This document shows, piece after piece, positions 1 to 64,000 of a DNA stretch of 64,000 bases. The notes under the pieces are model-generated. The model saw nothing but the letters and a program-made list of their open reading frames with translations. It ran no database searches and had not been told where the DNA came from. The position numbers were made by a program, and so were the translations under genes. Origin of the DNA: Candidatus Aramenus sulfurataquae (lineage in GTDB: Archaea; Thermoproteota; Thermoprotei_A; Sulfolobales; Sulfolobaceae); contig ASRH01000002.1 in assembly GCA_000565255.1 (NCBI GenBank), positions 186,001 through 250,000 of the forward strand, given 5' to 3'. Position 1 is the stretch's first letter. Every line of letters begins with the position of its first letter.

Positions 1-490
1 TCACCAGCCTATGGGTTACCTCGTGTATCTCCCCTTCCCTGCTCATGGCGAACCCATCTAGCTCGTCTATGAAGAGCACTGCTGGCGCGTTGTTTTCGAC
101 CTCGCTGAGGAAGGAGTGGAGCAAGTACTCGCTCTCTCCATACCACTTGCTTAACACATCGTTGGCCTTGAGCTCAAAAAAGTTCCACCCCATCTTGTTT
201 GCTAAGGCCTTGGCTATCATGGTCTTCCCAGTTCCGGGGGGACCAAATAGGATGACCCCGTAAGTCCTCCCCTTGTTCACTTCCTCTGCTATCTTCTCTA
301 GCCTCTCCTTTACCTCTCTTCTGTCAAAAACGTCATCCCACCTCACAGCGGGGATGTAAGCTGTCTTCCTCACCTTCTTCCTAGAGTAGACATTTGCCCT
401 TATCATCATAAGGTAAAAGATTAGGGGTACAATGAAGAAGAGTACGTAAACTACGTCAGTGGCTATATTTATAATTTCCGAGAAGTTCAC
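1..490 (-). CDS. Membrane-anchored AAA ATPase (5' part, cut by window edge)
   Basis: This is the N-terminal ~163 residues of an AAA+ ATPase that continues past the left edge. Residues ~5-30 form one hydrophobic membrane segment followed by a basic RKK stretch, and the AAA domain starts soon after. The Walker A motif is GPPGTGKT, and the Walker B-like stretch VLFIDELD ends in an acidic pair. The layout resembles membrane AAA proteins of the FtsH/Cdc48-like class, but the decisive C-terminal part is missing, so protease or unfoldase activity cannot be judged. The start is GTG at 488-490, because the nearby ATG is out of frame and runs into a stop. An AT-rich TATA-like box (about 510-520) sits ~25 bp upstream, overlapping the end of the aldehyde dehydrogenase gene. 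Confidence 0.85.
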   Translation of the reverse strand, partial: MNFSEIINIATDVVYVLFFIVPLIFYLMMIRANVYSRKKVRKTAYIPAVRWDDVFDRREVKERLEKIAEEVNKGRTYGVILFGPPGTGKTMIAKALANKMGWNFFELKANDVLSKWYGESEYLLHSFLSEVENNAPAVLFIDELDGFAMSREGEIHEVTHRLV

Positions 491-519
491 AAGAAAACAT
501 AGCAAAGAAAATTTAAAAA

Positions 520-2004
520 TTACGTGTAAGGAGGTATGACCTCTCCTTCAGTGGGATCCTTGCTGTAGTCGATGTACACGTTCTTTACCTTTACGTACTC
601 CTCTACGCCGTACTTGGAGTTCTCTCCCGCCTGTCCTGATAGCCTGAATCCTGTGTGGTACCCTTGTGTTGCCTCTGGACCTGGCATGTTGATGTAGAGC
701 TCCCCGAACTTAATCTCTCTGGCAGCCTTCATGGCCAACGACACGTCCCTTGTGAACAAGTATGAGGCCAGCCCGTAGTCTGAGTCGTTCGCTAGCCTTA
801 TGACTTCGTCGAAGTCGTCAGAGACCTTCATTGCCCCGATAACGGGGCCGAAAATCTCCTCCCTGAAGATCTCCATGTCCTGCGTCACGTTGGTGAGTAT
901 TGTGGGCATGTAGAAGAACCCCTTGGAGTACCTGTCTGGGAGCTCTGGCTTTTTGCCTCCATATAGTATCTGTGCCCCCCGTGTCACAGCCCTCTCTACG
1001 AAGCCTGATACCTTGTTCCATTGCTGGCTGTTTATTAATGGCCCCATGTCGCTGGACCTAGGTTCACCTATCTTCAGTTGCTTCGTCTTCTCTATGAAGA
1101 GCTTTAGGAACTTGTCGTACACGTCCTCGTGGACGTAGAGCCTCTCCGCAGCTATGCAGGACTGCCCGGCGTTCCAGTACTTGGCCCACATTAGCACCTT
1201 GGCGGCTAGCTCAAGGTCTGCGTCCTTCCAGACTATGAACGGTGCCTTTCCTCCCAGTTCTAGGATCAACTTCGCCATTATGGAAGAGGCGGACTTCATT
1301 ACTTGCATTCCTGTCTTAGACTCGCCAGTTAAGGTTATTACTGCCACCTTCTTGTGGGAGGTCAAGTAGTCCCCTATAACGCTTCCCTTACCAGTGATTA
1401 GGTTAACTGTGCCAGACGGGAAGCCGGCTTGCCTTACCTTTTCCACTATCCAACCGGCTACAAATGGGGTGTCCGATGACGGCTTGAGCACAACAGTGTT
1501 TCCAGTTATTAAAGCTGGGCCTATTTTCCTCGCAATCATTGCAGCCGGAAAGTTCCAGGGGGTTATGGCCAAAACTACGCCGTAGGGAACCTTGTACTGG
1601 AAGATTACTCTCTCGGGCTTTGTTCCCTCAACTACGTCTCCCGTTATCTTCCTGGCGAACTCGGCGTAATACTGGAGTTGGTCTATTACCCCGTCCACCT
1701 CTTGCACTGCCTCTCTTCTCGGTTTCCCTACTTCGTCCATTAGGAGTTCTTCCAGCTCCTTCCTGCTCTCCCTTATGAGGTCTATTAGCTTGTACAAGTA
1801 CTTGCTCCTCTCCACTGAAGTTAACTTCTCCCACTTCTTTTGTGCCTCGTATGCGGCATCTATCGCCCTGTCCGCATCTTCTCTGGACGCTGAGGCGAAC
1901 TTACCGTAGAGCTCTCCAGTGCTCGGATTGTATTTATTGAGATACTCGTCGGAGGAGGGCTTTACCCACTCTCCGTTTATAAAAAGGTTTTGAACTCTAT
2001 CCAT
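520..2004 (-). CDS. NAD(P)-dependent aldehyde dehydrogenase
   Basis: This 494-residue protein is a full-length ALDH-superfamily enzyme that oxidises an aldehyde to the acid with NAD(P)+. Visible catalytic elements are Asn151 in ITPWNF, Lys174 in LKPSS for cofactor binding, general base Glu249 in LELGGK, and the nucleophile Cys283 in GQSC. The IFGPV motif is also present. Sulfolobales carry several such enzymes (glyceraldehyde, 2,5-dioxopentanoate, lactaldehyde and semialdehyde dehydrogenases), and I cannot assign the substrate from sequence alone. The ATG start at 2004 has an AT-rich promoter-like stretch just upstream. The gene stands alone on its strand; the AAA ATPase starts 30 bp after its stop and may be cotranscribed. 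Confidence 0.93.
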   Translation of the reverse strand: MDRVQNLFINGEWVKPSSDEYLNKYNPSTGELYGKFASASREDADRAIDAAYEAQKKWEKLTSVERSKYLYKLIDLIRESRKELEELLMDEVGKPRREAVQEVDGVIDQLQYYAEFARKITGDVVEGTKPERVIFQYKVPYGVVLAITPWNFPAAMIARKIGPALITGNTVVLKPSSDTPFVAGWIVEKVRQAGFPSGTVNLITGKGSVIGDYLTSHKKVAVITLTGESKTGMQVMKSASSIMAKLILELGGKAPFIVWKDADLELAAKVLMWAKYWNAGQSCIAAERLYVHEDVYDKFLKLFIEKTKQLKIGEPRSSDMGPLINSQQWNKVSGFVERAVTRGAQILYGGKKPELPDRYSKGFFYMPTILTNVTQDMEIFREEIFGPVIGAMKVSDDFDEVIRLANDSDYGLASYLFTRDVSLAMKAAREIKFGELYINMPGPEATQGYHTGFRLSGQAGENSKYGVEEYVKVKNVYIDYSKDPTEGEVIPPYT

Positions 2005-2151
2005 ACATAATTTACAACTTCTGTGTTTAAAAAGAGATTCTCTATACTATTGTCCTTTCTATTTTTAACTCTGTTTTTCTCATTTAAAAAACATAGTTTT
2101 CCTTGGAGCGCTAAACTTATGTGAGACCTCATTCCAATAAGGGCGCTCGTT

Positions 2152-2402
2152 TTAGCACACGTTGTCTCCTGTAGTGCCGTAGGTTAGGAAGATGGCCAGT
2201 TGATCCGGAATTCCATTGTTCACCCCCACGCTGTAGTCGTTTGGCTCTCAAGGCCACGTGTAGCGACTTGACCTCAAGCAGCTTCAAGATAAGTCCCGTC
2301 TTGGGGTTGTAAAGGCACTAGGCTCACTTTTCTAATTCCTCTAGAGTCGTTCTAGCTCTTGGAGCAGCGCTCCAGCCAGTTGGCAACTACCTCTATCACA
2401 GT
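2152..2402 (-). pseudogene. Decayed coding sequence, family unknown
   Basis: The 570-bp gap upstream of the aldehyde dehydrogenase has no intact gene, but the minus strand reads as broken protein. One frame gives VIEVVANWLERCSKS, then a stop and IRKVSLVP. A shift leads to LYNPKTGLILKLLEVKS, and another leads to EPNDYSVGVNNGIPDQLA and a short tail ending at a TAA at 2152-2154. The pieces are collinear and look like real protein, so this is best read as the 3' remains of a gene with at least one stop and two frameshifts. I do not recognise the family. Nothing convincing was seen in 2005-2151 or 2403-2575. Confidence 0.45.
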
Positions 2403-2575
2403 GTACACTTACTAAAGGCTGCTATGACGATAGGAAAGGATACAGCCCAGCGTTATAGTTAGGCGTAGGTTTATTGGTTGGAAAATTATCCATCATGGAA
2501 TCGCTCTTCCCAAGGAAACTTTAGTTACCTTAAATAGTTGGGATTGCAGGGGTAGCGCTAGCCTTAAGGAAGAGG

Positions 2576-2809
2576 TCACAAGGTTAACTTATTTTTTCCT
2601 GCTAACCTTTCCCCTTCTTCAGTTAAGGATATTTTATCTTTCCCCCTCTTCACTACCCCATCCGCCTCAAGGTCAGACAACGCCAGCTTCAGTGAGTCAG
2701 TGGAGACTCGGACGTTGTCTTTTATTTCCTTAAATGCGGAGGGCCCGTTCTCCTTTAGGTAGGCTAAGATCCTCCTCTTTAAAGGGGAACTGAGAGCCCT
2801 CTCGCTCAT
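2576..2809 (-). CDS. Small winged-helix DNA-binding protein
   Basis: This protein of about 77 residues is a single winged-helix domain. An N-terminal helix (SPLKRRILAYLKENG) is followed by an HTH (AFKEIKDNVRVSTDSLKLAL) and a wing ending in KRGKDKISLTEEGERL, the typical end of ArsR/MarR-like archaeal regulators. It is probably a local transcription regulator. The open frame extends four codons upstream to a TTG at 2821, but ATG at 2807-2809 is preferred because a TATTAT element lies ~25-30 bp upstream of it. It is divergent from the NRAMP-like transporter, so it could control that gene; this is inferred from position only. Confidence 0.75.
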   Translation of the reverse strand: MSERALSSPLKRRILAYLKENGPSAFKEIKDNVRVSTDSLKLALSDLEADGVVKRGKDKISLTEEGERLAGKNKLTL

Positions 2810-2837
2810 AGCTATAATCAATTGCTATGCAGATAAT

Positions 2838-2859
2838 ACAGTTTCCTCACAGTTTCCTC
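2838..2859. repeat. Tandem 11-bp direct repeat in divergent promoter region
   Basis: ACAGTTTCCTC occurs twice back to back between the winged-helix gene and the NRAMP-like transporter gene. It lies upstream of both starts, where a regulator could bind, and may equally be a small slippage duplication. Confidence 0.6.
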
Positions 2860-2913
2860 GAGGTTTCTAGCGTGAACAAATGAGCTAGTGGGCTAAAGCG
2901 TAAGTGGTAACAC

Positions 2914-2919
2914 TTATTA
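2914..2919 (+). promoter_or_regulatory. TATA-like box deciding the NRAMP-like start
   Basis: TTATTA lies 25-30 bp before ATG 2944. This is the expected spacing for a leaderless archaeal transcript, and it argues against the in-frame TTG at 2923. Confidence 0.55.
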
Positions 2920-2943
2920 GCTTTGGTAGTTTATCTATTTACG

Positions 2944-4149
2944 ATGAGGCGTAATTGGTTTACGACGAGTCGTAATTTGCGATTTTTGAGGCTGTTTGGG
3001 CCAGCGTGGCTCGTTATGATGGCTGACATGGACGCCAGCAGCACTTTGGGGGCAGCGGAGACAGGGGCCGTATTCAAGTACGGGTTGGTGTGGTTCCTCC
3101 TCCTATTGACAATCCCCCTCTACTTTGTCCAAGAGGTCTCTGGGAGGATTGGGGTAGCAACGGGAAAGGGATTTGGCGAGATCATAAGGGAGAACTACAG
3201 CAAGAGGGTGGCGGTATTGCTCACCATTCCCATGTGGTTGACTGACATGTTGACGTACGTGGTGGAGTATCTAGGTATAGCGATAGGGCTCAGCATGGTG
3301 GGCATTCCCCCGGTAGTGTCGATGCCCATGGTCTTCCTTCTCCACATCTTCATAGTGACAAAGAGGAAGTACATCCAGGCGGAGAAGTACCTCCTGTTGA
3401 CCTCGTCCGTAATGGTAGTCGCCTTTGTCCTAAACTTGGCTGTTAGGGGCATTAAGCCCTACACCCCCTTCTACTTTGTACCCTCCCCAGAGTTCCTATA
3501 CCTGCTGGCCGTTAACGTTGGAGCAGTGATTATGCCGTTTATGCTATTCTTTCAAGCGTCAGCCACTGCAGAGAAGGTCAAGGCAATTAGCATAGTTAAG
3601 ACATGTGAGAAACAGGAGGCTGTGTCCCACGTTAGGAAGGAGACCTTCTTGGGGGCCTTGGCAACTGAGGGGCTCATGGTGTTGGTAGAGATGGCCGTTG
3701 CAGGGATAGATCCATCCACAAATTTCGCCTCAGCCAAGGATCTGGAGAACGCCCTTTTCGCGATAGCCGGGACTTACTCTCCTTTGATCTTTGGTATTGG
3801 GTTAACGAGCGCTGGATTCCTTGCCTTGGTCGTCATCTCGCTAGGGAGCGCGTGGGGGCTTTTGGAGGCCTTGGGGGTACCGAGGGACAGGGCATTTGTG
3901 GTTTACGTATTGGAAAGTGTACCGGCCCTCGTAGTTTCCCTAGCACTTCCTGCCTCGGAGATGCTAGGCTTGTTGCTAAACTTGTTAGTGGCTTTTGTCT
4001 TCGTGCTCATAGGGCCAGCCGTTGTGATGGGGTTGATAGCAAACAACGAGAAGGTAATGGGGGAACTGAGGAATACCTTCTGGCAAAACTTGGCCTATTG
4101 GTCGAGCTTAGCATTCGTGGTGACATTTGGGATCCTAGCGGTAGTGTGA
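2944..4149 (+). CDS. NRAMP-family divalent metal transporter, divergent metal site
   Basis: This 401-residue membrane protein has about 11 predicted helices and NRAMP/SLC11 features. An unwound first helix holds ADMDASSTLGAAETGA where NRAMPs have DPGN, and the sixth-helix motif is IMPFMLFFQAS where they have MPHN. The family couples Mn2+ or Fe2+ uptake to protons. Here the Asp and the TM6 Met are kept, but the usual Asn of DPGN aligns with Ala and the His of MPH is Phe. Ion choice or proton coupling may therefore differ, as in NRAMP-related Mg2+ transporters. The start is ATG 2944, from TATA spacing. It is divergent from a small winged-helix regulator. Confidence 0.8.
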   Translation: MRRNWFTTSRNLRFLRLFGPAWLVMMADMDASSTLGAAETGAVFKYGLVWFLLLLTIPLYFVQEVSGRIGVATGKGFGEIIRENYSKRVAVLLTIPMWLTDMLTYVVEYLGIAIGLSMVGIPPVVSMPMVFLLHIFIVTKRKYIQAEKYLLLTSSVMVVAFVLNLAVRGIKPYTPFYFVPSPEFLYLLAVNVGAVIMPFMLFFQASATAEKVKAISIVKTCEKQEAVSHVRKETFLGALATEGLMVLVEMAVAGIDPSTNFASAKDLENALFAIAGTYSPLIFGIGLTSAGFLALVVISLGSAWGLLEALGVPRDRAFVVYVLESVPALVVSLALPASEMLGLLLNLLVAFVFVLIGPAVVMGLIANNEKVMGELRNTFWQNLAYWSSLAFVVTFGILAVV

Positions 4150-4217
4150 CCTATGGCTCTGGTTTTTTCCAATGAAAAGGTTATTATATACTGAGTTTCA
4201 CTGTAATCTAGATTACT

Positions 4218-4745
4218 TTGCCACACTTCCTCTTGCATTCTAGGAAAAAAGTCGAAGATCCGTGGAAGTTCCTCCCAAGCCTTATATCTAAGGAGGATGT
4301 AGTCGCTGAGCTCGGTTGCGGACCCGGGTATTACTGTGGATACCTCGCGAAACTTACGACCAACACTGTCTACTGCGTCGATAACGAGAGGGACTACATA
4401 GAGGAGGCAAAGAGACACGTCAACTTCTCAAACGTAGTCTTTTTGGTGGAAGACGCAGGGAGGACGTCAATCCCCTCGTCCAGCGTGGACAAGGTTCTCT
4501 TAGCCAACTCTTTTCACGACTTTAGGGATAAGCAAAGGGTCTACGAAGAGATTAAAAGAATACTTAAGGACGACGGGAAAGTTATCGTAGTTGACTGGAA
4601 AAAGGAGAATACTGGTTTTGGGCCCCCAGTATTTGTGAGGATGGGGAAGGAAGATTACTTAAGGGTGTTCAAGGACTTCAAGCTAGAGACTGAGTTCGAA
4701 CCCAGTCCATACCACTTTGGACTAGTATTAATAAGGAAAAGATGA
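4218..4745 (+). CDS. Class I SAM-dependent methyltransferase
   Basis: This 175-residue Rossmann methyltransferase has motif I VVAELGCGPGYY, an acidic residue ending strand 2 (VYCVDNERDY), motif II-like VEDAG, and the post-motif LLANSFHDF. It resembles the UbiE/Methyltransf_11 group, but the substrate is unknown. Translation probably starts at TTG 4218: a TTATATA box lies ~28-34 bp upstream and no ATG fits. Its stop overlaps the ATG of the SMP-30 gene by 4 bp, so the two are translationally coupled. Confidence 0.85.
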   Translation: MPHFLLHSRKKVEDPWKFLPSLISKEDVVAELGCGPGYYCGYLAKLTTNTVYCVDNERDYIEEAKRHVNFSNVVFLVEDAGRTSIPSSSVDKVLLANSFHDFRDKQRVYEEIKRILKDDGKVIVVDWKKENTGFGPPVFVRMGKEDYLRVFKDFKLETEFEPSPYHFGLVLIRKR

Positions 4746-5605
4746 AAGTCAATATCATGGATAAGTACTCTGAGGAGAGTGGGGAGCTCTTTGAGTCCCC
4801 CCTCTGGCATAAGGGTCTCCTTTATTGGGTTGACATCCTAAAGGGAGTAATTTACAGAAGGGGGAAAGTGGAGGAGAAATTAAGCCTAGGAAACTACGTA
4901 AGCTCCATACAGCCCCACGTCTCGCATGAGCTAGTAGCAACGTCAGGGAGGGGTTTCTACTTAGTTGACTTTAACTCTGGTGCGAGGCTGGGGTATGAGG
5001 TAAAGGAGTGGGACTCGAGGAACAGGTTTAACGACGGCAAGTGCGACGCCCTAGGGAGGTACTGGGCTGGGACCATGAACCTCGAGGAGAAGTACCCCAC
5101 TGGGGGTCTCTACGTACTCGACCTAAACGGAAGTTACAGGGAAGTAATCTCTGGCACCACTATATCTAACGGGATGGCGTGGAGCCTGGACAACAAGCTC
5201 TTCTACTTTATAGACACGCCCACTAGGAAGGTATTCTCATTTGAGTTTGACTTGGAAGGAGGTAGGCTGGGAAAGAAGAAAGTAGCGTTTGACTTCAACT
5301 CGACGAGGTTGAGCGGGAATCCAGACGGAATGACAATTGACTCCGAGGGTAAGCTATGGGTTGCCCTATTTGGTGAGGGAAAAGTTGTAAGGGTAGACCC
5401 AGAGTCCCACGAGCTCCTAGAGACTATAGAAGTCCCAACTTTAAATGCTACTTCCGTTGCCTTCGGAGGAGAAAACCTAGACACTCTGTTTGTGACCACC
5501 GCGTCCATACACCTAAAGGAGAGGGACAAGAACGCCGGCTTCGTGTACTACGAGAAGACCTCATACAGGGGTTTGGAGAGTTTCCTGTGCAGAGTCCCTA
5601 CCTAG
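4742..5605 (+). CDS. SMP-30/gluconolactonase family protein
   Basis: This 287-residue six-bladed beta-propeller of the SMP-30/gluconolactonase/LRE family hydrolyses sugar lactones using one divalent metal. The expected ligands are visible: Glu18 in FESPLW, an Asn in ISNGMAW and an Asp in GNPDGM, together with the conserved NRFNDGKCDALGRYWAGTM core. In Sulfolobales such enzymes fit the branched Entner-Doudoroff pathway (gluconate or galactonate lactone), but the lactone used here is not determined. It overlaps the methyltransferase by 4 bp, and its 3' end overlaps the convergent glycosyltransferase by 8 bp. Confidence 0.85.
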   Translation: MKVNIMDKYSEESGELFESPLWHKGLLYWVDILKGVIYRRGKVEEKLSLGNYVSSIQPHVSHELVATSGRGFYLVDFNSGARLGYEVKEWDSRNRFNDGKCDALGRYWAGTMNLEEKYPTGGLYVLDLNGSYREVISGTTISNGMAWSLDNKLFYFIDTPTRKVFSFEFDLEGGRLGKKKVAFDFNSTRLSGNPDGMTIDSEGKLWVALFGEGKVVRVDPESHELLETIEVPTLNATSVAFGGENLDTLFVTTASIHLKERDKNAGFVYYEKTSYRGLESFLCRVPT

Positions 5606-6908
5606 TTCTCCAGCCTTCCTGCTTCCATAGGGTAAGCAGGGCATAAACGGCTGCTGCCATCTGAGCAACGAGGGCTATGGAACCTATGGTTATCACCTTC
5701 ACTTTGTCCCTATCTACCATCCTAAACACGGCGACGGCAAAGGGCAAAGTGGACAGGGAGCTCATGAGGTGTATTGAAGACGTCAACAGCGACTCACGAG
5801 AGAACGTCCTCCTCCACACGTGTAGCACAACGTTTGGATCTCCGTTGTGTATCCCCACGTGCTTTGCCGCTACGAAAATTGGCACAACCCCACTCATCAC
5901 GAAGTCGAGTATGCGGTATATTAGGTGTACGGTCAGCCTAACATAGGTCTGGGGGTCGAGGTCTATCTTAAGCCCTAAAATCGCGGACTCGTAGATCGTA
6001 GTCCCCAAAACTAGCAAGGGTAAGACGTTCGTGTAGAAAGCGTTAAACGCGTAAAGCGTTCCCTTGTTAACTATTGTCCCTTTTAGCACGTCCTCGAAGA
6101 AGTACAAGTAGTTGGCCTTCGTCCACCTTATTAGCTGGTTAAAGAAGCCTCTTATGTCTTTGGGAGGCATGGTATACGCTATCGCCTTGTAGTCTATCTT
6201 CGCCTTATAGCCGTGGTTAAGTACGTAGTTGGTAAGCTGTCTGTCGTCGCCTATTAGGATTCTCATCCCAAGTACCTTGGGCTGCACAAAGTCCTTGGAG
6301 AGCACTAAGCCCTTTATGGCTTCCCTCTTATACAGAGCACAGTGGCCGTAGAGCACTGCTGCTTTGCCCTGCCTGCTTAGTGCCCTCTGTAACACCTCCG
6401 ACATTCTCTCGAAGAACTCCGCGTAGTAATAGGACAACTTACCGTTATTCATCATCAGTATTCTGGGGCTCACTCCTCCCACGTCTTCGTCCATCGAGCT
6501 CAGCATTTGCTCTAGGGCACCTTCCTCGAGGACTGTGTCGCTATCCAGGAACAAGACGTACTTGGTCCTGACCCTCTTGAATCCCTCAGCCAGGGCGACT
6601 CTTTTCCCTGACCTCTTCTTTAGGTGTACGAACTCGCCACCGTACTTCTTGGTTATGGAGTAATAGGGATCTGAACATCCGTCCCCTACTACTACAAACT
6701 TTATCTTTGAGACGCTCTTGATGACCTTCTCAAACAGCTCCGGGTCTTCATTGTACACTGGTATGACCGCAGTCACCTCTCTTATATCTGGCTTTACTCT
6801 CCTTTCCTCCTTACCTTCAGTCACGGCCAGATAGGAATTGACGGTAAAGTAAAGGAAACCGATTACTAATGATACCGTCAAAAAGAGAAGATATATACTA
6901 TCTTCCAT
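5598..6908 (-). CDS. Membrane glycosyltransferase family 2, processive type
   Basis: This 436-residue GT2 enzyme has an N-terminal membrane helix (residues ~5-28), a GT-A domain and about four C-terminal membrane helices. Key motifs are VIPVYNED, VVGDGCSD, FLDSDT (metal-binding DxD), GDDRQL (base region) and QLIRW. Together they are typical of processive synthases such as hyaluronan or cellulose synthase. It therefore probably polymerises or exports a surface polysaccharide, or extends a lipid-linked glycan, at the cytoplasmic membrane. The sugar is unknown. The gene is monocistronic, and its end overlaps the convergent SMP-30 gene by 8 bp. Confidence 0.88.
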   Translation of the reverse strand: MEDSIYLLFLTVSLVIGFLYFTVNSYLAVTEGKEERRVKPDIREVTAVIPVYNEDPELFEKVIKSVSKIKFVVVGDGCSDPYYSITKKYGGEFVHLKKRSGKRVALAEGFKRVRTKYVLFLDSDTVLEEGALEQMLSSMDEDVGGVSPRILMMNNGKLSYYYAEFFERMSEVLQRALSRQGKAAVLYGHCALYKREAIKGLVLSKDFVQPKVLGMRILIGDDRQLTNYVLNHGYKAKIDYKAIAYTMPPKDIRGFFNQLIRWTKANYLYFFEDVLKGTIVNKGTLYAFNAFYTNVLPLLVLGTTIYESAILGLKIDLDPQTYVRLTVHLIYRILDFVMSGVVPIFVAAKHVGIHNGDPNVVLHVWRRTFSRESLLTSSIHLMSSLSTLPFAVAVFRMVDRDKVKVITIGSIALVAQMAAAVYALLTLWKQEGWRTR

Positions 6909-6995
6909 TGTACTGAAACTACTTTCAAGAGTTAAAATACTTTTTCCTGAAATTGTAGACCATTAAGATAAATTTATTGTTGTATTATATACACA

Positions 6996-7097
6996 TTAGA
7001 TTTTCCTGGAGATTCTCTCCAGCCTAATCCTTTCGTCAAAATCCCTAGAGAAGCTGTCAAACCACGAGCTTATAGAGGGAGCAGAAAGCCTATCGAA
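6996..7097 (-). other. In-frame C-terminal extension after the TAG stop
   Basis: These 33 codons in the same frame begin FDRLSAPSISSWFDSFSRDF and end ERIRLERISRKI before TAA at 6996-6998. The protein-like composition and family-like total length suggest this was once, or still is, the end of the DUF3211 protein. Confidence 0.65.
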
Positions 7098-7409
7098 CTA
7101 CCCTTCGTATTCAAAGTCTATCTTAACTTCTCCGTTAAAGCAGGAGATCACTAGTTTCCCTCCGCTGTCCTTCTTGTCGTTCATGGTTAACACATAAGTG
7201 ATTGAAGTAGGCGAGGAGTAAACGTTACCGGACATTTTAAAACCTTGGAGCATGAATTTGCCTGTCGCAACTAACCCTCCCCTTTCCCTTAGTTCCACCT
7301 CTCTCACGGAAGGAAATAAGTTCTTGAGAAGGAACTTGGGGTCTTTCATTATAGACAAAACCGCATCGCATTCGTGGGAGGTCTTAAACTCCTTGGATAT
7401 CAAGGACAT
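7098..7409 (-). CDS. DUF3211-like protein, shortened by an in-frame TAG
   Basis: This 103-residue product begins MSLISKEFKTSHECDAVLSI and continues MKDPKFLLKNLFPSV and FKMSGNVYSSPTSITYVL. From memory, this pattern matches the small DUF3211 (SRPBCC/START-like fold) proteins of Sulfolobales, which are about 136 residues. The reading frame stops at TAG (7098-7100), then continues in phase for 33 more sense codons to a TAA. That gives 136 residues in total, close to family length. So either the gene carries a nonsense mutation, or a shorter product is functional, or the codon is read through. TAG is an ordinary stop in this window (for example at 5605). Confidence 0.7.
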   Translation of the reverse strand: MSLISKEFKTSHECDAVLSIMKDPKFLLKNLFPSVREVELRERGGLVATGKFMLQGFKMSGNVYSSPTSITYVLTMNDKKDSGGKLVISCFNGEVKIDFEYEG

Positions 7410-7620
7410 TGTTTAAGGATTCGTAATTGCCATTATCATTTTTAACTTAAAATCTTGTCATAATCAAGGGAGTGGAGAGACCTTAAACTGAAAGACTTTC
7501 ATCTATACAACGACTAATCTTTAGCTAACATCAAGTTGTCGCCTTGAACTGACTAAATTATCACTATAGATCTTAAAAAATTTAAGCGATATAAGTACTT
7601 TAAAGTTACAAAGAAAAGCT

Positions 7621-7628
7621 TATATAAA
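7621..7628 (+). promoter_or_regulatory. TATA box of the MFS gene
   Basis: TATATAAA lies 24-31 bp before ATG 7652, consistent with a leaderless transcript. The rest of the 7410-7651 gap is AT-rich, without other clear features. Confidence 0.7.
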
Positions 7629-7651
7629 GTTGTTTATATGTTAAATGCCAA

Positions 7652-9150
<1,499 letters not shown>

Positions 9151-9205
9151 CTAAATTTTTCGGGATCATAAATCTTATTTATCAGATCATTTAGCTAATT
9201 TGAGA

Positions 9206-9388
9206 TTAACTATATTTTGATACCTCAACGTAGTACTCCAACGCCTCTATTAGTACCTCGTTGACGGTCATGTTCCTCCTTATGGCTATTGTCCTTATTT
9301 GGTCGAATAGCTCGTCCGGAATAAACAACTGGACATTCATAATTAAGGGAAAGTTTACGTCCGTTTTATCCTTATCTCTATAAGGCAT
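9206..9388 (-). CDS. Ribbon-helix-helix (CopG-like) DNA-binding protein
   Basis: This small protein has a beta strand (MNVQLFIPDEL) followed by two helices (FDQIRTIAIRRN and TVNEVLIEALEYYVEV), the classic ribbon-helix-helix regulator fold. RHH domains usually begin at the strand, so the 16 residues before Met17 may be untranslated. The alternative ATG is at 9338-9340. A TATA-like AAAATATATC (9401-9410) would place the transcript start near 9379, downstream of the first ATG, which also favours the shorter 44-residue product. The target is unknown. Confidence 0.7.
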   Translation of the reverse strand: MPYRDKDKTDVNFPLIMNVQLFIPDELFDQIRTIAIRRNMTVNEVLIEALEYYVEVSKYS

Positions 9389-9484
9389 ACGATGCCGATT
9401 GATATATTTTCATTAGAAATTTAGTAAAATTAGAAAAATTTCAATATGAATAGACAACGAGGCATAAACTAGTCACTCAAAGAT

Positions 9485-9796
9485 TCACTCAAAGATGGAC
9501 TTGTCTAGCTCGTGGTACGCCGCTATTACCTTTTTACCTAACTCGGTCAATTTAATGTAGTGAGATTTGCCTTTCTTGTACCTCTCTATTACCTTTAGCC
9601 TCTCAAGGACCCTAATTATCACAGGATGAGAAGTCTTGTCGCCTACTATCTTCCTTGACTCTGAGAGAGGCAGATCCCCCTTATCGTTCAACGCGGTTAG
9701 AAGAGCTATTATTTTGTCCAATGACACGCGGACTTTCTTATCTAAGAGCGCTATGCCCCATACGACGTGAAGTTCGTTCACTGCTGAAAACTTCAA
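9485..9796 (-). CDS. Winged-helix transcription regulator
   Basis: This 103-residue winged-helix protein has an HTH core of VSLDKIIALLTALNDKG followed by LPLSESRKIVGDKTSHP, a recognition helix VIIRVLERLKVIERY, a basic wing (KKGKSHYIKLTELG) and a C-terminal helix probably used for dimerisation. It is probably a repressor or activator. Two tandem copies of ATCTTTGAGTGA cover its stop codon, so the TGA is duplicated. It is divergent from the CbiZ-NurA genes, and the region between them carries inverted repeats suited to an operator. Confidence 0.75.
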   Translation of the reverse strand: MKFSAVNELHVVWGIALLDKKVRVSLDKIIALLTALNDKGDLPLSESRKIVGDKTSHPVIIRVLERLKVIERYKKGKSHYIKLTELGKKVIAAYHELDKSIFE

Positions 9797-9830
9797 TATG
9801 TGTTTAAAAACTTTAGTACAATCTGTTTTA

Positions 9831-9852
9831 TCTCCTTATGTTATTAAGGAGA
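9831..9852. promoter_or_regulatory. Inverted repeat, candidate operator
   Basis: TCTCCTTA and TAAGGAGA form a perfect 8-bp inverted repeat with a 6-bp spacer, in the divergent region between the winged-helix regulator and cbiZ. Nearby (9870-9895) CGTGAAAA occurs twice, the second copy running into TTCACG. This looks like a cluster of protein-binding sites. Confidence 0.5.
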
Positions 9853-9952
9853 AAATGTTTAACCACGTGAAAACTCAGAACGTGAAAATTCACGCAACAT
9901 TAATAAAGTATTATGACGAGTTTAGAAGGATCTAGGTGAAGGCTGATCACAG

Positions 9953-10522
9953 TTGTTTCACGTGCTCTTTGACCTAGGAGACGAGTACTACGCCCTTACC
10001 TCGGCTCTGCATCCCTTTGGGATACAGAAGGTAAGGAAGGTAATGGTGATTTTCGTAGACCACGGTTACGATAGCAAAGACCCGTGGAGGGACGCGCTGG
10101 ACTACTGTTCTAAGTTCACTGATTGTGGAGAGGTGATTATCTTCATGACCGCTGCAAGGAACTACGCGTACAAGATAAGGGACTGGGGAAAGCTAATGGT
10201 TACCGCTGGCATTGGGGAGAGCGGTGAAAACGCTGGGAGAACGATCAACGTTGCGGTGTTCCTGGACTTTGGCGTTAGCGTAAACGGGTTGGTGGACTTA
10301 ATAAGGACTGTCACTGAGGCCAAGTCTGGTGCCCTTCGAGACTTGTCCTACGAATTCACGGGCACTGTCAGCGACGCAGTTGCGGTAGGTGGCAAGCCAG
10401 GTGAGGTAAGTTTCTTAGGGCCCGGGACAGAAGTGGGCAGAAAGGTAGCTAAGGAAGTAAGGCAGACCATAAGGTTTTTACTTGAAGGCGAGAAGGGAAA
10501 GAGCAATGCTGTCGGAAGCTAA
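9953..10522 (+). CDS. cbiZ: Adenosylcobinamide amidohydrolase-like protein (CbiZ family)
   Basis: This 189-residue protein of the CbiZ fold cuts the aminopropanol side chain of adenosylcobinamide, giving adenosylcobyric acid for cobamide salvage. Recognisable blocks are GIGESGENAGRTINVAVFL, the TGTVSDAVAVGG core (TGTxTDA in relatives) and FLGPGTEVGRKVAKEV near the C-terminus. The TTG start is supported by GGCTGATC 5 bp upstream, close to the Sulfolobales Shine-Dalgarno GGTGATC. It overlaps the NurA gene by 17 bp, so the two are probably cotranscribed though unrelated in role. Confidence 0.75.
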   Translation: MFHVLFDLGDEYYALTSALHPFGIQKVRKVMVIFVDHGYDSKDPWRDALDYCSKFTDCGEVIIFMTAARNYAYKIRDWGKLMVTAGIGESGENAGRTINVAVFLDFGVSVNGLVDLIRTVTEAKSGALRDLSYEFTGTVSDAVAVGGKPGEVSFLGPGTEVGRKVAKEVRQTIRFLLEGEKGKSNAVGS

Positions 10523-11657
10523 GATAAGGGAGTACATTAAGACGATATCAGAGGAGGTCTCAAAGTTAAAGAGTAAGTACCCAGACGTTGTTAGGGACTA
10601 CCAGAGCGTAGAGCCGCAAGAGGAGATAAAGGTAGAGGGCCTTGGAGAGGTGAAGTCAGTGTCGTTAACAGGGTCCTCAACAGGACAGCCAAGGCTTACC
10701 GTGTTTGCAGTAGACTCTTCCACTAGGTACTTGAGGGACACGTCTGTGGGAATGGTTTTACTGGGCATGTCAACCTATTCTACCACAGATGGGCTTAAGC
10801 TCTACCCTTACGACGGCAAGTCGAGGTTCATAGGGTTGTGGGCAAACGAGGGTGTACTGAAGGAACTGGAAAAGGTGATAGACAAGGACTATGTGGCAGT
10901 TAGGAACAGGGTAGGTGACTACTACGAGGAGAACAGTTACCCCTACCTAGACGACGTGGCTGACGAGCTTAGGTTCGAGTCTGAGACGGAGGCATTGAAG
11001 ACAGCAAACGCGGACCTCGTGATCGTAGACGGGCCTATCTACCCTACTCCTCTTGAGCTTGTGGCGGAATTTAACTATTCACCCGGAAACCTTAGGGTGT
11101 CCCATAGGCGCGCATACGCTCTCCTGATAAAGGATAGGCTAGACGTTGTGAAGGGAAAGAGAGTATTGGGGGTTGTGAAGAGGTTAGAGAAGTCGAGGAA
11201 GCTATACAAGGTGAAGGAGGTCATTGACTTCCTTGGAAAACTGCCCTCTATGCCTGACCCCGAGGTGATGCGAATGCTGTACTCAAAGCTATGTAAGGGA
11301 GAGCAAGTATGTGCCTTTGGTCCCTTCAAGCTGGAGTACGACATAAGCGTAGAGGGCATTCTCCAGGGAGTTCCGCCAAAGTACGCCTACTACGTTGTCG
11401 TAAGGAGGGTCGTTGGGCCCTGGAGCTTCTTCAGGGTGGAGGCGTTGGATATGGACTCGCTGAACTACGCGGGCGTGGTGTTCTCTAGGCTAACCGAAAG
11501 GGGAATCCCTACTTGGATAGAGGTAGTGGACAGGGCAAGCAAAAAGGTGAGCGCTTCTCTCTTCGTCATTGGCTACAAGATCGCATCCCAGTTCCTCGAC
11601 ATAATCCACGACGACAAGCTGGCTTTTGAGACTGCAGTCACGGAACTAGGGACTTGA
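10506..11657 (+). CDS. NurA-domain nuclease
   Basis: This 383-residue NurA-family protein would be a 5'-3' exo/endonuclease that works with a HerA translocase on DNA ends. Acidic motifs expected for RNase H-like catalysis are visible: VFAVDSSTRYL near the N-terminus, then LVIVDGPIYPTPLEL, and a late WIEVVDRASK. ATG 10506 is preferred over the in-frame TTG at 10482, because the extra residues look like the shifted end of cbiZ. The best evidence for its role is the HerA-like ATPase gene facing it, with 3' ends overlapping by 20 bp. The Mre11 and Rad50 genes usually linked to NurA/HerA are absent here, so this is probably a second, paralogous pair. Confidence 0.82.
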   Translation: MLSEAKIREYIKTISEEVSKLKSKYPDVVRDYQSVEPQEEIKVEGLGEVKSVSLTGSSTGQPRLTVFAVDSSTRYLRDTSVGMVLLGMSTYSTTDGLKLYPYDGKSRFIGLWANEGVLKELEKVIDKDYVAVRNRVGDYYEENSYPYLDDVADELRFESETEALKTANADLVIVDGPIYPTPLELVAEFNYSPGNLRVSHRRAYALLIKDRLDVVKGKRVLGVVKRLEKSRKLYKVKEVIDFLGKLPSMPDPEVMRMLYSKLCKGEQVCAFGPFKLEYDISVEGILQGVPPKYAYYVVVRRVVGPWSFFRVEALDMDSLNYAGVVFSRLTERGIPTWIEVVDRASKKVSASLFVIGYKIASQFLDIIHDDKLAFETAVTELGT

Positions 11658-13431
11658 ACAGGACGTTAGTGAACCTCATGCTTCTTATTAGCCCCACCCC
11701 TGGCTCTGCGTTGGTCAGTATGTCTGAGTAATCCTCAGCGCTTAACTTTTTGAGCACTTGAGGGTCGTTTCTCATGATCACCTTAGTGTTGGACAGCTGG
11801 ATCACGAGCTCGTTTAGATCGTCAGGGTAGTGAGTGGCTAGGATTACCCCTAACCTCCTAACCCTTCCGAGCCTCATGAGTTTGTTTATTAAGTCCTCTA
11901 TAACCCCCTTTGCGTTCTCGTTACTAGCCTGGGGAAAGTACTCGTGTGCCTCATCCATGATCAAGAGGGAGAGCGTACTCTGTTGGCCTTGCTTGTACAT
12001 CTCGTCCTTGTACTTGAAGAAGTCCGACAGCAACTTGTAGGAGATCGTGGCTAAAGCCTCTACGGAGGCAGTGTAGTCAAGGACCCAGCTCAAGTCCACT
12101 ATTATGTTCTTTTCCTTCCAAACTCCTTTACCTATGTGGTTAAACGTACCTGGGACGTCGAATATACCAAACTCCTTGTACGACTTTAACAGCCTGCTAA
12201 TCGATTCCTTGGTTTGCGGGGCAAGACTTAGCGATTCCATTGCCTTTTCGAAGGCCTTCGACACATCCAATTTTAGGTTACCCTCGTTGTCGGGCTTTAC
12301 GTACTCCTTGCTCTTGCCCTTAACGACTTGAAGTTTCCTCGGTTGGAAAGAAACTGGCCTCTCAGTGAGGTTGTCTATTGAGAGCCTTGGCTTTACCTCT
12401 GTCTCGTAGAACTCCAAAGCCCTCGTGTATGGGAGTGTATCCTTCCCAAAGTAGTCCATGAGATTGTAAATTAACAGCTCCTTGGTCTTCCTCATTAACG
12501 ACTCCCATACTAAGCTCGCCGCAGGCGACATATAGGGGGTCATCTTGTGGAAGTTCATCATAACCTCGCTAAAGGCTATAGAGTACGGCACTAAATAGAG
12601 CCTAGAGTTCTCGTACTCGAGGCTTACGTACTCGTGTCCAATCACTACGTCTTTTGCGTTCCCATACCTATCCAAGAAAAGGTTTACGTAATCTTCCGTG
12701 GTGGAACCCTCCATCAGCGTAGTCACTGGCATTACGATTGTCGCATCCCTTAGCTTCTCCAGAGCGAGCCTAACGAAGTCTCCTTGTCTGTCGAAGACCA
12801 CGCTCTGCTTTTCCATGCTATCTTGGGAGACTACCCTCTTGAGAAAAGTAGTCTTTCCAGAGCCAGTAGTGCCTATTAAAAGGACGTGGTGGGTGAGGGT
12901 AAACTCGTCCAACCTAACGTTGGCCTCTATTACCTCTCCACCAGAGTACACCTTTCCCACTACTATGCCCTTCTCAGGGATACCCAAGGCTTTCTCCAGT
13001 AGCTCTGGTCTTGGCCTAAACACTGGTGACTGAGGATCTATTGGCGACACAGCTGGCCTTACCCTTCCCTTGTCGTCCATTTCTGTGATGGGAGTGAGCT
13101 GTATGGTAGTTGGAGTCATCAGAGTTGAGGGATCGCTGTAGTTATTCACTTCCCTTATCTTGAGGCTAGCAAGCATGTCAGATCTAGTTATGGCTTCCAC
13201 CACTCCCACCATTGTGACTCTAGGTATTATGGACCTTATTGCCAAGTACTCGCCTCTCCTTACTTGAGTCCTCAAGTAGTCCTCAAAGGCCACGTCTACT
13301 AACACGTAATGCGACTCTCCCACCCTGACGTTCTCGAATCTAGTCACTCTCCCCACTATCCCGTCGACAGAGTTCCTCTTTGCCTCCTCTTCAGCCTCAT
13401 CCATTAGCTTCTTTAGTTTGTCAGTTTCCAT
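11638..13431 (-). CDS. HerA-like DNA translocase ATPase
   Basis: This 597-residue ATPase has an N-terminal HAS-barrel-like region (residues ~20-110, GIVGRVTRFENV and EYLAIRS), a RecA/FtsK-like core with Walker A GTTGSGKTT, a Walker B LLIMDEAHEYFP, a sensor-like ATHYPDDL and a C-terminal DPQVLKKL segment. HerA forms hexamers that thread DNA into the NurA nuclease during end resection. A ~250-residue insertion sits between the Walker motifs (helical, Lys-rich around EYVKPDNEG), longer than in the compact canonical HerA, which again suggests a paralog. The ATG start lies 32 bp from the divergent flavoprotein start. Confidence 0.86.
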   Translation of the reverse strand: METDKLKKLMDEAEEEAKRNSVDGIVGRVTRFENVRVGESHYVLVDVAFEDYLRTQVRRGEYLAIRSIIPRVTMVGVVEAITRSDMLASLKIREVNNYSDPSTLMTPTTIQLTPITEMDDKGRVRPAVSPIDPQSPVFRPRPELLEKALGIPEKGIVVGKVYSGGEVIEANVRLDEFTLTHHVLLIGTTGSGKTTFLKRVVSQDSMEKQSVVFDRQGDFVRLALEKLRDATIVMPVTTLMEGSTTEDYVNLFLDRYGNAKDVVIGHEYVSLEYENSRLYLVPYSIAFSEVMMNFHKMTPYMSPAASLVWESLMRKTKELLIYNLMDYFGKDTLPYTRALEFYETEVKPRLSIDNLTERPVSFQPRKLQVVKGKSKEYVKPDNEGNLKLDVSKAFEKAMESLSLAPQTKESISRLLKSYKEFGIFDVPGTFNHIGKGVWKEKNIIVDLSWVLDYTASVEALATISYKLLSDFFKYKDEMYKQGQQSTLSLLIMDEAHEYFPQASNENAKGVIEDLINKLMRLGRVRRLGVILATHYPDDLNELVIQLSNTKVIMRNDPQVLKKLSAEDYSDILTNAEPGVGLIRSMRFTNVLFKSLVP

Positions 13432-13463
13432 AGCGTTTTATTTCGCTCGGATACATTTAAGCT

Positions 13464-14723
13464 ATGAGAGTCGCCGTAATAGGTGCAGGTCACAATGGAC
13501 TCATAGCCTCCTACTTCTTGAGAAAGGCTGGACTTGACGTAGTCGTGTTCGAGGCCTCCAGCAAGGTAGGAGGAATGGTTGAGACCGTAGAAGTAATGGG
13601 GGTCAAGGTAAGCAGGGCATCTTACGTCCTAGGCTTAATGCCCAAAAAATTGTTGGAGGAGTTCTCAATCCCGCTAATAGAGCAGGACCCAATCCAGACC
13701 ATCTACTTGGACAAGCCAATACCCTTTTGGAGGGACAAGCAGAAGAGGGTAGAGGAACTGGAGAGGGCAGGGGAGAGCAATTTCAGGGAGTTCGAGGAGC
13801 TCATGTGTAAGTTCAAGTCCCTCATGGAGAGGAAGTTCACCTTCGTTACAGAACCACCCTCGGAAGAGGAAGTGAGGGAAGAGGCAAGAAAGGAAGGTGT
13901 AGAGGAGCTCATGAGGTTAACAGTAAAGGAGTTCCTCAACAAGTATTTGTCCAAGGAATTGCACGAGTTCTTCTACTACCCCGGAATGGAGGACTCTCCA
14001 GCTTACCTTGTAGCCTATTTTTACGCCCCATGGAGCTACGTCAGGGGAGGCATGGGGACGGTGGCTGACAGGATAAGGGAAAAGGCAGAGCAAATCGGAG
14101 TGCAGATAAGGCTTAACTCAAGGGTAGAGGAAGTGGTGGGCAAGGAGAAGGTAAAAGGGGTTAAGGTCAACGGTAAGGTCCTGGACTTTGACGTTGTAGT
14201 GCTTGCCGGGAGTCCATTGCTCCTCAATGAGCTCACAGACCTAAAGCTGGACGTAAAAATGGGGTACAGTAGGTGGGTAAAGTACAACGTTGTGTTCAAG
14301 GACAAGCCAAAGCTCCCAGAGAACCTGAAGCCATTTGCGTCCTCCATCTTAGACACTTACGCAGGGGAGATAGTTTTACCCTCCTTTGTGGACGACAGCC
14401 TTGGGGGACACGTAATGGAGATGATGGGCGACATAGACGAGGCATTGGACATGATAAAGGGGGAGGTTGTGTACGAGGAAAAGCTCACAGCGAGGGACGC
14501 GGAGAGGGAGTACTTCCTGCCCTACGGCAACTTAAACCACTTGCCAATGGCTGAGCCCTACCTCTTTGACGGCAGGCCAGTGAAGGGATGGGGCTACACG
14601 ACCCCCATAAAGGGACTCTACTTGACTGGGGCAGGCACATACCCTGGAGGTCAAGTCACAGGGATACCCGGCTACAATGCAGCAATGAAGGTGCTCAAGG
14701 ACCTATCTCTTAAGAACCCTTGA
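13464..14723 (+). CDS. FAD-dependent amine oxidase / phytoene desaturase-like protein
   Basis: This 419-residue flavoprotein starts with a dinucleotide fold VAVIGAGHNGLIASYFL, an acidic ribose-binding residue in VVVFEASSKVGG, and the family end motif GLYLTGAGTYPGGQVTGIPG, which contacts FAD. It belongs to the phytoene-dehydrogenase-related/PYROXD2 branch of the amine oxidase superfamily. No carotenoid genes are nearby, so the substrate is open; fatty-acid, isoprenoid or amine oxidation are all possible. Its promoter must fit in the 32-bp gap to the divergent HerA gene. Its 3' end overlaps a convergent membrane-protein gene by 21 bp. Confidence 0.85.
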   Translation: MRVAVIGAGHNGLIASYFLRKAGLDVVVFEASSKVGGMVETVEVMGVKVSRASYVLGLMPKKLLEEFSIPLIEQDPIQTIYLDKPIPFWRDKQKRVEELERAGESNFREFEELMCKFKSLMERKFTFVTEPPSEEEVREEARKEGVEELMRLTVKEFLNKYLSKELHEFFYYPGMEDSPAYLVAYFYAPWSYVRGGMGTVADRIREKAEQIGVQIRLNSRVEEVVGKEKVKGVKVNGKVLDFDVVVLAGSPLLLNELTDLKLDVKMGYSRWVKYNVVFKDKPKLPENLKPFASSILDTYAGEIVLPSFVDDSLGGHVMEMMGDIDEALDMIKGEVVYEEKLTARDAEREYFLPYGNLNHLPMAEPYLFDGRPVKGWGYTTPIKGLYLTGAGTYPGGQVTGIPGYNAAMKVLKDLSLKNP

Positions 14724-15215
14724 AGCCAAGTATATTATTCCTGAGGCTAGGGAGAACCAGTACGCTAGAGTGGGGTAGCTGAACACGGTAGCTGAGATCT
14801 GGGCGTTGGAGTAGGACAACTCCATCCTCTCTTTTCCTATGATAAAGAAGGGATAGGAGGTAGAGTAGCCTAAGAAGGGGAGCACGTAGTTAAAGGCCAA
14901 GTAAAGGATTACTGGGTCAAGCACGTACAAGTAGCTGAGGTAGTACACTGTGCCGTATGTTTTGCGCACTCCCTTGTACAAGTAGATCAAGTAGATGGAG
15001 GACACCGTTATCACGTAGAACCTAAAGGCGAAGAGGAATAGGTTGACGATCTCAACGATCGTCAAGTCCTGCCCTAACAAGTTCATGTATAGCTGAAAAG
15101 GAGAGTCCTTTATCACTATGAGTCCGTCTATGCCGTAACTCCACCAATAGAAGGGCAACAGGGCTATGACTACGTTTAAGGCTAGGGATAAAGCGGTCAA
15201 GGGATATTTCATCAT
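14703..15215 (-). CDS. Four- to five-helix membrane protein, unknown function
   Basis: This 170-residue protein is dominated by hydrophobic segments at about residues 5-25, 55-80, 88-112 and 145-165, with a short loop FYWWSYGIDGLIVIKDSPF exposed on one side. No enzyme motif is recognised. A GAGGTGAT Shine-Dalgarno directly precedes the start, and the ATG overlaps the stop of the upstream gene by 4 bp, so the two proteins are made together and may form a small membrane complex. Confidence 0.7.
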   Translation of the reverse strand: MMKYPLTALSLALNVVIALLPFYWWSYGIDGLIVIKDSPFQLYMNLLGQDLTIVEIVNLFLFAFRFYVITVSSIYLIYLYKGVRKTYGTVYYLSYLYVLDPVILYLAFNYVLPFLGYSTSYPFFIIGKERMELSYSNAQISATVFSYPTLAYWFSLASGIIYLASRVLKR

Positions 15216-15613
15216 ATCACCTCGTGGAACGTCACGTTTAGGCCCAGGAACGACATCTCAATGCTAACGTTGTAGTCCCCTGAGCTTACCTCGTTGGCGA
15301 AGGCTTGATAGTCAGTGACCACTGGCGATATGTTTTCCTCGGTGTGGGGGTAAACGACGACGCTCTTGGGAAGGTACATGTAGTTTCCCGTCATGTTGTA
15401 GACCGTTATGGTAAAGTTGTTGGGGTTTTTTACGCAGACGGTTACGTCGTTTTCAGAAAAGTGGAAGTTGAACTCGGGGTTTTTCAGAGAGTTGCGTAAG
15501 TTCGTTATCTGGTAGACTCCTTGGTTAAAGATCTGGGACACGTTAAGGAAGTAGAAGTTTATTATAACGATCGCGACGAACGCCAAAAGCCCTAGCCCTT
15601 TGCCTAGATCCAT
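15212..15613 (-). CDS. Single-pass membrane protein with outward N-glycosylatable domain
   Basis: This 133-residue protein has one N-terminal hydrophobic helix (LGLLAFVAIVIINFYFL) preceded by Lys-Gly, then a ~90-residue beta-rich domain with several N-x-S/T sites (NFT, NMT, NIS, NVS, NVT). The N-terminus loosely resembles a class III (pilin-like) signal, but the residue two after the Gly does not match the usual motif, so a plain membrane anchor is equally likely. It is the first gene of a two-gene operon with the multi-helix protein that follows. Confidence 0.65.
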   Translation of the reverse strand: MDLGKGLGLLAFVAIVIINFYFLNVSQIFNQGVYQITNLRNSLKNPEFNFHFSENDVTVCVKNPNNFTITVYNMTGNYMYLPKSVVVYPHTEENISPVVTDYQAFANEVSSGDYNVSIEMSFLGLNVTFHEVI

Positions 15614-15709
15614 TTAAGCTCACTCAAGTATCTCAAGAGGGAATCTTAAAACATGATGACCGCCGAGAGGCCTTAAGTTTTTACCCGCTAAAAAGTCTAG
15701 CAGTTTTAA

Positions 15710-15741
15710 ATGGGTAAAACAAAAAATGGGTAAAACAAAAA
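15710..15741. repeat. Perfect 16-bp tandem duplication
   Basis: ATGGGTAAAACAAAAA is present twice in a row, ending 9 bp before the TPR gene start. Each copy carries an ATG that would open only a very short frame. It lies where the promoter or leader of the TPR gene should be and could alter its spacing. Confidence 0.85.
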
Positions 15742-15750
15742 TTAGATATA

Positions 15751-16539
15751 ATGGCTCAAAACCTAGAGGAAATAATATCCCAGCTGAACGCCGGTAACTT
15801 GAACTACGCCCTCATGAAGATCAAGGAACTAATAGCCATGAACCCTAGCAGGGAGGCTTACGAACTCCTGGGGAGGATCCTCCTAGAGTTGGGAAGGGAC
15901 GATGAGGCGATTGACGCGTTCTTGAGCGCTGGCAAGTTGGTAGAGGCGGCCAAGATAATGGTAAACAGGGGCAGGTACGCCGAGGCATTAAGGGTTTTGG
16001 GAGATAACAGCAATCCAGAGGCAAAGCTGATGAGAGCTATGGCGTTCCTGAAGCTTGAACGGTACAAGGACGCTTTAAAGGAACTGGAGGGCCTACCAGA
16101 GAAGTATGCCTCCACCCCCCTTTACTACAAGGTCAAGGGCATAACTGAGTACTTCCTCGGGATGTATTACGACGCAATAAAGGACCTTAGCAAGGCCATC
16201 TACCTTTACGGCTTTGACGCAGACCTGTTCTACTATAGGGCGCTGAGCCACATGGCGTTGGGCAACGACAAGGAGGCTGAGGAGGACTTCGACACTGCAA
16301 TAAACTTGAATCCCTACTACGCTGAGGCCTACTTTGGGAAGGGGATAATAAGTGAGAAGTCCAATAAGCTGGAGGAGGCAGTAAAGCTGTACACAAAGTC
16401 ACTGGCAATTAACCCCAAGATGAAGCAAGCGTACATTAGGAGGGCAAAGACTTACTTCAAGTTAGGTAGAGAAGAGAACGCTATGAAGGACGTAGAGAGC
16501 GCAATGAAGCTGGACCACTCCAAGGAGGACTCAAGTTGA
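15751..16539 (+). CDS. Tetratricopeptide-repeat protein
   Basis: This 262-residue soluble protein is built of about seven TPR units, for example REAYELLGRILLELGRDDEA, DLFYYRALSHMALGNDKEAE and YAEAYFGKGIISEKSNKLEE, with canonical Gly, Ala and Pro positions. TPR superhelices bind partner proteins or peptides, and no catalytic domain is present. It faces a Ser/Thr protein kinase, with stop codons only 17 bp apart. The kinase itself has a helical region before its catalytic domain, so a functional link is plausible but unproven. Confidence 0.88.
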   Translation: MAQNLEEIISQLNAGNLNYALMKIKELIAMNPSREAYELLGRILLELGRDDEAIDAFLSAGKLVEAAKIMVNRGRYAEALRVLGDNSNPEAKLMRAMAFLKLERYKDALKELEGLPEKYASTPLYYKVKGITEYFLGMYYDAIKDLSKAIYLYGFDADLFYYRALSHMALGNDKEAEEDFDTAINLNPYYAEAYFGKGIISEKSNKLEEAVKLYTKSLAINPKMKQAYIRRAKTYFKLGREENAMKDVESAMKLDHSKEDSS

Positions 16540-16556
16540 CTTAAGCCCTTCATTCA

Positions 16557-18989
16557 CTATACCCTCTTAAGCATCTCTATGACCTCGCTCATCTTTGGCC
16601 TCTGGAAGGGGTTCGGGTGAGTAGTAGCGAGGATTATTGGACGGAACTTCTCAGGCACGTCGCCTAGGTTCTTCCCGTAATAGCTGGTGTAGATGTTTTT
16701 AGCCCTGTTTATTGCGTCTTGGTAACCTATGGATCCAGATAGCATCTTGTTTACAGCTTCGTCCATTAGCTTGATTACCTCTGGCGGATTATAGGTCACT
16801 CCAGTGAGGGCTTTGTACAGAGTGGCCCCAAAGGCGTAGACGTCCATGGAGGGCTGTGCTCCCTTCCTAGTTATCGCTGCCTCAACTTGGTCTATTGGAC
16901 AGTAGTCTGGGGTGTACTCAAAGAACCTCTCTCCTATTCTTTTAGCAGAGCCTAGATCCCCTAGTTTCACCACCGTTCTCCCATATTTCAAGTTCTCGAG
17001 GATTTCTTCTCCTAAGTTGCCAGGAGGGGTCTTGAAGAAGACGTTTTGGGGCTTTACGTCCAAGTGTACGTACCCTGTTGTGCCCTGTAACTTGGGGTTG
17101 TGTATGAAGTCCAGGGCATACGCCATCCTCAGGAAAATCAACTTCACAGCCTCAGGCCAGTACTTGGACATTATTACTTCCGTCTTCTTGATTAGGTCGT
17201 TTAGCGTTCCTCCTTCCATTATTTCCATGACAATTGCTGGGGGAGACGTCAAGTAGTAAGAAGTCTCACCTCTCTCAATGCTCTTTATGGTATTGACGTC
17301 TATGAAGGTACCGAATATCCTCACTATTGCGTCGTTGTTCTCAGACAGTTCCTGCAACTTGGAGGACTCATTCGACAAGTCCACAAAAGTAGTGAAGCTC
17401 GCCCTAGTTGCCTCCTTCTGAGCCCCGGAGAGTTTCGGCACCTTGATAGCATACCTCTCGTTTCCCCTGACGCCTTCAAGGACGTACGAGGTTCCTCCAG
17501 ATCCCAACACTCTGGTCACCCTATAGCCGTAAATCTCCCTACCTAGCCAGAGCTCAGGCTTCCACTGGTCTAAGGGCGGCGCCTTCAGTTGTTGAGGCTG
17601 TTGGAGTTGTTGGAAGGTCTGTTGAGGCTGGTGGTTCCCGTAAAGCTTAGCCATTATCTGCTTTGCCTTCTGTGCCCTTATGTCCCTAGTGCCCTTTGAA
17701 AGTATAAATCCAGCAAGCTTTTCCGCGTACTCTTGGTCTGTGGAAGCTAAGACTTCGAGGATCTTGTCAGCTGACGCTGGTAGGACGTTCTTGCTTATCA
17801 TGCAGTCCACTGAGTACCTTAGTAGTTTGCCGCACTTGCTGTAGTCAATTCTAAAGTTGTCCTGCATCCACAAAATGGCGTTGCAGTTCTTGGTAGAAAG
17901 TACGTCCAAGAAGACCTCAGTCTCGGAGATGCCGTAGCTCTTGAGTATATTCAAGTAGTTCCTGGCAACGCTGTAGTTCCCCTGGTTTAAATTCTTCAAA
18001 GCCTTTCTCTCTAGTGCATATGGGTCAAAAAAGATGGGCGAGTTCACCCCTACTAAGTAGAGGTAAGCTAGGGGCAAGGGGGACGGTGAAGGCGACGTAA
18101 GCGTGAGGTTATGGATATTGATCGAGTTAAGGGTTTGGTAAGCCATGTAGAGCGATATTACTAATGCCAGCGATGCAGGCACTAGCCCTAGTTCCCTCTT
18201 GACAACTGAGACGAAGCTGAGGAAGCCGATTACAGGCAATAGGTAGACCAAGGCTGAAGGTTCGCCCCAGAACTCCACAAAGGAAACTATCCCAGCTAGG
18301 GAGACAGCTACAGAGGGTAATGCAACGTCCATCTCTGGCCTTCCAGTCCTAAACCCAGGCCTCAGCGATACTAAAGTCGCGCCCAGAAGTACTCCAAAAC
18401 TTGACAGCAATCCTATCTCGTTTAAGTAAGTGTTGTGGCCACTTAAGAATGCGAGGATTGGCAGGTCGCTGGTCTGCGAAAAGCTTGTGGGGAGAGATAT
18501 CAAGGAGTACGTTAGAAGGGGCAAGAGGACTAGTACAGAGCCTAGGAGAGTAGCTATGAGGGTTTTGAGGCCTCCCCTTTTCCTCGTTAAGATAGGTAGG
18601 ACTAGCGAGCTCCCGAAGAAGAACAGCAGCGAGAAAACAACTTGTTCGTTGTTGAAGTCAGCAAATACTCCGAGTTTCCCGAGGATTAACATAGGCACAG
18701 AGATCCCTATAGAGATTAGAAGGGCAGAACCCAACGCCTTTAGGGAACCGGAAATTAGGCCAGAGAAGGCAATAAGGGTAAACACAAAGATCAGCTCTAT
18801 TTGGAGTCCAATTTGCGATATAACAGCGTCTGTAGAACTACCTTGGGAAGTGGTTGTAGCACTCGCGTATGAGTGGGCATAATAAGTAACAAGGAGTATA
18901 GTAAAGAATAACGTAAGAATTAAACCAATAACTTTGAAACTTCTTGATACTCCGTTTACAACAGCAGTACTCTTACGTCTAATGGGCAA
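16557..18989 (-). CDS. Multi-TM membrane Hanks-type Ser/Thr protein kinase
   Basis: This 810-residue kinase has about eight to nine membrane helices in residues ~20-315, a helical cytosolic segment (~325-455), a Gln/Pro-rich linker (QPQQTFQQLQQPQQ) and a C-terminal kinase domain (~485-810). Motifs present are the glycine loop LGSGGTSYVLEG, the ATP Lys in YAIKVPK, the catalytic loop HLDVKPQN (HLD rather than HRD, as in many crenarchaeal kinases), DLG in place of DFG, and a CPIDQVEA activation-loop end. It should phosphorylate proteins at the inner face of the membrane, with the multi-helix region as a possible sensor. It resembles the ArnC/ArnD group of Sulfolobus kinases in general type; orthology is not claimed. 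Confidence 0.9.
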   Translation of the reverse strand: MPIRRKSTAVVNGVSRSFKVIGLILTLFFTILLVTYYAHSYASATTTSQGSSTDAVISQIGLQIELIFVFTLIAFSGLISGSLKALGSALLISIGISVPMLILGKLGVFADFNNEQVVFSLLFFFGSSLVLPILTRKRGGLKTLIATLLGSVLVLLPLLTYSLISLPTSFSQTSDLPILAFLSGHNTYLNEIGLLSSFGVLLGATLVSLRPGFRTGRPEMDVALPSVAVSLAGIVSFVEFWGEPSALVYLLPVIGFLSFVSVVKRELGLVPASLALVISLYMAYQTLNSINIHNLTLTSPSPSPLPLAYLYLVGVNSPIFFDPYALERKALKNLNQGNYSVARNYLNILKSYGISETEVFLDVLSTKNCNAILWMQDNFRIDYSKCGKLLRYSVDCMISKNVLPASADKILEVLASTDQEYAEKLAGFILSKGTRDIRAQKAKQIMAKLYGNHQPQQTFQQLQQPQQLKAPPLDQWKPELWLGREIYGYRVTRVLGSGGTSYVLEGVRGNERYAIKVPKLSGAQKEATRASFTTFVDLSNESSKLQELSENNDAIVRIFGTFIDVNTIKSIERGETSYYLTSPPAIVMEIMEGGTLNDLIKKTEVIMSKYWPEAVKLIFLRMAYALDFIHNPKLQGTTGYVHLDVKPQNVFFKTPPGNLGEEILENLKYGRTVVKLGDLGSAKRIGERFFEYTPDYCPIDQVEAAITRKGAQPSMDVYAFGATLYKALTGVTYNPPEVIKLMDEAVNKMLSGSIGYQDAINRAKNIYTSYYGKNLGDVPEKFRPIILATTHPNPFQRPKMSEVIEMLKRV

Positions 18990-19371
18990 TTCGTTTCACG
19001 AAAATTTTTCTTCTCGAATTATAACTTTATTTGCTTTTGCTTCCTTCATGTTCTTTTCGTAACCCTGTGTCCATCCCAAAACTCGCTGGTCCCCTCTCTG
19101 CCCTACGAGGGTTTTGTCTAGGTCTGAGTCGTTACCTCCTCTAAGGGATATACTTCGTTAGATGCGACTAGAAAGGAAAGAGGTTTTCCAACACGTCGAC
19201 AATCTTCTTCACAACTAATTTCGTAATGTAGAGCGCTCCTTTAACGTCGCTATCTTGTGACTATATAATTACGTCACATTAATTAAATACAACTTTCAAG
19301 ATTGAATTCGATTCAAATTCTATACATTCAAAGAGTTTTAATATTTGTGATGATAGTTAGTTAACTTGATC
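18990..19371. other. Intergenic region, no gene recognised
   Basis: This 382-bp gap lies between divergent kinase and permease genes. The minus strand holds an open stretch of ~30 codons (KGALYITKLVVKKIVDVLEN, about 19170-19260) without a start codon, perhaps a remnant. The right end is AT-rich with a TTTTAATATTTG promoter-like element (about 19335-19346) for the permease. No RNA gene is seen. Confidence 0.5.
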
Positions 19372-20703
19372 ATGAGTAAGGCTAAAGAGGTTTCTAGCCA
19401 AGAACCCAAGAGGACCATAACCTTTAGGGATCTAGTTTTCCTTAGTTTGGGGGGTCAGTCCCCCTTCCTAAGCGTGCTCACATACGGCGTGGCGGCATTT
19501 ATTATAGCCGGTCCCTTTGGTCCCATAGCGATTATCCTAGGAACTTTACTGGTTTTAGTTAACGGACTAGTGGTCTATAAGCTCTCAACGAGGTTCACAG
19601 AGTCCGGAGGGTATTACACGTACGCGTTCTACTCCCTTACGAAGAGACTGGGCTTCGAGACCGGCTGGGTATACCTCGTGTACGCCACTCTTTACGGTTC
19701 GGCATATGTTCTAGGTTCAAGCTACGTTATTTCCCACGTCCTGCCGATGAGCCCTTGGCTTGTGGCGTTACTCATATTCGGAGTCTCCTCCGTTTTTGCG
19801 GTCCTGGGAATTAAGCCCACTGCTATATACGCGGTAATAGCTAGCTTAGTAGAGATCTCCATTATGGGCGTCCTAGCAGTGCTTTTCTTAAAGTCTACCA
19901 ACTTCACCTTCTATAATCCCTTTAGCTTCCATATCCCAATATCGCAGTTGACGTTAACGATACTCTTCGGCTCAGGCATACCTACAGGCTACGGGTCAAT
20001 AACTCCTCTATCGGGAGAAGTAAAGAATCCAAAGAGGACAGTGCCCTTGGCCATAATTACCGTTATCTTGTTGGGGGGACTTTTAGCTTCCTTTGACGTT
20101 TATGCAATCGCAGACCACCTCATATTTTACCATCTTTCAGCTAATAAAGTGGACTTCTTGAGGTTAATAGAGGACAAACTTGGGATAGTAACCTTGATTT
20201 TCGTGCTTTTCGCCGCAGCCAACGACGGAATACTCGCCACGCTATCCTTTATGTTGGCTACTTCGAGGACTGCCTACTCTATGGCGGTGAAGGGCTTTTT
20301 GCCCAACAGTCTGGCTAAGTTTGAACCTTCAAAGGGGCCCTTTAACGCAGTCCTGTTGACAGTTCTACTTTACGGTTTATCGGTGTTCCTAGGCCTTGAC
20401 TTGGCCTCCGGAAATGCATTCCTAGCGTTTGAGGCAATAGGCGAAGTGGCAGTCCTTTCCAACTTGTTTGTGCACCTCGCCTCAGACTTCTCCCTATTGA
20501 AAATATCCACGAAAAGGTTCAGGAAGAGGCTTCCTGAGATCTCCTTAAGCATAGGGGCGGCTGCTTTCACTATCTACTCCCTAGTGTACTCAATAAGTGG
20601 CTCCACCCCTAGTTTGGTGTACACCTTCATGACGTTCATAATTATGGGCTTCTTGGCGGCAGAGGTAATTTACATGAGCAAGGAAGAGCAAGAAGAAAGG
20701 TGA
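19372..20703 (+). CDS. APC-superfamily amino acid permease
   Basis: This 443-residue protein has about 12 membrane helices. The first carries the APC signature [22 protein letters not shown], followed by [12 protein letters not shown], which in APC transporters lies near the substrate site, and a cytosolic [11 protein letters not shown] loop, another family hallmark. It probably takes up an amino acid or amine with protons. ATG 19372 is chosen over the in-frame TTG two codons earlier. It is followed 31 bp later by a DsrE-like gene with its own TATA-like element. Confidence 0.86.
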
Positions 20704-20734
20704 AAAGTAACTTTTTATTTTCCAAAGTTTAAAA

Positions 20735-21088
20735 ATGCCTATGGCCAAGATATTCGTTATTTCCACGGCAGGAAAAGACGACATAAATAGGGCAACCATG
20801 GCCATAAACTTCGCCCTTGGAGCTAGGAATAACGCCAATGCCACGGTATCCCTCATGTTCTTAGGTAGGGGCGTGGAGACGCTGCTCAAGAACGCAGCTA
20901 ACGCAGAGCAGATGAGGAAGTTGGTAAACGACATGATAGAAGCTGGGATCGAGGTAAGCTACTGCGGTATATCCCTCAAAAACCTAGGATTAACCAGGGA
21001 CTTGATTTTCGACAACGTAAAGGAGGTAATGGGAGGAGTGGAGACCGCGAGAAAAATAGATGAAGGATATGCAGTTGTCTCTTTTTAA
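20735..21088 (+). CDS. DsrE-family protein
   Basis: This 117-residue protein has the DsrE/DsrF fold: strand-turn IFVISTAGKDDINRATMAIN, VSLMFLGRGVETL, and the conserved Cys in VSYCGISLKNLGL. Members bind or transfer sulfur as persulfide or thiosulfonate, or act in trimeric complexes. In sulfur-oxidising Sulfolobales several DsrE proteins sit with TusA and heterodisulfide-reductase genes, but none are adjacent here, so a sulfur-carrier role is an inference from the single Cys. The start lies ~15-30 bp after an AT-rich box. Confidence 0.82.
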   Translation: MPMAKIFVISTAGKDDINRATMAINFALGARNNANATVSLMFLGRGVETLLKNAANAEQMRKLVNDMIEAGIEVSYCGISLKNLGLTRDLIFDNVKEVMGGVETARKIDEGYAVVSF

Positions 21089-22119
21089 GAGAGAGTTTTT
21101 ATTTCCTCCACTACAGCCTGCAACGCGTTTGTGTTCTTCCCTACAGCGTACGTTAAGTAGTTGTTGTACTGTGCCACCACAATGTTAGTAGAGTTAAACT
21201 CGAACGAGAGGTACTTTGCTCCATCTATTGACCCCGTTGTGTAGTTCTTGGTGACGTTTTGTATGTGCGACGCTATTGACGAGAACGCCTCCTCAGCGTC
21301 GCTCGCGTTAGCAAACTGGCTCACTCCTAAGGTCAAGTAAGAGGTAGTGTTGGTGTAGAACCCTATGTAGCTAGATAAAATAGTAGTGGTGTTAAGCCCT
21401 ATCTTAGATGAAATAGAGGTGTCATTGACGTATCCCCACCCCGCTAGTTCCATGCTGAGTTTAGGTAAAATGTCAGGAGGAGTCACACTGAGGGTTGAGT
21501 TCTTTACCAGGGAGTTCACTTGCTCTATGAGGAGTTGAGCTGAGTAGTTGGCGTTATTTGAAGTACCGTTCAATAACACCCCCACGAAGACGGAGCCGTT
21601 AAATCCCAAGGCAATCCCAGCCCCAGAGTAATTACCGTAGAAGTAACTGAAGCCCTCGTAGTTGCCGGTCTTTTCAACGGTGAAGTTTGAGCTCAGCAAG
21701 GATATTAGAGCATATACGTAGTTCCTGTTTAGGGACGAGTTAAGTTTCGCGAAACCAATAACTGCAAAAGTAGAGGAGTTGTGTTTCACTACTTCAAACG
21801 CCCCTTCTTTAAACGTGACGTTGCCGAGGTTGAAGCGCGTGAAGTTCACGTGTCCTGACGTTAAGGGAAGTTTGCTCAAGTTGTTCACTTCAAACCACGC
21901 AGCCACGTAGAACGGGGTTATCCCTGTCGCTTGCTCAGCGTATTTAGGGTCTTGGGAAAGCGGAGTTGGTGCTTGTGGGGAGTTAGTTGGCGTAGTAATA
22001 ACGCTAGCCGTCTTGGTTGGGGCAGACACGTGGGAGGAACTGTGGTAGGCAAGTATCTCGTATGCCACTACGGAAATCAAGATTATGGCTATTATGCCCA
22101 CTATAATGTTGGTTCTCAT
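21085..22119 (-). CDS. Membrane-anchored, heavily glycosylatable extracellular protein
   Basis: This 344-residue protein has one N-terminal helix (IIVGIIAIILISVVAYEIL), then a Thr/Ser/Pro-rich stalk (TKTASVITTPTNSPQAPTPL), then a ~270-residue outer domain rich in N-x-S/T sites (NLS, NFT, NSS, NYS, NGT and more). A stalk plus glycosylated domain is typical of cell-surface proteins or solute-binding proteins of Sulfolobales. No known domain is recognised. A TTTTATAA box lies ~25-32 bp upstream of the ATG. Its 3' end overlaps the DsrE gene by 4 bp. Confidence 0.75.
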   Translation of the reverse strand: MRTNIIVGIIAIILISVVAYEILAYHSSSHVSAPTKTASVITTPTNSPQAPTPLSQDPKYAEQATGITPFYVAAWFEVNNLSKLPLTSGHVNFTRFNLGNVTFKEGAFEVVKHNSSTFAVIGFAKLNSSLNRNYVYALISLLSSNFTVEKTGNYEGFSYFYGNYSGAGIALGFNGSVFVGVLLNGTSNNANYSAQLLIEQVNSLVKNSTLSVTPPDILPKLSMELAGWGYVNDTSISSKIGLNTTTILSSYIGFYTNTTSYLTLGVSQFANASDAEEAFSSIASHIQNVTKNYTTGSIDGAKYLSFEFNSTNIVVAQYNNYLTYAVGKNTNALQAVVEEIKTLS

Positions 22120-22253
22120 ATGTTCGATTGCTTTGGATTTGGTTATAAAACTTCGTTAAAGCCCTTATGTTTTTCTAGCACTTTTTGAATTTTCAGCACC
22201 TCATCGACGTGCCAAATGTCTTTTAATTTTCTACACAATGAATATAATCAAAG

Positions 22254-22262
22254 TTTATAAAA
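22254..22262 (+). promoter_or_regulatory. TATA box of the S53 protease / PNGase A operon
   Basis: TTTATAAAA lies 21-29 bp before ATG 22283, so the operon transcript should be leaderless. Confidence 0.7.
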
Positions 22263-22282
22263 GCTGACGTCGTCATTAAATT

Positions 22283-25200
22283 ATGGTCTTATCCAAAAAT
22301 ATTACACTGATGTTGATTTTTCTCCTGTTAGGGATTTTGTTTCCGAGTTTTGTAGGGATGGGTCTTAGCTCTCAAGTGCAGTACGTTGGACCCCAGCTAT
22401 TGGGCAACGAGATCGGCCCACTCAGCCCTAGTGGTCAACTCTGCATTGAGGTTTTTGTGCCACCCAAGGACATGAACGAGCTTTACTTAGTGGCTCAAGA
22501 AGTTGCAAACCACCAGATAAAACCTCTGTCAAACTCGCAGTTGATCTCAATGTTTGGGCAACAGCAGAAGGTAGACGAAATTGCCCAAGCCCTTGAGCAA
22601 GAAGGGTTCCAAGTTGTGTATGAGAGCCCCTTCTCTCTAATAGCACAAGCGCCTGCAGGCACTGTGGAGAGGCTATTCTCAACCCAGCTCTACTTGTTCA
22701 ACAATAGCGGGGAAACGTACTACAAGCCAGTGGCAACCCCTAAGGTACCAGAGTTCCTTAAGGGCGTCGTAATAGGGGGATTGACTAACTTCACCTTAAT
22801 TAGGCCTCAGCACATCGTTGTGGGCAAGGTTGAAAACGGAGCCCTAATCCCTACCTCCCTACAAGGGTTGCCCACTTTCCAGTTCTCCGCCTTATACTAC
22901 ACTCCAAAGGACTTCCAGGGCGCCTATAACGTCACAGGAAATAAGCCAGGGTATAACGTCACTGTGGCAGTAGTAGACGCCTATGGTGACCCGGAGATCT
23001 ATCAAGACTTGAAGGCTTTTGACAAGATGTTTGGCCTTCCTCCAATTAACCTGACCGTGATCCCGGTGGGCCCATATCATCCAATCTACGGCATCTTAAC
23101 TGGCTGGGCAACAGAGACCGCGTTGGACGTGGAGATGGTTCACACAATGGCGCCTTACGCTAAAGTCGACTTAGTCGTAGCGTCAAACAATGGACCGGCA
23201 TTGTTCGAGGCAATAGACCTCATAGTTAGCGAGGACTTGGCGCAAGTGGTGAGCATGAGCTGGGGAGCCCCGGAAAACTTGTACTCCGCCTCCGGCTTTT
23301 ACGCAGTAGTAGACGGAGTTCCTATTCCCAATTACCCCTACCTTGACTACTACTTCATGCTTGGCGCAGCTGAGGGAATCTCATTCTTTGCGGCATCAGG
23401 AGACGAGGGAGCCTACGGAGGTACCTTGACGACGTACGGTGGAGTGATATTCCCGTCCTCTTCTCCTTTCGTGACAGCAGTGGGTGGCACCTCACTTTAC
23501 GTTAACGTCACCTCCGGCTACTTGTCGTCCTATAACTCTACTGCAACCTACGGTTACGAAACTGCGTGGAGCGTTAGCCCGTGGTACGCTGGCATAGGGA
23601 CTAGTACAGTCAGCTCCACCGGAGGCTACAGCACCTTCTTCCCAGCACCGTGGTACCAAATTCCAATTACCCACTCCAAATTTAGGACTACCCCTGACGT
23701 GGCTGCAGACGCGAACCCATACACAGGTGGTGTGATAATAGTTGATGGCCAAGAGGAAGTGATAGGAGGGACTAGCATGGCTGCTCCCCTGTGGTCTGGG
23801 GCAATAGCTGACGTGGACTCCTACCTAGGGAAATCCCTCGGTCTAGTTAACCCCCTGCTTTACGGGATTTATGTGAACAAGACCTTGTACAGCGAGGCCT
23901 TCCACCCAGTTACGTTTGGTTACAACGGCAAGTACAGCGCCAACAGCTCCTACAACCTAGTAACTGGACTGGGTAGCCCCAACGTAGGAGGGCTCGAGGA
24001 GGCAATATCCTACATGCTAAGTCACGTTAAACACTTGGACATATCGGTGAGCACTTTCGAGCCTGGAGTTACATATCCTTGGTACATGTACGGCTCAACG
24101 TTTACAGTGGTGGCCTACATCTCTACGCAGGGAGGCAGGATAGTAACTAATGGCTCTTTTAATGCGTACATCTATACGTTGGACGGCTTCCTGGCTGAAG
24201 TTCCCTTGACTTTTAACGGCACGTACTGGGTCGGGAACTTCACGATATCGCCCGGAGATCCGCCCAATGTCTGGAGCATAGTAGTCAACGGCACTGCCTA
24301 CAACGAGACTGGAGTTGGAGCAGTTGACGTAGACGTGGGCGAGTCAGTAAACATTCTGACGCCAGTTGGCGATTTCCTGCCCATCGACGAACCAATAACA
24401 GTGGAGGCGTGTATTTACTACCCCAACGGAACACCCGTTACTTCTCAGACCTTCACTGCGTACTTCATCCAAAACGGCGTGAGCTACGCTAACGTCACCC
24501 TCCTTCCTACTACTACTCCGGGGCTCTATAAGGGCGTCACAGCGTTCCTACCCCCGACTCCACAAGGAACGTACATATTGGTAATTAACAACACGTACGG
24601 CAGTGCGTACACTTACGACTACGTGGGAGGAGTCATAGAAGGCCTAGTCTTTACCCCCATAAATGACGGGTTACCCTCAGCTGACCCTGGGCAGAACATA
24701 ACCATATTTGGGCTTGCGGAAGGTTCCAACGGTCTTGGGATATTCACCTCTAATATGACTGCCTACATCTACAATCCAGAAGGTAGGCTGGTCGCCTCAG
24801 TGCCGATGGTCCCAGCACCGGACGTACCCCAGTTCGGCATCATAGATGCCTTCTTATTCCACGAGGCCAACTTTACTATTCCAAGTAACTTCACCCCTGG
24901 ATTCTACACTGTGGTAATTGAGGCTAACGTACCTACGTCAGTGGGCACAGAAGTTGCCAACTTTACTACCTCTTTCTACGTGGGTAGTTCAACGCTTACT
25001 GCAGAGGTGAGGGGGGTGACTACAGCGTATGAGGGCCAGAACTTAGTGGTCACGGCGAACGTAACTTACCCCAACGGCACTGAAGTAAAATATGGAGAGT
25101 TCTCGTTGACCTTGCTCCCATCGCAGTTCTCCTTTGCCTCGCTTATAGTTGAGTTAGACACCTACGTGCCCATGCAGTATGATTCAAAACTCAACGAGTG

Positions 25201-26197
25201 GGTCGGAGTTTTCACAGTGCCCTCCGTGCTTAACGACTACACCGGTTACTCATATTTCTACGAGGGGGCAAACCCATACGAGCTGTCTGGCCCCTGGAAT
25301 CTAGTAATAACAGGGGTCTCTGCAGGAGGACACAACGTCTACTACTCTACCTTCCTAAACGTAATGCCATACACTTACCTAGGAAACCTAGTTGTCAACG
25401 CTGAGAACATTAGCGCAGTACCGCTCATGGCATTCAACGGTACCACTTACTTCTTAGACAACGTCTACGTGAACTCGCTAAAGGTAAGCGGAGTGGGAGG
25501 AATTGTACTTGAGGACTCCATAGTCGGCGAGCTCGACGCGTACAACTCGACTGTAGTTGTAGAGAACTCTAAAGTAATCCAGGTTAACGCTGTGGGCTCT
25601 AACTTGACCTTTATCCAAGACACGCTAGGCGGGAAGAATGTGGCCTTAAGCCTAACCTCCTCCACCGCTAAACTGATAAGCTCCGTGATCGAGGACTCCT
25701 CTTACGCCTTTAACATCAGCAACTCTGTGGTGACGCAAGAGGGAGTCAGCGAGGTTAACGTAGTAAACGAGTCGACCCTACCCGAGCCCACAGTAACTTA
25801 CGTGTCCCCAGTTAACGTCACTACCGCCACTTCGACCGTAACTGTTAACATCACGGGAGAAAAGCTAAAGGTCGCTTCAGTGAAGGTTGACGGCAGTCCG
25901 GTGAGCTATTCCGTTAGTACTACTAGCAGTGGAGTGTCGGTATCCGTTCCCTTTAATGCCTCCAAGTTGCCCGACGGGCTCTACACAATAGAGGTAACGG
26001 TGTCCGACGGGCTTAGTTACACCTTGTACGCCAACTTCTACAACTCTTACCACGAGGTGGTCGCTAGTGGTCAAATAAGTTCCCTACATAGTTCCCTCAA
26101 CTCCGTGGGCACCGACAGTTACGTCGGGATAGGCATAGCCTCAGTTGGCCTAATAATAGGGATAGTTGCGTTGATTTTGTCTCTAAGGAAGAGGTGA
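22283..26197 (+). CDS. Secreted, surface-anchored S53 (sedolisin/kumamolisin) serine protease
   Basis: This 1304-residue protein carries a signal peptide (~1-25), a pro-kumamolisin activation domain (~30-200), a peptidase S53 domain (~205-590), several beta-sandwich repeats (~600-1130) and a C-terminal membrane anchor (VGIGIASVGLIIGIVALIL then SLRKR). The S53 catalytic set is visible: Glu278 and Asp282 in WATETALDVEM, oxyanion Asp374 in SGDEGAYG, and Ser498 in GGTSMAAP. These enzymes act at acid pH, fitting an acidophile outside the cell. Many N-x-S/T sites suggest glycosylation. Its stop overlaps the GTG of the PNGase A-like gene, so both are made together. Confidence 0.93.
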   Translation: MVLSKNITLMLIFLLLGILFPSFVGMGLSSQVQYVGPQLLGNEIGPLSPSGQLCIEVFVPPKDMNELYLVAQEVANHQIKPLSNSQLISMFGQQQKVDEIAQALEQEGFQVVYESPFSLIAQAPAGTVERLFSTQLYLFNNSGETYYKPVATPKVPEFLKGVVIGGLTNFTLIRPQHIVVGKVENGALIPTSLQGLPTFQFSALYYTPKDFQGAYNVTGNKPGYNVTVAVVDAYGDPEIYQDLKAFDKMFGLPPINLTVIPVGPYHPIYGILTGWATETALDVEMVHTMAPYAKVDLVVASNNGPALFEAIDLIVSEDLAQVVSMSWGAPENLYSASGFYAVVDGVPIPNYPYLDYYFMLGAAEGISFFAASGDEGAYGGTLTTYGGVIFPSSSPFVTAVGGTSLYVNVTSGYLSSYNSTATYGYETAWSVSPWYAGIGTSTVSSTGGYSTFFPAPWYQIPITHSKFRTTPDVAADANPYTGGVIIVDGQEEVIGGTSMAAPLWSGAIADVDSYLGKSLGLVNPLLYGIYVNKTLYSEAFHPVTFGYNGKYSANSSYNLVTGLGSPNVGGLEEAISYMLSHVKHLDISVSTFEPGVTYPWYMYGSTFTVVAYISTQGGRIVTNGSFNAYIYTLDGFLAEVPLTFNGTYWVGNFTISPGDPPNVWSIVVNGTAYNETGVGAVDVDVGESVNILTPVGDFLPIDEPITVEACIYYPNGTPVTSQTFTAYFIQNGVSYANVTLLPTTTPGLYKGVTAFLPPTPQGTYILVINNTYGSAYTYDYVGGVIEGLVFTPINDGLPSADPGQNITIFGLAEGSNGLGIFTSNMTAYIYNPEGRLVASVPMVPAPDVPQFGIIDAFLFHEANFTIPSNFTPGFYTVVIEANVPTSVGTEVANFTTSFYVGSSTLTAEVRGVTTAYEGQNLVVTANVTYPNGTEVKYGEFSLTLLPSQFSFASLIVELDTYVPMQYDSKLNEWVGVFTVPSVLNDYTGYSYFYEGANPYELSGPWNLVITGVSAGGHNVYYSTFLNVMPYTYLGNLVVNAENISAVPLMAFNGTTYFLDNVYVNSLKVSGVGGIVLEDSIVGELDAYNSTVVVENSKVIQVNAVGSNLTFIQDTLGGKNVALSLTSSTAKLISSVIEDSSYAFNISNSVVTQEGVSEVNVVNESTLPEPTVTYVSPVNVTTATSTVTVNITGEKLKVASVKVDGSPVSYSVSTTSSGVSVSVPFNASKLPDGLYTIEVTVSDGLSYTLYANFYNSYHEVVASGQISSLHSSLNSVGTDSYVGIGIASVGLIIGIVALILSLRKR

Positions 26198-28077
26198 GTA
26201 AAATGAAGAGGTTGGCCCTAATTTACTTGTTGTTCCTCTTCCTAGGGATCTTTTTATTTGTAACCCCAGCTAACTCGAGCTCTACAACCCCAGTACTGCA
26301 ACACCCGTTCATACCCACTAACGTTACTGTTAGCTCTACAGCGCCCTTCAAACAAGACCCGGTCTTCTACTCCTTCGAGGCTTACCACCTACAGTCCCCA
26401 AACGTGACCCCGGTGAAGGTGGTAATAGCAAAGGACTTGATCTTCAACGACACAGGGCTCAAGCCCTACTACCTCCACGTTTACGTACCTCCTGGGAACT
26501 ACTCCATGGAGATACTCAACGTCACGATTAAGGAGTTCAACGGGACGCAGTACGATAGACCGGTTTACGTGTTTGCGGACGGCGTCCCAATCTTCTGGGG
26601 CTCCACCCAAGAGATAAACAACTCAACAACTGAGGCAGACGTTACCGTGTTCGAGAACCTCCTAAGGGGAAACGTGACCTTCGAAGCGGTAATACAGAAC
26701 TACTACGACGTGAAGGTTAACATAACTGGCCTTTACGAGCTCAACATGACTCTCTACTTGTACCCAGGAGCACAGCCAAAAGGATTGCCAAACGCCTTCA
26801 TCCCGCTCTTCGTTAACGCTACTGTGCCTTACAACTACTCCTACGTGGTCTTAAGCCCCTTGGAGGACTCCTACACCTGCGCTGTAACTATTCCCAACGG
26901 TACATATAAGGTACAAGCGTTGATCTACGAGGAGGGAGGGGGACTTGACGAGTTTTGGTACACGAACGAGCCTGCAACGAGGAGTATACTAGTTTACTAC
27001 GACTCCCACTTGGCTGGCGTCGTCAACCCTTACGAGACCATATACACTGGAGGAATTGATCTACTCTACTGGAAACCGCTGACTTCTATAGACACGCTTT
27101 CCTTCCACAACCCCTACGTCATAGACTTAACGCCTATGTTGGCTTACGGCGAGGAAGCTAACATAACCGTTAGCGTCACCAACCTAGTGACAGCCCTCCA
27201 GCTCACCGGAACTCCAGACTACTTCTGGGACATAGCTGGAGTCCTAATGCTGTGGGTCAATAGCTCCAACCCCTTGGTGAACTCCACTGTTATCACGGAG
27301 TACCAGAGGTTCCTAGACAGCGGTCCCATATTTAACCAAGGTTTCTTGGGATTCTACTACCAAGAGGGAGGGAGCTACCTGTTAAACTACACTTCAATGC
27401 TTTACTTCAAGCACGGCTACGAGCTCGCCTCCACAGTTCAGGAAGGGAGGTTCTACGCTTATCAGACGTTCAACAACATATATGAGCTAGCCAACTTGTC
27501 AGAGACCTTCACAGAGTACGCGAAGGACTACGGCATGTACAACTACACTCTCGCAATCTCGGGCAGTTATCCCATATCCATGTACGTTGACTCCTTTGCG
27601 ACGCCAATAACGAGTCCCAGCGTCATACCGTATAACTTGAGTTTTGAGCAACTGGGGGAAATACATCTAGGGCTAAACTACTACTGCGCCTACTCCTTCA
27701 ACGGATACAACGTTAGCTCCAACATTGTGGAGAACTTGAAGGCTAAGGGAGGGTTTGGAGGGATAATGGAGATAATAAATAGGTATGGAGGTGCAGTTCT
27801 CGTGGTGCTGACGTTTAACAACGCGGTCACAATTAAGAACTTGAACTTCACGTACTTAGTAAACGGAAAGGGCTTTGACGAGCTCTTCTCCGCGGAGGGA
27901 ATACAGAACAGCACTGTCAACTTAAACGGCTACTACAAGTACGTGAGCGAGGAGTTCTCAAGCGTAGGTGACCCCAGCCCAACCCAGTTAGTGCCCTCGA
28001 CGTACGCGGTTTACCAGGAGATGTCACTGACTTTCTTCAGAGAAATGAGAGTCCTCTACGTCTTCGTCAAAGTATAA
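26194..28077 (+). CDS. Secreted PNGase A-like peptide amidase
   Basis: This 627-residue protein has a signal peptide (LALIYLLFLFLGIFLF) and no evident C-terminal anchor. Two regions look like peptide-N4-(N-acetyl-beta-glucosaminyl) asparagine amidase A: an N-terminal block (YVFADGVPIFWGSTQEI, then VTVFENLLRG) and the hallmark YKVQALIYEEGGGLDEFWYT. PNGase A removes N-glycans from glycopeptides at acid pH. The catalytic residues are not established for this branch. The start is GTG 26194 (ATGA-like overlap with the protease) or ATG 26203 three codons later. Cotranscription with the S53 protease suggests joint breakdown of glycoproteins. The 3' end overlaps the opposite-strand gene by 54 bp. Confidence 0.72.
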   Translation: MSKMKRLALIYLLFLFLGIFLFVTPANSSSTTPVLQHPFIPTNVTVSSTAPFKQDPVFYSFEAYHLQSPNVTPVKVVIAKDLIFNDTGLKPYYLHVYVPPGNYSMEILNVTIKEFNGTQYDRPVYVFADGVPIFWGSTQEINNSTTEADVTVFENLLRGNVTFEAVIQNYYDVKVNITGLYELNMTLYLYPGAQPKGLPNAFIPLFVNATVPYNYSYVVLSPLEDSYTCAVTIPNGTYKVQALIYEEGGGLDEFWYTNEPATRSILVYYDSHLAGVVNPYETIYTGGIDLLYWKPLTSIDTLSFHNPYVIDLTPMLAYGEEANITVSVTNLVTALQLTGTPDYFWDIAGVLMLWVNSSNPLVNSTVITEYQRFLDSGPIFNQGFLGFYYQEGGSYLLNYTSMLYFKHGYELASTVQEGRFYAYQTFNNIYELANLSETFTEYAKDYGMYNYTLAISGSYPISMYVDSFATPITSPSVIPYNLSFEQLGEIHLGLNYYCAYSFNGYNVSSNIVENLKAKGGFGGIMEIINRYGGAVLVVLTFNNAVTIKNLNFTYLVNGKGFDELFSAEGIQNSTVNLNGYYKYVSEEFSSVGDPSPTQLVPSTYAVYQEMSLTFFREMRVLYVFVKV

Positions 28078-28416
28078 GTTTTCTTCCTCTTCCTCCTCTT
28101 CCCTTTGACCTCCTCCCTTACCTTGTCCCTCGCTCTTCCCCTTTTTCTTCTGGTACTCCTTCCTTGACCTCTCCTCCAGATCAACGTACTGCTTTGTGGC
28201 CTCATTTAAGGCGTATCCTAGCCTGTGGTATAGGAGGGCTGCCTCCGATTGCGACAGCTGAAAGGCTACCCTGTTTTCCCCGTCATCGATCACGAGCAGG
28301 AACCTAGCCTCCTGTGGGAACCCCTTGTCGTTTACAATTGCGTCATCTATCAGTAGCTCAAGTGCCTTGGTCTTAGAGTCCTTGGTGAACCTAGGTATCC
28401 TAAGTATTCTTTTCAT
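28024..28416 (-). CDS. Conserved small protein with acidic tail, unknown function
   Basis: This 130-residue protein has a folded N-terminal ~80 residues (KALELLIDDAIVNDKGFP, FLLVIDDGENRVAFQLSQ), a basic stretch (RSRKEYQKKKGKSEG), a Gly-rich turn and a strongly acidic tail with a run of Glu residues and DEDVEDSHF. The charge-segregated end is reminiscent of nucleic-acid or chaperone partners. No family is recognised. The acidic tail is encoded antisense to the last 18 codons of the PNGase A-like gene. It is divergent from the PurM-like gene, 35 bp apart. Confidence 0.65.
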   Translation of the reverse strand: MKRILRIPRFTKDSKTKALELLIDDAIVNDKGFPQEARFLLVIDDGENRVAFQLSQSEAALLYHRLGYALNEATKQYVDLEERSRKEYQKKKGKSEGQGKGGGQREEEEEEENLYFDEDVEDSHFSEESQ

Positions 28417-28451
28417 GGATGGATTTTAAGCTCTTGAAGTAAAATGCTTTC

Positions 28452-29462
28452 ATGACTCTGGGCAAGATAGGGAGGGACGTGTTCGACAAGGTTATCTATC
28501 CCAACCTAGGTGCAGTGAGGAAAGAGGTAATAGTACCGCCAAAGAACGGCGTTGACGTGGGAGTCATTGACTTGGGGGACGAAAGGGTGCTGGTTACCAA
28601 GACCGACCCAGTGTTCATCGTCCCTCAGTACGGCTTTAGGAAGGCATCTTGGTTCGCAGTGCACATCCTAGCAAGCGACTTAATGACGTCTGGCATACCT
28701 CCTCAGTACGCTTTAATAGACCTAAACTTACCGCCTAGCATGACTGACGAGGAGTTCGAGGAGATGTGGAAGGGGATCTCAGACGCGTTGAAGGAGATCG
28801 GCGTAATGGTAGTTGGAGGACACACTGGAAGATACGAGGGGGTAAACTACCCAATGCTTGGGGGGTTCACAATGTTGGGTATAGGAGAGAAAGAAAGGCT
28901 TGCAAATCCCTCCAAGGTAAAGCCAGGGGACAAGGTCGTAGTCACGAAAGGGCCAGCAGTTGAGGCCACTGCCCTTCTAGTGAACACCTTTCCAGACTAC
29001 TTTAAGAAGAGGTTGCCCGCGGACGTGTTCCAGGAAGGGTTGGACATGTTCTGGAAGATGAGCTGTTGGAAGGACGGGTTAGTGGCCTCCAACGTTGGAG
29101 TTCACGCTATGCACGACGCAACTGAGGGAGGCCTCTGGAACGCCTTGGTTGAGGTGGCAGAGGCCTCAAACTTAAGGATAAGGGTGTACAAGGACAGGAT
29201 ACCCATGTATAGGGCAGTGAAGGAGGTAACTAAAATAGTGGGGATCGATCCATTCTCGTCCATAAGCGAGGGGACCATGGTCATAGTTACCGACAGGGGT
29301 GAGGAGGTCAAGGAAGCCCTAGCGAAGGAGGGCATTGAGGCAGAAGTAATAGGGATTGTGGAGGAAGGGGAGGCTGAGGTATTGGTAGACGGAAAGAGGA
29401 TAGAGAGGCCCAGCTACGACCCGTTCTGGGTTGCATTCAGCGAGCTCTCAAGCAGGACTTAA
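28452..29462 (+). CDS. AIR synthase-related (PurM/HypE-like) protein
   Basis: This 336-residue protein of the PurM/ThiL/SelD/HypE fold has an N-terminal ATP-binding half with [16 protein letters not shown] and [13 protein letters not shown], then a C-terminal half with [19 protein letters not shown], matching the AIRS_C pattern. Such enzymes use ATP to activate an amide or carboxylate. It lacks the C-terminal Cys motif of HypE (it ends FSELSSRT) and there are no hydrogenase genes nearby, so it is not HypE proper. It heads a run of same-strand genes including a GMP synthase subunit and nadC, but its own substrate is unknown. Confidence 0.75.
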
Positions 29463-29498
29463 CTCACTTTGATAAACTTTCCCTCTTTAATAGTTGTT

Positions 29499-30155
29499 AT
29501 GAAGATCTCCACCCCAACTGGTCCTGTAGCCTACCCCTTGATTGCCTCAACTATGAAAAGAAAGGACTTCGAAATATTGTTTGACTCCAGGGACGGCGAC
29601 GTAGTGCTCGACAGCTCGGTATCTCTTGTACTCGATAATCTTAGGGTCCACTATTCCCTCATAAGCAGGATGTTAGTTTTCCACCCTAAGATAGGGAAGA
29701 GGATAGGGGTGTGGAAGATGGGGTCTGCTAGCGACGTGATTGCTAGGGCCGTTATGGCGACGAAGAGGATAAACGCCGAGATAGTATACGTAGAGCAACC
29801 CGACGAGGTCTTCAAGCTCCTGAGGGACGGAATAGTTGACTCGGCGTTAGTCACTAACGTAGTGGACGGGGAGGTAGTAGAGGACCTACTTCCCTTTTAC
29901 GTTCCGGGAACTTGTGGGGCACACGTAAGGCGCTTTGAGGAGGACTTCCTTTCAGTTTACCAAGAGGGGATAGACCTATTTAAGGAAGACCCAGAGGGCA
30001 CCTCAGTTTACGTGGCGGACAACCTGCCTGTGTTGAGGGCCTCTACTTTTATAGAGAGGCTCATGGGGAGGTCTGCCTTGAAGGTGGAGAAAGCGAAAGA
30101 TTACTCCCAGTTCGAGAGCGTAGTTAAGGAGGTCGCACAAAGTATTAAACCTTGA
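29499..30155 (+). CDS. DUF3834-like protein, periplasmic-binding-like fold
   Basis: This 218-residue protein contains [34 protein letters not shown] and [10 protein letters not shown], and resembles the Sulfolobales DUF3834 family, whose fold is related to NMT1/ThiY or MqnA-type ligand-binding proteins. It has no signal peptide, so it is probably cytoplasmic. Ligand and reaction are unknown. The frame is open back to TTG 29469, but ATG 29499 gives the natural N-terminus. It overlaps or abuts the next gene, so the whole 28.4-31.6 kb block may be one transcript. Confidence 0.6.
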
Positions 30156-30157
30156 AA

Positions 30158-30739
30158 ATGGAAACTTTCCACGTGAAAGTAGCCTTAATATACTACGGTG
30201 GACAATACAACCACTTAATCCTAAAGAACTTGAGGTACTTGGGAGCGGAGGCAGTCTCTGTAGATCCCAACTCCACCTTGGAGCAGATGAGATACTACGA
30301 CTGCGTTGTCTTTAGCGGCGGCCCCTACTCTGTTGAGTCTGAGATATCCAAGATGGGAAACTCTCCTACCTTTGTGAGGGAGCTGACAGTGCCAATGTTG
30401 GGGATCTGCCTAGGCCATCAGCTCATCGCCTATGCTCTGGGAGGCAAGGTGGGGAAATCGCGGAGGCCTGAGTTTGGCCTCACCAGGATAGTGGTTAACG
30501 ACCACGACACCATACTCCAGAACATGCCCAAGGAGTTTAACGCGTGGGAGAGTCACAACGACGAGGTCATTGAACCAGCACCGGGCTTTAGGGTCTTAGC
30601 TTCAAGCGAAAACACCAAGGTACAAGCTACGGTTAACGAGCAGAGGGGAATCTTTACGGTCCAGTTCCACCCAGAGGTCAAACACACTGAGCAAGGCCTC
30701 GAGGTCTTTAAGAACTTCCTCAAGGTGTGCAAGGGGTGA
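30158..30739 (+). CDS. guaAA: GMP synthase, glutamine amidotransferase subunit A
   Basis: This class I glutamine amidotransferase belongs to the archaeal two-subunit GMP synthase and releases ammonia for the amination of XMP. Catalytic Cys in LGICLGHQL, and His/Glu in [13 protein letters not shown], are present, as is the N-terminal [13 protein letters not shown] typical of GuaAA. Three starts are possible: TTG 30152, ATG 30158 and GTG 30173. Relatives usually begin MKxxIIYxGGQ, which would favour GTG 30173 (~189 residues). The synthetase subunit (GuaAB) is not in the window. nadC follows with an overlapping start. Confidence 0.9.
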
Positions 30740-31563
30740 TAAAGCAACTCTTCGTGGAGAGGCTTCTGGACTTCCTAAAGGAGGACGCATACCCTGAGGA
30801 CGTTACCAGCAGGATAGTTTCTGGGATAAACGCTAGAGGTATTGCGTTCTCCAAGGACTCTGGTGTGTTGTCTGGCAATTACTTTTTAGTACCCTTCCTC
30901 GACTACTTGGGATTCAAGGTGGAACAGTACAAAAGGGACGGAGAGAGCGTCTCCTACAAGGACGTGCTCTTGGTGTTCCAGGGGAAGGCAGATGAGCTGT
31001 TGTCTGTGGAGAGGTTAACGTTGAACTTGTTGGGAAAGCTCTCCGGGATAACTACAGCCACAGCCACCATGGTGAGGTTAGCTAGGGAGGTGAACCCAAG
31101 CGTCAAGATTGCTGGCACTAGGAAAACGACCCCGGGACTGAGGCTTTTCGAGAAGTACGCCATAGAAGTGGGAGGAGGAGACCCGCACAGGTTTAACCTA
31201 GCAGACGCCGTGTTAATCAAGGACAACCACCTCGCCCTCCTGGGGAGCATAGAGGAGGCGGTAAGGAGGGCCAAGGCCATAAGCTTCACCAAGAAGGTGG
31301 AAGTAGAGGTCTCCAGTTACGAGGACGCCCTTAGAGCTTACAAGGCAGGGGCAGACGCAATACTTGTGGACAACTTAAAGCCTGACGAGATAGTGCCAAT
31401 AGTGAACGAACTGAAGGGAAAGCTAATAATTGAGGCGTCCGGGAGGATAACTCCCGAAAACGTCAAGGACTACGCGAGGACTGGGGTAGACGTAATCTCC
31501 AGCGGTTACATAACGCACTCCGCTAGGTCACTGGACTTCTCCATGGACGTGGAGAGGGCCTAA
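30727..31563 (+). CDS. nadC: Nicotinate-nucleotide pyrophosphorylase (quinolinate phosphoribosyltransferase)
   Basis: This 278-residue type II phosphoribosyltransferase converts quinolinate and PRPP to nicotinate mononucleotide in NAD synthesis. Diagnostic motifs are [38 protein letters not shown] and [13 protein letters not shown] (usually EASGGI). Length and order match the family. Start codons GTG 30727 or GTG 30736 both overlap the end of guaAA. nadA and nadB are not adjacent in this window. Confidence 0.92.
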
Positions 31564-31778
31564 GAACAGTTTGTCCCTACGCTATGCTCAAAGCCGTGTG
31601 AAGTACTTAGCCCTTCAATCTTGAGGTAGCCCCTTAGAAGTCCAACGGCGTTGAACTTGCCTAGATAGTCGTCTAAAGTCTTTTCCCACCATTGAATCAA
31701 CCCCGCCAGTCGGCAACCGCCTTTGCCGAGTTGACTAAAGTTATTGTGCGTTAAGGAAAGCCCTTTTCGTAAACGCAT
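31560..31778 (-). CDS. Doubtful short ORF, perhaps a remnant
   Basis: This 72-codon frame fills most of the nadC-tenA gap. Part of it ([20 protein letters not shown]) looks protein-like, but no family is recognised and there is no clear promoter. It may be a decayed gene or chance. The first codons overlap the tenA promoter region. Confidence 0.2.
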
Positions 31779-31804
31779 TTAACCCCCAGAGGAGATTAAG
31801 GCTC

Positions 31805-32446
31805 ATGCTAACAGAAGAGATGTGGAACTCGATCTCGGACGTATACTCAGCAATAATGTCCCATCCCTTTCTAAGGGAGCTCGTGGAAGGTACATTACAA
31901 GAGGAGAAGTTCAAGTACTATATTGCCCAAGACTACCTCTACCTCAAGGAGTTCAGCAGGGCGCTCTCCGTGCTATCAGCGAAGGCCCCAGAGGACCAAG
32001 GAGCTGTCTTTGCGGAGCACGTGACTCACGTCATGAACGTGGAGAGGGAACTACACCAGTACTTCATCTCTAAGTTGGACATCAAGACTGTGCCTCCCTC
32101 ACCTACAAATCTGCTCTACACCTCCTTCCTCCTATCCACTGTGTACTCGAGGCCTTACCACGAGGGGGTCTCTGCTGTTTTGCCTTGCTACTGGATATAT
32201 ATGGAGGTAGGGAAGGAGCTAAAGAAGCGGGGCTCGCCAAAGGAGGAGTACCAGAGGTGGATAGACACGTACGGCGGGGAGGAGTATGAGAGGGGAGTTA
32301 GGCAGGTCCTAGAGATAGCGAACTCCTTTAAGCTCGCGGATGAAGAGAAAAAGGAGGCAATAAAGAAGTTTAGGCTTGCCTCTATAATGGAGTACATGTT
32401 CTGGGACTCTGCTTACAAGCTGGAGGGCTTTCCATTTTCCATTTAA
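31805..32446 (+). CDS. tenA: TenA-family aminopyrimidine aminohydrolase (Cys type)
   Basis: This 213-residue all-helical protein has the TenA pattern: [19 protein letters not shown] (Asp43 binds the pyrimidine amine), [13 protein letters not shown] with nucleophile Cys128, [11 protein letters not shown], and a C-terminal [16 protein letters not shown]. TenA enzymes hydrolyse aminopyrimidines from thiamine breakdown to HMP. Presence of Cys128 places it in the TenA_C rather than TenA_E group. A gAGGAGATTaag ribosome site precedes the ATG. Its neighbour beyond the aminotransferase is an ECF vitamin transporter, consistent with thiamine-precursor salvage. Confidence 0.88.
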
Positions 32447-32449
32447 TAT

Positions 32450-33595
32450 TTAAGCCAGCTGTAGCTGGGTAGCCTTTAATCCTTCTCCCAGTTTCACAGG
32501 TTCGCCTAGCTTGTACAACACCCTCTCCAGTGTAGCTATTGTAGCTATGGCGTCGTTCTCGTTAACCCACCCCATGTGCCCTATCCTGAAGTACTTCCCA
32601 GCCAACGCGGGGTGCACTCCAGGGGCAAGCTCTATGCCGCTGTTGTTCATTTCCTGGAGAACTTGGGCAGGGTTTACCTTCTTAACAAGGACCCCGGTCA
32701 CGGTGTTGCTGTAAGCCTCTGGTCTCTTGGCCACTATAGAGAGGCCCATCCCCTCTATTCCCGCCCTTATGGCTTGGGATATCCTCGCGTGCCTCTTGAC
32801 CCTGTTCTCTAAGCCCTCCTTTTCAATGAGCTGGAAGGACTTGGCCAACATTAAGATTAAGTGGACTGGAGGAGTTGCGAAGTAAGATCCCTTGCCCTCC
32901 TCCATTGACCTCATCACGGGTAGCCAGTTCTTCAAGTTCAAGTAGTAACCAGCCACAGAGTCGTCGCTCAGCCTATTTACCGCGTTTTCCGAGAGCATTA
33001 ACAAGCCAGCTCCCGGTGGAGTACCAAGGGCCTTTTGGCTCGCTGTTAAGAAGACGTCTATGTTCTCTAGCTTAGTTTCCTCTGCGGAGACGCTGGATAC
33101 GCCGTCTACTACGATTAAGTCCACTAAACTCCTCACCCTTTTGGCAACCTCATATATTGGCTCCCTTATTCCAGTGCTCGTTTCCACGTGGGTCATAGTC
33201 ACGGCAGTGTACTTCTCCCTCTTAAGCTCCTCCTCTATTATGTCAGGGCTGACGTAGTCGCCTGGCTCAGCCCTTAATACCTTCACTGTCACGGGGTACC
33301 TAGAGAGGATTGCCTCCCACCTGTCGCCGAAGACCCCGTTTGACACCACGAGGACCTTGTCCCCCTTCCTCAGAAGGGAAGTGACGCTCTCCATGGCAGA
33401 AGTCCCTCCTCCTGGGATTATGAAAGGCTGGTCGTTGGGTTTAGCGTTGAACAATCTCCTCATTGCCTTGAGCGAGTACTGAAAAGCTTCCACGAACTCC
33501 CTTGAGGTGAAGCCCACGTCTCCCCTAAGTCCCTCCTTGAGGACGTCAACGTCTATGGTGACGGGGCCCACGTGCATGAGTATTTTTCTCGTCAT
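32450..33595 (-). CDS. Class V aminotransferase (alanine-glyoxylate / serine-pyruvate type)
   Basis: This 381-residue PLP enzyme of the AGT/SPT branch begins [13 protein letters not shown] and has [12 protein letters not shown] for cofactor phosphate, [12 protein letters not shown] with the Asp that pairs with the pyridine N, and the Schiff-base Lys in [12 protein letters not shown]. It transfers amino groups from alanine or serine to glyoxylate or another oxoacid. It lies 33 bp after the ECF T-component gene on the same strand and may be cotranscribed, although no functional link is evident. Its end abuts tenA (4-bp gap). Confidence 0.9.
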
Positions 33596-33628
33596 AGGGT
33601 AGAATTGTGTTCAAGGATTAAAAATAGT

Positions 33629-34627
33629 TCAGTATCCTACGTAAGGTATGCCTCTACCGTAGCCAAAGGCTAGGAGTAGTGCCACGGTCACGAAAAGCAC
33701 AACGATCAGTCCCCACGCCACGTAGTCAGCCTTGGTGTACTTCACCTCCTTCATGTAAGTCCTCCTAGGAGTGGAGTTAAAGGCCCTAGTGTCCGCAGCT
33801 ATGGCTGTGTACTTGGCTCCTTTCATGAGGAATATCAAAGTGGGCACTAGTCCGTATAGGCCAGCTATTAACACGTAGAAAGGCCTCAGAAAAGAAGGTT
33901 TCCCGTAACCAAGCCCCCTCATGAGCTGTAGCTTAACTACAGTATCTAGGGTATCGAATATTCTAGGAACCGTCCTCATGGCAACGGTCAAGGCGAAGAT
34001 GAAGGGAAGGGGGAACTTTACCTTAGCCAAGTACCTCATTAAATCGGAGGGAGTTGTGGTTAGTATCAATAGGAGGCCGGCTAGCATCGGGGCCGTAAAC
34101 CGGAAGGTTATTTGGAAGCCGTAGTAAAGGGCTTGGAGAGTCAAGTAGGGCTCGTACCCTGCAAAGCTAAAGTAACTTGGCCACACCCATATCACGTTGA
34201 GCGTATTGGTGTTAAATGCCATTTGAAGGACGCTATAGGGGGTGTAAAAGGCGAACCCCGTAGAGACTCCGAGGATTGAGGAAAGCAAGAGGTAGGAGAC
34301 GTATAGGACTTTCCTCTTGGCCTCGTTCAAGGTAAAGAAGAGGGACCAGAACACCAAGGTTAGAATTGCCCCAAACCACCAGATAGTTAGGGAAACAGCC
34401 ACCGTTGTGCTTATTACGATGATCAGCTTGGTTAGTGGGCTTAGCTTGTATAGGATGCCTTCCCCACTTTCGAACCTAGTAATGTGTAGAAACCCCCTTA
34501 TTCCCACGAAGGCTAAGATTATCACAATGGGCCCGGTGGCCCCAAAGAGGAAAATGAACCAGCTTATCGCCAACTCCACTAAGGGAGGCAAGTTTGGCTG
34601 TTGGAAGACGAAGTTCACTTTCACCAC
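33629..34627 (-). CDS. ecfT: ECF transporter T component (EcfT/CbiQ family)
   Basis: This 332-residue membrane protein has about six helices with the coupling region typical of EcfT: LMRGLGYGKP and the late AADTRAFN, which correspond to the paired Ala-Arg-Gly-like coupling motifs that contact the ATPases. It links the vitamin-binding S component to the ATPase pair. Its start overlaps the end of the fused ATPase gene by 7 bp. An N-terminal extra helix (PLVELAISWFIFLFG) precedes the CbiQ core. Confidence 0.88.
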   Translation of the reverse strand: MVKVNFVFQQPNLPPLVELAISWFIFLFGATGPIVIILAFVGIRGFLHITRFESGEGILYKLSPLTKLIIVISTTVAVSLTIWWFGAILTLVFWSLFFTLNEAKRKVLYVSYLLLSSILGVSTGFAFYTPYSVLQMAFNTNTLNVIWVWPSYFSFAGYEPYLTLQALYYGFQITFRFTAPMLAGLLLILTTTPSDLMRYLAKVKFPLPFIFALTVAMRTVPRIFDTLDTVVKLQLMRGLGYGKPSFLRPFYVLIAGLYGLVPTLIFLMKGAKYTAIAADTRAFNSTPRRTYMKEVKYTKADYVAWGLIVVLFVTVALLLAFGYGRGIPYVGY

Positions 34628-36198
34628 CTCAACAGGAAGTCCGAGGGGGGCTCAACGCCGTATTTGTGGGATACCTTGAAGACGTCCTCTGGTTTGCCGT
34701 TGGCTACAACCTTACCCTCGCTCATGACCACTATCCTGTCCGCAAACTCGTAGGCGAACCTTGAGTCGTGAGTCACCACAACTATTGAGTACCCCTTGTC
34801 TGTCAATTCCCTTAGCTCCTTCCCTAGCGTCATCCTGTTGTAGAAGTCCTGCCCAGAGGTAGGCTCGTCCATGAAGAGTACCTTAACCCCTGAGGCGAGG
34901 ACTGACGCCATGGCAACCCTTCTTCTCTGTCCCATGCTTAGCAACATTGGATCCTGCTTTCTGTATTCCTCAAGCCCGAACTCCCTCAAGTACCTCTCCA
35001 CCACCTGCTTGAACCCCTTCACTCCCCTCTTCTTTAAGGAGAACGCTATCTCGTCCTCAACCTTGGTTGTCACTAGGATCAGATCAAAGGACTGGGGAAG
35101 GTATATGAAGTACTTCCCTCTGTACCATATTGGCCTCCTTATCAGCTCCTCTCCCTCAAATACTATTGAGCCAGTAACCTTTAGTTCGTCTCCGGTAAGC
35201 CCTGCTATTGCCTTTAGGAGCGTTGTTTTCCCTGCTCCGTTCCTACCCATTAAAGCTACTAGCTCCCCCCTCTTGACCTCTATGGAGGCGTCCACCAACT
35301 CCCTGTCCTTTGCGGTCACTTTTATGCTTGCAGACATTATGGGAGGGTCTGCGATCTCCTTCCTCTTAGGGGTCTCTAGGGCAATCTTCCCCTCCTTTAT
35401 TCCCTTCTTCACAGCCTCGAAGTCCGGCCTCGGAAGCTTTAGCTTCCTAGAGAGGACAAAGTAAGACGGGACCTCTACCCCAGCCTCCACCAGCGTCTCC
35501 ACGCCTTCTATTATTTCCTCCTTCCTCAAGTCTAGGGCAATCCTCCCCTTGTCTATCAAGATTACCCTGTCCACGAAGGGGAGGACTCTCTCAACCTTGT
35601 GCTCCACCACTATCATAGTCTTCTTTCCCTTTAGTTCCCTCAAGGTAGCAAAGACGCTGTTAGTTCCCTCAGGGTCTATGTTCGACGTGGGCTCGTCTAG
35701 GATCAGGACCTTGGGCCTCATGGCTAGGACTGACGCTAGTACCGTCCTCTGTAGCTCTCCTCCAGACAGATTAGTGGTTTCCCTCTTAGCTAAGTGCTCT
35801 ATCCCAGCTATTCTCAGAGCCTCTGACACTCTCTCCTTTACCTCCTCTGGGGGGAGGCCAAGGTTCTCGGGACCAAAGGCCACCTCTTCCTCCACTAAGT
35901 AATTGACCACTTGACTTTCCGGGTCCTGCAGGACTGTCCCCACTACCGTAGATAGCTTAGACATGGGAGTCTCCTTTACCTTGTTGCCCATTACGACTAC
36001 TTCTCCCCTGAGCTCCCCGGAGATCATGTGGGGGATGACGCCGTTTATGCAGTTAACTAACGTTGACTTCCCAGAGCCAGATTTCCCAACCACGAGGACG
36101 GACTCGCCCTCCTCTATGTACAGCTCGTCCACTGTTATTGAGGGCTTAGAGGAGCCTAAGTAAGAAAAAGAGAGTCCCTTTATCTCCACGGCGTACAT
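34621..36198 (-). CDS. ecfA: ECF transporter fused double ATPase (EcfA-A')
   Basis: This 525-residue protein is two ABC ATPase domains in one chain. Domain 1 (~1-235) has Walker A GKSGSGKST, Q-loop LQDPESQ, signature NLSGGELQR and Walker B VLILDEPTSN. Domain 2 (~290-525) has GRNGAGKTT, YLPQSFD, the degenerate signature LSMGQRRR and VLFMDEPTSG. The first Q-loop (QDPESQ) is typical of energy-coupling-factor ATPases, and this fusion is like YkoD. It lies 6 bp after the S-component gene and overlaps ecfT, forming a three-gene S-AA'-T operon. Confidence 0.93.
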   Translation of the reverse strand: MYAVEIKGLSFSYLGSSKPSITVDELYIEEGESVLVVGKSGSGKSTLVNCINGVIPHMISGELRGEVVVMGNKVKETPMSKLSTVVGTVLQDPESQVVNYLVEEEVAFGPENLGLPPEEVKERVSEALRIAGIEHLAKRETTNLSGGELQRTVLASVLAMRPKVLILDEPTSNIDPEGTNSVFATLRELKGKKTMIVVEHKVERVLPFVDRVILIDKGRIALDLRKEEIIEGVETLVEAGVEVPSYFVLSRKLKLPRPDFEAVKKGIKEGKIALETPKRKEIADPPIMSASIKVTAKDRELVDASIEVKRGELVALMGRNGAGKTTLLKAIAGLTGDELKVTGSIVFEGEELIRRPIWYRGKYFIYLPQSFDLILVTTKVEDEIAFSLKKRGVKGFKQVVERYLREFGLEEYRKQDPMLLSMGQRRRVAMASVLASGVKVLFMDEPTSGQDFYNRMTLGKELRELTDKGYSIVVVTHDSRFAYEFADRIVVMSEGKVVANGKPEDVFKVSHKYGVEPPSDFLLRW

Positions 36199-36204
36199 AA
36201 TATT

Positions 36205-36921
36205 TTACACCTGTACAGCTTTCTGTACTCTATTTGATGCCAAACCCGCTAATATTCCTATTACCACGTCTCCGGGGATAAATGATATCAAATCGTATAT
36301 TATCCTTGACCAATTTACTACTCCACCGTAAAGAAAGGGCTTAAAGAACGCACCGTAGAAGATGGGGTCTGGGAAAGCCCAGAGGAAGCCTATTATTCCT
36401 CCCTCAATCGCCGCCAGCGCTACGACCTTTGACGTGCTCCCCGTTACCCCTATTCCAAAGATCTTTCCCCCGGTTATGGCTATGCCCAGATCGACGAAGA
36501 GGCCGTAGGTCAAGGACTCGTATATGAAGTACATTGGCTCCCCTGAGAATCCGTAATGGAAGAGGTCGCTGAAGAAGTTAAAGAGAAAGAGCGTTATCAT
36601 GCCTGCTCCAACCTTCCTCACTAGTGCAGCTACTATAAAGACTATGAATAACCTGCCCCAGAAGCCGACGTCGATGAAGTTGGAGAGGCCAGATGGCACT
36701 GCCCTGCCTATTATTGCTCCTATGATGAACTCCCAGACGTAGGCTGCAGCAGCGCCTATTCCAATGTAAACCCAATCTACTGTCTTAAAGGCCTTTAGTC
36801 CTCCGTTTCTTTTTCCAAGTATGATAGCAATTGCCAAAGCGAAAACAAAGTACGCTATTATTACTTCAACTGGGATCTCTCCTGGCCTGTTTAAGTAGCC
36901 GCCAATTCCATTAAATCCCAT
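36205..36921 (-). CDS. ECF transporter S component, YkoE-like (paralog 1)
   Basis: This 238-residue membrane protein has six helices, VDWVYIGIGAAAAYVWEFI near the start, and GFWGRLFIVFIVAALVRKVG then LFLFNFFSDLFHYGFSG. These resemble the YkoE S components that bind hydroxymethylpyrimidine or thiamine in YkoEDC-type systems. TenA nearby supports a thiamine-precursor substrate, but this is an inference. It is the first gene of the S-AA'-T operon. A TATA-like element at ~36942-36953 would start the transcript close to the ATG. A 235-residue paralog is divergently encoded. Confidence 0.75.
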   Translation of the reverse strand: MGFNGIGGYLNRPGEIPVEVIIAYFVFALAIAIILGKRNGGLKAFKTVDWVYIGIGAAAAYVWEFIIGAIIGRAVPSGLSNFIDVGFWGRLFIVFIVAALVRKVGAGMITLFLFNFFSDLFHYGFSGEPMYFIYESLTYGLFVDLGIAITGGKIFGIGVTGSTSKVVALAAIEGGIIGFLWAFPDPIFYGAFFKPFLYGGVVNWSRIIYDLISFIPGDVVIGILAGLASNRVQKAVQV

Positions 36922-37024
36922 TTTACCTCTGTAATCATTTTATTGTAGTAAAAATAAACTTTTGCTATATAGTGAATATAAAGTATATAGAAACATGGAG
37001 ACTATTTATCCCTAAAAAGCAAAA

Positions 37025-37061
37025 ACGCTTACCGTGGATATTATGCGCAAGCGTGGACGCT
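37025..37061. promoter_or_regulatory. Repeated ACGCT/AGCGT motifs, candidate operator
   Basis: Between the two S-component genes, ACGCTT (37025-37030) and AAGCGT (37049-37054) form an inverted repeat, and AGCGTGGACGCT (37050-37061) forms a second, overlapping one. They lie 110-140 bp from each start, upstream of both TATA-like boxes, as an operator for joint control would. Confidence 0.4.
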
Positions 37062-37176
37062 AAGGATTTACATTAGGCTAATGATAGGCATGTACTCTAA
37101 ATAGGTCTAAATAGAATAAAGTTATTATATAGGAAAAGTATATTTATTTTTAGAGATAATCAAAAGCTAGGTAAAA

Positions 37177-37884
37177 ATGGCTTTTAACGGGATCGGAGGG
37201 TATTTGAACAAGCCAGGAGAAATACCGTTTGAGTTTGTTGTAGCTTATTTTATCGTAATGCCAGTCGTAATATTTCTTCTAGCAAAGAGGAACGGAAGCC
37301 TCAAGTCCTTTAAGACGGTAGATTGGGTTTACATTGGTATAGGCGCCGCTGCAGCTACTGCATGGGAGTTCTTTGTTGGACCAATACTTGATCGCGCGTT
37401 TCCTCAAAGTCTGTCCGCCTACGTTGCCTTTGGTTTCTGGGGCAGAATGTTCATACTCCTCGTTGTGGCAGCCCTAGTGAGGAAGCCGGGAGTAGGTATT
37501 GTTTCGCTCTTCCTGTTTGACGTCTTGGCAGATCTCTTCCACTACGGCTTTGGAGGACAGCCCCTCTATTTCATCTACGAATCTCTAACCTACGGCGCCT
37601 TCATAGATCTAATGATAGCCATTACTAGGGGACACATATTTGGGCTAGGGCTCAACAGCCATCAGACCGCGTTGGCGGTGCTAGAAGGCGGAATAATAGG
37701 GTTCCTATGGTCCATACCGGAGCCAATTCTCTACGAGGCGTTCCTGAGGTCTTTCATTTACGGGGCAATAGTGGATTGGCAAAAGGTGATTTTCGACCTA
37801 GTTACAGGTATTCCTGGCACAACGATAGTTGGAGCAATTGGAGGTCTTTCGTCGAACAGAGTAGGAAGGGCGGTGCAAGTGTAA
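37177..37884 (+). CDS. ECF transporter S component, YkoE-like (paralog 2, solitary)
   Basis: This 235-residue six-helix protein is very similar to the 36205-36921 product, with shared FNGIGGYLNKPGEIP, FKTVDWVYIGIGAAAA and AVLEGGIIGFLW. No ATPase or T gene follows it, so it probably shares the divergent operon's AA'-T module, as in group II ECF systems. Differences are concentrated in loops and helix 3 (ILDRAFPQSL), so it may bind a related but different ligand. A TATA-like AGTATATTTATT lies at 37138-37150. Confidence 0.75.
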   Translation: MAFNGIGGYLNKPGEIPFEFVVAYFIVMPVVIFLLAKRNGSLKSFKTVDWVYIGIGAAAATAWEFFVGPILDRAFPQSLSAYVAFGFWGRMFILLVVAALVRKPGVGIVSLFLFDVLADLFHYGFGGQPLYFIYESLTYGAFIDLMIAITRGHIFGLGLNSHQTALAVLEGGIIGFLWSIPEPILYEAFLRSFIYGAIVDWQKVIFDLVTGIPGTTIVGAIGGLSSNRVGRAVQV

Positions 37885-37933
37885 ACTAAAATGTCTCGAA
37901 TAGATTTATCTAACTCTTGGTAGCCTCTATTTT

Positions 37934-38545
37934 ATGCGAAAGTACTGGGCATTCCTTGGCCTCTTTCTGGTTCTATCTTTGGCGGTAAAGGTATTAAGTG
38001 AACCAAATGTTCCATTTAACGTTGAGCTGTTTGAGTTGATTAACTATCATCAAGCGTCGTTCTTGAACCCAGTAATGATATTCCTCTCATTATACGGGAG
38101 GGAGTACGTGTGGATACCGTTGACCGCTGTTCTACTTGTGTTCAAGAGGACTAGGAAGATAGCCATAACCCTAGCAGCTTCCTTTGTATTAGCTATAATA
38201 CTGGGCGAAGCGTCAAAGTACTTGTTCGCTCAGCTTAGGCCCTTCTATTACGTCCACGCTAACCTCTTGGTACCAGAACCACACGACTACTCATACCCCT
38301 CGGGTCACGCACTCATTGTGGGAGACGGAGCAGTTGTACTCATGTCAACGTCTCCCAAGTGGCTTTGGATACCCATGCTAGTAGAGGCGCTACTAGTGAG
38401 CTACTCCAGGGTGTACGTTGGAGTACATTGGCCAGCAGACGTGCTAGGCGGGTGGTTGCTGGGGGTTTGGACAGCGCTCTTCTCCGTGGATATGGAGAGG
38501 AGGGGCTTGCTCAAGGGAATAGAGAAGGCGCTTAAGGCGGAGTAA
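37934..38545 (+). CDS. PAP2-superfamily membrane phosphatase
   Basis: This 203-residue, six-helix enzyme has the three phosphatase motifs [16 protein letters not shown] and [16 protein letters not shown], with the two catalytic His residues facing outward. In Sulfolobales such enzymes dephosphorylate dolichyl pyrophosphate left by N-glycosylation; other lipid phosphates are possible. It stands 49 bp after the second S-component gene, with a TATA-like element in the gap. Confidence 0.88.
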
Positions 38546-38567
38546 CTGCTTAACAAGTGAGCCCTTT

Positions 38568-38585
38568 CCCGCGCTTCCCGCGCTT
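38568..38585. repeat. Tandem 9-bp GC-rich repeat
   Basis: CCCGCGCTT is present twice in a row just after the PAP2 gene. It is shortly followed by pyrimidine-rich DNA and is probably a small duplication. Confidence 0.6.
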
Positions 38586-38672
38586 AAGAGCGAGTTCAAG
38601 TTGCGTAGCTTACCTTTTCACCTTTTATGCGCCTACACATAATTTATATATTTACGTCTGCATAAATTGGGT

Positions 38673-39611
38673 ATGTACCAGCCACCCTACAACCCCTATG
38701 GTGCGAACCCTTACGGCAGTCCCAACTGGGGAAACCCGAACATGCAGTTTTTGATGTGCCAGCAGTCTTCAGGCCTAGGCGGGAAGACGCAAGTGATCCC
38801 CGTCAATTACCCAATAAACCTGCAGTACGTAGCGCAGGAAGTAGTTATGTTCCTTATGGGTCAAGGCTTTCAAGCTTTTCCGATGGTTGCTCAGAACATG
38901 GCAGTAATTCAAGCCCAACACTCAAGTCTCCTAGGCACGCTTACTGACAGCAACAGGGCCTATACGATAAAGATATGTCAAGGCCCAGGGGTTGTCGTAG
39001 TTGAGACTGGCATATCTAACCTCCTCCAAGACCTCCTTGTTGCTGGCGGGACAGTGTTCTTAACGGACGAAGTGCTCCACAGCAAATTACTTACAGCAGC
39101 TGGAGGAGGCCTCGACGCATACGAAATCTACAAGGAATACGCCCAAGAGGAGCAGTTACTTAACATGATAACAATGCTGATAGTCAATAGTCCTCCAGCT
39201 TATCCTCAGGGATACGGTCCCCAACCAGGGCAACAAGCCCCATACGGTCAGCCCTACCCACAGCAGGGGTATTATCAACCTCAGCCCTACCCCCAGCCTT
39301 ACTCTCAGCCCTACCCACAACAGCCCTACCAGCAACCACCACAGATTCCCCCAACACAGCCTCAAGCTTCGCAAGCCCAGAGCCAGAACGTCCAGCCAGC
39401 GTCGCAACAGACGCAGAGACCTCAAGTTAAGAAGGTAAAGTGCTGGAAGTGTGGGACTGAGAACGACGAGGGAGCGAAGTTCTGCTACAACTGCGGCGCC
39501 TCGTTACAGCCAATAAAGTGCCCCTCTTGCGGTGCCATAAACCAGCCTGGGGCAAAGTTCTGCTATAACTGCGGTGCGAAACTCTTGGAGCCTCAAGCCT
39601 CAAAGCAGTAG
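38673..39611 (+). CDS. Double zinc-ribbon protein with Pro/Gln/Tyr-rich linker
   Basis: This ~312-residue protein has a short low-complexity N-terminus (QPPYNPYGANPYG), a folded middle (~45-165, YPINLQYVAQEVVMFLMGQ), a long linker built of imperfect QPYPQ repeats (~170-250), and two C-terminal zinc ribbons (CWKCGTENDEGAKFCYNCG and CPSCGAINQPGAKFCYNCG). The layout resembles archaeal proteins in which ribbons tether a partner domain; the middle domain is unknown. ATG 38673 is preferred over TTG 38667, since a TTTATATATT element lies ~22-32 bp upstream. Confidence 0.75.
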   Translation: MYQPPYNPYGANPYGSPNWGNPNMQFLMCQQSSGLGGKTQVIPVNYPINLQYVAQEVVMFLMGQGFQAFPMVAQNMAVIQAQHSSLLGTLTDSNRAYTIKICQGPGVVVVETGISNLLQDLLVAGGTVFLTDEVLHSKLLTAAGGGLDAYEIYKEYAQEEQLLNMITMLIVNSPPAYPQGYGPQPGQQAPYGQPYPQQGYYQPQPYPQPYSQPYPQQPYQQPPQIPPTQPQASQAQSQNVQPASQQTQRPQVKKVKCWKCGTENDEGAKFCYNCGASLQPIKCPSCGAINQPGAKFCYNCGAKLLEPQASKQ

Positions 39612-40171
39612 CTTAGTCCGTTTTTGAGCACTTCTGGAGAAAAACCGAAAAGGGCCACTTTCCTTTCTTTGTGTCCCACGTATATGCCGAGGAGGAGCTT
39701 GACTACAACCTTGTGGGCGTCACTCTGCCCCACGATCCCGTCCAGCTCTTTACAGCCCAAGGGGATGAAGTACTTGAACATGGTGTCCACGCGGGTGAGG
39801 TTCTTTAAGCTCACTGCCATCCTACAGAACGTTACTACCCTCCTGAAGGCCTCGTCGCTCAACTTCTTCCTGCAGTTCTTGAGCACTGTGTCGTTTATTA
39901 CGTCGCCCGCTGTTACGTAGGGGCCTACCTTGAAGTCTGGGGAAGGGAGAACCTCGACGTCGCTTGAGATAATGATTAGTTCCAACTCGTTTAGGTCAAA
40001 AGCCTCGGAGAACGTGGATCTAAGGTTCTGCCTAAAGGAGGACTTAGAGCTGTTCGCCCAGACCAGCATAGCTATTGCGTACTTCTCCTCAGCTTGCAGT
40101 ATGGAGGAGGACTTAGTCTTGGCCAAAAGTTCTAACACTTCTCTCTTTACGTCCTCTGCGGTAAGTCCCAC
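39593..40171 (-). CDS. Conserved hypothetical protein, mostly helical
   Basis: This 192-residue soluble protein starts at GTG 40171 (GLTAEDVKREVLELLAKT). It contains helices with YAIAMLVWANSSKSSF, a short strand LELIIISSDVEVL, and a Cys-containing late helix (RRVVTFCRMAVSLKNL). No family is recognised. Its promoter TATA (TTTATATTC, ~40193-40201) lies between it and two upstream C/D box RNAs on the same strand. Its end overlaps the zinc-ribbon gene by 19 bp. Confidence 0.6.
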   Translation of the reverse strand: MGLTAEDVKREVLELLAKTKSSSILQAEEKYAIAMLVWANSSKSSFRQNLRSTFSEAFDLNELELIIISSDVEVLPSPDFKVGPYVTAGDVINDTVLKNCRKKLSDEAFRRVVTFCRMAVSLKNLTRVDTMFKYFIPLGCKELDGIVGQSDAHKVVVKLLLGIYVGHKERKVALFGFSPEVLKNGLSYCFEA

Positions 40172-40220
40172 ATATGTAGATTCGAGCCAGAGAATATAAA
40201 GTAGGGTTTAAATCGCGATA

Positions 40221-40277
40221 ACTTTCAGAACTACTGTCTATTTCACCTTTCAAAACTCGGCAAACTCATCATCGATT
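40221..40277 (-). ncRNA. C/D box guide RNA (second of a tandem pair)
   Basis: On the minus strand, C box ATGATGA (40272-40266) is followed by 12-nt guide GTTTGCCGAGTT, D' box TTGA (40253-40250), 3-nt spacer, C' box GTGAAAT (degenerate), 11-nt guide AGACAGTAGTT and D box CTGA (40228-40225). The D' guide complements AACUCGGCAAA, which I recall as a conserved archaeal 23S rRNA stretch; methylation would fall on the C of CUCGG, five nucleotides from D'. The second guide's target is unknown. Confidence 0.65.
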
Positions 40278-40298
40278 CCAGATTGTAGCGTAAGGTTA

Positions 40299-40355
40299 AA
40301 AATCAGACGCTGGCGAAGTCATCACAGCTCAGGAGCATGATCGCTCATCACGTGA
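40299..40355 (-). ncRNA. C/D box guide RNA (first of a tandem pair)
   Basis: On the minus strand, C box GTGATGA (40351-40345), 12-nt guide GCGATCATGCTC, D' box CTGA (40332-40329), spacer GCT, C' box GTGATGA (40325-40319), 12-nt guide CTTCGCCAGCGT and D box CTGA (40306-40303) are followed by five T. All four boxes are canonical and both guides are exactly 12 nt. The RNA starts a few bases after the stop codon of the 40358-41587 gene, so it may be processed from that transcript. The D guide pairs with UGGCGAAG, a core found in 16S rRNA. Confidence 0.85.
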
Positions 40356-40357
40356 TG

Positions 40358-41587
40358 TCATAGGAGAAAGGACGCGAAATAGCCCTTTCTCCTCAGAGCG
40401 GAGAGTAGAAACTCCCTCTTCTTCACTTTCTCCGCAAGAGGACAGTCAACGCACTCCTTAACCTCGTCTGACCTCTCGTATACCTTAGAGTACCAGAAGG
40501 ATATGGGGTCTATCACGGATATGACGTTATTGTTCACTCCCTTAACCATTGGCAAGTCAAGGGGGCCCATGGAGTGTAGCTCTATGACGTCCTTCAGCAC
40601 CTCCCTCCCGTTGCTCTTGGAAAGCAGGAGGTTTACGAAACCGCTCATTGCCTTGTCGTAGTCCTCTAACTTTAAGCTCCCATCCCTGGAGGTTAGGGTA
40701 AAGGAGGAGAAGACGTAGTCGTTTACCCTGAACTTGCCCTCCTTGTGGGTTGCCACTATGTCCACGCTCTGGAGCTCTACAATTTCCTGTCCCTTTACGA
40801 AGAAGCCTACATACAGCCCGTTGTTCTTATGGGGGAAGGAAAGGAACTCCACGGTCTCCGTCCTCACAGTGCCCTTACTGCTCAAGGACAGGAATCTCCC
40901 TACGCTCTTATTCATCTCCACGTTCATGAACTTTCCCTTGCCCTTTGTCTCTTGGTGAACGAAGATCGCAGTAAAGAAAGTGAAGGATCCCTCTGTGCTA
41001 AAGGGGTTCCCTAGTTTTGGGTCGAGCTTAACCGTGGAGAGGACTGAGTAAAGCGATTTGGCGTCCAAGTTTACAGGGGTTTTGGTTCCGTCAACCTTAA
41101 CCGGGGCCTTTACTACGAAGTCCACCTCTACAGTCCCGCCTACCTCGGGAACGAATGAGAAGAGCTTCCCGTTGTCCGTTATGAGGGGGATTAAGTGGTA
41201 AAAGCTGGGGAGAGACTTCAGCTCCCTTACCTTTTCTTCCAAGTTCACCTCCTCTTTTTCCCTCTTCTTCCCCTCCCTTCTTGGCTCCCTCTTTGGCACG
41301 CACTCGGGGAACATTGCTGCATTGGAAAGCTTCAGTTCCACTACGTCCTTGCCTATGGCTTCCTTTACCTCGTCCAAGAACTCCAGGATTGCTCTGTGAA
41401 AGGTGGTCTTGTTGAATTCCTTCCTAAAGTGCTTGACTTCGCCGTCGCTTGTACAAACGTAGGCGGAGAAGGAGAACTCGTCCTCCTTGGTCAATATAAT
41501 TGGCACGTTGTCTTGGGTCACCAGAACTGCAACTGAGCCGTTTTCAGCGTGCTCTACGATGAACGAAAGGGTCTCAAACGGGTTCAT
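40358..41587 (-). CDS. Conserved hypothetical protein, 409 residues
   Basis: This soluble protein is not recognised. The N-terminal ~95 residues (FETLSFIVEHAENGSVAVLV) form an alpha/beta unit, followed by a highly charged linker (REPRREGKKREKEEVNLEEK). A large beta-rich region follows (KLFSFVPEVGGTVEVDFVV; FLSFPHKNNGLYVGFFVKGQ). The C-terminal part has a Cys pair in VKECVDCPLAEKVKKRE that could bind metal. Two C/D box RNAs follow its stop directly. ATG 41587 lies 18 bp after a weak AT-rich element, close to the MscS gene. Confidence 0.6.
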   Translation of the reverse strand: MNPFETLSFIVEHAENGSVAVLVTQDNVPIILTKEDEFSFSAYVCTSDGEVKHFRKEFNKTTFHRAILEFLDEVKEAIGKDVVELKLSNAAMFPECVPKREPRREGKKREKEEVNLEEKVRELKSLPSFYHLIPLITDNGKLFSFVPEVGGTVEVDFVVKAPVKVDGTKTPVNLDAKSLYSVLSTVKLDPKLGNPFSTEGSFTFFTAIFVHQETKGKGKFMNVEMNKSVGRFLSLSSKGTVRTETVEFLSFPHKNNGLYVGFFVKGQEIVELQSVDIVATHKEGKFRVNDYVFSSFTLTSRDGSLKLEDYDKAMSGFVNLLLSKSNGREVLKDVIELHSMGPLDLPMVKGVNNNVISVIDPISFWYSKVYERSDEVKECVDCPLAEKVKKREFLLSALRRKGYFASFLL

Positions 41588-41621
41588 TACAGATAAGGCA
41601 ACTTTCGTAAAATTAAAGCGT

Positions 41622-42569
41622 TTATTTCGCTATCTCCTTTCTGTTCTCCCTCACGTCCTTACCTTGAAACTCCTCTTGAATCTCCTTTATTGTCTTCATG
41701 GTCTCCCTAAGTACCGCGTCCCTCACGGGCTCCTCATATATGGACTTTGCTACTACGTCTATTCCCAAAATGTACGTGTTTAGGGTGGTCTCCAGGACCT
41801 TAATCGACGGCTCGTCCAATAGGACGTCTACCTTCTTCTTTATGTTCTCCTTAAGCCTTGGGATCACCACTTCAGGATCTAAATCCTTTGGGACTTCGTA
41901 CCTTGTGCGAACCTGCCTCTTCTCCTCCGCGCTGTGTATAAATATGGCAGCCTGTACCATTACGCTGTTAGGTATCTTCAGGATCACTTTTTCGTCTGTG
42001 TATATTACCGTGTAAAGTAAGGTTATGTCAATAACCTGTCCAGTGTAACCCGGTATGAGGAAGTCGTTAGAGAAGAACTTGGGAGGATAGGTTGGCGCTA
42101 TCAGTCCGTATTGCCACGTGGAAACTGTTATCCTATCTCCCACGTGGTAGGGCCTTGAGAATACCAGCATTATTCCGCCAAAGACGTTGGAAAGGACTGT
42201 CTGGGAGGCCAAACCTAGGACTAGCCCTGCAAAGCCCCCTGCCGCTAAGGCAGCTGTGATGCTTACCTTAATTAAGATAAAGAAGCCTATAAACGCGATC
42301 ACGTAGCCCAAGAGCTGCGCCACAAAGGCAACGTTGTTGGCGTTTGACGCCCCAATTAGCCTGCTCGCCCTCCTCTTGATAAGCGACGAGATGAGTTGCG
42401 TCACCAGTATGGTTCCAATTATCCAAACTCCCGCATACATGTAGAGGAGGTAGTCTGCTGGGATAACATGTAGGAAACTGAGAGCTAAGAGGCCTAGGCC
42501 AATTACCACTGCGCCTATTATGGTCGTCAAGATGAGCGCTATAATTTGCCTTTCCGATAGCCTTTGCAT
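41622..42569 (-). CDS. mscS: MscS-family mechanosensitive channel
   Basis: This 315-residue channel has three to four N-terminal helices, the pore-lining helix GGFAGLVLGLASQTVLSNVF and the conserved GIMLVFSRPYHVGDRITV at the start of the beta domain, then an alpha/beta C-terminal domain. It protects cells from osmotic downshock by opening under membrane tension. A ~15-residue insertion (YGLIAPTYPPKFFSNDF) in the beta domain is unusual for compact MscS proteins. It may be cotranscribed with the 40358-41587 gene (34-bp gap). Confidence 0.9.
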   Translation of the reverse strand: MQRLSERQIIALILTTIIGAVVIGLGLLALSFLHVIPADYLLYMYAGVWIIGTILVTQLISSLIKRRASRLIGASNANNVAFVAQLLGYVIAFIGFFILIKVSITAALAAGGFAGLVLGLASQTVLSNVFGGIMLVFSRPYHVGDRITVSTWQYGLIAPTYPPKFFSNDFLIPGYTGQVIDITLLYTVIYTDEKVILKIPNSVMVQAAIFIHSAEEKRQVRTRYEVPKDLDPEVVIPRLKENIKKKVDVLLDEPSIKVLETTLNTYILGIDVVAKSIYEEPVRDAVLRETMKTIKEIQEEFQGKDVRENRKEIAK

Positions 42570-42731
42570 AGAAGTGTTATTAGTTGACTGGTAATAAACG
42601 ATCTTTAGAATTAATCTGTAATTACGTTTTAATTATGAAGAAACCCTGTTAAGGGTGTAGTGAACAAAGTTGTTTGCAAAAGTTGTCGAGAGTGAATTAA
42701 CCGTTTTAAGGTCTTTTAAACCGATTGATAT

Positions 42732-43289
42732 CTAAACTCCCAGCGATGTTAAAAGCTCGTAGGCTGTGTAGCCCAAGGAGATCAAGGAGATTGCCAAGTT
42801 GAATGGCTTCTCTACCTTACTCGGCACTAGGTTCACCAAAGAAAGTACCAGTAGGGAGACAAAGGAAGACGCTACGAACGCCAGAAGTATTAACGCTGAG
42901 TAAGCAATTTCCCCGCTCGCCAACGCTATAGTTAACGATAATACCTTGGATGGGGTTAGCACTAGGGCACCTTGAAGTAGGCCTAAACCCTTTGGCTCCA
43001 CCTCTATCTCCCTTCCTATTAACGAGGCCCACAGGAAGACCACGCTTACCGCCATTCCAACAGCATATGAGCCTATAGCGATGGCCCCCTTGGCCCAACT
43101 GAAGGACAGTATGACGATGGCAAGTGGGAGGGCTATCACCAGGAAGCCTGCAGTGTGGAAAAGCGCAAAGGAGATCACCTTGGAGAACCTCTTCAGCATC
43201 CTGGTCATTACCACGTGATCGGGATCTAAGCCGTGGCTTAGCCCTAGGATTACCACGATTGCCAGAGACTCTAGGAGCTGAAACGGCAT
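42732..43289 (-). CDS. NiCoT/UreH-like membrane protein
   Basis: This 185-residue, roughly six-helix protein carries GLSHGLDPDHVVM in helix 1, close to the HxxxxDH metal signature of nickel-cobalt transporters (NiCoT/UreH/NicO), and a second SLSLVNLVPSK-like region. It is shorter than classic NiCoT (~330 residues) and similar in size to UreH-type proteins. Ni2+ or Co2+ transport is plausible; cobalt need would match the CbiZ protein elsewhere in the window. No urease or hydrogenase genes are nearby. Confidence 0.65.
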   Translation of the reverse strand: MPFQLLESLAIVVILGLSHGLDPDHVVMTRMLKRFSKVISFALFHTAGFLVIALPLAIVILSFSWAKGAIAIGSYAVGMAVSVVFLWASLIGREIEVEPKGLGLLQGALVLTPSKVLSLTIALASGEIAYSALILLAFVASSFVSLLVLSLVNLVPSKVEKPFNLAISLISLGYTAYELLTSLGV

Positions 43290-43400
43290 GCCATCACTTC
43301 TCTTTAGGGGCTAAAAAGTTATATTGATACTGTTTTTATTCCTAATTATTACCTTCATTCTTCCCACCAAGGTTTTATTCCAAGATGCGAAGTTTCTTCT

Positions 43401-45182
43401 ATGACAAGGTACGTTATCTTGGGCAATGGACAGCTCACGGTTTTGGCTGACAAGGACTACGTGCTAAGGGAGCTCTACTACCCTTTGCCCACCGACAACC
43501 ACTTGGTCTTCTCAAAGGTAGGGTTATGGTATAAGGGCAAATTTGCGTGGCTCGATCAACTAAACCCAAGGATATCCTACGAGAGTGATGCACTGACAGC
43601 AGTGATAGAGGCGCAGTTTGACGACCTAAAGGTGAAGATAAGAGATGCAGTTGACATGGCCTATCCCATCCTAGTCAGGGAGGTCACCCTGACCCAGGAG
43701 GCTACCGTGTTCTTTGCGTGGAACTTCAACGTCTACAACAACAATATAGGGGATACCGCCTTCTACGACCCCTTCACCGATTCCATGGTACACTACAAGA
43801 GGGACAGGTGGTTCATGTTCTCCTGTAACCTCCACACCTACCAATACGCAACAGGCTACAAGGAAATAGGTGGCCTGCAGGGTACTTGGAAGGACTGTGA
43901 AGACGGGGCACTCTCAATGAACCCAATAGCTCAAGGCTCTGTGGACTTTGCGGTGAGCTTCAAGGCCAACGGCACGTTCTTCTGCTGGCTAGTTGCCTCA
44001 AACAACTACGAGAACGCGAGGAGGCTCTCCGAGTACGTGGGGAGGAAGACGCCCAAGGAGCTCATGGGTAGGACCAACAACTATTGGAGAGCCTGGCTCT
44101 TCAAGGCCAGAGATCTGGAAGAGGTTGCAAGGAGGTCCTTGCTCATCATAGCAGCCCATTGGCAAAACAACGGCTCAATACCTGCTGCCCTCGACACGGA
44201 CATAATGAGGTTTAACAGAGACACCTACAACTACGTGTGGCATAGGGATGCTGCCTTCGCCTCAATTACTATGTCCTTGGCTGGGTACCAAGACTTCTCC
44301 AGGAACTTGTTTAACTTCAGTAAGTCCCTGCTCTACAGGGGGTTCCTCTTCCAGAAGTACACCTGCGATGGTCACTGGGGAAGCACTTGGCACCCGTGGA
44401 CCTCTGGCTACATTCCAATTCAAGAGGACGAGACTGCGTTGATGCTCTACGCCGCGTGGGTCCACTTTTACTTGTTTAGGGACGTGGACTTCATAAAGTC
44501 GTTATACAGACCAGCTATAAAGGCAGCGGCGGACTTCTTAGCAGGGTACAGGGACGAGGAGACCGGGCTACCCCTCCCCTCTTACGATCTATGGGAGGAG
44601 AGGCTAGGGGTCCACTTCTTCACTTCTGCCGCTGTCTACGCAGGGCTTACGGCAGCGGCGAAGTTCGCTGAGTTCTTTGGCGACGAGGAGTACAGGGTGA
44701 AGTACTCAGCTGCGGCGGAAGAGGTAAAGAAGGGCCTCGATAAGTTCTTCGTAGGGGATCACTTCGCCAGGAGCCTTCACGACGACAAGGTGGACTCAAG
44801 TACGTTGTTAGGGGCAATGCTTGCCCTAGACCCTAAGGACGAGAGGGTAAAGGTCAACAGGAAGAAGGTAGAGGAGGTCTTAAACGTAAACGGTGGAATA
44901 GCTAGATATGAGGGGGACTGGTACTTGAAGGAGGACGAGAGGCCTAACGCGTGGTTCATATCAACCTTATGGCTTGCACAGCACTACGCGTTCGAGGGGA
45001 ACCCAGAGATGGGGAAGAAGTACTTGGAGTGGGTGCTGAAGAACTCCCTCAGCACTGGGGTGATCCCAGAACAAATTTCGCCTTCAGGCAACTACCCCTC
45101 AGTCTCTCCCCTAGTCTGGAGCCACGCAGAGCTCATAAGGACGATCTACTACTTAAAGAAAGGTTTCAATAGGTTTATTTAA
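43401..45182 (+). CDS. GH15 glucoamylase / glucan 1,4-alpha-glucosidase
   Basis: This 593-residue enzyme has an N-terminal beta-sandwich (~1-240) and an (alpha/alpha)6 barrel (~250-590). Catalytic surroundings are visible: YNYVWHRDAAFASITM, the general acid Glu in YIPIQEDETALML, and the base Glu in GVIPEQISPSGNYPSV. It releases glucose from maltodextrins or glycogen. No signal peptide is seen, so it is cytoplasmic and probably works on internal glycogen. A TATA-like TTTTATT lies ~25 bp before ATG 43401. A small membrane-protein gene follows after 21 bp. Confidence 0.9.
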   Translation: MTRYVILGNGQLTVLADKDYVLRELYYPLPTDNHLVFSKVGLWYKGKFAWLDQLNPRISYESDALTAVIEAQFDDLKVKIRDAVDMAYPILVREVTLTQEATVFFAWNFNVYNNNIGDTAFYDPFTDSMVHYKRDRWFMFSCNLHTYQYATGYKEIGGLQGTWKDCEDGALSMNPIAQGSVDFAVSFKANGTFFCWLVASNNYENARRLSEYVGRKTPKELMGRTNNYWRAWLFKARDLEEVARRSLLIIAAHWQNNGSIPAALDTDIMRFNRDTYNYVWHRDAAFASITMSLAGYQDFSRNLFNFSKSLLYRGFLFQKYTCDGHWGSTWHPWTSGYIPIQEDETALMLYAAWVHFYLFRDVDFIKSLYRPAIKAAADFLAGYRDEETGLPLPSYDLWEERLGVHFFTSAAVYAGLTAAAKFAEFFGDEEYRVKYSAAAEEVKKGLDKFFVGDHFARSLHDDKVDSSTLLGAMLALDPKDERVKVNRKKVEEVLNVNGGIARYEGDWYLKEDERPNAWFISTLWLAQHYAFEGNPEMGKKYLEWVLKNSLSTGVIPEQISPSGNYPSVSPLVWSHAELIRTIYYLKKGFNRFI

Positions 45183-45203
45183 TAGCATAACAAAAGGAAT
45201 TTC

Positions 45204-45533
45204 ATGAAATGGGTGCCAGTTGTAATAATTTTTGCCACGCTTTTCTCCTTAGGTTACCTGCTGACTGGGTACCTAGTCGACTCCGCCTTACTGGGCGTCT
45301 TGGGTTCCTTGTTTTACTTGTTGAGGTCTGGGGGGAAGAAGTACGTGGACTCCGTGCCCTATGCACCGCTAATAGCCTTTGCTCTCTCCTCCACCTCCGT
45401 CGCCTTAGCGCTTATCTCCTTGGTGGTGAAGGTATTAGTAATCGCTGAGGCCTTCGTGTACTCCTTTCTCGCGACCATTACCTTCGTATCAGCCTCAATG
45501 GTTGTGGGGTACTTAAGGAGGGTAAAGGGATAG
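45204..45533 (+). CDS. Small four-helix membrane protein
   Basis: This 109-residue protein is almost entirely hydrophobic: helices at ~4-25, 28-42, 55-78 and 80-103, with one polar loop (RSGGKKYVDSVPYA). Function is unknown. It lies 21 bp after the glucoamylase gene and probably shares its transcript. Its 3' end overlaps the convergent glycosyltransferase gene by 21 bp. Confidence 0.6.
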   Translation: MKWVPVVIIFATLFSLGYLLTGYLVDSALLGVLGSLFYLLRSGGKKYVDSVPYAPLIAFALSSTSVALALISLVVKVLVIAEAFVYSFLATITFVSASMVVGYLRRVKG

Positions 45534-46415
45534 TCCCTCCATTTCAGCCTTTAGTAGTTCCCTGAACTTATGGGGCTCAAGCTTGTTCCTAATGCCCTTT
45601 AACGCTATACCTATCCCTACCCTCTCCTCTCCCCTCGCTAAGTGGTACAACTCCTCGAGGAGGGCTACGTTTAAACCCCAAACCCTCCAGACGGCGTAGG
45701 GGAACGCGTGCTTCTCTATCGACAAGTACCTCTCCGCCAAGGGGTTTGTTGACCTCGAAAGCGACTCCTCTCCTCCATGGAATACCTCTCCTCCAGAGAA
45801 GTAGAAGGCGTCAAACCCCTTCCTAATGGCGTGGAGGGCTATTACGCTTTCATTGTAGCTCCCCCTCAGCGAGTACTCGGGCAGTTGGAGCCCTTGGTAG
45901 ACTTCCCTTTTAATGCTCATGTTTACCCCGGCTATGGCAAGCGTCTTCTCGTTACCTATGTGCTCTCTCCTGTCCACTGAAAGACCGGTCTTGGTTAAAA
46001 ACCCCGTGTACTCCTTGAACTTAGCGCAATACTCCTCCATGTAGATTGTGTGACTTAATCTCTGGAAGAGGGCGTTTGGGTAGTTCTTCCACTTCCTCCC
46101 CACGACGCGACCTGTGAGGACCCCAATTCTCTGGTGCTCCTCGTGGAACCTCACGTGGTCCTCCACCCAGTGCTCTGAGGGAATCGCGTCGTCGTCCGTG
46201 ACAAGGAGGAGGGGGGAGGAGGCCTCCCTTAAGGCAATGTTCAGCGCCTCCTCGTAGTAACCATCCTTTTGTTCTATTGCCTTGTTGTAGTCCTTTGTCC
46301 TCAGTTCGCCCTTGTAGATTAAGATTACCTCAGCGTCCTTATACCTTTTCAATCTATCTAGGAGGGAGTAGAGGGAGGGCCTGCAAAGAGTGGGAATAGC
46401 TATTGAGACGTTCAT
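45513..46415 (-). CDS. Glycosyltransferase, GT2-like (GT-A fold)
   Basis: This 300-residue enzyme begins SIAIPTLCRPSLYSLLDRL and has the metal-binding motif LLVTDDDAIPSEHW, then VLTGRVVGRKW and a late AIAGVNMSIKREVYQG, typical of GT2 family members acting on nucleotide sugars. There are no membrane helices, so it is soluble or peripheral. It may contribute to surface N-glycans; the sugar is not known. ATG 46415 is preceded by an AT-rich stretch. Confidence 0.8.
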   Translation of the reverse strand: MNVSIAIPTLCRPSLYSLLDRLKRYKDAEVILIYKGELRTKDYNKAIEQKDGYYEEALNIALREASSPLLLVTDDDAIPSEHWVEDHVRFHEEHQRIGVLTGRVVGRKWKNYPNALFQRLSHTIYMEEYCAKFKEYTGFLTKTGLSVDRREHIGNEKTLAIAGVNMSIKREVYQGLQLPEYSLRGSYNESVIALHAIRKGFDAFYFSGGEVFHGGEESLSRSTNPLAERYLSIEKHAFPYAVWRVWGLNVALLEELYHLARGEERVGIGIALKGIRNKLEPHKFRELLKAEMEGLSLYPP

Positions 46416-46542
46416 ATTGGTGTTAGGGAAAAGACGGAAAAATGTTTTTGTTACGAAAAGTTGTAATTACATGCTAGCCACGAGCTGAGGTCAGTAGATC
46501 TTCGCGGATAGAGATATAACTTTCTCGCTAGAGAACATTAGT

Positions 46543-46812
46543 ATGCCGTGGATACCTATAAAGTCTGCCGACAAATTGCTCTCTTCCCAGATCCTCAAGC
46601 TCCCTGAGGGTAAGGTGCTAAGGGTGGAGAGCTTCAAGGGAGACAGGTGGTTTGAGGTAAAGAGGAACGGGGAGGAGTTCGAGTTCAGCGAACACGGCTA
46701 CAGAAATGTCGTGTTTAAGGTCAAGAAAGAAGAAGTTAAAGAAACTGTAAAAAGGATAATAGAGGTCGAGTTCCCCAGGAGCCACCAGCTCAGGGTTTCC
46801 TTAAGCAGTTAG
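46543..46812 (+). CDS. Small conserved hypothetical protein
   Basis: This 89-residue protein has a beta-rich start (LPEGKVLRVESFKGDRWFEV) and a C-terminal helix (KKEEVKETVKRIIEVEF). It is basic and soluble, with no family recognised. A GATATAAC box lies ~25-32 bp upstream of the ATG. Its end overlaps the next, opposite-strand gene by 12 bp. Confidence 0.6.
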   Translation: MPWIPIKSADKLLSSQILKLPEGKVLRVESFKGDRWFEVKRNGEEFEFSEHGYRNVVFKVKKEEVKETVKRIIEVEFPRSHQLRVSLSS

Positions 46813-47118
46813 CATTGAGACGAAGCTCTTTATTGCGTTAACCAAGGACTTCACTAGCCTGTTCACTATGGCCTTATACGCGAATATTATCAAGTACCTT
46901 ATTCTTATTGTAAGGAGGAGTTCCTTTGCTATCTTCTCCTGCCTCTCAATAATTGCCCTTAAGTTACCGGACACGTAGGCTTTTATGTCCCTAATGAAGG
47001 TGAGGAAGTCCCTTACGGCTACCCTTATCTCCAATATACTGTTGGAGGAAAGTATCCTTTCGTACTCCTCGTACTTGCTCCTGAGGAGTGATGCGTTAAT
47101 TATATCATCAAAATACAT
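46801..47118 (-). CDS. Small all-helical hypothetical protein
   Basis: This protein of ~105 residues contains coiled-coil-like helices (LRSKYEEYERILSS, AIIERQEKIAKELLL) and a long amphipathic end (NRLVKSLVNAIKSFVSMLTA) that could sit on a membrane. The frame is open back to ATG 47145, but a TTTATGATA box (about 47140-47149) overlaps that codon and lies 22-31 bp before ATG 47118, so the shorter form is preferred. Function is unknown. Confidence 0.55.
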   Translation of the reverse strand: MYFDDIINASLLRSKYEEYERILSSNSILEIRVAVRDFLTFIRDIKAYVSGNLRAIIERQEKIAKELLLTIRIRYLIIFAYKAIVNRLVKSLVNAIKSFVSMLTA

Positions 47119-47119
47119 G

Positions 47120-47125
47120 TTATAT
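47120..47125 (+). promoter_or_regulatory. TATA box for the plus-strand guide RNA
   Basis: TTATAT lies about 25 bp before the expected 5' end of the C/D box RNA at 47147. It lies beside the palindrome CTCTTGAGAG (47126-47135), which separates it from the divergent gene's TATA. Confidence 0.5.
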
Positions 47126-47146
47126 CTCTTGAGAGGTATTATCATA

Positions 47147-47212
47147 AAAGGGTGATGAGTTTTCGGGGAGTGAAAGCCGGTGATCGGCTTTCAGCGGGCT
47201 GATCCCCCTTTA
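47147..47212 (+). ncRNA. C/D box guide RNA, both guides matching 23S rRNA
   Basis: C box GTGATGA (47152-47158), 12-nt guide GTTTTCGGGGAG, weak D' box TGAA (47171-47174), 5-nt spacer, degenerate C' box GTGATCG (47180-47186), 12-nt guide GCTTTCAGCGGG and D box CTGA (47199-47202). Flanking AAAGG and CCTTT can close the ends. The guides complement CUCCCCGAAAAC and CCCGCUGAAAGC; the cores CUCCCCGAAA and GCUGAAAGC are, as I recall, conserved 23S rRNA segments. Part of the RNA could also fold as a 9-bp hairpin (TGAAAGCCG with CGGCTTTCA). Confidence 0.75.
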
Positions 47213-47283
47213 AACTTAATCCCTTGAATAATATAAGCTACTATAAAGACTAGTTTAATACTGTGAAAGTATAAATCATCATT

Positions 47284-48279
47284 ATGAAAGTTGTAATCTT
47301 AGGATCAGGGTTTGCAGGTATTTCGGCTTACTTAAAGAACCCGAGCTCTGTCGTAATAGATAAGGAGGACTACTTCACCTTAACGCACAGGCTCGTGGAC
47401 GTGGTGGAGAGGGGAGATCGATCCCTTGCCGCGATTCCCTTGCCTAAGAAGTTCCTGAGGGCCAGAGTTAGGGGCGTGGACTTTAAGAGGAAGAAGGTCA
47501 TTACCAGCGAAGGTGACGTGGAGTACGACAAGCTGATTATCTCCCTCGGTTTCGAGCAGGATACGAGCAAGGTAAAGGCAAGGAACGTGATGAAACTAGA
47601 GAACGTGGAGGACGCGTTGAAGATAAGGGAAGCCCTAGGCAAGGCTAAGAGCGTTGCAGTCTTGGGAGGTGGGACTCTTGGGGTCGAGCTATCGGGGGCC
47701 TTGGCTAAGATGGGCAAGAAGGTCTTCCTCATTGAGGCGCAGAGGAGGTTGCTGTCCTTCATGAGCCAGGAGTCCTCAGACTTCGCTCTCAGTAGGCTAC
47801 AAGCCTTGGGGGTGGAGGTAATGCTGAACGCAAAGGTGGATAGCGTAGGAGAGTTGGTGGAGACGTCGTCTGGGAAAGTTAGGGCAGACCTAGTCGTCTT
47901 GACTGCAGGCATGAGAGGACCCTCCATAATAAGGGAGATGGGGCTGAGCAACGTAAACAATAGAATGCTAGTGGACGAGTACTTGAGGTCAGTGGACTTC
48001 GAGGACGTCTACGGGGCTGGGGACTGTATGACAGTAAGGAACTCGTTTGTCCCTATGTCAGCGCAAGTGGCTGTGCAGTCTGGAGAGAGGGCAATGCTTA
48101 ACGCCCTAGGGGAGGAAGAGAAGTTCTCCTACAAGCAGTTGGCAGTGATATTGAGGGTAGGGGACGAGTATTTCGGCGACCTCATGGGCAGGTTCGTCAA
48201 GGGAAACCTCGCGAGGCTTGTGAAGGACTTTGGGGTGTACAGAGCAGTGAAGATGGTGGAGAAGGCAAGCTTAATTTAA
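47284..48279 (+). CDS. NDH-2-like FAD-dependent pyridine nucleotide oxidoreductase
   Basis: This 331-residue two-dinucleotide-domain flavoprotein has FAD fold VVILGSGFAGISAYL, NAD(P) fold VAVLGGGTLGVELSGAL and the FAD-binding end DVYGAGDCMTV. It resembles type II NADH dehydrogenases, which pass electrons to quinones at the membrane, although sulfide:quinone-type relatives share the layout. The redox Cys pair of disulfide reductases and the SQR Cys residues are not evident, which favours NDH-2. The lipoate genes follow after 21 bp, but an AT-rich element near 48271-48281 could give them their own promoter. Confidence 0.82.
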   Translation: MKVVILGSGFAGISAYLKNPSSVVIDKEDYFTLTHRLVDVVERGDRSLAAIPLPKKFLRARVRGVDFKRKKVITSEGDVEYDKLIISLGFEQDTSKVKARNVMKLENVEDALKIREALGKAKSVAVLGGGTLGVELSGALAKMGKKVFLIEAQRRLLSFMSQESSDFALSRLQALGVEVMLNAKVDSVGELVETSSGKVRADLVVLTAGMRGPSIIREMGLSNVNNRMLVDEYLRSVDFEDVYGAGDCMTVRNSFVPMSAQVAVQSGERAMLNALGEEEKFSYKQLAVILRVGDEYFGDLMGRFVKGNLARLVKDFGVYRAVKMVEKASLI

Positions 48280-48300
48280 CTTGGACGCAATTCTTTTGAC

Positions 48301-49104
48301 ATGGAAGTGCTAGTATCTGCTGGTACTTTCTTTTTTCTCAAAAAGGGGATAAAATACAGCGACACTGCGTACGCCCTCCAAACAGGGGGGTGTAAGGCGA
48401 AGTGCGCTTTTTGTACGCAGTCCTCCGTTAGCAGGGCAGACAAGGCCTACCTTTCAAGGGTTAAGTGGTACCCAGTAAAAGTAGAGGACGTAAAGGAAAA
48501 GCTCTCCTCGTTTAAGCGCTTCTGCCTTCAGACCGTTGTGAAGGATGGCTTCGAGGAGGAGGCGTTGGACATCTTGGGGCAAGTTAACACCAGGAAGTCC
48601 GTCACTACCACACCCGTGGAAGAGAGGTACTTATGGGAGATGAAGGAAGTAGGAGTGGACTACCTGGGAGTTGGGATGGACACCACGAGGGGGAACTGGG
48701 AGAAGGTGGGAAAGCCCTACTCCTTCGAGAGGTACCTTGAGTTCGTCAAGAGGGCGGTGGAGGTCTTTGGAAAGAGGAAAGTCTACGTTCACTTAGTCTT
48801 CGGCCTAGGGGAGGAGAAGGGGGAGTTCGTGGAGCTGATGAAGGAGCTCTACTCTCTGGGGGCGGAGGTAGCGCTCTTTGCCTTCACCCCCGTGAAGGGA
48901 ACGCCAATGGAGGACCACCCAAGGCCACCTCTTGAGGAGTACAGAGAGATGCAGAGGATAAGGTTTGCCCTCTCAACTGGGGCTAATCCAAGCGAGAAGG
49001 CCTACTTCACTTCTGGCTGTCCCTCCTGTGATAGGCCCTTCTACAACGAGGACCCCAGGGAGAAGCCCTACAACATACCCCTAATGGAGGCGAGAAGGCT
49101 ATGA
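48301..49104 (+). CDS. Radical SAM lipoyl synthase component (LipS1/LipS2 type)
   Basis: This 267-residue radical SAM enzyme has cluster motif CKAKCAFC (Cys31, Cys35, Cys38), YLGVGMDTTRGNWEKVG in the barrel and a late FTSGCPSCDRPF Cys pair. By sequence it looks biotin-synthase-like, but its place in a four-gene set with a second radical SAM protein and both parts of a split lipoate ligase identifies it as one half of the LipS1/LipS2 pair, which together insert sulfur into protein-bound octanoate. I cannot say which half it is. Its stop overlaps the next ATG by 4 bp. Confidence 0.78.
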   Translation: MEVLVSAGTFFFLKKGIKYSDTAYALQTGGCKAKCAFCTQSSVSRADKAYLSRVKWYPVKVEDVKEKLSSFKRFCLQTVVKDGFEEEALDILGQVNTRKSVTTTPVEERYLWEMKEVGVDYLGVGMDTTRGNWEKVGKPYSFERYLEFVKRAVEVFGKRKVYVHLVFGLGEEKGEFVELMKELYSLGAEVALFAFTPVKGTPMEDHPRPPLEEYREMQRIRFALSTGANPSEKAYFTSGCPSCDRPFYNEDPREKPYNIPLMEARRL

Positions 49105-49958
49105 TAGGGGGGTTTGTGATAGACAGGAAATTCTCAGTCCTAAGCCTCACTGGAGGTTCGTGTTCCCTGAACTGCTTCTACTGCTCTGCAAAGTACATAA
49201 AGTCTATGCTTTCAGCTCCTACCCCTGAGGAGCTCTACAAGGAGATCTCGAGGTTACACGCCAGAGGGGTCAAGGGATTCCTAGTGAGCGGGGGATTCAA
49301 CGAAAGGGGAGAGTTGCCCGTCAAGAAGTATTTACCCGTTATGAGAAAGGCTAAGAAGGAGATGGGAGTTATATTTAACGTCCACCCCGGCCTACTAGAC
49401 AGGGAAACAATAGAGGAGATGCGCGACGTAGTTGACATAGTGGATTACGAGTTCGCCTACTCCACGGGAGCCTACAAGTCGAAGGGAGTGAAGAGGCCTA
49501 GGGAGGACTACCTTAAGGTGTTGGAGGACTTGGTAGACTACGGCCCCAAGTACGTTGTCCCACACCTCATGTTGGGGCTGCCTAGCGACTCTGACGAGGA
49601 GTTGGAGGACGTGATAAGGCTCGTTGCCTCTTATAATCCCTACTTGATCAACTTCTTAGTGCTCATCCCTACGCCCGGCACTCCATCTAGGCTCTTGAAG
49701 CCAATGGACGTGGTAAGGGCATTAAGGCTCATAGAGCTCGGCCACGCGTTAACTGGGGGCAGGACTAGCTTAGGCTGTATGAGACCCTACCAAATCAAGG
49801 AGGAGTTAGACAGGGAGGTGGTTAAAAGGGGAATAGTGCAGAGGATAGCCAACCCTCACCACAAGGTAGTCAAGGAGTTCAACCTCCCCCTTTACGACGG
49901 TTGCTGTAGCCTACCGGAGGAGTACCTAGGTGAGTTCAAGTATGAGGCTGATAATTGA
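49101..49958 (+). CDS. Radical SAM lipoyl synthase component (partner of LipS1/LipS2 pair)
   Basis: This 285-residue radical SAM protein has cluster motif CSLNCFYC (Cys21, Cys25, Cys28) close to the N-terminus, VKGFLVSGGFNERGELP, PHLMLGLPSDSDEELEDVI, and a C-terminal YDGCCSLPEEY with two adjacent Cys. It is paired with the preceding radical SAM protein by a 4-bp overlap and with the lipoate ligase genes that follow. The two would jointly form lipoyl groups. Which is LipS1 and which LipS2 needs comparison with characterised Thermococcus proteins. Confidence 0.78.
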   Translation: MIGGFVIDRKFSVLSLTGGSCSLNCFYCSAKYIKSMLSAPTPEELYKEISRLHARGVKGFLVSGGFNERGELPVKKYLPVMRKAKKEMGVIFNVHPGLLDRETIEEMRDVVDIVDYEFAYSTGAYKSKGVKRPREDYLKVLEDLVDYGPKYVVPHLMLGLPSDSDEELEDVIRLVASYNPYLINFLVLIPTPGTPSRLLKPMDVVRALRLIELGHALTGGRTSLGCMRPYQIKEELDREVVKRGIVQRIANPHHKVVKEFNLPLYDGCCSLPEEYLGEFKYEADN

Positions 49959-50664
49959 GGGAGGAAACCCTGGAGAGAGGCAGATGGCGTTAGACGAGGC
50001 TATGTTAATCTTAGCTAGCCACAACTTGGTGGAGGAGACAGTGAGGCTCTGGAACTTCTCGCCAACGACGCTTACCATAGGTAGGTTTTTGGCTGTGAGG
50101 GACTGGGTAAATGAGGAGGAGAGGGAAAAGCTAGGGATACCGCTAATAAGGAGGTTCACAGGGGGAGGGCCTGCGCTCCACGACGAGAAGGGAGAGGTAA
50201 CGTGGAGCGTGTTGATGAAGGGCGTTGACGTCGTTGAGGCCTACAGGAGGATTGGCTCAGCCCTAGTTAAGGCCATAGAGCTTCTGGGGCTCAAGGCCGA
50301 GTTCTCCCCGATCAACGACGTGACAGTGATGGGCAAAAAGGTAGTTGGAATGGCAGGGGCAAAGAAGAGGGACGCAGTCCTAGTCCACGGCACCTTTATG
50401 TTCTCCACCTACCTAGGTTACATGAAGGTGATAAAGTCCCCGGAGGCAAAGGTGAGGGAGAGGGGATCCCCAGAGGGAAGGGTGAGCAACCTGTCCGTTC
50501 TCCTGGGCAGTGAAATAAGTAGGAGAGAGGCAGTGGAGGCGTTAATAGAGGGGTTTTCGAGCGCGTTCGAGCTAAGGGACGGGGAGCTAACGGAACTAGA
50601 GGTGGAGCTGAGCTCTCAGCTAAAGTTTAAGTACACAAACGAGAGGTGGACTTACTTAAGATGA
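49942..50664 (+). CDS. lplA: Lipoate-protein ligase A, catalytic domain
   Basis: This 241-residue BPL/LplA-fold ligase attaches octanoate or lipoate to a carrier Lys using ATP. It has LIIEGGNPGERQMALDEAM, the lipoyl-AMP loop RRFTGGGPALHDEKGEVTW, and VMGKKVVGMAGAKK with the catalytic Lys region. It lacks the C-terminal accessory domain, which is encoded separately by the next gene. ATG 49942 is used; the in-frame GTG 49930 lies inside the preceding gene. The overlaps on both sides show a tight operon. Confidence 0.9.
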   Translation: MRLIIEGGNPGERQMALDEAMLILASHNLVEETVRLWNFSPTTLTIGRFLAVRDWVNEEEREKLGIPLIRRFTGGGPALHDEKGEVTWSVLMKGVDVVEAYRRIGSALVKAIELLGLKAEFSPINDVTVMGKKVVGMAGAKKRDAVLVHGTFMFSTYLGYMKVIKSPEAKVRERGSPEGRVSNLSVLLGSEISRREAVEALIEGFSSAFELRDGELTELEVELSSQLKFKYTNERWTYLR

Positions 50665-50891
50665 TCTGCGAGAAGATCTTCAGGTCTAGGCAAGGGAAGA
50701 CAGTGGTGCTGAGGGTGTATTCAGAAGAAGGTAGGATAGAAAAGGTAGAAGTTACTGGCGACTTTTTCGCAGATGAAAACGACATTGAGTACTTGGAGAG
50801 AAGCCTAAAGGAGCTAAAGCCAGCAAAGGTAGAGGTTATAGGCGTCGATGTGGATGAGCTCCTAGAAAAGGTGAAGGAGTGTATCTCATAG
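50661..50891 (+). CDS. lplB: Lipoate-protein ligase accessory subunit (LplB)
   Basis: This 76-residue protein corresponds to the C-terminal accessory domain of bacterial LplA: GKTVVLRVYSEEGRIEKV and the hallmark VTGDFFADEN, ending in a helix LERSLKELKPAKVEV. In split archaeal ligases (first shown in Thermoplasma) both parts are needed for the activation step. The start is ATG 50661, overlapping the lplA stop as ATGA; the frame is also open from GTG 50646. Its end overlaps the EVE-domain gene by 6 bp. Confidence 0.85.
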   Translation: MICEKIFRSRQGKTVVLRVYSEEGRIEKVEVTGDFFADENDIEYLERSLKELKPAKVEVIGVDVDELLEKVKECIS

Positions 50892-51326
50892 CTCGCCCTT
50901 AAGGCACATCTCTATCTTCTTCCCGTCGTCGTCTGGGATGGGCCTCTTTAGGTTCGCCGGAGCGTTCCTCAAGTACTTGGGCAGTTGTGCTGGGTCCTCC
51001 ACGAACCTCAACTTATCTAAGATTCCCTTGAGGTCACAAACCCCAGTGACTTCAGGGAATACCTTTACTCTGTGTATGAACATCCCCTTGTTCCTCACAA
51101 CTTCCTCCGGGAAGACGGGGGTCTCGTCTACGTACCAGTCGCTCTCCACCCTCACCACGCCAACTATCTTCCCTCCGTATGCCTTTGCGTAGTATTTGCT
51201 TACGTAAATGATGAGCTTGTCCCCCTTCTTTATGTACTCGCTTAAGTTTGTCTTGTACCCCCACACGCCCTTGGTGAGTATGACGTCCCACATGTCCTCC
51301 TGGATGGGGATAAGCCAGTAGGTCAT
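50886..51326 (-). CDS. EVE-domain protein
   Basis: This 146-residue single EVE (PUA-like) domain protein starts TYWLIPIQEDMWDVIL, with GVWGYKTNLSEYIKKGDKLI and FIHRVKVFPEVTG, the usual order. EVE domains hold modified bases in DNA or RNA in an aromatic cage, and they are often met alone in archaea or near restriction and defence genes. No such genes are adjacent here. It faces the lipoate operon. Confidence 0.85.
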   Translation of the reverse strand: MTYWLIPIQEDMWDVILTKGVWGYKTNLSEYIKKGDKLIIYVSKYYAKAYGGKIVGVVRVESDWYVDETPVFPEEVVRNKGMFIHRVKVFPEVTGVCDLKGILDKLRFVEDPAQLPKYLRNAPANLKRPIPDDDGKKIEMCLKGEL

Positions 51327-51460
51327 ATGCTCTCTTAAGTTGGAAAGGTTATTAAACTTCTCTGTATCAATTTATTGTTCTATCACGGATAATTCAGGGA
51401 AATAACGTGGGCCAATAGCGAAGACATGCACGTGAAGGCAAAATCCATTGTGGAAGGACT

Positions 51461-51491
51461 TTTAACCCTAAATCTTGTCACAAGGGTTAAA
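51461..51491. promoter_or_regulatory. 9-bp inverted repeat upstream of DUF1286 gene
   Basis: TTTAACCCT (51461-51469) and AGGGTTAAA (51483-51491) form a perfect inverted repeat with a 13-bp spacer, ~95 bp before the DUF1286 start. It may be an operator or a hairpin. The surrounding 51327-51584 region has no recognised gene; a 53-codon frame there is open by chance upstream of the TATA box. Confidence 0.4.
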
Positions 51492-51555
51492 GAAGACCTC
51501 AAACCTCTACGCGCTAGGTCGTTGACTATGGAAAAACTTACGGCGTGGTCTCAGC

Positions 51556-51563
51556 TATATAAA
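51556..51563 (+). promoter_or_regulatory. TATA box fixing the DUF1286 start
   Basis: TATATAAA lies 22-29 bp before ATG 51585. It shows that the open frame upstream of this ATG (to 51426) is not part of the gene. Confidence 0.7.
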
Positions 51564-51584
51564 CCTCATCTTCACTTCTATCTT

Positions 51585-52100
51585 ATGCAGCTTAGAACAC
51601 ACTATGTGTTCACGCTTGGCCTTCTACTCCTGGCCGACTCCTTCCTCTTAAGGAACTTCATCCTTTCCCTCTCCCTTTCCTTGATAGTGTCAATTCTGGC
51701 CAACTCGTTAATTGATGGCTTAGGTCATAGAGAGCTTCACACGCCAAAGGGAGACATAATAACTAGGACACCGCTGACTCACACTTTTCCGAGAAGCGTC
51801 GTCTGGGGGGTAATTTCCTCTCTCCCCCTAGTGGCGTCAATTTACTACTTCAATACCCTGCAGTACGAGCCCAGCGCGTTCAAGTTGATAGCCCTCAGCT
51901 TAGTGGACGGTGCAATAGCTGGGCCCTCCCACCTAGTCCTAGACGTGTTTACAGAGAAAGGGGTCTTCGTCAAGAGGGAAGGTAAATGGAGAAGGTTTGC
52001 CTTGGCTCACTTTTCATACAGCAACCCTTTCGCTAATGGCGTAGCAATAGCGGTGGGGTTAGTTATGATTTACTTAGCGTTTTCAGTGGGACGCCCCTGA
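51585..52100 (+). CDS. DUF1286-like integral membrane protein
   Basis: This 172-residue protein has four membrane helices with His/Asp positions typical of membrane-bound metal-dependent hydrolase-like families: QLRTHYVFTLGLLLLADS, NSLIDGLGHRE, RTPLTHTFPRSVVWG and PSHLVLDVFTEKGVF. The pattern fits the Sulfolobales DUF1286 family. A metal-hydrolase role is suggested by the spaced His and Asp residues, but no activity is known to me. The start is fixed by the TATA box. Confidence 0.75.
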   Translation: MQLRTHYVFTLGLLLLADSFLLRNFILSLSLSLIVSILANSLIDGLGHRELHTPKGDIITRTPLTHTFPRSVVWGVISSLPLVASIYYFNTLQYEPSAFKLIALSLVDGAIAGPSHLVLDVFTEKGVFVKREGKWRRFALAHFSYSNPFANGVAIAVGLVMIYLAFSVGRP

Positions 52101-52213
52101 ACGTCAGCGTATGACGAGTTTGTATAATCCTAATAGTTTGCGAGAAGTAGTTCAAAGGATCTTAACTAAGTAAGACGGGAAAAAGAAAGGGGAGAAAATT
52201 TTACCTTAGACTT

Positions 52214-52399
52214 TCACTTCTTTATTTTTTCCAATAGCTCTTTTGGAGCGTCCTTCTCGCTTACTGCTCCTCTTCCGGTCTTGCCGTTGTCGTCGTAGGT
52301 GAAGGATATCATCTTCCCTACTCTCCAGACCTTCTTTATCTTAGAGATGTCCACTTCCTTCTCTTCTCCCTTGTACTTGAACTTTACTTTGGTTGCCAT
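52214..52399 (-). CDS. Sul7d/Sso7d-type chromatin protein
   Basis: This 61-residue protein is nearly identical to the 7-kDa DNA-binding proteins of Sulfolobales: [38 protein letters not shown] and [18 protein letters not shown]. It is an SH3-like barrel with a C-terminal helix that binds the minor groove without sequence preference and kinks DNA. The true start is ATG 52399; the frame's three extra codons are ignored. A TTTTAATTAATC promoter lies ~23-33 bp upstream. It ends shorter than Sac7d and Sso7d. Confidence 0.97.
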
Positions 52400-52451
52400 T
52401 AATTTCAAACCTTTCGTAAGGATTAATTAAAATTACTATCGAGTTCTAAGT

Positions 52452-52510
52452 ATTACTTTGTGTAGTAAAGTAATTATTAATACCGATCTTCGTTTACTTG
52501 TCTAAGTAAA
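52452..52510. promoter_or_regulatory. Two inverted repeats with TTACTT half-sites
   Basis: ATTACTTT/AAAGTAAT (52452-52474, 7-bp spacer) and TTTACTT/AAGTAAA (52493-52510, 4-bp spacer) share the TTACTT half-site; a degenerate third copy (ATTACTTAGTCACGTAAAT) follows near 52538-52556. They fill the region between the Sul7d gene and the amino-acid permease, and look like repeated binding sites for one dimeric regulator. Confidence 0.55.
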
Positions 52511-52579
52511 TACACACGTGAACATTACATCATCGATATTACTTAGTCACGTAAATCTTAAATACTCCCCAAATTAAGT

Positions 52580-54145
52580 ATGGTTGTGTCAAAGAGGACA
52601 ATCTTCGTAAGAGAAAGTTCCGGTCTAATAAAGCAAGTCAACCTCCTAGACGCTGTAATGTTGAACATAGGCAATATGTCAGCTGGGGTAGCTCTCTTCG
52701 AGTCCATATCTCCTTACATTAATTCCCAGAACAACCCAACCATAGGAGGACCAGGAGGAGTCCTGTGGATCGCCTCGCTAATAGGTCTAGTGTTAGCTAT
52801 TCCCCAGCTTATATTGTACACAACGCTGAACAGGAGGATAGCGAGGACCGGTGGAGATTACGTGTGGATATCGAGGTCGTTGAGCGGTGGGATAGGGGCC
52901 ACAATGGCGATTGCCCTCATGATCGAGAGCTTAGCTTACTTCGCGTTAGTGGCGTTCTTCTCGGTGTCCTCAGTTAACGCTGTGCTCTGCACAATAGGGG
53001 GAGTGGACCACTCCTCTACCCTCCTAAGCTTGGCAAGTAACGTTTTCGTAAATCCCTACGGCAACCCTACCCTCTTCCAGAAGGCCATATTTTACCTAAT
53101 AGGTGCGGTGTTCTTCGGGCTCATAATAGCCTTGAACGTCTTTAGGGCAAAGTGGGGCTACAACGTGGTCACCGCGCTGGGCATATTCTCCTTCGCGACC
53201 CTAGCAATAGCGATGGTGGTCATAGCTGCCTCTTCTCCCTTCCAACAGAGAATTGAGCCTTTCCTCTCAGCAGAAGGAATATCAGTTCCCCAAGTGCCCT
53301 ATGCGATCGTGCCAAAGGTGAATTGGGCTTACACCTTACTGCTACTACCCATCTTTGCCCTCTACACCTACCCGTGGATGCAGGCGGGACCAGCGGTCTC
53401 AGCAGAGTTCAAGAACACCCAGAAAGTGGCAAAGCTGAACTTACTAATAGCTCTGGCCATCACTGGATTCTTCGTAACTGTGGGCTTCCTGGAGATGGAC
53501 GCAGTTGCTGGGTACTACTTCAACTACTACGCGTATGGTACATTTGTCTACAACTTCTGGGACGTCGCCATAGCCCTAGCCTCAAACCCGGCACTGCAGT
53601 GGCTAATAGGCCTTGGGGCAATAGTGTGGAACTTCTACGTCCTGTCCTACGGCGTTATAGTCTTCTCTAGGTACATATTCGCCCTCTCCTTTGACAGGGT
53701 CTTACCGGAGAAGTTATCTGAGGTCAACAAGTACGGCTCCCCTGTGTACGCTCACCTCTTGGACTTGATAGTTACCTTAGGCCTGCTCGCGATTCCAGTG
53801 TTCTCCACCTCTGCTGCCGTTTCCCTGTACGGTGCAACAATACTGGGCGCGCTCTACTTCGCCGTTGTCAGCGTCGCTGGACTAGTGTACGGAGTCAAGA
53901 ACAACCTCAGGGTGTTGCAGGTAGCAGGTGGAATATCCGCTGTGTACTTCGCCTTCCTGACCTACGAGGCCGCGGTGAACCCTGTGTTCGGCTTCTTCAG
54001 TGAGGTGGACGGAGTCCCCTTAACGATAATATTCGTGGTAGGCGTACTGGTCTTGGGAGCGTTAGTCTACTTGTACTCAAAGCATCAGAACGCGAAGAGA
54101 GGTATAGACATATCCCTAGCGTTTAAGGAGATCCCGCCAGAGTGA
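52580..54145 (+). CDS. APC-superfamily amino acid permease
   Basis: This 521-residue permease has about 12 to 14 membrane helices and the N-terminal APC pattern [18 protein letters not shown], then [16 protein letters not shown]. It probably imports amino acids or amines; the specificity is unknown. A CTTAAATAC TATA-like element lies ~15-25 bp upstream. The region before it carries repeated inverted sites, so the gene may be tightly regulated. A DUF1404 gene follows 30 bp after. Confidence 0.85.
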
Positions 54146-54175
54146 TTTTTATTCCTCAAGTCCCCTTCCTTTTTT

Positions 54176-54736
54176 ATGGAAATCCTCAGAGACCAACTTA
54201 ACTGGAAGAACCTTTCTCTACCGTTGATATTTCTAATAGCTTCTTTGAACCCCTTTACGGAAGAGGCAGAGTTTCACGAGCAGTGGCTCTTCATGACCAC
54301 CCATTACCTCCTCTACATAGCGGGGTTCTTGATAGGGCTAAAGGCCATCAGGGGTCCAATAATATTTCTTCTCCCAGGAATTGCGTTGCCGGTCTTCTGG
54401 CACGTTCCCCCTTTCTTTGCCCTCGCTGGGGCCTACCTACCGTGGAGAGTGGCAAACGACTTGACTCTCTTCCTAGCTGGAATATCAGCCGGGATGACTA
54501 TATACAAGCTGAGCAACGTGATAAAGATCCTGCTATTTGTTCTCTGGATGAGCGCTGACAGCGTTCTCTCAGTAGTGCTCATCGTTGGGATTCCAGCCTA
54601 CTCAGATGAGGCCTACTCCTTTTCTCCCTTCCCAGTTTCCCAAGAGCCCATCACTGGCCTAGTGATGTTCGGCATAATGACCGCAGTATTCGTTTACGTG
54701 GTCGTTAACTTGGTGAAGTCAATATTTCACATATAA
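54176..54736 (+). CDS. DUF1404-like membrane protein
   Basis: This 186-residue membrane protein has about five to six helices and blocks ASLNPFTEEAEFHEQWLFM, THYLLYIAGFLIGLK and ALPVFWHVPPFFALAGAYL. These resemble DUF1404 proteins known from Sulfolobales. The conserved Glu and His in the first and second helices could bind a metal or haem, but this is a guess. A TTTTTATT box lies ~20-27 bp upstream, so it probably has its own promoter. Confidence 0.6.
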   Translation: MEILRDQLNWKNLSLPLIFLIASLNPFTEEAEFHEQWLFMTTHYLLYIAGFLIGLKAIRGPIIFLLPGIALPVFWHVPPFFALAGAYLPWRVANDLTLFLAGISAGMTIYKLSNVIKILLFVLWMSADSVLSVVLIVGIPAYSDEAYSFSPFPVSQEPITGLVMFGIMTAVFVYVVVNLVKSIFHI

Positions 54737-54769
54737 TTTTATAACGTCGTCAGACAGAATAGACATTGC

Positions 54770-55786
54770 ATGTCGTTATTTAAAAAGAAGGAGAAGATAC
54801 ATCACGTAAACCATTTGCCAGAAGCGATGAGGAAGGCCATAAAGACCCTCATCGATTCCTCAATACCCGACGTAGCAAAGGCCTACGGTTTTTATTACTT
54901 GACCCCTAAGATAGGCGAACCATTCTTTGTTCCCTTCTCTGAACTTGACGGTAAGTTCAAGGACACTAGGCAGGCGTATGAAACTATCCTCACGGAGCTG
55001 AGGCTGAGAAGGGAGGAGGCCATGAAGAAGTTCAGGGAGTGGTATCCCAACGCCAAGGAGATAGAGCACTTTCGCTTTACTTTCTACTCGTACGTGAACC
55101 CAGAGGAGGGGATGGACTTCGGAATAGGGGCAAACCCCTTAGCGTCCCTTCCGGAAGGCGAGTTCAAGGTCGGAGAAGTGGCTGACTGGGTCAAGGACAG
55201 GGACGTCATTCTCTTGACCCCAGCCCTAGCGGGTTACTTAGCTAACGGCAACTCTGCGCTGAACAAGGCAAAGAGCGTCAAGTTCATTGACCCCGTGGTA
55301 GAGAGGAAGGAGGAGATAGTGGAGGCGTATATGTGGGCAAGCCAAACGTTCCACGCCAAGTACGATAAGGAGAACGATTACGATCCAGCCTTGGGAAAGT
55401 ATTACATGGAGAGGTTGTTTGAGATAATAGACCAGGAAGTGGGAAAGTACCGAACAAACAAGGTGGACGGGGAAGTTGGGGTAGTGCAAGTTTTCATGAC
55501 GCCTAAGTCTGTAAACGTTGGCGGGAAGATACTGGACGCGTGGAACTCAAACCCTGAGTACGTGCAAGCCATTAAGGATGGAAGGTTCTACGACTTGTCG
55601 GTTATTCCCATAGTGCTGAACTTAGAGAAGGTGAGGGAACTAGTGGAGGAAGCTAAAAAAGTTGTGAACGTCCTAGTAGTCCTCTCCGACAAGAAAATGC
55701 ACCCCATAGCTAACGACAACTTCTTAGGAATCCAAGGGAAGGTAGCTGTAGACAAGGAATTCGTTAAGGTCATTGAGCTTCGCTAA
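54770..55786 (+). CDS. Conserved hypothetical protein, 338 residues
   Basis: This soluble protein has a basic N-terminus (SLFKKKEKIHHVNHLPEAM), a helical start, and mixed alpha/beta further on (FRFTFYSYVNPEEGMDFGIG, VVQVFMTPKSVNVGGKIL, VNVLVVLSDKKMHPIANDN). No family is recognised and there is no signal or anchor. A TATA-like TATAATTTTATAA lies ~25-37 bp upstream. Its end overlaps the convergent DUF929 gene by 17 bp. Confidence 0.6.
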   Translation: MSLFKKKEKIHHVNHLPEAMRKAIKTLIDSSIPDVAKAYGFYYLTPKIGEPFFVPFSELDGKFKDTRQAYETILTELRLRREEAMKKFREWYPNAKEIEHFRFTFYSYVNPEEGMDFGIGANPLASLPEGEFKVGEVADWVKDRDVILLTPALAGYLANGNSALNKAKSVKFIDPVVERKEEIVEAYMWASQTFHAKYDKENDYDPALGKYYMERLFEIIDQEVGKYRTNKVDGEVGVVQVFMTPKSVNVGGKILDAWNSNPEYVQAIKDGRFYDLSVIPIVLNLEKVRELVEEAKKVVNVLVVLSDKKMHPIANDNFLGIQGKVAVDKEFVKVIELR

Positions 55787-56552
55787 TAACTTGAAGGATG
55801 TAATTTTCTGCTTGTGCTATTTGCGGCGGCACGTTACCGCTCTCGATCTGATGGTAGAGCGAAGTGGGGGAGGGGTTTATCTGCAAAAGCTCTTGGGGAG
55901 TTAGCATGTAGGGGTAACCAACCATCAGCCAAGTGCCGTTTGGCCCGGTTATTATCAGCGTGCTGGGTATATGATTATCAAGCAAGGCTATAGGCTGGGG
56001 GAAGCCGAAGTTTGGATTCTCAACCTCCCACTGGTAAATCAGGGCGCCGATCCACGAGGGCAGGCTTGAGTTTATCTCCTGGAGGCCCACTTGAATCAAC
56101 TGGGATTCGGGGATTGGCTGGCCAGAGGGGGTGGCGTTCAAGTACTGATTATATATGTAGAGGTAGGTGAACTGGACAGTGGAGTTGGGCACAAACCCGT
56201 TAAAGATCAGCCCAGGCACAGGGGCGCCTATGTCGCTCTCGATTATGGAGTAATGAGTAGAGACATTTAAGTACCCGTAGTGGCTTAGCGCCAAGTAGAG
56301 AGGCCAGGAAAGCGTTGCCCCAAACGGGCAACCATACCAGCTTATAAAGTACACGTGTGTGCTGTTGGAGTATCCTTTATTGGAGACCTTTATGAGCGTG
56401 CCAAAGGAGTCTGCCTGTGTTACAGTAGAGCTGCTACTCGACTGGTGGAGGTATGGCAAGGAGAAAAACAATGCAATGAAAACGGCCAACAGGACGAAGG
56501 GAACGTAGATAAGCTTGCTTTCCTTCTTCTCCTTCCTTTTCTTGGCAGTCAT
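55770..56552 (-). CDS. DUF929-family membrane-anchored protein
   Basis: This ~260-residue protein has a basic N-terminus (TAKKRKEKKESK), one anchor helix (LIYVPFVLLAVFIALFFSL), a Ser-rich linker and an outward domain with thioredoxin-like features: VYFISWYGCPFGATLSWPL and PSTLIITGPNGTWLMVG. The single Cys in the WYGCPFG position recalls a thioredoxin CxxC with one Cys lost. It matches the DUF929 family of Sulfolobales. ATG 56552 is chosen because TAAAAATA lies 21-28 bp upstream; the longer frame would overlap the next gene. Confidence 0.75.
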   Translation of the reverse strand: MTAKKRKEKKESKLIYVPFVLLAVFIALFFSLPYLHQSSSSSTVTQADSFGTLIKVSNKGYSNSTHVYFISWYGCPFGATLSWPLYLALSHYGYLNVSTHYSIIESDIGAPVPGLIFNGFVPNSTVQFTYLYIYNQYLNATPSGQPIPESQLIQVGLQEINSSLPSWIGALIYQWEVENPNFGFPQPIALLDNHIPSTLIITGPNGTWLMVGYPYMLTPQELLQINPSPTSLYHQIESGNVPPQIAQAENYILQVISEAQ

Positions 56553-56617
56553 TGCATACGTTCCCGTTCCTGTATTTTTAAGTCTTATCACAATTATGAC
56601 TATTTTATAATAAAAGT

Positions 56618-57208
56618 CTACAAGTAGCAGACCTTTACTCCTTGAAGTACCTCCAGGGTCTGGCACTCCATCCTCTTTACCCCCAGCAACTTCTGCAGCT
56701 CCTTTAAGACCCCCTTGTCCACGTAAGTTACCTTATATGCAGTGATCAAGTCCCAGTAGTCGGAGTGCCTCCTTAAGGTAACGAGCGTGGGCTTGAGGGA
56801 GAGCAGGTCGACCAGCGAGTCCTCCCTCTTCTTAGTGGACACTAGGCGGTACTCCTTTACCACAGCATCTCCTGAGACTCCGTTTACCTCGTAGCCATCT
56901 ACGTACACCGTTATGACCAGGTTGAGCTTTAGCGAGAGCGAGAACTCTTGTCCATCTAGAGCCACCTTGTACTTTTCAAGGTAGTTGCTCCACCTCTCCA
57001 GCTTCCTTCCCCTGGTCTTGGACCTCACTATCCCCTGTAAGCTCATTGTTGAAACTACTTCTGACGACGTGAAACTTAGGAAGTCCGGATCCCTGAATAT
57101 GCAAACCCCCTTGCACTTTGCCTCTGTTATCTCGTTGTCGCAGACGTAGGAGAATTCGGGGAGAGGGGGCACAAGTACTTCCTCGGGCTTCTCTACTCTA
57201 AGCTCCAC
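56618..57208 (-). CDS. Conserved hypothetical protein with Cys-rich N-terminus
   Basis: This 196-residue soluble protein is not recognised. The N-terminal part has FSYVCDNEITEAKCKGVCIF, where three Cys could bind a metal. The rest is mixed alpha/beta (YKVALDGQEFSLSLKLNLVI, VVKEYRLVSTKKRED) and it ends with two more Cys (MECQTLEVLQGVKVCYL). The promoter region 57209-57432 is AT-rich, shared with the divergent symporter pair, and holds nothing else clear. Confidence 0.55.
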   Translation of the reverse strand: MELRVEKPEEVLVPPLPEFSYVCDNEITEAKCKGVCIFRDPDFLSFTSSEVVSTMSLQGIVRSKTRGRKLERWSNYLEKYKVALDGQEFSLSLKLNLVITVYVDGYEVNGVSGDAVVKEYRLVSTKKREDSLVDLLSLKPTLVTLRRHSDYWDLITAYKVTYVDKGVLKELQKLLGVKRMECQTLEVLQGVKVCYL

Positions 57209-57432
57209 AGTGTTGTTAGCGTTGTCCCCATTAATTTTATTAATCTCTCTTCATAGGAAATAACCAGCTAAACGGGAAACCGTTGACAAATACTTCTTAA
57301 GAAAGTAAGTACTTATCTTGAAAAAATTAATTTACAGTTGAAAGGTTAAATCATGAATGGAAATGTTTAGTAAAAAGTGTATTACCTTATTAAAAAAGGA
57401 TTATAAGAATTTTGACACTAACTGTGAATGCC

Positions 57433-57645
57433 ATGAATGTGTATTACCTAGCTGTAGGAATAACCTTCCTAATAGATATAATCTTGTACTCTGTGTTCTC
57501 GGTGTTCAATAAGGTACAGCCAGAACTTCTCGGACTACCGTTCTTCTACTGGTATCAGATACTGATGCTGGTAGTAACGACAGTGCTAATGATAGGAGCG
57601 TCAACAATAAAGAATGGGGAGGTGAAGGGAAGTGGCAATAGGTAA
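57433..57645 (+). CDS. DUF3311-like small symporter subunit
   Basis: This ~71-residue, two-helix protein ([19 protein letters not shown] and [19 protein letters not shown]) resembles the DUF3311 small partners found beside many SSS symporters. ATG 57433 is preferred over TTG 57412 because TTATAAG lies ~26-34 bp upstream of it. The end overlaps the symporter start by 14 bp. Confidence 0.75.
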
Positions 57646-59197
57646 CATAGACTATGTATCGTTGGCTGTCTTCATAATCCTCTTCGCTGTCTTCGCTTTT
57701 CTGGGCTTTTACGGAGCTAGGTTCAGGAAGGGAGATCTAAAGCAAATAGAGGAGTGGAGCCTAGGCGGGAGAAGACTAGGTACTATACTAGTGTGGTTCT
57801 TATTGGGAGCTGACTTATTCACTGCGTACACGTTCATTGCCGTACCAGCAGGAGTCTTCGGTTCGGGCTCGCTGTACTTCTTCGCTGTGCCCTATGTAGC
57901 GTGGGGGTTCTTCGTTGCCCTGCTCACAATGCCGAGGCTCTGGACGGTCTCGAGGAACAGGCACTACGTCACAGCTGCGGACTTCGTGAAGGACAGGTTT
58001 AACAGCAAGAGCTTGGCCATGGCAGTAGCTCTCACTGGGATCGTGGCTGAATTACCTTACATCGCCCTGCAGATTGTCGGAATGGAAGCAGTACTAGAGA
58101 TACTGTTGTTGGGACTGGGAGTGAGCAGCAAAGTTGTTACTGAGCTGTCCCTTGTACTGGCGTTCATCGTTCTCGCAGCCTTCACCTTTACTAGCGGTCT
58201 CAGGGGGGCTGCGTTAACAGGGATTTTCAAGGACGTATTAGTGTGGTTGACCGTGATCACGGTTATCATCGCAGTACCCCTCCAGATAGGAGGATTCTCC
58301 CACGCGTTTACCGTTGCCCAGAGCACGAAGAAGATATTTGAGACCCTACCTCCATCCCTCTACACTGCCTACTTCTCCCTCGCTTTGGGTAGCGCATTCG
58401 CCCTCTATCTCTACCCCCACGCAATAAACGGTAGCCTCAGCTCCAACGACAAGCAGAAGCTGAAGTACAGTACTTCCCTCCTTCCCATCTACGGCATTGG
58501 ACTGGCGTTGATAGCGCTCTTTGGTATTCTGGTCTACGGTGTCCCAGGGGCCTTGACTCTGATAAAACACACGGGTAACGCTGCCCTCGCTGTTCCAGCG
58601 CTAATATCCTACACTATGCCAGACTGGTTCATAGGTATTGCACTGTCAGCTATATTCATTGGGGGACTAGTGCCTGCAGCAATAATGGCCATAGCTATTG
58701 CGAACCTCTTCGCCAGGAACGTGGTAAAGGAGATAAACCCAAACATGTCGCCACGGACTGAGACAGCGCTGGCAAAGTGGATGTCTACTGTGTTCAAGTT
58801 CTTGGCGTTAGGCTTCGTGTTTGTAGTCCCTGCGTCTTACGCTATACAGCTTCAGTTGCTCGGCGGAATAATAATCTCCCAGACTCTTCCCGCAGTGTTC
58901 CTGGCGTTGTTTACTGAAAAGCTGGAGCCCAAGTCTACCCTAGCTGGGTGGGCAGGAGGAATAATAACTGCCGTGGGGTTAGCCTACTACAGGAACTTCG
59001 TCCAACTACATCAGACCTCGTTCACTACGTCGCTGTACCCGCTATTCGGACATTTCCTATACATGGCGTTGATAGCCCTAGGCGTTAACTTAGCGATAAC
59101 GTTGATAGGTTCCGCCATAGCCTACGCTTTGGGCTGGAGGCCTAAGAGCGCCATAAACAAGCAGGAACTAGAGGTAGTAATACAAAAGGCCTCTTAA
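57632..59197 (+). CDS. Sodium:solute symporter (SSS) family transporter
   Basis: This 521-residue permease has about 13 membrane helices and SSS signatures in the first helices ([20 protein letters not shown]) and [20 protein letters not shown]. The substrate could be a monocarboxylate, amino acid or similar solute, and the coupling ion in this acidophile might be H+ or Na+. It starts at GTG 57632 inside the end of the DUF3311-like gene, so the two form one functional unit. Confidence 0.85.
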
Positions 59198-59232
59198 CTT
59201 TCTCCTCTTTTTCCCCTTCTTCAAATTCTTTT

Positions 59233-59616
59233 TTAGATCCAGAAGAAATCTAAAAACGCTAATTCCTGTAACACCATTGCGTCCACTAGCGAAAGCGCAA
59301 CAAGAAGGTACAGGTCGTCGGCGTATTCCTGTAACGTATCGTAGTCTCCGTTCTGGATTGCTTGGACGAGCATGTTGGCCTTTTCCTCTAAACCTTGTTT
59401 AGCCTTTTTAGCCTCCTCAAGTCCAGTAGGGGTGAGCGCATATACCTTCTTCTTGAAGATGATCCCTTTCTCTTTCTCCGTCACTAGCCCTTCCCTTTCT
59501 AGGCCCTTCAAGTTAACCTCTACCTCGTCGACGTCCTGCCTAAGGACCTGTGCTATTTCCTCCTTTGACATCTCTCCTCTGTCGTATAGTAACGCAAGTA
59601 TGGAGTCCCTAATCAT
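59233..59616 (-). CDS. Winged-helix regulator with helical C-terminus
   Basis: This 127-residue protein has an N-terminal winged helix (ILALLYDRGEMSKEEIAQVL, VNLKGLEREGLVTEKEK, wing KKKVYALTPTGLEEAK) and a C-terminal pair of helices (NMLVQAIQNGDYDTLQEYAD; VALSLVDAMVLQEL) for dimerisation. It is MarR/PadR-like. Its position between the symporter and helicase genes does not point to one target. It has its own AT-rich promoter near 59640-59655. Confidence 0.75.
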   Translation of the reverse strand: MIRDSILALLYDRGEMSKEEIAQVLRQDVDEVEVNLKGLEREGLVTEKEKGIIFKKKVYALTPTGLEEAKKAKQGLEEKANMLVQAIQNGDYDTLQEYADDLYLLVALSLVDAMVLQELAFLDFFWI

Positions 59617-59652
59617 AGTAGAAAGCTCGGAAAGCTACATAAAAAGCTTTTA

Positions 59653-60687
59653 TTACGTTAGTTGAGGGGTGACGAGGGTCCTAATCCTCCTAACGAGCTG
59701 TTCCTCCTTCCTTGTATAAAGCGTCACCGCTAGTCCCTTTCTTCCCATTCTTCCTGCCCTTCCTACCCTGTGTATGTAGGTCTCGACATCTCTTGGGGTA
59801 TCGAAGTTTACCACCTCATCCACGTCAATCACGTCAATCCCCCTAGCCACCACGTCAGTAGCTACAAGTACCTCTGCCTCGTTCCTCCTGAACTTCATCA
59901 AGTTCCTGTTTCTGGCAGACTGCGGTAGGTCGCCGTGGATGTAGGAAACCTTGAACTCGTCAGAGAGCTCCTCTGCTACTTCCTCCACTTTTGCCTTTGT
60001 GTTAACGAACACGATGGCTTTTCCCTCTATCAGCTCTTTGGTCTTCTCCACTTTCTCCATCCAACCCCTGACAAGGAGGAACTTGTGCTCTATCTCTACA
60101 GGCTTGTACTCGTCTACCTTCAATAGTCTTGCATTAGGGGCGAACTGGTAGGCCAGTTCTTCCACTTCCCTCGGCACAGTTGCCGAGAAGAAGCCGAACA
60201 GCCTCGCGTGAGCGTGGGAAAGTATCATCCTAACGTCGTCCAAGAAGCCCATGTCGAACATCCTGTCTACCTCGTCAACTACCGCAACGGGGAAGTTCAA
60301 GTCTAGGATCCCCTTACCCCAGAGGTCTAGGATTCTCCCTGGAGTGCAGACCACTATGTCGCTGCGGGCTTCCCTCTCCTGCCTTTCGTAGCCTACACCA
60401 CCTATGATGAGGCCAAAGGTCTTACCCTTGTACTTTCCGAGCCTCTTGCCTTCTGTGAGAACTTGAGAGGCGAGCTCCCTGGTAGGGGTAAGGATTAACG
60501 CCCTCTCCCCTCTCTCCAAGATGGGAATCATGAACGAGGCTGTTTTCCCGGAGCCCGTTTTAGCTTGGACTACCACGCTCTCCCCTGAAAGGAAAGGAGG
60601 TATGGCGACTTCTTGTACCTTTGTAGGCCTTTCGTAGCCTACTTCCCTCAAAGCTCTCTTCAATTCTTCGCTTAAATTTTCAAACAT
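59653..60687 (-). CDS. DEAD-box-type RNA helicase with DEVD motif II
   Basis: This 344-residue, two-RecA-domain helicase contains all core motifs: Q motif [11 protein letters not shown], motif I AKTGSGKT, Ia PTRELA, Ib TPGR, motif [11 protein letters not shown] (DEVD, not DEAD), motif III SAT, then motif IV VFVNTKA, motif [12 protein letters not shown] and motif [12 protein letters not shown]. It unwinds RNA with ATP. It is very compact, with no extra domain, and could act in ribosome assembly or cold response. Confidence 0.92.
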
Positions 60688-60712
60688 ACCACGGAACTCT
60701 CTTCACTTAATA

Positions 60713-61384
60713 TTAAGCTTTCCTGGAGAACCTCCGGAAGAAGTCCAGATCTCCTGGAGAGGATAAGAGGACGGCGTCAACGTAGCTCTCCAGAGAGGAG
60801 AGGACGGAGGGGACGTCCTCCTCCTTAAAGGTAGGCTGGGTCAAGGAAGAGAGGAAGTTCTTGTTCTTCTCCGTCATCACTATTAGGTAGGGTATGACGT
60901 TCCTTTTCAGCCCCTTCAACGAGTCAACCCCTGAGAAGTGGAGGCCAAGGAAAAAGTCGGCGTTGGACTCCAGTCTAGCCAGCACTTCCTCCCTGCTCTT
61001 CCTTAAGCTTAGCATCATCCCAGCCCTAACGCCCAAGGACTTGGATATGTTGACTCCCTCCTCTGAAGACAAGTAGCCAACTTCCCTTCCCACTTTTGGC
61101 TTGTCGCCCTTAGTGTAGGCTATTTCGAAGTTGAAGGCCTTGGCTGAGTAGCTCAAGGAGTACACAAAGAGCTCGTTTACGTCGTAGAGCCTCTGATTTA
61201 TAATGATCCTCTTCCCCTCTCCTAGCCTCTCCCTTATCAGCACCGCCACCGTTGAAGGCAAAACTGAGGGCAGGCCTAGGGGAGAGTCCGGTATGTCGTA
61301 GCCGTCAAAGGAGGACACTACGTCAAGTTCCCTGAGCAGCTTCTCCCTGTTAGCCTTAGGGTGGAGCTCCGCTAAAATTTGCAT
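60713..61384 (-). CDS. MTHFR-like (FAD-linked oxidoreductase-like) protein
   Basis: This 224-residue protein has the TIM-barrel pattern of 5,10-methylene-tetrahydrofolate reductase: [39 protein letters not shown], the RD-N-like [11 protein letters not shown], and [15 protein letters not shown] (tGDxPk). The catalytic Glu region is weak, so activity and folate or tetrahydropterin substrate are uncertain. It is shorter than MetF (~290). ATG 61384 is used: TATATATAT (61406-61414) lies 22-30 bp upstream, and the longer frame would run into the divergent gene. Confidence 0.6.
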
Positions 61385-61393
61385 AAAAAAGTC

Positions 61394-61414
61394 TTTATTG
61401 TTCGCTATATATAT
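61394..61414. promoter_or_regulatory. Overlapping divergent promoters
   Basis: Only 37 bp separate ATG 61384 (minus) from GTG 61422 (plus). The minus-strand TATA is TATATATAT (61406-61414); the plus-strand one is TTTATT (61394-61399), 23-28 bp before the GTG. Each TATA lies between the other and its start codon, so the two initiation complexes cannot easily coexist. Confidence 0.6.
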
Positions 61415-61421
61415 CTTTACT

Positions 61422-62372
61422 GTGAAGTGCACAAAGTGCAATAACACTGCAGTAATAAAGATACCGTACGCAGGGCTCTACTTCTGCAGGGAACACTTTA
61501 TCGAGTGGTTTGAGAGGAGGTTCAAAAAGGTCGCGAAGGACTACAAGATGTTTGAGGGGAGCAAGAAGGTAGCAGTAGCAGTTTCCGGCGGTAAAGATAG
61601 CACAACTCTCCTCCACTTGCTCCACGCTCTCTCCCAAGAGGAGGGCTTCGAGCTCATAGGCATAACCATAGACCTAGGCATAGACATGGGGAAGAAGTAT
61701 TCGCAGTTAAGCACGGAGTTCGCCGTGAAGAATTACGAGGCCTTAGGCGTGAAGTACAGGGTGGTGAGGCTCAAGGAAGAGTACGGCTTTACCATAGATG
61801 AAGCCAAGGTAAAGGTAAGGAGGCCAGTGTGCAGCACTTGCGGGTTAACTAAAAGGTACGTACTAGAGGTCGTGGCAGAGGAGGAGGGAGCTGACACCCT
61901 AGCAACTGGCCACAACTTGAACGACGTAGCCCAGTACGTGATGACTGGGTACTTCAACGGCGACGTCCTCAGCCTGGCTAGGCTAAGGCCAGTGTCCCCA
62001 GCTGAGAACGGTTACGTAAAGAAGGTAAAGCCCCTGTTCCTCATCCCTGAAAAGGAGGTAATGACGTACGCCCTGCTCAAGGGAATCCCGTTCCTCTACG
62101 ACTCTTGTCCTCACACGTTCAGGGTGGGAGGTGCTAGCTCAGAGGCAATAAGGAGGACCCTTGAGGAGCTGGAGGACAAGGTTCCAGGCTTCATGGCAAG
62201 CCTAGTGAAGAACTTTGAGGAGAAGATAAGGCCACGTATAGAGGACGTCCCCAAGGAAACCTTGGGGAGGTGCAAGATCTGCGGGAGGCCCACAAACAAG
62301 GACAGGGAGATATGCTCGTTCTGTTCTTTGAGGATAAAGCTTAATACCCTTCCTAGTCCTAGGTTGAAGTAG
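61422..62372 (+). CDS. tRNA 2-thiolation enzyme (NcsA/TtuA/Ctu1 family)
   Basis: This 316-residue PP-loop enzyme adenylates tRNA uridine and swaps in sulfur. The N-terminal zinc site uses Cys3, Cys6, Cys22 and His25 (KCTKCNNT and YFCREHF). The PP-loop is [29 protein letters not shown] and later DSCPHT carry Cys positions expected for the [4Fe-4S] group, and a C-terminal zinc ribbon is built of CKICGR and CSFC. The GTG 61422 start gives the N-terminus at the zinc site. A PriX-like gene overlaps its stop by one base. Confidence 0.9.
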
Positions 62373-62830
62373 TGGAGAAGGTCAAAAAAGTAAGGTTTGT
62401 CCTCGAGTACCCTGACGATTCCCCAGGAGGGTATGTGGAGTACGACGGAGTGTTCTCAAAGGTTTACAACGAGAAAGGGGAGTTCCTGTTCCAAGTGACC
62501 GGGGTATTTCCACCAAAGGTGGCCACAAAGGACTACAGCTGGATAGAGAAGGTCTTGGAGAGGGGGCTCCAGGACGGGAGGAAGAGGTTCATCCTGTACG
62601 TAGCGTCGCGATACTTGGTAAACGTAAAGAAGTACGACGAGGATACTGCCATTGAGAAGATGAAGGAGTTCTACTACAAAAATGGGGCTGGGAAGGTGTA
62701 CGACGCGTGGTTGAGGTCAGTGGTGAGAGGAGTGAAGGAAAAGAGGCTCTACCCGCCTTCCCTGAGGGCTATCCAGGAGAAGGACAAGGAGCTTTTCGAG
62801 GAAATAAACAAAGCATTAAAAAAAGGTTAA
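62372..62830 (+). CDS. Probable primase non-catalytic subunit PriX-like
   Basis: This 152-residue soluble protein starts with a short beta element (RFVLEYPDDSPGGYVEYDGV) followed by a helical block (DYSWIEKVLERGLQDGRKRF, YLVNVKKYDEDTAIEKMKEF, AWLRSVVRGVKEKRLYPPSL). This helical block resembles the C-terminal region of PriL and the small PriX subunit of Sulfolobus primase, which helps primer initiation; it lacks Cys ligands for the Fe-S cluster, as PriX does. The match is from memory of the pattern and is tentative. GTG 62372 overlaps the NcsA stop. Confidence 0.5.
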   Translation: MEKVKKVRFVLEYPDDSPGGYVEYDGVFSKVYNEKGEFLFQVTGVFPPKVATKDYSWIEKVLERGLQDGRKRFILYVASRYLVNVKKYDEDTAIEKMKEFYYKNGAGKVYDAWLRSVVRGVKEKRLYPPSLRAIQEKDKELFEEINKALKKG

Positions 62831-62878
62831 AACTTATTTTGGAAAAATCTTAAAAGACCAAAAGATATATCTGGTTTT

Positions 62879-63139
62879 ATGTCCGAGAAAAACCAGGAGA
62901 AGAAAGAGGCTTTACAGGAGAAGGAAATTCAAGAGGACAGCAAGCAGTACAAGGCTTCCACATGGGTACTCTTAGTAGGGTCGCTAGGCATCTTCTTCGT
63001 GATGACAGTAATCTTGGCGGAGTACTTGGAAAACTTCGCTCCTTGGAGGCCAGTTGTTCCTATAATATTGGGGTTTGCCGTGTTCTTCCTAGTGGTGGGG
63101 ATTTTCCTTAGGACGAAGTTTGGAAGGCTAGCCCTCTAA
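62879..63139 (+). CDS. Small two-helix membrane protein with charged N-terminus
   Basis: This 86-residue protein has a strongly charged head (EKNQEKKEALQEKEIQEDS) and two membrane helices (WVLLVGSLGIFFVMTVILAE; VVPIILGFAVFFLVVGIF) joined by a short loop ENFAPWRP. No family is recognised. A TATA-like GATATATC lies ~15-25 bp upstream. The following 230 bp (63140-63369) hold no recognised gene; they contain a 12-bp palindrome AGCTCGCGAGCT at 63193-63204. Confidence 0.6.
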   Translation: MSEKNQEKKEALQEKEIQEDSKQYKASTWVLLVGSLGIFFVMTVILAEYLENFAPWRPVVPIILGFAVFFLVVGIFLRTKFGRLAL

Positions 63140-63369
63140 GGGGACGCGTCAATAGAGTGCAGTAGTCAACCTTGTATCAGTGAAGTTGTTGAGAGCTCGC
63201 GAGCTTTAGAATCTGTGAATTGGGGGCAGTTAGTTAGGTCAATTTTCTAATTTGCGTTGCCCTACTCCGTGACCGTTAAACTAGTACCTGGAGGGACGTT
63301 CAGATAGATGAAATTAACAGAGGGAAGCACCTTATAACGTTTCTATAAACCGTTCACTTGAAAAACTCC

Positions 63370-64000
63370 TTAGAAAACTATTCTGACGTCTACGGCAAAT
63401 GCCCCTTTCTCGTTTACTATTAAGGGGTTTATGTCCATCTCTTTCACGTTTAAGTCTACTATTAGCCTTGACACAGACACTATAGTCCTTATTAGGGACC
63501 CCTCGTCGTAGTTTCTCTTTCTGGCAGTTAACATATCGTGGACTTTGCTCTCCTTCAGTATCTCGAGGGCCTCGTCTTCGTAGACTGGGGCTATGGCGTG
63601 TCCTACGTTTTTGAGCACCTCAACGTAGATCCCACCGCTTCCCACTACTACCGAGTGGCCAAATACTGGATCCTTTATTCCTCCAACGAACGTTTCGAGC
63701 CCCGTCAGTTGCTCCTGGATTAAGACCCTCTTCGTGATCTTGGAAAGCTCCTTGTAAACCTGCTTTACCTGTTCTTTTTCCACGTTCATCACCACACCTT
63801 TCATTTCCGTCTTGTGCACTGGAGTGTCTGTAGAGATCTTCATTACGACGGGATAGCCTATGTTGTCTGCTACCCTCTGGGCCTCTTCCTCGCTCTGGGC
63901 AATTCCCCACTTTGGCGTTCTAATTCCGTAGATCTCCATGAGCTGCAGCGCCTCGTAGTCCCTTAGGTACTGCTTCCCCTTCACTAGTTCAAGGGCGGAG
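63370..64000 (-). CDS. ATP-grasp subunit/domain of acyl-CoA synthetase (NDP-forming), cut by window edge
   Basis: The visible ~210 residues are an ATP-grasp domain of the acetyl/acyl-CoA synthetase (NDP-forming) beta type: YLRDYEALQLMEIYGIRTPK, GYPVVMKISTDTPVHKTE, VLIQEQLTGLETFVGG and the C-terminal EMDINPLIVNEKGAFAVD. The frame stays open to the right edge, with ALELVKGKQYLRDYE as in full-length relatives, so it may begin outside the window; GTG 63984 is an internal possibility. The enzyme makes acyl-CoA with ATP, or runs in reverse. Whether it is a free beta subunit or part of a fusion cannot be seen. Confidence 0.82.
   Translation of the reverse strand, partial: SALELVKGKQYLRDYEALQLMEIYGIRTPKWGIAQSEEEAQRVADNIGYPVVMKISTDTPVHKTEMKGVVMNVEKEQVKQVYKELSKITKRVLIQEQLTGLETFVGGIKDPVFGHSVVVGSGGIYVEVLKNVGHAIAPVYEDEALEILKESKVHDMLTARKRNYDEGSLIRTIVSVSRLIVDLNVKEMDINPLIVNEKGAFAVDVRIVF

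Follow-up and report, generated by a model that had tools for sequence, protein, structure and literature searches.

A conserved gene pair of a stalked S53 protease and a PNGase A family protein in Sulfolobaceae, with a predicted role in extracellular N-glycoprotein breakdown

The assembly of N-glycans in archaea is well studied; their removal is not. No proven enzyme for archaeal N-glycan removal was found in the open-licence literature, nor any measurement of activity for an archaeal member of the PNGase clade. The PNGase A family is best known from plants and fungi, and the best solved example of its Pfam family (PF12222) is PNGase Bb, determined with the MUXF glycopeptide (PDB 9vla). PNGase F (1pnf) and the zebrafish acid PNGase Ngly2 (9lwg) share a two-jelly-roll module. 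PNGase F requires Asp60 and Glu206, and the zebrafish enzyme requires the equivalent pair (PMC12753239). Kumamolisin and sedolisin are S53 proteases with a prodomain and a Glu/Asp/Asp/Ser catalytic set. The thermopsin-like SsMTP proteases of Saccharolobus solfataricus are secreted, multi-domain, membrane-linked acid proteases made on peptide media (PMC3958906). They resemble the S53 protease described here in secretion, multi-domain build and membrane link, but belong to family A5, not S53. We know of no deglycosylase linked to the SsMTP proteases. Saci_1147 and Saci_1148 of S. acidocaldarius are both listed in expression data of earlier papers, and glycan recycling was proposed for saci_1148 alone, under the name asparagine amidase (PMC6335949). 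Both proteins fall in known families, and the annotation as an amidase already exists in the literature. What appears to be new is the structural support for placing the archaeal protein in the PNGase A family, and its tight, family-wide pairing with one lineage of stalked S53 protease.

Candidatus Aramenus sulfurataquae (Sulfolobales archaeon AZ1) originates from a hot spring at pH 3.6 and 65 C (PMC3945513), and its assembly comprises 1,798,894 bases in 46 contigs. Within the window, the whole stretch of 64,000 nucleotides that was analysed, positions 22283-28077 of the + strand are filled by two genes, an S53 protease followed by a PNGase A family gene; all features given below lie on this strand. 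Both open reading frames were confirmed at the coordinates given in an earlier note on this DNA. The pair is on balance likely to form a conserved unit for degrading N-glycoproteins outside the cell at low pH, with predicted enzyme activity.

The first gene (22283..26197) encodes an S53 (sedolisin/kumamolisin-type) protease of 1304 aa with a signal peptide, prodomain, catalytic domain, beta-rich C-terminal region and membrane anchor, as judged from the ORF, Pfam, an alignment to kumamolisin and an AlphaFold model. The Pro-kumamolisin activation domain (residues 43-169; 22409..22789) matches PF09286 at 3.7e-17, as expected of an S53 prodomain, and the Pfam search also returned a subtilase-fold domain (6e-8). 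The alignment to kumamolisin (1t1e; 4.9e-31), with relatives compared, delimits the catalytic domain (residues 205-567; 22895..23983). Like kumamolisin and sedolisin, the protein has the prodomain, the fold and the complete catalytic set: E278 (nt 23114), D282 (23126), the oxyanion Asp D374 (23402) and S498 (23774), the Ser in GTS. It differs from them in having a stalk of about 700 residues and a membrane anchor, and in the replacement of the calcium-ligand Asp. In the alignment to kumamolisin, P542 and N558 occupy the places of both Asp, which we take to be Asp316 and Asp338 of that enzyme. Neither is retained in any Sulfolobaceae S53 protein compared, linked or unlinked; only contig L041 encodes both. 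Judged by its sequence, the protease is homologous to S53 enzymes beyond doubt, and its calcium site is degenerate.

The stalk (23990..26107) is modelled by AlphaFold as tandem Ig-like beta domains, a beta-helix-like stretch at about residues 1066-1165, one further beta domain and a short coiled-coil helix. Its domain borders are approximate, and the model, built from residues 570-1304 with seven relatives, has a mean pLDDT of 79 and a pTM of 0.45. Foldseek matches to this model were tandem Ig or macroglobulin-type chains, which provide little functional information. The C-terminal end is predicted to consist of a helix (1256-1271) and a transmembrane helix (1279-1302; 26117..26188) followed by the basic tail RKR. 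The description in the earlier note of a 1304-residue protease with a complete S53 catalytic set and a C-terminal anchor is borne out, the anchor as a predicted membrane helix.

The second protein is very likely a member of the PNGase A family, and a putative sugar-chain-cutting enzyme. Its gene (26194..28077) encodes 627 aa from a GTG at 26194, or 624 aa from an ATG at 26203, and the product has the features of a secreted protein without its own anchor. It matches PF12222 (PNGaseA) at 5e-30 over residues 96-365, with 104.9 bits against a curated cut-off of 25.3, and it finds PNGase Bb (9vla) at 4.7e-8 from the single sequence and at 3.7e-35 with a profile. The AlphaFold model (mean pLDDT 79.2, pTM 0.76) superimposes on PNGase Bb with a Z score of 33.0 over 479 residues (residues 55-592 on 9vla_A; rmsd 3.0, 18% identity), and Foldseek gives 4.6e-27 for the same comparison. 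Residues 69-358 match PNGase F (1pnf) with a Z score of 19.4. Below the PNGases the structure matches fall to Z <10, and these lower entries are jelly-roll folds of other proteins. Residues 69-358 (26398..27267) form the two-jelly-roll PNGase catalytic module, as in PNGase F and Ngly2. The C-terminal beta domain (residues 361-592; 27274..27969) is common to PNGase Bb, but lies outside the range aligned to PNGase F, to which sequence similarity is marginal. The archaeal protein thus shares with PNGase Bb the fold over its whole length, in addition to the YDR and DE-x-W motifs; it differs in coming from a thermoacidophile, in being encoded beside a protease and in having an activity that is predicted.

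The putative catalytic residues are D121 (nt 26554), in QYDR, which aligns with YDR of PNGase Bb, and E253 (nt 26950), in DEFWY, which aligns with DEQW. Asp fills the D121 column in each of the 60 relatives that can be read at this position, and Glu fills the E253 column in 61 of 62; the remaining sequence comes from a MAG and is frameshifted. On the basis of motif order and fold, D121 and E253 would be the equivalents of Asp60 and Glu206 of PNGase F; the profile alignment with that enzyme is partial and too weak to reach the catalytic residues. E118, the third acid of PNGase F, is matched by Q168 in a local alignment read by eye, and by the same reading PNGase Bb likewise lacks an acid at this place. 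The DEFWY motif and DGVPIFWGSTQE block, from which the earlier note had recognised PNGase A features, are both present and lie in conserved columns, and the structural match to PNGase A that it called for is strong.

The arrangement of the two genes suggests a single expression unit. A TATA-box-like element, TTTATAAAA (22254..22262), was read in the sequence about 25 bp upstream of the S53 start codon. This is the consensus spacing of Sulfolobales promoters, and the putative TATA box points to the pair being transcribed without a leader. A GGTGA ribosome-binding-like motif (26193..26197) overlaps the protease stop codon and lies five bases ahead of the ATG at 26203, and many relatives whose loci were read directly have similar motifs at this junction, within the last protease codons. 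Given this spacing, the GTG at 26194 may not be the true start, and the ATG at 26203 is at least as likely. The overlap of the second gene with the first, as claimed in the earlier note, exists if the GTG is used; an exact 4-nt overlap with an in-frame PNGase start is possible in 21 of the 31 family genomes, and the others have a possible start somewhere from -8 to +11 nt. The genes are probably translationally coupled. Comparison of the two genomes of the genus indicates that both are under purifying selection (dN/dS about 0.12). A scan 3' of the PNGase gene found no terminator.

The pairing was surveyed in 197 genomes of the order, using PF12222 for the PNGase and PF09286 for the S53 protease, after which loci were read directly. 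A PNGase gene was found in 50 genomes and an S53 gene in 38; 36 have both, adjoining in 34. Family f1 was taken as Sulfolobaceae, as it holds the Candidatus Aramenus sulfurataquae genome. In all 31 of its genomes the PNGase gene is immediately preceded, on the same strand, by the S53 gene, with a spacing of -8 to +11 nt, and among the genomes of the order listed without a match all fall outside this family. The PNGase gene is single-copy throughout the family, small genomes included. The remaining genes of the window keep close to the pair in two genera only (g1 and g2). Elsewhere in the order the adjacency occurs in three genomes of family f6. Two genomes (G066 and G171) appeared unlinked by profile search and proved to be linked when their loci were read directly; the genes are separated in G046 and G062, and no PNGase gene was found after the S53 gene in G191. 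In a quick tree, a separate clade (SH-aLRT 97) unites the S53 proteins encoded next to a PNGase; the remaining S53 paralogs fall outside it, except for three f6 proteins that lack the linkage. The linkage in relatives by which the earlier note had asked for its dedicated pairing to be checked is conserved, across the Sulfolobaceae and in some other acidophiles.

The pair is also found in Caldisphaera-like, Marsarchaeota and other acidophile contigs, including a Marsarchaeota G2 contig (L037) and the Thermoprotei contig L041. L037 groups with a Sulfolobales genome (G167) in both trees, which hints that the pair may have moved between lineages as one unit. A viral origin was also considered; two scans of viral contigs returned no relative.

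The glycans of these archaea would suit such an enzyme. Sulfolobales N-glycans are linked via chitobiose (PMC2948927), and the S-layer of S. acidocaldarius bears many glycans attached in this way (PMC2948927, PMC10903991), including 27 confirmed on the S-layer protein SlaA (PMC10903991). Glycans of a Sulfolobus strain have been released by PNGase F (PMC12042106). This eukaryote-like GlcNAc2 core is the one recognised by PNGases. AglB is present in the genome of Candidatus Aramenus sulfurataquae, where it was found with the G042 protein (59% identical); a PF02516 profile search of the same genome, too low in sensitivity, had found none. Both proteins of the pair are rich in N-X-S/T sequons, with 34 in one (shuffled sequence 13.2, sd 3.3) and 25 in the other (6.6, sd 2.3). 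This excess of two to four times fits exported proteins, and sequons are nearly absent from cytoplasmic neighbours. Genomes G000, G011 and G042 yielded no GH38 alpha-mannosidase, so that a freed glycan is not obviously consumed, and a search for glycan catabolism in the same genome gave only weak matches to DUF608.

These features allow a catalytic activity, substrate and order of action to be proposed. The S53 protease would be exported, activated by loss of its prodomain and held on the membrane by its long stalk. The PNGase A family protein would likewise be exported, and would cleave the linkage of Asn to the first GlcNAc by hydrolysis, converting Asn to Asp and freeing the glycan. Enzymes of the PNGase A type work best on glycopeptides, and proteolysis may therefore come first: the protease would probably open the protein, and the PNGase would then strip glycans off the fragments. 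Glycan removal may expose shielded peptides for further cutting and uptake. The earlier note proposed a system that strips glycans and digests glycoproteins; its family assignments, surface anchor and dedicated pairing stand, whereas its order, glycans first, is uncertain given the preference for glycopeptides. S-layer or other N-glycoproteins are plausible substrates, and would likely include surface glycoproteins of the cell itself and of its neighbours. Nothing was found in support of the digestion of host or prey proteins, which the note had also suggested. A tentative and more specific possibility is a dedicated archaeal surface-glycoprotein turnover, in which the first archaeal PNGase and a stalked protease would remodel S-layer and pili by Asn-to-Asp conversion and cleavage.

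Expression data from S. acidocaldarius bear on the purpose of the pair. Genome G042 has a single PF12222 gene with an S53 gene directly upstream, and from single copy and gene order we infer that these are Saci_1147 ("subtilase") and Saci_1148 ("asparagine amidase"), the orthologous pair. Both belong to one shared iModulon and are lower on xylose (PMC8578740). On nutrient depletion saci_1148 is up, and aglH, agl2 and aglB are down (PMC6335949). In overfed cells saci_1147 is highly transcribed together with thermopsin (PMC11486757). Regulation is mixed, and since expression is raised in both depletion and overfeeding it is not a plain starvation response.

Nutrition and self-remodelling are indistinguishable from sequence. 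It is possible, if rather unlikely, that the two enzymes serve chiefly to modify the S-layer, pili and archaella of the cell that makes them, taking off glycans and trimming proteins, with a role in shedding, in altering biofilms or in recognising partners instead of in nutrition. The presence of one PNGase gene per genome across the family, even in small genomes, is consistent with such a role, as is the membrane tether that the model gives the protease, which would place it inside or beneath the S-layer. The fall of glycosylation genes as saci_1148 rises in nutrient depletion suggests an envelope change (PMC6335949), and glycan patterns have a bearing on species recognition (PMC7064770). However, a protease acting on the cell's own S-layer would need a control, and none was seen. 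The shared iModulon (PMC8578740) could also reflect regulatory coupling only, with two independent secreted hydrolases made from one transcript under the same conditions and without a shared substrate. PNGase genes without an S53 neighbour in other lineages, and the separated genes in G046 and G062, fit this explanation; it is nonetheless unlikely, given that, of the several S53 lineages in a genome, the same one is always the partner and that the junction spacing is so confined across the whole family.

It is very unlikely that the PNGase-like protein has another amidase or carbohydrate-binding role, for instance by binding glycans in partnership with the protease. Many carbohydrate-binding proteins have jelly-roll folds, identity to PNGase Bb is only 18%, and Q168 stands at the place of E118; but the fold matches over the full length, both essential acids are conserved, and PNGase Bb has no acid at the E118 place either. 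The most improbable of the explanations considered is that the pair digests the glycoproteins of viruses, competitors or prey, whether to attack them or as a defence. A Sulfolobus virus digests host glycans, which indicates that surface glycans matter in infection (PMC12042106). Yet the viral contigs scanned yielded no relative, the distribution is family-wide and single-copy, and no conserved defence genes adjoin the pair.

Joint extracellular breakdown of N-glycoproteins is thus the preferred explanation, and it gives archaeal N-glycan removal a named candidate. The pair is open to test in S. acidocaldarius, where genetics exist, and if the turnover reading is true the removal of archaeal N-glycans would be opened to genetic test. 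The pair is of evolutionary interest too: a gene of the PNGase A family, best known from plants and fungi, is a core gene of archaea that share the eukaryotic chitobiose core. If active, the enzyme would be a heat- and acid-stable PNGase, useful in glycoprotein analysis.

Finally, PNGase genes without a linked S53 gene occur in families f5 and f10, in Vulcanisaeta and in Thermoplasmata, which suggests that the PNGase can act alone. A Pfam scan of 20 neighbours of unlinked PNGase genes found no recognised protease. Amino-acid permeases adjoin two of the unlinked loci, and at one of these a peptide-binding protein is encoded as well; an H+-pyrophosphatase lies beside two Thermoplasmata loci.

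In the S53 protease gene of the pair (22283-26197, + strand), the codons of the two calcium-site aspartates (23906-23908 and 23954-23956) encode P542 and N558, as revealed by residue comparison with relatives. Both aspartates are likewise substituted in all Sulfolobaceae S53 copies compared across the S53 loci; both are retained in the S53 protein of L041, a Thermoprotei contig carrying the pair. Because both residues are replaced in every Sulfolobaceae copy compared, the sequences suggest that these proteins may be calcium-independent sedolisins.

The pair is flanked by two additional reading frames. The divergent neighbor (21085-22119, - strand) encodes a secreted-looking protein of 344 residues with 18 N-X-S/T sequons and no confident match in a Pfam search. 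Genus g2 has a relative (30%) upstream of the pair, oriented opposite to the copy in the window. A strongly charged, convergent 130-residue ORF (28024-28416, - strand), conserved across genera g1 and g2, overlaps the 3' end of the PNGase gene by 54 bases. In other relatives, the PNGase tail lying over this ORF is not conserved.

Genome G191 harbors a linked-clade S53 gene with a coiled-coil stalk (L127, 1-2723), and PNGase was found neither 3' of this gene nor elsewhere in the genome, which is 75% complete. Contig L036 (JAFMDM010000038.1), titled Euryarchaeota archaeon, is identical in length and in pair junction to G171:C106, from a genome placed in Sulfolobaceae; the title is probably wrong.

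Unlinked PNGase genes of f6, another Sulfolobales family, adjoin amino-acid permeases (L092, 3742-10290; L095, 5826-7292) and, in L092, also an oligopeptide-binding protein gene. In two Thermoplasmata contigs (L045, 12694-14832; L046, 7746-9881), the gene that comes after the PNGase A-like one encodes a membrane H+-pyrophosphatase.

Follow-up and report, generated by a model that had tools for sequence, protein, structure and literature searches.

Archaeal C/D box sRNAs are a well-described group, and passages of PMC7994747 and PMC3491384 already describe how they work and that they occur in clusters and as dicistrons. Sulfolobus acidocaldarius possesses 61 C/D box sRNAs, as listed in Table 1 of PMC4644070. 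The methylation target of these RNAs follows the N+5 rule, according to a passage of the same paper, and passages of PMC4644070 and PMC7994747 place a methylation hotspot at helix 61 of domain IV. Orphan guides are documented for C/D sRNAs, and a site just past a stop codon is common for archaeal members, in the portions of PMC7994747 consulted. A passage search of a paper on the S. acidocaldarius ribosome (PMC10516650) returned nothing on methylation.

We analyzed a 64,000-nucleotide stretch of Candidatus Aramenus sulfurataquae DNA, referred to here as the window, from a genome assembly of 1.80 Mb in 46 contigs. An earlier note had described a C/D box RNA composed of ATGATGA, a 12-nt guide, TTGA, 3 nt, a degenerate C' box, an 11-nt guide and CTGA, and every one of these elements was found in place on the minus strand. 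This RNA was designated RNA2, and the C/D box sRNA upstream of it RNA1. The features of the locus are as follows.

40303 to 40351, minus strand: RNA1, predicted C/D box sRNA upstream of RNA2 (C box from 40351, D box end at 40303)
40273 to 40302, minus strand: spacer of 30 nt with TTTTTAACC, representing the T-rich end of RNA1, a TATA-like element of RNA2, or both
40225 to 40272, minus strand: RNA2, predicted C/D box sRNA with C and D boxes included, located by its box motifs
40266 to 40272, minus strand: C box of RNA2, ATGATGA, read from the sequence
40254 to 40265, minus strand: D' guide of RNA2, GTTTGCCGAGTT, 12 nt, complement of the organism's own 23S rRNA at 1832-1843
40250 to 40253, minus strand: D' box of RNA2, TTGA
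40247 to 40249, minus strand: AAG, the 3 nt between the D' and C' boxes of RNA2
40240 to 40246, minus strand: C' box of RNA2, GTGAAAT, degenerate
40229 to 40239, minus strand: D guide of RNA2, AGACAGTAGTT, 11 nt, probable orphan without a convincing rRNA or tRNA target
40225 to 40228, minus strand: D box of RNA2, CTGA

The C box of RNA2 matches RUGAUGA and its D box CUGA, as in C/D sRNAs. The D' box TTGA conforms to NUGA, not to CTGA, and the C' box GTGAAAT retains only RTGA; in RNA2 homologues, the C' box consists of RTGA followed by variable bases. Both guides fall within the roughly 10-12 nt of C/D sRNAs, and at least one of them, the guide beside the D' box, pairs with rRNA. The genome also encodes fibrillarin and Nop in adjacent genes, as a host of such RNAs should. 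The distance between the two RNAs had been given as 21 bases, a figure that includes flanks, and the interval 40278-40297 reported with it amounts to 20; the box-to-box gap is 30 nt.

A strict C/D motif was present at two places in the window, namely RNA1 and RNA2, and in 40 versions of the window generated by a first-order Markov model the mean was 0.0 and the maximum 0, although this control flatters the motif, which was drawn up with both RNAs already seen. Folding of RNA2 alone gave no stable structure (z 0.91), and neither RNA1 nor RNA2 folded better than shuffled sequences. The lack of a stable structure on folding alone is usual for C/D sRNAs, and structure prediction is uninformative for such RNAs. 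The sole extra place in the window found with a looser motif was 47152-47202 on the plus strand, where a C/D-like RNA carries GTGATGA, GTGATCG and CTGA in this order. The D guide of that RNA, GCTTTCAGCGGG, pairs at 12 of 12 positions (11 Watson-Crick, one G-U) with the organism's own 23S rRNA at 2030.

The target of the D' guide of RNA2 was sought in the organism's own rRNA. The guide pairs without interruption at 12 of 12 positions with the 23S stretch AACUCGGCAAAU, which starts at 1832 and ends at 1843, through 11 Watson-Crick pairs and one G-U pair. The earlier note had described the guide as complementary to a conserved archaeal 23S stretch, and the alignment with the own 23S rRNA confirmed this at 1832, except that the last base is U instead of C, making the twelfth pair a G-U wobble. 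Only one of 200 shuffled D' guides scored as high against 23S and 16S rRNA, a figure uncorrected for multiple testing, as the comparisons covered four guides and two sets of targets. The N+5 box C/D rule points to C1836 of 23S rRNA as the predicted 2'-O-methylation site of this guide. In an alignment, C1836 corresponds to A1672 of E. coli, and we take it to be located in helix 61 of domain IV. The core of the target, GGGAACTCGGCAAA, is unchanged in 17 of 17 23S loci including the own one, these loci having been picked from 30 as able to span the target site.

We propose that the C/D and C'/D' boxes of RNA2 would form a k-turn and a k-loop that bind L7Ae, and that RNA2 may assemble with L7Ae, Nop5 and fibrillarin into an sRNP. 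The D' guide of this sRNP would pair with AACUCGGCAAAU at 1832-1843 of 23S rRNA, and fibrillarin would 2'-O-methylate C1836, the nucleotide paired with the fifth guide position ahead of the D' box. We estimate a probability of about 0.93 that RNA2 is a Sulfolobaceae member of the archaeal C/D box sRNAs that directs methylation of 23S C1836, with transcription, sRNP assembly and methylation predicted from the DNA sequence. RNA2 would thus add to a Sulfolobaceae genome a well-supported predicted guide that is unmatched by Rfam thresholds, and it names 23S C1836 as the site.

The conservation of the C box and D' guide was examined beyond the window. Within the order, 62 of 147 genomes contained the pattern RTGANGNRTTTGCCGAGTNNNGA, in which the C box is followed by TTTGCCGAGT and NNNGA; within the family, 16 of 22 did. 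The reversed pattern was found in 0 of 147. The exact pattern was not present in 85 of the 147 genomes, which means that not all of them have the guide in exact form, although a missing pattern does not equal a missing RNA, and the pattern, requiring the C box ahead of the guide, is blind to any use of this guide next to the D box. A stricter pattern used in a broad scan of genome contigs matched 19 contigs, all 19 archaeal by title, including Thermococcus, Aenigmatarchaeota, Heimdallarchaeota and Calditenuaceae. Among 67 distinct loci, the D' guide was constant, as expected of a guide that belonged to the search pattern, and the spacer between the D' and C' boxes was variable.

An Rfam scan of the window brought no family to its gathering score, and the absence of any annotated family over its cut-off would fit RNA2 being a chance string with no RNA gene. 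This explanation is contradicted by the conservation across archaeal lineages and by the match to the 23S target, and we consider it extremely improbable.

The guide GUUUGCCGAGU with a C box occurs in Thermoproteota, Thermococcus, Aenigmatarchaeota and one Heimdallarchaeota contig, and its genomic setting varies among a spacer, a locus of its own and a tRNA intron. It is conceivable and, in our judgment, doubtful that this combination of C box and guide is ancient in archaea and has been retained by descent. Were it true, the guide would rank among the most widely shared archaeal methylation guides and would mark a ribosomal position where methylation has long been favoured; otherwise, the finding is a routine annotation.

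At an Aenigmatarchaeota locus (L077, 1099-1233, plus strand), the C box and the 23S guide lie within a 61-nt intron of tRNA-Thr(CGU) called by ARAGORN, and the Rfam tRNA match spans the whole stretch. At another locus (L080, about 3247-3269, minus strand), inspection by eye suggests a tRNA-Met-like gene interrupted twice, by an intron in the anticodon loop that contains the guide RNA and by an insertion in the T arm; neither ARAGORN nor Rfam called this gene.

We also compared the D guide of RNA2, AGACAGTAGTT, with possible targets. Its best score against the own rRNA (23S and 16S) was 8.5 of 11, equalled by 127 of 200 shuffles, and its best score against the own tRNAs was 8.5, equalled by 81 of 200 shuffles. 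The D guides of six relatives, compared with their own 23S rRNAs, had no shared site. Throughout the 67 distinct loci, the D guide is unrelated between genera, while the D' guide stays. The D guide is identical in the sister species, which would fit a role in guiding methylation as well, whether of another target or with mismatches. Such a second target is nevertheless unlikely, given the shuffle results and the unrelated D guides of other genera, and conservation between the sister species is about equal over the whole region. The D guide of RNA2 is probably an orphan or a fast-evolving half of the RNA.

RNA1 is likewise a predicted C/D guide, with tRNA-Leu in place of rRNA as its target. Its D guide pairs at 11 of 12 positions with tRNA-Leu(UAA) and tRNA-Leu(CAA), and two of 200 shuffles were as good in a test covering 42 of the 44 tRNA loci (L054 and L057 were left out due to short flanks). 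The D guide points to U44 of tRNA-Leu(UAA) in our own numbering. The D' guide of RNA1 fits ten adjacent positions of tRNA-Leu(UAA) and tRNA-Leu(CAG), a result equalled by 105 of 200 shuffles and thus not significant. Both guides of RNA1 may be directed at tRNA-Leu(UAA), only the match of the D guide being above chance. A 16-nt match to the RNA1 D guide at another place in the genome (G000:C17, also G001:C20) was rejected as a target; it lies within what resembles, by eye, a ParA-type coding sequence and was taken as chance.

We then considered how RNA2 might be transcribed. RNA1 and RNA2 are on one strand, 30 nt apart, and the stop codon of ORF 40358-41587 directly precedes RNA1. The sister species has the same order of RNAs, with identities of 47/49 for RNA1, 46/48 for RNA2 and 24/30 for the spacer. 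This arrangement is consistent with a single dicistronic precursor, perhaps including the upstream mRNA, whose ends would be trimmed around the sRNPs, and clusters and dicistrons of archaeal C/D sRNAs are in print (a passage of PMC7994747). An upstream C/D motif was found at two of the 67 distinct loci, both from the species of this genus, with a background of 2 in 388 windows, and the tandem was not seen at the other 65 loci with a looser C/D motif, which argues against a joint precursor. The strict motif recognizes only 6 of 16 family homologues, so C/D neighbours may be missed. A C/D-like motif is located downstream at three other loci. Of the segments compared between the two species, the spacer shows the least conservation, and a TATA-like element at about − 30 is also present in relatives without RNA1; both observations speak against the joint precursor, which we regard as a tentative possibility.

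The same spacer may instead contain a promoter for RNA2, with TTTTTAACC, about 30 nt upstream of the C box, serving as a TATA element and as the T-rich terminator of RNA1. TTTTTAA lies about 30 nt upstream of the RNA2 C box and is kept in the sister species, so that the T-rich element is found in both species of the genus; it is also found at − 31 in a relative of another genus (G005), and a further three genomes from the genus of G005 have related T-rich stretches (L011, L130 and L131). A TATA-like word in this region ahead of the C box was detected at 7 of 14 family loci vs. 2.67 expected from shuffles, the 14 being scored out of 16 after L014 and L015 were dropped as near-copies of L013. 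The presence of such a word in only half of these loci, with six of the seven belonging to two genera, weakens the case for a promoter, as does the spacing, which would put the start nearly on the C box and leave little 5' flank. As the TATA-like element is common to relatives without RNA1, RNA2 may have its own promoter, a reading to which we give nearly even odds. The evidence from the TATA-like element slightly favours this predicted promoter, although the same T-run could end RNA1.

On the other side of RNA2, CTTTATATT was noticed by eye about 25-30 nt ahead of the GTG start of ORF 39593-40171 (minus strand). This suggests, on inspection by eye, that the ORF is expressed as a leaderless mRNA from its own promoter just past RNA2.

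Finally, we compared both RNAs with known families and systems. A full-text literature search with the guide letters gave none related by title among the matches listed. The best Rfam matches were sR9 for RNA1 (30.7 bits against a cut-off of 36) and RF01150 sR11 for RNA2 (29.8 bits, gathering score 39). Both are archaeal C/D sRNA families, and RNA1 and RNA2 score below their thresholds. The consensus D' guide of the sR11 model best fits the 23S site of RNA2 (10.5/12), whereas the top sR11 matches in relatives, two of them over the cut-off, are at other loci and differ in sequence. An sR11 search at a lax E-value matched S. acidocaldarius but also E. coli and B. subtilis, and was thus uninformative.

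RNA1 and RNA2 resemble the clustered and dicistronic archaeal C/D sRNAs and the tRNA-sRNA precursors described in passages of PMC7994747 and PMC3491384 in that two guides are located near each other on the same strand. They differ in that the tandem, predicted from the DNA sequence, was seen in this genus only. RNA2 shares with the C/D sRNAs of S. acidocaldarius the order of boxes, the guide lengths, a D' guide that pairs with 23S rRNA and has an N+5 target, and a host encoding fibrillarin and Nop. In contrast to them, the predicted RNA2 has a degenerate C' box and one probable orphan guide. With these features, RNA2 belongs to the well-known class of archaeal C/D guide RNAs.

Follow-up and report, generated by a model that had tools for sequence, protein, structure and literature searches.

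The closest described relatives of the locus studied here are the archaeal C/D box sRNAs (Dennis et al. 2015, PMC4644070; Breuer et al. 2021, PMC7994747). Our locus resembles them in its C/D'/C'/D layout, in its 11-14-nt spacers, in carrying two rRNA guides whose targets lie within 100 nt, in its small intergenic or gene-overlapping location and in the presence of fibrillarin and Nop5 partner genes in the genome. It differs from them in the inner boxes, since the D'/C' of this genus contains a flipped G-C pair. The guide pair is not described in the main texts of the two studies; Pyrobaculum-like members may be found in their supplementary lists. Guides of this class are known to move: in Methanopyrus, sR24 and sR25 illustrate guide drift by indels, with a 3-nt shift between duplicates in one genome (PMC4644070). 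Among Rfam models the closest is sR11 (RF01150), which matches end to end with 24 bits and has its boxes in common with our sequence. Our sequence is not a member of sR11, however, as it falls short of the model's gathering score (39 bits) and neither of its guides is that of sR11. No Rfam model matches at its gathering threshold in the whole window (the 64-kb stretch of DNA that we analysed), and what we describe would be an additional guide RNA without a threshold match in that database.

We conclude, with a probability of roughly 0.93, that positions 47152-47202 on the plus strand hold a single-copy gene for a double-guide C/D box sRNA of about 51 nt from C to D (Table 1). Its assignment to this known class is well supported by sequence comparison. 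Boxes and guides follow each other as GTGATGA-GTTTTCGGGGA-GTGA-AAGCCG-GTGATCG-GCTTTCAGCGGG-CTGA. The C box (RUGAUGA) and the D box (CUGA) provide the terminal kink-turn of archaeal C/D box sRNAs, GTGA and GTGATCG provide the internal C'/D' kink-turn or k-loop, and complementarity to rRNA adjoins both D' (10 bp) and D (11 bp with one G-U). The terminal stem is weak (AAAGG/CCTTT) and separated from the boxes. Searched with a strict C/D descriptor, the window gives three matches, and 30 shuffled versions that preserve dinucleotides give none; of the three, the match at 47152-47202 has the best summed complementarity to the 16S and 23S rRNA of the same genome. Fibrillarin and Nop5 each have a single strong match in the genome, and the two genes are adjacent on contig C5. 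The initial annotation had proposed an independent double-guide C/D box RNA with spacings of 12 and 12 nt. The RNA itself stands, given that its boxes are present, that it matches the descriptor, that it is conserved in relatives and that its guides covary with 23S rRNA. The spacing of about 12 nt holds for C' to D (12 nt); from C to D' it is 11 nt when counted to the box of the kink-turn pair, and 12 nt only if D' is read as TGAA.

Table 1. Positions in the window of the sRNA, its boxes and guides, and the neighbouring elements
Feature	Positions	Strand	Basis or remark
Divergent small gene, 105 aa	46801-47118	-	homology; syntenic neighbour of this form of the sRNA, outside the RNA itself
Possible sRNA TATA element TTATAT	47120-47125	+	27-32 nt upstream of the C box
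Small-gene promoter element, GGTATTATC..TAAAAGG (minus strand: CCTTTTATGATAATACC)	47137-47151	-	conservation
C box GTGATGA	47152-47158	+	[AG]TGATGA in all aligned relatives
D' guide GUUUUCGGGGA (guide 1)	47159-47169	+	complementary to own 23S 2896-2905
D' box GTGA	47170-47173	+	G1 pairs with C6 of C'; alternative TGAA at 47171-47174
D'-C' loop AAGCCG, 6 nt	47174-47179	+	3-6 nt in relatives
C' box GTGATCG	47180-47186	+	aligned with relatives
D guide GCUUUCAGCGGG (guide 2)	47187-47198	+	complementary to own 23S 2868-2878
D box CTGA	47199-47202	+	invariant in aligned relatives

Kink-turns pair the first nucleotide of the D box with the sixth of the C box and set the second opposite the fifth. Among 39 distinct relatives, D'1-C'6 is a standard pair in 31, compared to 20.2 in shuffles, and D'2-C'5 is standard or U-U in 34, compared to 26.3; in neither case does any of 5000 shuffles, which take no account of shared ancestry, reach the observed count. 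The window carries G1-C6, that is, the canonical C-G pair flipped to G-C. Judged from its sequence, D'/C' is a compensated kink-turn pair that covaries across the 39 relatives, and not merely degenerate as first described. The flipped pair supports GTGA as the D' box, which leaves a C-D' spacer of 11 nt in the window, while most relatives have 13-14 nt. This matters for sRNA finders that require CUGA and RUGAUGA: boxes D' and C' that look degenerate can be a compensated pair.

The 23S rRNA gene of this genome lies on a contig other than that of the sRNA. A comparison of the guides with this rRNA had been proposed, and both guides match. Guide 1 forms 10 contiguous Watson-Crick pairs with positions 2896-2905 (E. 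coli 2770-2779), its best match in the genome's own 23S rRNA. Taken alone, this match is not unusual, since 7-20% of shuffled guides reach the same score against the whole 23S rRNA. Hence, we base the assignment of the target on covariation and on the neighbourhood of the guide-2 site. In the 35 sRNA-carrying genomes for which 23S rRNA was available, changes in guide 1 are met by changes in the rRNA: the guide variant UUUUAGGGGA pairs with the 23S variant UCCCCUAAAA (G004, G007, G009, G023), UUUUCGGGGU pairs with ACCCCGAAAA (G063, G065) and GUCUCGGGGA pairs with UCCCCGAGAC (G275). The mean guide-1 score is 9.76 with the own 23S rRNA and 8.67 when partners are shuffled among genomes, a difference that none of 2000 shuffles reproduces; this statistic ignores shared ancestry, but changes in guide 1 and its target nevertheless occur in several separate lineages. 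In one genome (G013), guide 1 has a mismatch to the 23S copy that was found. Assigning a target through guide-target covariation over 35 genomes goes beyond what a single complementarity can offer.

One could also argue, as the initial annotation did, that guide 1 is directed at domain II near E. coli 815-825, because the E. coli 23S rRNA has CUCCCCGAAAGC at position 812. The genome's own rRNA reads CCUCCCGAAAUG there, a poorer match than 2896-2905 (the weaker own match near 815 is CCUCCCGAAAU). Moreover, the 815 region stays CCCGAAA in G007, even though guide 1 of that genome is UUUUAGGGGA. Sequence and covariation with the 2770 site rule out domain II as the target, and we give that placement almost no weight; the site is at about 2769-2779.

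Guide 2 pairs with the genome's own 23S positions 2868-2878 (E. coli 2742-2752) through 10 Watson-Crick pairs and one G-U. An earlier placement near E. coli 2750-2760 was almost right: the match is strong and the site is at about 2741-2752. Counted from start to start, the guide-1 site is 28 nt downstream of the guide-2 site, and RNA folding shows that the two flank a single hairpin of domain VI, which we take to be helix 97 of the E. coli structure. The D guide, too, varies together with its target: GCGCUUACC pairs with the 23S variant GGUAAGCGC (G159), GCCCUUAUCC with GGAUAAGGGC (G420), GUGGUUACC with GGUAACCAC (G042) and CAGCGA with UCGCUG (G005).

In this genus only, guide 2 also pairs at 12 of 12 positions (one G-U) with the own 23S positions 2030-2041 (E. 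coli about 1893-1904). Hence, the D guide of this genus might mainly or additionally target domain IV, with C2034 of the own 23S as the predicted methylated nucleotide, and the RNA would then link domains IV and VI. The computed duplex energy favours the domain IV site (-30.9 kcal/mol, compared to -19.2 kcal/mol for the domain VI site). The comparison between genera speaks for domain VI. The domain IV site is mismatched in g5 and g8, both of which have the same guide (CCCACUGAAGG; CUCCGCUAAAG), so that pairing with domain IV would be at most a recent addition. The changed guide of G005 (GCGA) follows the domain VI sequence UCGC. Finally, the same domain IV sequence is present in g3, g9 and g11, which lack this guide; the match may therefore be a coincidence of similar rRNA sequences. 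We consider it rather unlikely that a single D guide serves two sites in this genus, the conserved one in domain VI and a long-range one in domain IV that a family-wide guide would have gained. If it did, the RNA could connect domains IV and VI with each other during assembly. Domain VI remains our preferred target for guide 2.

The same comparisons bear on whether there is an RNA gene at all. The sRNA is intergenic: the minus-strand small gene lies on one side of it, and a plus-strand gene of the pyridine nucleotide-disulphide oxidoreductase family on the other. A location between divergent genes, together with the self-complementary CCGGUGAUCGG and GAAAGCC/GGCUUUC, would also suit a promoter or terminator region in which a C/D-like pattern and a hairpin occur by chance. 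Such a region would not explain why boxes and guides are conserved and their flanks are not, or why the same RNA appears in unrelated gene contexts elsewhere, and the compensatory changes with 23S rRNA refute it. We regard a chance pattern as extremely improbable, and continue with a guide RNA.

From the biochemistry of the class, L7Ae, Nop5 and fibrillarin would be expected to assemble on the two kink-turns of the sRNA. The guides would then hold nascent 23S rRNA at two sites 28 nt apart, and fibrillarin would 2'-O-methylate the rRNA nucleotide opposite the fifth guide base, counted upstream from D and from D'. For the D guide this predicts Cm2871 (E. coli C2745), and the same in all carriers of this guide. 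For D', the GTGA box predicts Cm2900 (E. coli C2774) and the TGAA reading C2899. Going by the D' boxes of relatives, the site would be the equivalent of C2898 (E. coli C2772) in most of them and that of C2899 in some. With GTGA and its 11-nt spacer, the predicted D' methylation thus moves from the equivalent of C2898 to C2900. Pairing at both sites may also keep the domain VI hairpin open temporarily, a local chaperone role along the lines proposed for closely spaced double guides (PMC4644070).

The sRNA with both guides is also present in another genome of the same genus (G001; 92% identity over 161 nt) and in the genera g2, g5 and g8. A pattern that combines the C and D boxes with the core of guide 1 is found in 21 of the 31 genomes of the family and in 62 of 197 genomes of the order (a few of these being unrelated sequences), while a reversed control pattern gives very few matches. 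Guide 1 is kept in the relatives across the order, and a sequence model also finds relatives in another family, f19. Related RNAs are present in a second lineage of the phylum as well. Three genera of the family lack the sRNA; the sequence model detects nothing convincing in g3, g6 and g10. In a tree of 23S rRNA, g1 groups with g10 and g8 with g3, neither partner having the sRNA, but the deep nodes are weak.

Two forms can be told apart by the D guide. The widespread form has GCGGUUACCC, with predicted sites equivalent to E. coli about 2738-2739. The form in the window, shared by this genus and three others, has CUUUCAGCGGG, which is shifted 6-7 nt downstream on the rRNA. None of the genomes searched has both forms. 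Where it can be checked, in g1, g5 and g8, the window form lies divergently beside the same small gene. The small reading frame beside it in g2 could not be matched to that gene, and the widespread form has other neighbours. This makes the sRNA a clear case in which to ask how methylation guides are retargeted: guide 1 stays constant across much of the phylum, its partner slides by 6-7 nt and the gene changes its neighbourhood. As in Methanopyrus sR24 and sR25, one guide is constant, the other is shifted by a few nucleotides and the predicted methylation site has moved. Unlike in that pair, the shift is between lineages and larger, the neighbourhood has changed and the two forms do not meet in any genome found.

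The 105-aa protein of the small gene has no Pfam match. Its homologues occur in 27 of the 31 genomes of the family, and their alignments begin at residues 2-5 of the 105-aa form, so the gene most likely starts at the ATG at 47118, and not at 47145. With homologues starting at 47118, an overlap of the sRNA with the divergent coding region is ruled out. The genera g3, g4, g6, g9 and g10 have retained the small gene in the absence of the sRNA.

This persistence matters for the promoter. The TATTAT at 47137-47142 had been annotated as the promoter of the sRNA, about 25 bp upstream. Its actual distance to the C box downstream is only about 10 nt, and genera without an adjoining sRNA retain a GTATTAT or GTAATAT with a TTAAA-like motif upstream of the small gene. 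Hence, GGTATTATC is best read as part of the promoter of the small gene. At about 29 nt from the ATG, the element would fit a leaderless archaeal promoter. A promoter of the sRNA's own is then only plausible. TTATAT is a plausible candidate, from which, at the usual distance of about 25 nt, transcription would begin about 5 nt ahead of the C box, and relatives linked to the small gene have AT-rich, TATA-like stretches 32-40 nt upstream of their C box. It stays no more than a candidate because the region is AT-rich anyway, also in genomes without the sRNA. In six archaea, TATA-like motifs were found upstream of only 20% of such sRNA genes (PMC7994747).

Upstream of the small gene, several g10 genomes (L122-L127) have two spaced GTGATAC or GTAATAC copies around its TATA-like motif, perhaps the site of a regulator. 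Further along the window, at 48301-50664 on the plus strand, two adjacent radical SAM genes are followed by a gene resembling a lipoate-protein ligase, possibly a lipoate-related cluster. The window also contains further tandem C/D-like sequences on the minus strand, at 40351-40303 and 40272-40225, about 30 nt apart (GTGATGAGCGATCATGCTCCTGAGCTGTGATGACTTCGCCAGCGTCTGA; ATGATGAGTTTGCCGAGTTTTGAAAGGTGAAATAGACAGTAGTTCTGA). The D' guide of the sequence at 40272-40225 matches the genome's own 23S rRNA at position 1832 in 10 of 10 positions.
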